A stretch of DNA of 11,451 nt from Pseudomonadota bacterium. GTDB lineage: Bacteria > Pseudomonadota > Alphaproteobacteria > Sphingomonadales > SMXR01. Numbering within the stretch: the first letter of the stretch is position 1; every line of letters begins with the position of its first letter. Positions 1 through 11,451 of the stretch are shown one piece after another. The stretch lies in the NCBI GenBank assembly GCA_022568115.1, contig JADFFP010000012.1, positions 1-11,451 of the forward strand, in the 5' to 3' direction. The notes below the pieces were generated by a model. It did no database searches. It had not been told where the DNA came from and saw nothing but the letters and a program-made list of their open reading frames with translations. The translations under genes and the position numbers were made by a program.

Positions 1-713
1 ATCCGTACAACATTCCTTCTGAATCGATGCTCCCCACCCTGATGACCGGGGATTATATTTTCGTCTCGAAAATGGCCTACGGCTACAGCAAACACTCAAC
101 CCCCTATTTTTCCCTGGATCTTTTTGACGGGCGCATTCTGGAGGATGAGGTGAAGCGCGGGGATGTGGTTGTTTTCAAGCTGCCGCGCGACAATCAAACC
201 GATTACATCAAACGGGTCATGGGCCTTCCCGGCGACCGGATGCAAATGCAGGGCGGGGTGCTTTACATCAATGGAGACGAGGTCAAAAAGGAACGCATCG
301 AAGACTTTGTCTTTGAAGAATCGGCGAATATGAATTGCCTGCGCTATCCCAATTACCGCCACCCCCAGGCCCAGGGACCGGCCCAGTGCCGCTACCCGCA
401 GTATCTTGAAACCCTGCCCAATGGGCTCAGTTACAATGTCCTGGACCTGGAACCGTTCGGGCTTTCTGACAACACCCGGGTTTATACCGTGCCCGAAGGA
501 CATTACTTCGCGATGGGGGATAATCGTGACAATTCCGCCGATTCACGCAAACCAACCTCACTCGGGGTCGGGTTTATCCCGGCCGAAAACCTAGTCGGCC
601 GGGCAGTCATTATCTTTTATTCCAGCAATGGCAATGCGAAAATCTGGCAGGTCTGGAAATGGTTTGGAGCGGCACGCGGCGACCGGTTTTTGACCGGCCT
701 TCAGGCTGAATGA
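1..713 (+). CDS. lepB: Signal peptidase I (5'-truncated by window edge)
   Basis: Inner-membrane serine protease that removes signal peptides from Sec- and Tat-exported preproteins on the periplasmic side. The frame is open from base 3 and reads PYNIPSESMLPTL. This contains the SxSM catalytic signature, with the nucleophile Ser at 24-26, so the ATG at 27 cannot be the real start. The true start and the N-terminal membrane anchor lie outside the window. The general-base Lys is in YIKRVMGLPGD (codon 210-212), and the conserved C-terminal box reads MGDNRDNSADSR (near 513-550). Between these boxes a periplasmic loop carries two Cys about 17 residues apart. The stop codon overlaps the rnc start (ATGA, 710-713), suggesting translational coupling. 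Identity rests on all catalytic boxes and on the usual lepB-rnc-era neighbourhood. Confidence 0.97.
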   Translation, partial: PYNIPSESMLPTLMTGDYIFVSKMAYGYSKHSTPYFSLDLFDGRILEDEVKRGDVVVFKLPRDNQTDYIKRVMGLPGDRMQMQGGVLYINGDEVKKERIEDFVFEESANMNCLRYPNYRHPQAQGPAQCRYPQYLETLPNGLSYNVLDLEPFGLSDNTRVYTVPEGHYFAMGDNRDNSADSRKPTSLGVGFIPAENLVGRAVIIFYSSNGNAKIWQVWKWFGAARGDRFLTGLQAE

Positions 714-1411
714 GCACCCCTCGCAAAACCTCCAGCGCCATCGGGCGGCTGGAGAAAGCCCTTGGTCATTCCTTCCGGAATAAGGATTTATTGGTTCAGG
801 CCCTGACCCATCCCAGCCTGGAAGGGGAGCCCAATTACCAGCGGCTGGAGTTTTTGGGCGACCGGATCATCGGCATGGTCGCCGCCGGCATGGTATTCAA
901 AACTTTTCCCAAGGAACGCGAAGGAAAACTTTCCCGCCGTTTTTCCGCCCTGGTGCGATGCGAGACTTTGGCCCAGGTGGCCGGGGACATCGATCTGGCC
1001 GGGCATATCCGCATGACTGAAACCACCGTTCGCGCGGGCGGGCGTGAAAATCCTTCGATATTGTCCGACGTGGTCGAGGCGCTGGTCGGTGCGCTTTTCC
1101 TGGAGGCCGGCCTGACCGGGGCGGCAAGATTTGTCGAGGCTAACTGGGCCAAATTTCTGAACAACGGGAAGGCTCCCAAGGACCCGAAATCAGCGCTTCA
1201 GGAATGGGCGCAAGGGCGCGGGCGGCCGTTGCCCGAATACCAGGTGCTCAAAAGCGAGGGCCCGGACCATGCCCCGCGCTTTACCGTTTCGGTCAGCGTT
1301 GAGGGGGCGGGCTCAAAGACCTCTACCGGGTCCTCGAAACAGGAGGCCAGCGTCAAGGCCGCCGAAGCCCTGTTCGAGCAAATTCAAAAAGCGAAAAAAC
1401 CGCTAACATGA
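710..1411 (+). CDS. rnc: Ribonuclease III
   Basis: Double-strand-specific endoribonuclease that processes rRNA precursors and structured mRNAs as a homodimer in the cytoplasm. The protein has 233 residues, close to the usual 220-230. The catalytic domain covers about residues 10-150. Its signature is RLEFLGDR, with metal-binding Glu47 and Asp51; the second acidic pair is Asp120 and Glu123 in LSDVVEALVGAL. All four catalytic acids are present. A double-stranded RNA-binding domain follows at about 160-228, beginning DPKSALQEWAQ and ending with the SSKQEASVKAAEAL helix. Arg after the catalytic Asp is a frequent alphaproteobacterial variant of the signature. The gene starts inside the lepB stop codon and its own stop overlaps the era ATG, so the three are probably co-translated. 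Confidence 0.97.
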   Translation: MSTPRKTSSAIGRLEKALGHSFRNKDLLVQALTHPSLEGEPNYQRLEFLGDRIIGMVAAGMVFKTFPKEREGKLSRRFSALVRCETLAQVAGDIDLAGHIRMTETTVRAGGRENPSILSDVVEALVGALFLEAGLTGAARFVEANWAKFLNNGKAPKDPKSALQEWAQGRGRPLPEYQVLKSEGPDHAPRFTVSVSVEGAGSKTSTGSSKQEASVKAAEALFEQIQKAKKPLT

Positions 1412-2313
1412 ACACCCCTGTCACCCGCGCCGGATTTGTCGCCCTGGTGGGCGCCCCCAATGCCGGCAAGTCGACGCTTCTGAACGCCCTGGTCGGGGCC
1501 AAGATCGCGATCGTCACCCACAAGGTCCAGACCACCCGGAACCGCATTTTAGGGATCACTATCCGCGGCGCTTCGCAGATCATTTTTATCGACACCCCGG
1601 GGATATTCAAAAAGCCCAGGCGCAGGCTGGAGCGGGCCATGGTGGATGCCGCCTGGAAGGGCATCAGCGGCGCCGACCTGACCGCCCTGATGGTTGATGC
1701 CAAGGCCGGAATTACCGGCCAGGCGCGCTATATTGCTGAGGCTCTGAAAAAACAGAAAGCCCGGGCGGTGCTGGTCCTCAACAAGGTCGACAAGGTTGCC
1801 CGGGACCAGCTGCTGGTGCAATCCGAGCAGCTCAACAAAATGGCCGAATTCGAGGAAACCTTCATGATCTCGGCGCTCAAGGGGGACGGGGTTTCGGATT
1901 TATTTGATTATCTCAGCAAGGCCGTTCCAAAAGGGCCGTGGCTATACCCGGAAGACCAGATGACCGATGTCTCGCTGCGCTTTCTGGCGAGCGAAATCAC
2001 CCGCGAACAAATTTTTCTGAACCTTCACCAGGAACTGCCCTATGCGCTGGCGGTGGAGACCACCCGGTGGCAGGAACGCCGCGACGGCAGCGTTAGGATC
2101 GAACAGAACATCCTGTGCGACAAGGACGGCCACAAGGCCATGGTGATTGGCAAAAAGGGCGCCATGCTGAAGAAAATCGGCGCCGCCGCCAGAGAGGAAA
2201 TGGGCCAGGTGTTTGACCGCAAGGTGCATCTTTTCCTGTTTGTCAAGGTCAGCAAGGACTGGCTGGAAAAGCCGTTTCACTACCGTGAAATCGGCCTCGA
2301 TTTTCCCGGATAA
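1408..2313 (+). CDS. era: GTPase Era
   Basis: Essential GTPase that binds the 3' end of 16S rRNA and checks 30S subunit maturation. It has 301 residues, the family's normal length. G motifs are in order: G1 GAPNAGKST (15-23), G2 around Thr42-Thr43, G3 DTPG (62-65), G4 NKVD (125-128) and G5 SAL (155-157). The C-terminal KH RNA-binding domain carries the VIGKKG loop (246-251), which contacts the rRNA. The start overlaps the rnc stop as ATGA, and the recO ATG follows the stop after three bases. Pairing of rnc and era is widespread and fits their shared work on rRNA processing. Nothing is missing or unusual. Confidence 0.98.
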   Translation: MNTPVTRAGFVALVGAPNAGKSTLLNALVGAKIAIVTHKVQTTRNRILGITIRGASQIIFIDTPGIFKKPRRRLERAMVDAAWKGISGADLTALMVDAKAGITGQARYIAEALKKQKARAVLVLNKVDKVARDQLLVQSEQLNKMAEFEETFMISALKGDGVSDLFDYLSKAVPKGPWLYPEDQMTDVSLRFLASEITREQIFLNLHQELPYALAVETTRWQERRDGSVRIEQNILCDKDGHKAMVIGKKGAMLKKIGAAAREEMGQVFDRKVHLFLFVKVSKDWLEKPFHYREIGLDFPG

Positions 2314-2316
2314 AAA

Positions 2317-3042
2317 ATGGAGTGGAGCGACCATGCGATTGTGCTGGCGGCCAGGAAACATGGCGAGGGCCATGCCGTCCTCGACGTCCTGAGCCAGCAA
2401 AAAGGGCGCGCCCGCGGGTATGTCAGGGGCGGTTCCAGCCGCCGCCAGCGCCCGACCCTCGAGCCGGGAAACCTGGTTGATGTCACCTGGCGCGGCCGGC
2501 TCGATGAACACCTCGGCACGTTCCGGGTGGAGATGATCAAAGCCACCGCCCCGGACCTGTTCCGCAAGCCCCCGCGGCTGGCGGCGCTGGATGCCCTGAC
2601 CTCGCTGTTGGCCGCGATCCTGCCGGAACGGGAGGCGGTTCCTGAGATTTACAAGGAATGTCTGGTGTTTTTCACCATGCTGGGGGATGACGGCACCGCC
2701 GATACCAGTTGGGGGGCTGAGCTGGTGCGGCTCGAGGTTATGCTCCTCAAAACCCTCGGCTTCGGGCTTGACCTGAAAGCTTGCGCCGTCACCGGAGAGC
2801 TTGATAATCTTTGTTACGTTTCGCCAAAAACCGGGCGCGCGGTCAGCGCCGGGGCGGGGCAGGCTTATAAGGATAAGCTCTTGTCCCTGCCGGCCTTTTT
2901 GGCTGCTAATACCCCGGCCACGGCTGAAGATATCAGGGCCGGGTTGTTGTTGACCGGCCACTTTCTTGAGCGGCATTTGCTACTCCGGCCAAACCCCGCG
3001 GTGATGGAGGCCCGATCCCGCTTGGCCGGGTATTTTTCCTGA
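2317..3042 (+). CDS. recO: DNA repair protein RecO
   Basis: Recombination mediator that, with RecR, loads RecA on SSB-coated single-stranded DNA in the RecF pathway and can anneal complementary strands. The 241-residue protein starts with an OB-fold at about 1-80 (MEWSDHAIVLAARKHGEGHAVLDVL). A helical C-terminal region follows. It contains the stretch GFGLDLKACAVTGELDNLCYVSPKTGRAVS (split here as GFGLDLKACAVTG, then ELDNLCYVSPKTGRAVS), typical of alphaproteobacterial RecO. Only isolated cysteines are seen, not a clear four-Cys zinc site. The ATG lies three bases after the era stop, so it belongs to the same transcription unit. Assignment rests on recognisable family sequence and the conserved era-recO order. 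Confidence 0.94.
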   Translation: MEWSDHAIVLAARKHGEGHAVLDVLSQQKGRARGYVRGGSSRRQRPTLEPGNLVDVTWRGRLDEHLGTFRVEMIKATAPDLFRKPPRLAALDALTSLLAAILPEREAVPEIYKECLVFFTMLGDDGTADTSWGAELVRLEVMLLKTLGFGLDLKACAVTGELDNLCYVSPKTGRAVSAGAGQAYKDKLLSLPAFLAANTPATAEDIRAGLLLTGHFLERHLLLRPNPAVMEARSRLAGYFS

Positions 3043-3092
3043 AAAAAGCTATATCTAGTGGCGTGATCTGAAATATCTGCTATATTCGGTAT
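3043..3092 (+). promoter_or_regulatory. AT-rich recO-parC spacer, possible parC promoter
   Basis: This 50-base gap is much more AT-rich than its surroundings. It holds a TATATT hexamer at 3081-3086, seven bases before the parC ATG, and two ATATCT repeats (3051-3056 and 3073-3077 region). If TATATT is a -10 box, transcription would start at or next to the ATG and the mRNA would be nearly leaderless. I see no good -35 box at the expected spacing, so this is a weak candidate. No clear Shine-Dalgarno sequence precedes parC. Confidence 0.25.
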
Positions 3093-5342
3093 ATGAGTAC
3101 CACCGAAGTCCCCGAGGGTCAGGTTATCGACATTCCTTTCGCCAGCGCGCTTTCCGAGCGCTACCTGTCCTATGCGCTGTCGACCATCATGGCGCGGTCG
3201 CTGCCCGATGTCCGCGACGGCCTGAAGCCGGTTCACCGGCGGCTGTTGTATGCCATGCGGCTTCTTAAGCTGGACCCCGAGGCCGGCTTCAAGAAATGCG
3301 CCCGGGTGATCGGTGATGTGATCGGCAAGTACCACCCGCACGGCGACCAGTCGGTCTATGATGCGCTGGTGCGCCTGGCGCAGGATTTTGCCCTGCGCTT
3401 CCCGCTGATCGACGGCCAGGGGAACTTCGGCAACATCGATGGCGATAATGCCGCCGCCATGCGCTATACCGAAGCGCGCCTGACCAAGGTGGCGAAACTG
3501 CTGATGGACGGGCTGGAGGAAGAATCTGTCGATTTCCGGGAGACCTATGACGGCGAGGACCGGGAACCGGTGGTTTTCCCGGCCGGTTTTCCCAACCTGC
3601 TGGCCAATGGCGCCTCGGGTATCGCGGTCGGCATGGCGACCTCGATCCCGCCCCACAATGTCGCGGAGTTGTCCCAGGGCCTGCTGATGCTGGTCAATCT
3701 GAAACTGGGCAAACGCACCAACCTCTCTGACCGTCAGCTGGTGGAAAAAATCAAGGGGCCGGATTTCCCGACCGGCGGCATCGTGGTCGAGCCGTTTGAC
3801 AATATCCTGAAAGCCTATGAGACCGGGCGCGGGTCGTTCCGCTTGAGGGCGCGCTGGGAAAAAGAAGACCTCGGGCGCGGCAATTACCAGATCGCGGTAA
3901 TTGAGATTCCCTACCAGGTGCAGAAATCCAGGCTGATCGAGAGGATCGCCGACCTGATCAACGACAAAAAACTCCCGGTGCTGGCCAATGTCCAGGACGA
4001 ATCGGCCGAGGAAGTGCGCATTGTGCTGGCGCCGAGGTCCCGCAATGTCGAGGCCGAAGCGCTGATGGAAACCCTGTTCCGCCTGACCGAACTGGAGGTG
4101 CGCATCCCGCTCAACCTCAATGTTCTCGATAAAAACCGCAAGCCCGGGGTCATGAGCCTGCGCGAGGCGATGGAAGCTTACCTGGAGCACCGCTTTGAGG
4201 TGCTGGAGCGGCGCAGCCACTTCCAGCTCGATAAGGTCATCCGGCGCGCCGAGGTGCTGGACGGCTACCTGGTCGTCTATCTCAACCTCGACGAGGTGAT
4301 CCGCATCGTCCGTGAGGAGGATGACCCCAAGCTCTCGCTGATGGAAACCTTTAAGCTGACCGAGGTTCAGGCCGACGCGATCCTCAACATGCGGCTCAGG
4401 TCGTTGCGTAAACTCGAGGAACTGGAACTGCGGCGCGAGTACACCGCGCTCGGCCATGAACGCGAGGCGCTCGAGGACCTGCTGGAGCATGAAGAGCGCA
4501 AATGGGAGGAAATCTCCGAAGATCTGGAATACCTTACGGAAGAGTTTGGCCCGGACACCGATTTGGGCCGGCGCCGGACCACCTTTACCGATGCCCCCGC
4601 CGCTGAGGTTATCCCGTTTGAAAAGATGGTGGAAAAGGAACCAATCACGGTTATCTGTTCGAAAATGGGCTGGGTCCGCGCCATCAAGGGCCATGCCGGG
4701 GCCGCCGCCGGGCTCAAGTTCAAGGAAGGCGATCAGGGGCGCTTTTTGTTCCCGGCCTATACCACCGACAAGCTGCTGATTTTTGCCTCGGGCGGCAGGT
4801 TTTATACCATCACCGGCGACAAGCTGCCAAGCGGCCGCGGCCATGGCGAGCCGCTGCGCCTGATGATCGATCTGGAGGCAGGGGAGGAGATCGTCGCCTT
4901 TTTCGCTTATGCAAAGGGCGCCAGGATGCTGATCGCGTCCAGCGCCGGCAAGGGCTTTATCGCCGCTATGGACGGCCTGATCGCCCAGACCCGCAGCGGC
5001 AAACAGGTCATGAACGTCAAGGACCAGGTCAAGGCCAGGGTCTGCGTGCCGGCCACCGGCGATCACGTGGCGGTGCTGGGCGAAAACCGGAAACTGCTGC
5101 TGTTCCCGACCTCTGAGGTCTCGGAGCTGAGCCGCGGCCAGGGGGTTATGCTCCAGAAATATACCAAGGGCGGCCTGGCGGATGTCAAGACCTTCAACCT
5201 CGAGGACGGCCTGACCTGGACCATGGGCGGCAAGGAAGGCCGCAAGCGCACCGAACACGGCCTCGATTTCTGGCTCGGCAAACGCGCCCAGGCCGGCAAA
5301 CTGGTCCCCAAGGGCTTCCCGGCCCGCAAAAGTTTTGATTAA
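3093..5342 (+). CDS. parC: DNA topoisomerase IV subunit A
   Basis: Breakage-reunion subunit of topoisomerase IV, which with ParE decatenates replicated chromosomes. It has 749 residues, the usual size. The N-terminal winged-helix/tower core covers about 25-500. The catalytic Tyr125 lies in [11 protein letters not shown] and the arginine-rich entry region is [20 protein letters not shown] (36-55). A helical, acidic coiled-coil stretch lies near 440-490 ([20 protein letters not shown]). The C-terminal beta-pinwheel occupies about 500-749, with blade repeats such as [12 protein letters not shown]. ParC rather than GyrA is favoured by the short tail without a GyrA-box-like QRRGGKG motif and by the alphaproteobacterial ParC sequence style. 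The quinolone pocket has Gln86 where E. coli ParC has Ser80. The start is forced: an in-frame stop lies at 3069-3071 and no other start falls before the conserved core. Confidence 0.95.
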
Positions 5343-5369
5343 TCCACCTTGATTAAATACCTGGATTAA
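5339..5369. repeat. Inverted repeat across the parC stop codon
   Basis: TTAATCCA (5339-5346) is perfectly complementary to TGGATTAA (5362-5369), with a 15-base loop. The left arm includes the parC stop codon (5340-5342). GATTAA occurs three times at 13-14 base spacing (5337, 5351, 5364). No run of T follows, so this is not a classical intrinsic terminator. It could be an mRNA 3' end structure or the edge of the repeat cluster. Confidence 0.4.
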
Positions 5370-5372
5370 CCA

Positions 5373-5393
5373 CCCCCTCACTCCACCCCTCTC
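5373..5393. repeat. Degenerate copy of the C-rich direct repeat
   Basis: The 21 bases here match 5494-5514 at 20 of 21 positions (single C/T difference at 5382). This makes a direct repeat spaced 121 bases apart. Unlike the second copy, this one is not followed by a complementary G-rich arm, so it looks like a truncated or decayed copy of the element at 5494-5626. Confidence 0.7.
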
Positions 5394-5412
5394 TTCATTA
5401 TCGCTCACGCCA

Positions 5413-5460
5413 AATGACCTCCGGTCATTGCTCTAGCTAAGGGCGGCGGACGACCGCCGC
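5413..5460. repeat. Two short hairpins in the intergenic region
   Basis: The first hairpin is AATGACC-TCC-GGTCATT (5413-5429, 7-bp perfect stem, 3-base loop). The second is GCGGCGG-ACGA-CCGCCGC (5443-5460, 7-bp perfect GC stem, 4-base loop). They lie downstream of parC and also beyond the 3' end of the convergent dctM. The nearest T run (5484-5488) is too far from the GC stem for a standard Rho-independent terminator, though they may still slow polymerase or protect mRNA ends. Confidence 0.6.
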
Positions 5461-5493
5461 GCCAACGATTGTTGACGTTAAGTATTTTTCCAA

Positions 5494-5626
5494 CCCCCTC
5501 ACCCCACCCCTCTCCCACGGAGGGGAGAGGGAGTTAAAGTCAGGGCGTACCTCTATTTCCCTCTCCCTTGCGAAGTCCGCCATAGCCTTCGGCGACGGCG
5601 GAATGGGAGAGGGTAGGGTGAGGGTG
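5494..5626. repeat. Nested palindromic repeat element
   Basis: Two perfect 9-bp hairpins share the same arms, CCCTCTCCC and GGGAGAGGG: 5508-5516 with 5523-5531 (6-base loop), and 5559-5567 with 5605-5613 (37-base loop). The outer arms at 5494-5516 and 5605-5626 are imperfect inverted copies, so the whole unit can fold back on itself. The large loop contains further small palindromes, TCCGCC (5576-5581) with GGCGGA (5597-5602) and GCC-TTC-GGC (5585-5593). The form is that of dispersed intergenic palindromes (REP- or MITE-like). No protein is encoded. Confidence 0.75.
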
Positions 5627-5636
5627 AATTATTATT

Positions 5637-5744
5637 TGTCACCCCCGCGGAGGCGGGGGTCTGGTCATGTTTCCGCAAGTTCTATTGGCAGCCCATAAGC
5701 CCTCCATCAGGCTTGCCGGATACCGGCCTGAAGCCGGTATGACA
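5637..5744. repeat. Two-hairpin element bounded by TGTCA/TGACA
   Basis: The element opens with TGTCA (5637-5641) and closes with its complement TGACA (5740-5744). Just inside each end is a perfect 8-bp hairpin: ACCCCCGC-GGAG-GCGGGGGT (5641-5660) and ATACCGGC-CTGAA-GCCGGTAT (5720-5740). The roughly 60 bases between are not obviously structured. Paired hairpins with GTCA-type borders resemble dispersed extragenic palindromes of many proteobacterial genomes. It ends 12 bases from the dctM stop. Neither hairpin is followed by a T run. Confidence 0.7.
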
Positions 5745-5756
5745 GTTAATCTTCAC

Positions 5757-7316
5757 CTACCCAAATACCACCTCCGGCAGCCAGGTGGCGAGGGCTGGGA
5801 AGACCGCCAGCAGGATGAGCGCCAGAACCTGGATGGCGATAAAGGGAATGACGCCCTTGTAGATGTGGGAGGTCTTGACCTCCGGCGGCGCGACCCCGCG
5901 CAGGTAAAAAAGCGCGAAGCCGAACGGCGGGGTGAGAAAGCTGGTCTGCAAATTGACCGCGATCATCACCCCCAACCACAGCGGGTCGACCCCCATGATC
6001 ATCAGCACCGGTGCGACGATTGGCACCACCACGAAGATGATTTCGATAAAATCCAGGAAAAAGCCCAGGATGAACATCACCACCATCACCAAGATCATGG
6101 CCACGATCACGCCGCCCGGCAGGCCGGTCAGGAAACTTTCAATGTAGCCGTCGCCGCCGAACGCCCGGAACACCAGCGAGAACATCGCCGCCGCCAGCAG
6201 GATGGTGAAAATCATCGTCGAGGTCTTGAGGGTCGCGGTCATCACCTCCCGCAAGACCCCGGTTTTGTGGGCCGAGATCAGGCTTTCCGCAAAGCCCCAG
6301 GAGAACAGGGCCAGGAACAGCCAACCGGCGTAAGCCGGAAAGACCCCCGCCCCCGCCTGTATCAGCAAGCCGACCAGCCCGGCCGCCGACAGGGTAATGC
6401 GCTTCCATTTGTCCGGGGCCAGTTTCAGGCCGCCCAGCAGGATCGCGCCGACCGCCCCGACCGAAGCGGCCTCGGTCGGGGTGGCGATGCCGGCCAGGAT
6501 TGAGCCGAGCACCGCCACGATCAGGGCGATCGGGACCACCAGCGCCCGGAACAACCTCAACATAAATTTGCCGTCGATAATCTGGTCCGCACCGCGCGCC
6601 ATGGCGGGCGAGCTTTCGGGGCGCAACAGCGCCATCCCCGCCTGGTAGAGAATGTACAGGAGAACCAGCCCGAGGCCGGGAATGAAGGCGCCGGCGAACA
6701 GGTCGCCGACGGTCACCGTATCGGGCGAGAAAATCCCCATCTCGCGCTGCGCCACCTGGTAGGAGGAGGACAAAACATCGCCCAGCAGGACCAGCACGAT
6801 CGAAGGCGGGATGATCTGGCCCAGGGTGCCGACGGCGGCGATCGAGCCCGCCGCCAGCGCCGGGTCATAACCCCGCTTCAACATGGTGGGGAGGCTCAAG
6901 AGCCCCATCGTCACCACGGTCGCGCCGACAATCCCGGTCGAGGCCGCCAGCAGCGCGCCGACAATCGTAATCGAAATGCCCAGGCCGCCGCGCAGCCCCC
7001 CGAACAGGGCCGCCATCGTCTCCAGCAAATCCTCTGCAACTTTGGATTTTTCCAGCATCACCCCCATCGCGATAAACAGCGGCACCGCCAGCAAAACCTC
7101 GTTGGTCATGATGCCGTAAATCCGCTCGGTCAGCAGCGAAATGGTTCCAAAATCAAGGGCGCCGACCGGAACCCCGCTGACATTCTGGATCACCAGCCCC
7201 AAAAAGGCGAAAAAGAGCGCGGTCCCGGCCAGGGTGAAAGCGACCGGATAGCCCCTTATCAAAAGAAAGCCGAGGCTGATCACCATCAGGACAAACAATA
7301 TCAACGAAATGTCCAT
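5757..7316 (-). CDS. dctM: TRAP transporter large permease (DctM-type)
   Basis: Large membrane subunit of a tripartite ATP-independent periplasmic (TRAP) transporter. It forms the sodium-driven transport path in the inner membrane for the solute delivered by the binding protein. The protein has 519 residues and many hydrophobic segments from residue 5 to the C-terminus. Family motifs include PLFIAMGVMLEKS (79-91), the GGLRGGLG turn (106-113) and GTLGQIIPPS (163-172). Near the end is NLQTSFLTPPFGFALFYLRG. It is about 90 residues longer than classical DctM (about 425). The extra part is a central hydrophobic stretch around 305-350, as seen in large permeases paired with TakP-type binding proteins. 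The ATG is three bases past the dctQ stop, with a GGGAT-like ribosome site upstream, so the two are surely cotranscribed. It ends facing parC across the repeat-filled spacer. Confidence 0.95.
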   Translation of the reverse strand: MDISLILFVLMVISLGFLLIRGYPVAFTLAGTALFFAFLGLVIQNVSGVPVGALDFGTISLLTERIYGIMTNEVLLAVPLFIAMGVMLEKSKVAEDLLETMAALFGGLRGGLGISITIVGALLAASTGIVGATVVTMGLLSLPTMLKRGYDPALAAGSIAAVGTLGQIIPPSIVLVLLGDVLSSSYQVAQREMGIFSPDTVTVGDLFAGAFIPGLGLVLLYILYQAGMALLRPESSPAMARGADQIIDGKFMLRLFRALVVPIALIVAVLGSILAGIATPTEAASVGAVGAILLGGLKLAPDKWKRITLSAAGLVGLLIQAGAGVFPAYAGWLFLALFSWGFAESLISAHKTGVLREVMTATLKTSTMIFTILLAAAMFSLVFRAFGGDGYIESFLTGLPGGVIVAMILVMVVMFILGFFLDFIEIIFVVVPIVAPVLMIMGVDPLWLGVMIAVNLQTSFLTPPFGFALFYLRGVAPPEVKTSHIYKGVIPFIAIQVLALILLAVFPALATWLPEVVFG

Positions 7317-7319
7317 CGC

Positions 7320-7829
7320 CTATCCCTTTTCCCGCCACGCCGCCCAGGAGCGCACGGCCAGGGAAATGCCCTGGATGCTGAGGCTGAAGGCGAACAGCAA
7401 AATAAACGATTTCAGGATATAGACGATCGGTAGCCCCGAGGTCTCAAACGAAGCCTCGAGATTCCTCCAGCTGGTAAAAACATACGGGATGGCGATAACC
7501 CAGACGAAAACCAGGAAAGGAAAGAGCAAAAACAGCGTGCCAGCGAGATTGATTTTCGCTTTTTTCCGCTCCGGCGCATCGCGGTAAAAAACATCGACCC
7601 GGACGTGAGCGTCCTTCAAAAGGGTATAGCCGGCCGCGCCCAGGAACATCAGGCTGTTGATGTAAAGCAAGCTCTCCTGCAGCTTGATTGAACCAACATG
7701 AAAAACCCCCGACATGATCACCAGCGCGAACTGGACCAGCACCAGGACGATGACCAGCGGGCCAAGCGCCTTGCCGAGCGCCTCGTTGAGGGCATCCAGC
7801 CGGTCCGCGATCTTCATTAATGCCTGCAT
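7320..7829 (-). CDS. dctQ: TRAP transporter small permease (DctQ-type)
   Basis: Small four-helix membrane subunit that pairs with DctM in the TRAP translocator. It has 169 residues from the chosen ATG, with four hydrophobic segments (near 20-42, 55-72, 98-120 and 137-160). The conserved segment is LQESLLYINSLMFLGAAGYTLLKDAHVRVDVFY, here spanning about residues 51-83; AGYTL and HVRVDVFY are the family hallmarks. Start choice is uncertain: a TTG at 7832, ATG at 7829 and ATG at 7817 are all in frame. The last has a GCAGG five bases upstream and may be the true one. The gene lies five bases after the dctP stop (measured from 7829) and three before dctM, the standard dctPQM order. Confidence 0.92.
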   Translation of the reverse strand: MQALMKIADRLDALNEALGKALGPLVIVLVLVQFALVIMSGVFHVGSIKLQESLLYINSLMFLGAAGYTLLKDAHVRVDVFYRDAPERKKAKINLAGTLFLLFPFLVFVWVIAIPYVFTSWRNLEASFETSGLPIVYILKSFILLFAFSLSIQGISLAVRSWAAWREKG

Positions 7830-7834
7830 CAAGA

Positions 7835-8977
7835 TTATTTTTCGCCCAGCATGCGGGCCCGCCTAAAGGCCCGCTCGGACACCTCGCCATAGAAGCTTTG
7901 CCGCTCAAGACTGGCTTTGAAGCTGTTATAAACCCGGCCGGTGAGGTCGTCCTCGGCGGCGGTTTCCTCCAGGACCTGGCGGGAAATTTTAAGCATCTCA
8001 CGCAAAATATCATCGCTAAAGCGTCTCAGCTTGACGCCATGCTTACCCACCAGAAGATCAAGCGCGCGGGCGTTCATGGCGTTAAACTCGGCCCACATGT
8101 AGCTGTTTTCCGATTCCGCGGCAGTGCGGATAACGGCCTGCTCCCATTCATCCATATCGTTCCACAGGTCGAGATTCAGCCCCAGGCTTAAAACCGTGCC
8201 CGGTTCGTGGATGCCGGGGAAATAATAATAGCTGGCGATGGTGTGAAACCCGAACGCCATGTCATTCCACGGGCCGATCCATTCCGCGGCGTCGATATTG
8301 CCCTGGCTGAGAGCCAGGAAAATCTCGCCGCCCGGTTTGGTCACCGGGATCGCGCCCAGGCGCCGGAACACCTCACCGCCCAGCCCGGGAATGCGAATCC
8401 GCAAGCCCTGCAAGTCCTCCAGGGTATTAATTTCCTTCCGGAACCAGCCGCCCGCCTGGCAGCCGGAGTTGCCGCACATCATCGGCTTGATATTGAAGCG
8501 CCCGGACAGTTCGTCCCACAGCTGCTGCCCGCCGTCATGGTGGATCCAGGCATTGATCTCGGTGGCCGTCATGCCGAACGGGACCGCCGCGAAAAAATTA
8601 AAAGCCCTGGATCTGCCCTGCCAGTAGTATTCGGCCCCGTGGTACATGTCCGCCTTGCCGCCAGAGACCGCATCAAAAGCGCTGAGCGCCGGCACCAGCT
8701 CACCGGCGGCATAAACATGGATATTGATGGCCCGCTCGCTCAGCTCTCCGACCCGCCGGGCGAAACGCTCAGCCCCGGTGCCGATGCCGGGGAAGTTCTT
8801 GGGCCAGGTCGTGACCATCTTGAGGTTACGTTGTTGTTTCGGAACGGGTCCATCGCCCGAGGCCGGTTCACTGCCCTGGCCACAGCCAGCCAGCAGCGCC
8901 GCCGCGCCCATCCCCGCGGCCTTGAGGATGGTGCGGCGGCCAACCGGATGGCCCTGTTTGTTTTTTTTCTTAAGCAT
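7835..8977 (-). CDS. dctP: TRAP transporter substrate-binding protein, TakP-like; predicted Tat lipoprotein
   Basis: Extracytoplasmic solute receptor that captures the ligand and hands it to DctQM. It has 380 residues. The leader has a twin-arginine motif GRRTILK (13-19), a hydrophobic stretch (20-31) and a lipobox LAGC with Cys32, implying Tat export followed by lipid anchoring. Gly at +2 gives no inner-membrane retention signal. The mature part carries features of the TakP-like subfamily (2-oxoacid or pyruvate binders, also filed as mannitol/chloroaromatic type). These include GNSGCQAGGWFRKEI, LRIRIPGLGGEVFRRLGA, GGEIFLALSQGNIDAAEW and the ligand-site AEWIGP. The substrate is inferred as a small 2-oxo or hydroxy acid; this cannot be proved here. 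A good ribosome site, AGGGA (8983-8987), lies five bases before the ATG. Bpt ends 14 bases upstream. Confidence 0.93.
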   Translation of the reverse strand: MLKKKNKQGHPVGRRTILKAAGMGAAALLAGCGQGSEPASGDGPVPKQQRNLKMVTTWPKNFPGIGTGAERFARRVGELSERAINIHVYAAGELVPALSAFDAVSGGKADMYHGAEYYWQGRSRAFNFFAAVPFGMTATEINAWIHHDGGQQLWDELSGRFNIKPMMCGNSGCQAGGWFRKEINTLEDLQGLRIRIPGLGGEVFRRLGAIPVTKPGGEIFLALSQGNIDAAEWIGPWNDMAFGFHTIASYYYFPGIHEPGTVLSLGLNLDLWNDMDEWEQAVIRTAAESENSYMWAEFNAMNARALDLLVGKHGVKLRRFSDDILREMLKISRQVLEETAAEDDLTGRVYNSFKASLERQSFYGEVSERAFRRARMLGEK

Positions 8978-8991
8978 GGATTTCCCTGAAT

Positions 8992-9738
8992 TCAGTGTTT
9001 TGGAAAATTGACCCAGTCATCATCGCTCAAAAATTCCAGCGGCTGGAAACGGGCCTTGTAAGCCATGGTTTTGCTGTCCTTGACCCAATAGCCAAGGTAA
9101 AGGTAGCTAAGCCCGGCGGCCCGGGCTTTTTGAATGTGGTCGAGGATAATAAACGTGCCCAGTCCGGAAGCGGCCCGGTCAGTTTTGAAAAAACTGTAAA
9201 CCAGCGACAGGCCATCCGACATGATATCGGTCAGGGCGACCCCGGCCAGGCTGCCGCTCCGGTGTTTGGCGCCCTCTGGCCCCATCTCCCGGTATTCGAT
9301 CAGGCGGGTCATGACCGGGCTGCTCTCGACCATTTCCGAAAATTCAAATTCATCCATTTCGGCCATGTCCCCGCCGGCATGGCGGGCCGTAAGATAAGAT
9401 TTCAACAAATTAAACTGCTCAAAACTGGCATAAGGGACCTGGTCTTCCACGGCCAGATGGTGGAATTTTCTTACCGTTCGCGCCATTGTTTTGCTGGGCT
9501 TAAAATCCTGGACCCGGACGCGCACGGAAATGCATTTTTTGCAATCCTCGCAGGCCGGGCGGTAAACGATATTCTGGGACCTTCTAAATCCCATGTGGCT
9601 GAGTGCTTCATGGCGCCTGGCCGGGTCGGGCCCGGACAGGGCGGTAAAGACCTTGCGCTCCATTTTACCCTTCAGGTAAGGGCAAGGGGTTGGGGCGGTG
9701 ATATAGAATTTTGGAAGTTTCAGACTTTGATCGTTCAT
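8992..9738 (-). CDS. bpt: Aspartate/glutamate leucyltransferase (N-end rule)
   Basis: Aminoacyl-tRNA-protein transferase that adds Leu from Leu-tRNA to proteins beginning with Asp or Glu, marking them for ClpS-ClpAP degradation. It acts in the cytoplasm. The 248-residue protein has the family's N-terminal block PTPCPYLKGKMERKVFTAL, then the YRPACEDCKKCISVRV cysteine cluster at about residues 59-74. The C-terminal acyltransferase fold contains YSFFKTDRAASGLGTFIILD and YLYLGYWVKDSKTMAYKARF. Length is standard (about 240-260). It sits between an SLC13-type permease (22-base gap) and the TRAP operon (14-base gap), all in one direction. No clear ribosome site is seen: GGGG is 12-13 bases from the ATG and a 12-bp AT palindrome lies between. 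Confidence 0.94.
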   Translation of the reverse strand: MNDQSLKLPKFYITAPTPCPYLKGKMERKVFTALSGPDPARRHEALSHMGFRRSQNIVYRPACEDCKKCISVRVRVQDFKPSKTMARTVRKFHHLAVEDQVPYASFEQFNLLKSYLTARHAGGDMAEMDEFEFSEMVESSPVMTRLIEYREMGPEGAKHRSGSLAGVALTDIMSDGLSLVYSFFKTDRAASGLGTFIILDHIQKARAAGLSYLYLGYWVKDSKTMAYKARFQPLEFLSDDDWVNFPKH

Positions 9739-9750
9739 GTTTTATAAAAC
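9739..9750. repeat. 12-bp palindrome before bpt
   Basis: GTTTTATAAAAC is a perfect palindrome directly against the bpt ATG. It contains TATAAA on both strands. As a -10 box for bpt it would sit too close to the start codon, so a role as operator or as mRNA-start context is only speculative. Confidence 0.3.
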
Positions 9751-9760
9751 CCCATGCCGT

Positions 9761-11451
9761 TTAAACCAGATTATAATACCAGGAAGCGAACACTGTAAAC
9801 GTCCCCCACATAAGAAAAATCAGGAGTGTCCCGACCCGGGCGAAATCGCTGAAACGGTAATGGCCCGTCGCCATCACCAGCAAATTTGTCTGATAACCTA
9901 TCGGCGAGGCGAAAGAACAATTCGCCGCCAGCACCACCGCAATGACGAAGATCTTGGGATCCGCCCCGACCCCGGCCGCCAGCGATATGGCGATCGGGGT
10001 AAACAGCACCGCGGTGGCGTTGTTGGAAAGAACATTGGTGATGATGGCGACCAGCAGGAAAAACGCCGACAGGGTGACCAGCGCGCCTCGCCCCTCGGTC
10101 AGGATGACCAGCTGGTGGGCCAGGAATTCCGCCCCGCCGGTGGCTGAAAGGGCCGCCCCCATTGCCAGCGCCGCACCAATCAGCAGGACAATCCTGCGGT
10201 CCACCGCGCGCCCGGCCTGGCGTATGTTCAAACAGCCCCCGCCAATCATGAAGGAAACTCCAATCAGGGCGGCCACCACAATCGGCACCGCCCCGAGCGC
10301 CGCCAGCGCCACCACCCCGGTGAAAATGCCAATCGCCATTTTGGAATGATGGGCCAGCGGCAAATCCTCGGTCGACCATTCCAGCAGCACCACGTCCTTG
10401 TTGGCTCTCAAGGCCATGATGTCATCGGGCAGACCCATGATCAGCAACACGTCTCCGGATTCCAGCCGGGTGCTGTGGAGGTCCGCTCTCAGCATGCGTG
10501 AGCGCCGCTGGATGCCGAGGACGATGCAATTTGTCAGGTTGTGAAACCCGGCCTGCTTCAAGGTTCGCCCGAACATTTTTGATGCCGGCGCAATCATCGC
10601 CTCCGCCAGCATCTGCCCGGCCCGGGCGGTTCCGGGCGCCTCGGCCCTCTCAGCCGGGCTTTCTTCGACAATGCCACGCAACAATTCGGGCGATTTCTTC
10701 AAGACGCTGGTCAGGGCCTTGCGGGTTCCGGCAATCACCAGGATATCGCCCGGCTTCAGGGTGATATCCTCGTACGGGGGCAGGTATGAGGTTTCACCCC
10801 GCTGGACCATGCGGATGGTCAGGTCTTTTAAATCGGGAAACATCCCGGCCCGGGTTTTCATCCCGGCCAGGAAACCGCCCGGCATCACCTCGGCCTGGAC
10901 CAGAAACTGTTTGCCGCCCTCGAGGATATAGCTTCCGGCCAGGCTGGAGCGGTCTTTCAGCAGCCGTGGGGCGGCGAAAATGATGTAGATAAAACCAACC
11001 CCGGCCAGTACCGCCCCGGGAACGGTAAAATCAAAAAATCCCAAACCGGTGCCGGTGGCGCTCTCGAGAGCGCCCGAGACCAGCGCCTCGGCGTTCTCGG
11101 CCATCGAGCGATCGGACACGCGATCGATCCGCGCCGGGTCGATTCCGCCGAGTCGCAAGTCGTGCTGAAGGCACAACCACGGGGTGGGCACCTCGCTGAC
11201 GGCGCCTATCTTCATATTCAAGAGGTCTTCGAGCCGGAATTCCGGCCGGGGCTCGCGCCCGACCAGGAAGAACGGATCGCGCGCCACCACCTCGCAGAAG
11301 ATCACGAGGCCGCAATCCGGGTCGCGGTCGTAGGCGCGCATCACCCGCATGGGCCCGCCCCAGGTCACTTCCCCCTCGCCGGCGAGAAGGGCGTTCGGCG
11401 TCTCCGCCGGGTCGGGGGAAGCCGTGAGGTTCACCTCCACCCCCTCCGCCG
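9761..11451 (-). CDS. Chimeric ORF: ABC substrate-binding protein fragment fused to N-truncated SLC13/DASS permease with RCK_C domains
   Basis: One continuous frame runs to the window's right edge and beyond; the GTG at 11440 is internal, since AEGVEVNL reads through it. Residues 1-122 (numbered from that GTG) are the N-terminal lobe of an NMT1/THI5-like ABC binding protein. From residue about 127 (ATGTGLGFFDFTVPG) the sequence is an SLC13/DASS sodium-anion symporter. It has a membrane helix at 138-158, two RCK_C (TrkA_C) regulatory domains at about 172-248 and 275-360, and a C-terminal membrane half at about 365-559. The second SNT-type signature is present (SNNATAVLFTPIA, then FASPIGYQTNLLVMATGHYRF). 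The first membrane half with its matching signature is absent, so this product could hardly transport. The authentic gene is presumably a sulfate- or dicarboxylate-type permease upstream of bpt. Either the right 380 bases belong elsewhere or a real deletion/fusion occurred. Confidence 0.85.
   Translation of the reverse strand, partial: AEGVEVNLTASPDPAETPNALLAGEGEVTWGGPMRVMRAYDRDPDCGLVIFCEVVARDPFFLVGREPRPEFRLEDLLNMKIGAVSEVPTPWLCLQHDLRLGGIDPARIDRVSDRSMAENAEALVSGALESATGTGLGFFDFTVPGAVLAGVGFIYIIFAAPRLLKDRSSLAGSYILEGGKQFLVQAEVMPGGFLAGMKTRAGMFPDLKDLTIRMVQRGETSYLPPYEDITLKPGDILVIAGTRKALTSVLKKSPELLRGIVEESPAERAEAPGTARAGQMLAEAMIAPASKMFGRTLKQAGFHNLTNCIVLGIQRRSRMLRADLHSTRLESGDVLLIMGLPDDIMALRANKDVVLLEWSTEDLPLAHHSKMAIGIFTGVVALAALGAVPIVVAALIGVSFMIGGGCLNIRQAGRAVDRRIVLLIGAALAMGAALSATGGAEFLAHQLVILTEGRGALVTLSAFFLLVAIITNVLSNNATAVLFTPIAISLAAGVGADPKIFVIAVVLAANCSFASPIGYQTNLLVMATGHYRFSDFARVGTLLIFLMWGTFTVFASWYYNLV
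11057..11074. repeat. Perfect 18-bp palindrome at the fusion point
   Basis: GGCGCTCTCGAGAGCGCC is fully self-complementary. It encodes residues 123-128 (GALESA) of the chimeric ORF, exactly where binding-protein sequence gives way to SLC13 sequence. Its position makes it the likely join site, by microhomology or template switching. Confidence 0.9.
11063..11451 (-). other. N-terminal fragment of an NMT1/THI5-like ABC transporter substrate-binding protein
   Basis: This segment encodes AEGVEVNLTASPDPAETP, then EGEVTWGGPMRVMRAYD, FCEVVARDPFFLVGREPRP and VGTVSEVPTPWLCLQHDL-like sequence (here IGAVSEVPTPWLCLQHDLR). These stretches are typical of SsuA/THI5-type periplasmic or lipid-anchored binding proteins. 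The ligand is unknown. The true start lies beyond the window. Normally SMAENAEALVSGAL would continue into the second lobe; instead the frame enters the SLC13 permease. GC in 11101-11400 is about 68% by hand count, against about 62% in 10441-10740. Confidence 0.8.

Follow-up and report, generated by a model that had tools for sequence, protein, structure and literature searches.

In DASS transporters the SNT motifs are distributed one to each repeat, so that the two halves of the permease both contain one. Substrate is bound through the two motifs, as described for the family in PMC7553777. Fusions between a binding protein and a symporter are also on record, as the TAXI-GltS proteins of Lachnospiraceae (PMC12344293), in which the binding protein is placed N-terminal to the secondary transporter in one frame. 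From another direction, PMC7299287 describes how short-read metagenome assemblers can build chimeric contigs through shared k-mers. Here we analyze a window of 11,451 nucleotides, which is the entire contig C236 of assembly G000 (1,588,831 bases in 307 contigs, i.e., a fragmented assembly of 1.59 Mb that is 71.4% complete). The window ends in an open reading frame that shares the order of domains with the TAXI-GltS fusions, but is made from other protein families and, while TAXI-GltS proteins occur in several bacteria, is joined in this way in one contig only. We consider it very probable that the fused frame is an assembly chimera at a contig end, and not a real biological feature.

Results

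Two incomplete genes in one frame

The minus-strand frame (9761–11449) encodes 562 residues and runs uninterrupted from the contig edge at 11449 to a stop codon at 9761, with matches to binding proteins and to SLC13 permeases, as the first-pass annotation had proposed. It is open at the edge, where it is truncated, and since it is cut there, the GTG at 11440 cannot be regarded as its start codon. Residues 1 to about 122 constitute a fragment of an NMT1-type binding protein, and the remainder is an SLC13/DASS permease (Table 1). The neighboring ate/bpt gene has the same position in both congeners examined (G001 and G002), and the corresponding reading frames adjoin the permease in loci L003 and L004.

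Table 1 Features of the window at and near the join
Feature	Coordinates	Strand	Basis
3' two-thirds of SLC13/DASS-type permease gene with RCK_C domains, native DNA	9761..11084	-	Identity to G002:C81; intact orthologues
Foreign tail: fragment of NMT1/PF13379-type ABC solute-binding protein gene, cut by contig edge	11085..11451	-	Homologues; absence in relatives; GC
Zone of the probable false join	11070..11084	-	Junction alignments
18-base perfect palindrome, native to permease gene	11057..11074	.	Identical 18 bases at G002:C81:6685
Arginyl/leucyl-tRNA-protein transferase (ate/bpt), native neighbor	8992..9738	-	PF04376/PF04377

Elsewhere in the window, positions 5370–5760 hold a dispersed intergenic repeat between the convergent genes parC and dctM, with about 70 short matches in G002. 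The gene order of G002 changes at this repeat (window 3–5539 lies on its contig C26, and positions from 5628 on lie on C81). The arrangement of the window, with the end of parC adjacent to dctM, is found in G001 on C89.

The permease and its intact congener gene

In a Pfam profile search the permease part matched PF03600 (CitMHS, E = 2.9e-39, 135.6 bits against a cut-off of 31.9) and PF02080 (TrkA_C/RCK_C, E = 3.3e-21). The best stretch of the PF03600 match spans profile positions 146–335 of 336, and the full-length SLC13/DASS model TIGR00785 is matched only over positions 243–439 of 444, at 65.4 bits against a cut-off of 198.6. Both congeners carry an intact orthologue with RCK_C, i.e., an ordinary SLC13/DASS permease encoded by a reading frame of 618 residues in G002 and of 616 residues in G001. 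The window frame represents the 3' part of this same PF03600/PF02080 gene; it is 95% identical to the intact 618-residue protein P0004 over 446 residues, and begins at about residue 178 of the congener gene (with the motif LVSGALES at residue 179 of 618). The contig departs from the gene at 11084, and about 177 residues are missing from the N-terminus as a result.

The intact permease has an NNT element (IMNNT, from residue 127) in its first half, which aligns with SNNAT (residue 531 of 618) in the second half. Judged by these letters, the two would correspond to SNT-type motifs, and both are present within the single uninterrupted gene of each congener. In the window frame SNNAT (residue 475) stands alone, and IMNNT is missing with the first half. 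The suggestion that the permease lacks its first repeat is borne out. We do not expect a working transporter, as the first half is lost at the join. The permease query found matches in 57 of 59 relatives (58 of 60 genomes when its own is included), and among the matches listed every permease row starts at residue 116 or later, apart from that of the window itself.

A binding-protein fragment foreign to the lineage

Residues 1–125 match solute-binding proteins of the NMT1/PF13379 type, with 692 proteins at E ≤ 1e-3 among 1275 candidates. The best 120 of these 692 are stand-alone proteins of 309–351 residues, and are 57–69% identical to the tail. The tail is a fragment, and for this reason does not reach the Pfam cut-offs when the 562-residue sequence is used as query (NMT1, 13.0 against 20.5 bits; Phosphonate-bd, 13.7 against 27). 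It starts at residue 28–49 of its closest homologues, which are 315–327 residues long, so that the N-terminus and the C-terminal half are both absent. Compared with a complete two-lobe NitT/TauT-type ABC substrate-binding protein (NMT1/THI5-like, PF13379/PF09084), it covers only about residues 28–149 of about 315, and stands in the wrong genome context. The first-pass annotation had described a binding lobe without its second lobe; the C-terminal half is indeed missing, however, the description is incomplete, as the N-terminus is lost too. Its view that neither half looks functional appears well founded from the protein sequences, with the binding protein deprived of its C-terminal half and the permease of its first.

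A search of the genomes of the 59 relatives with the 132-residue piece gave no match, which leads us to reject the tail as a normal gene of the lineage. In G000 itself, the sole match is at this place, and no paralogous copy was found as a source. At the DNA level, the tail was unmatched in 24 unmasked contigs of G000 and in 100 stretches of G002. The donor gene was not found, the best match being 69% identical at the protein level; relatives of the tail in named genomes belong to mixed groups and do not exceed 65% identity (of 225 stretches, 168 were confirmed and 80 kept).

The GC content of the tail is 0.692, a value reached by 6 of 1118 overlapping 367-base windows of G000. Its third-position GC of 0.884 is reached by 4 of 147 coding windows, and one of the 147 reaches both measures (baseline, 10 usable of 19 G000 contigs, plus the window). 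The composition is thus a weak supporting sign of foreignness, high yet within the range of the genome.

No second example of the architecture

Each half was also searched separately. None of the best 120 of 2516 permease homologues (7999 candidates scored) matches residues 1–115, and none of the best 120 of 692 binding-protein homologues matches residues 126–562; the full architecture, which the first-pass annotation had proposed to look for in other genomes, was therefore found in none of the 240 homologues listed, and the congeners keep the ordinary gene. Two permease homologues of unusual length or coverage were inspected and dismissed as fusions. P0102, with 85% query coverage, is an ordinary permease of 620 residues with a chance N-terminal extension. 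P0012 (759 residues) contains no binding protein; it has an internal repeat of permease sequence, an apparent tandem duplication of the RCK_C/second-half region.

Identity to the congener ends at the join

Positions 5636–11084 of C236 align with G002:C81:12123–6675 at 96.5% DNA identity. On the permease side, G002 and the window agree without exception over the 75 bases up to 11084; outward from it 117 of 367 bases agree (32%), in accordance with the abrupt switch reported earlier. In the junction alignments, at least the letters GCTG (11084–11081) are common to the permease and to most of the 25 binding-protein loci compared, and because they are shared at the switch, its exact position cannot be placed to the base. 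The first-pass annotation had regarded the palindrome as the break. We reject this assignment, since the same 18 bases are present in the congener as native permease DNA, and lie 10 bases inside the permease.

The DNA expected upstream of the permease is found on another contig. Positions 1–948 of L003, the congener locus in G002, match C101:1–949 at 96% in a search of G000, up to the contig end, and all 5503 bases of C101 are collinear with G002:C81:6111–607 at 94.3% identity. C101 stops 31 bases before the start of the congener permease, and the alignment of C236 begins again at C81:6675. Between these two facing contig ends lie 563 bases, which contain the start and 5' half of the permease gene. 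These 563 bases were not found in G000; short matches on C49 and C307 (26 and 55 bases) were considered and are not the missing half. The facing ends of C101 and C236, with the tail standing where the 5' part of the permease should begin, are the strongest evidence against the tail belonging to this gene.

Similar breaks at other contig ends

For a survey of contig ends, 39 other contigs of G000 were taken, of which 15 were wholly masked and 24 usable; C101, C307, C49, and C184 were chosen for their matches in earlier searches, and the other contigs by number. The 24 usable contigs and the window were compared with the 100 stretches of G002, which amount to 1,168,121 of about 1.9 million bases. 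A G002 match of at least 500 bases was found for 17 contigs, and of their 34 ends two reflect the 9000-base length analyzed, which leaves 32 true ends. In six of these, the match to G002 ends within a gene (C236, C225, C228, C184, C120, and C230), and a seventh break, in C229, lies inside a reading frame that is not gene-like. Further contig ends carry longer unmatched tails, which are possibly real gene differences.

C225 provides a close parallel to C236. In this contig (L154, positions 1–951, plus strand, break at 222) 221 foreign bases, a piece of a pyridine-nucleotide oxidoreductase, run in frame into an enolase-superfamily (MR_MLE) gene and make a nonsense fusion at the contig end, and the congener carries the ordinary version of the gene. 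Two ends are likely cross-species chimeras: in C230 (L159, 2356–3045) a divergent E2 acyltransferase passes into the native one, and in C120 (L120, 4819–4890) the native metG passes into a divergent metG, in both cases with the switch at a conserved motif that, for the acyltransferase, is shared. At the ends of C228 (L157, 2845–3071) and C184 (L110, 1–525), the native sequence breaks off within a diacylglycerol-kinase-like gene and a DUF885 gene, respectively. The native continuation was located for two of five breaks tested, i.e., C236 and C228, the latter having its upstream continuation at the end of contig C231; for C225, C184, and C120 it was sought in the 71%-complete assembly and not found. 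Repeated short tails at contig ends fit mis-assembly better than recombination; single cases could be recombination.

Discussion

The native locus would hold a permease of about 618 residues between a 3-hydroxyisobutyrate-dehydrogenase-like gene (on C101) and ate with a TRAP transporter (on C236). In the extension of C236 past about position 11084, a short sequence common to both genes most likely led the assembler off the true path and into a GC-rich binding-protein gene unrelated to the permease, where it stopped after 367 bases. This path, and a donor that was probably another organism in the sample, are the parts of the account that we infer. The congener gene is intact, identity to it ends abruptly, its neighbor stands at the end of C101, the tail is alien, and similar tails are present at five other contig ends; an assembly chimera is supported for these reasons. 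The same observations favor the chimeric contig in the earlier proposal of a chimeric contig or a deletion, and lend no support to the deletion, since a plain deletion would not import foreign binding-protein DNA that is absent from relatives. Compared with the inter-species chimeric contigs described in PMC7299287, the contig would likewise combine two genomes, but the mis-join in C236 yields an open frame that resembles a protein fusion, and the linking sequence is short.

Several observations count against a chimera. No stop codon interrupts the frame at the join, the GC content of the tail is within the genome range, its donor gene was not found, and of four further broken contigs tested, three gave no native continuation. 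The open frame may have arisen by chance, or from shared letters in the same codon phase; about one in three joins is in frame, and a shared frame therefore needs no function. The open frame would also fit a strain-level rearrangement, in which DNA of a foreign binding-protein gene entered the permease gene by recombination, with a dead or truncated fusion gene as the outcome; as C101 ends 31 bases ahead of the permease, the G000 sequence beyond it is unseen. Such an event would require that a gene family without a match in the 59 relatives was captured recently, and that the capture coincides exactly with a contig edge. Similar events would have to be assumed for five further ends among the 32, which makes this explanation very unlikely. 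A real and recent in-frame capture in this strain alone, with a fusion product that works in part or not at all, has in our estimate a slightly slimmer chance still.

A working receptor-symporter fusion, in which the binding-protein lobe feeds substrate to half an SLC13 permease, is not without analogy, as secondary transporters that depend on binding proteins, or are even fused to them, exist in the TRAP and TAXI-GltS systems (PMC12344293). Here, however, the binding protein has no C-terminal half, the permease is without the N-terminal region that includes the NNT element although two SNT motifs are used by DASS transporters (PMC7553777), the architecture is found in none of the homologues listed, and the congeners keep an ordinary gene, so that we regard this possibility as practically negligible. 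The first-pass annotation held that a receptor-symporter fusion would be new; with TAXI-GltS fusions already described in PMC12344293, the window frame, even if real, would have precedents.

In our preferred reading as an assembly chimera, the window frame adds no new transporter type. Several foreign tails are present at contig ends of the assembly. Some are in frame, and tails of this kind can enter protein databases as novel domain fusions. Comparison with a congener, combined with finding the true neighbor at another contig end, provides a simple test that exposes them.
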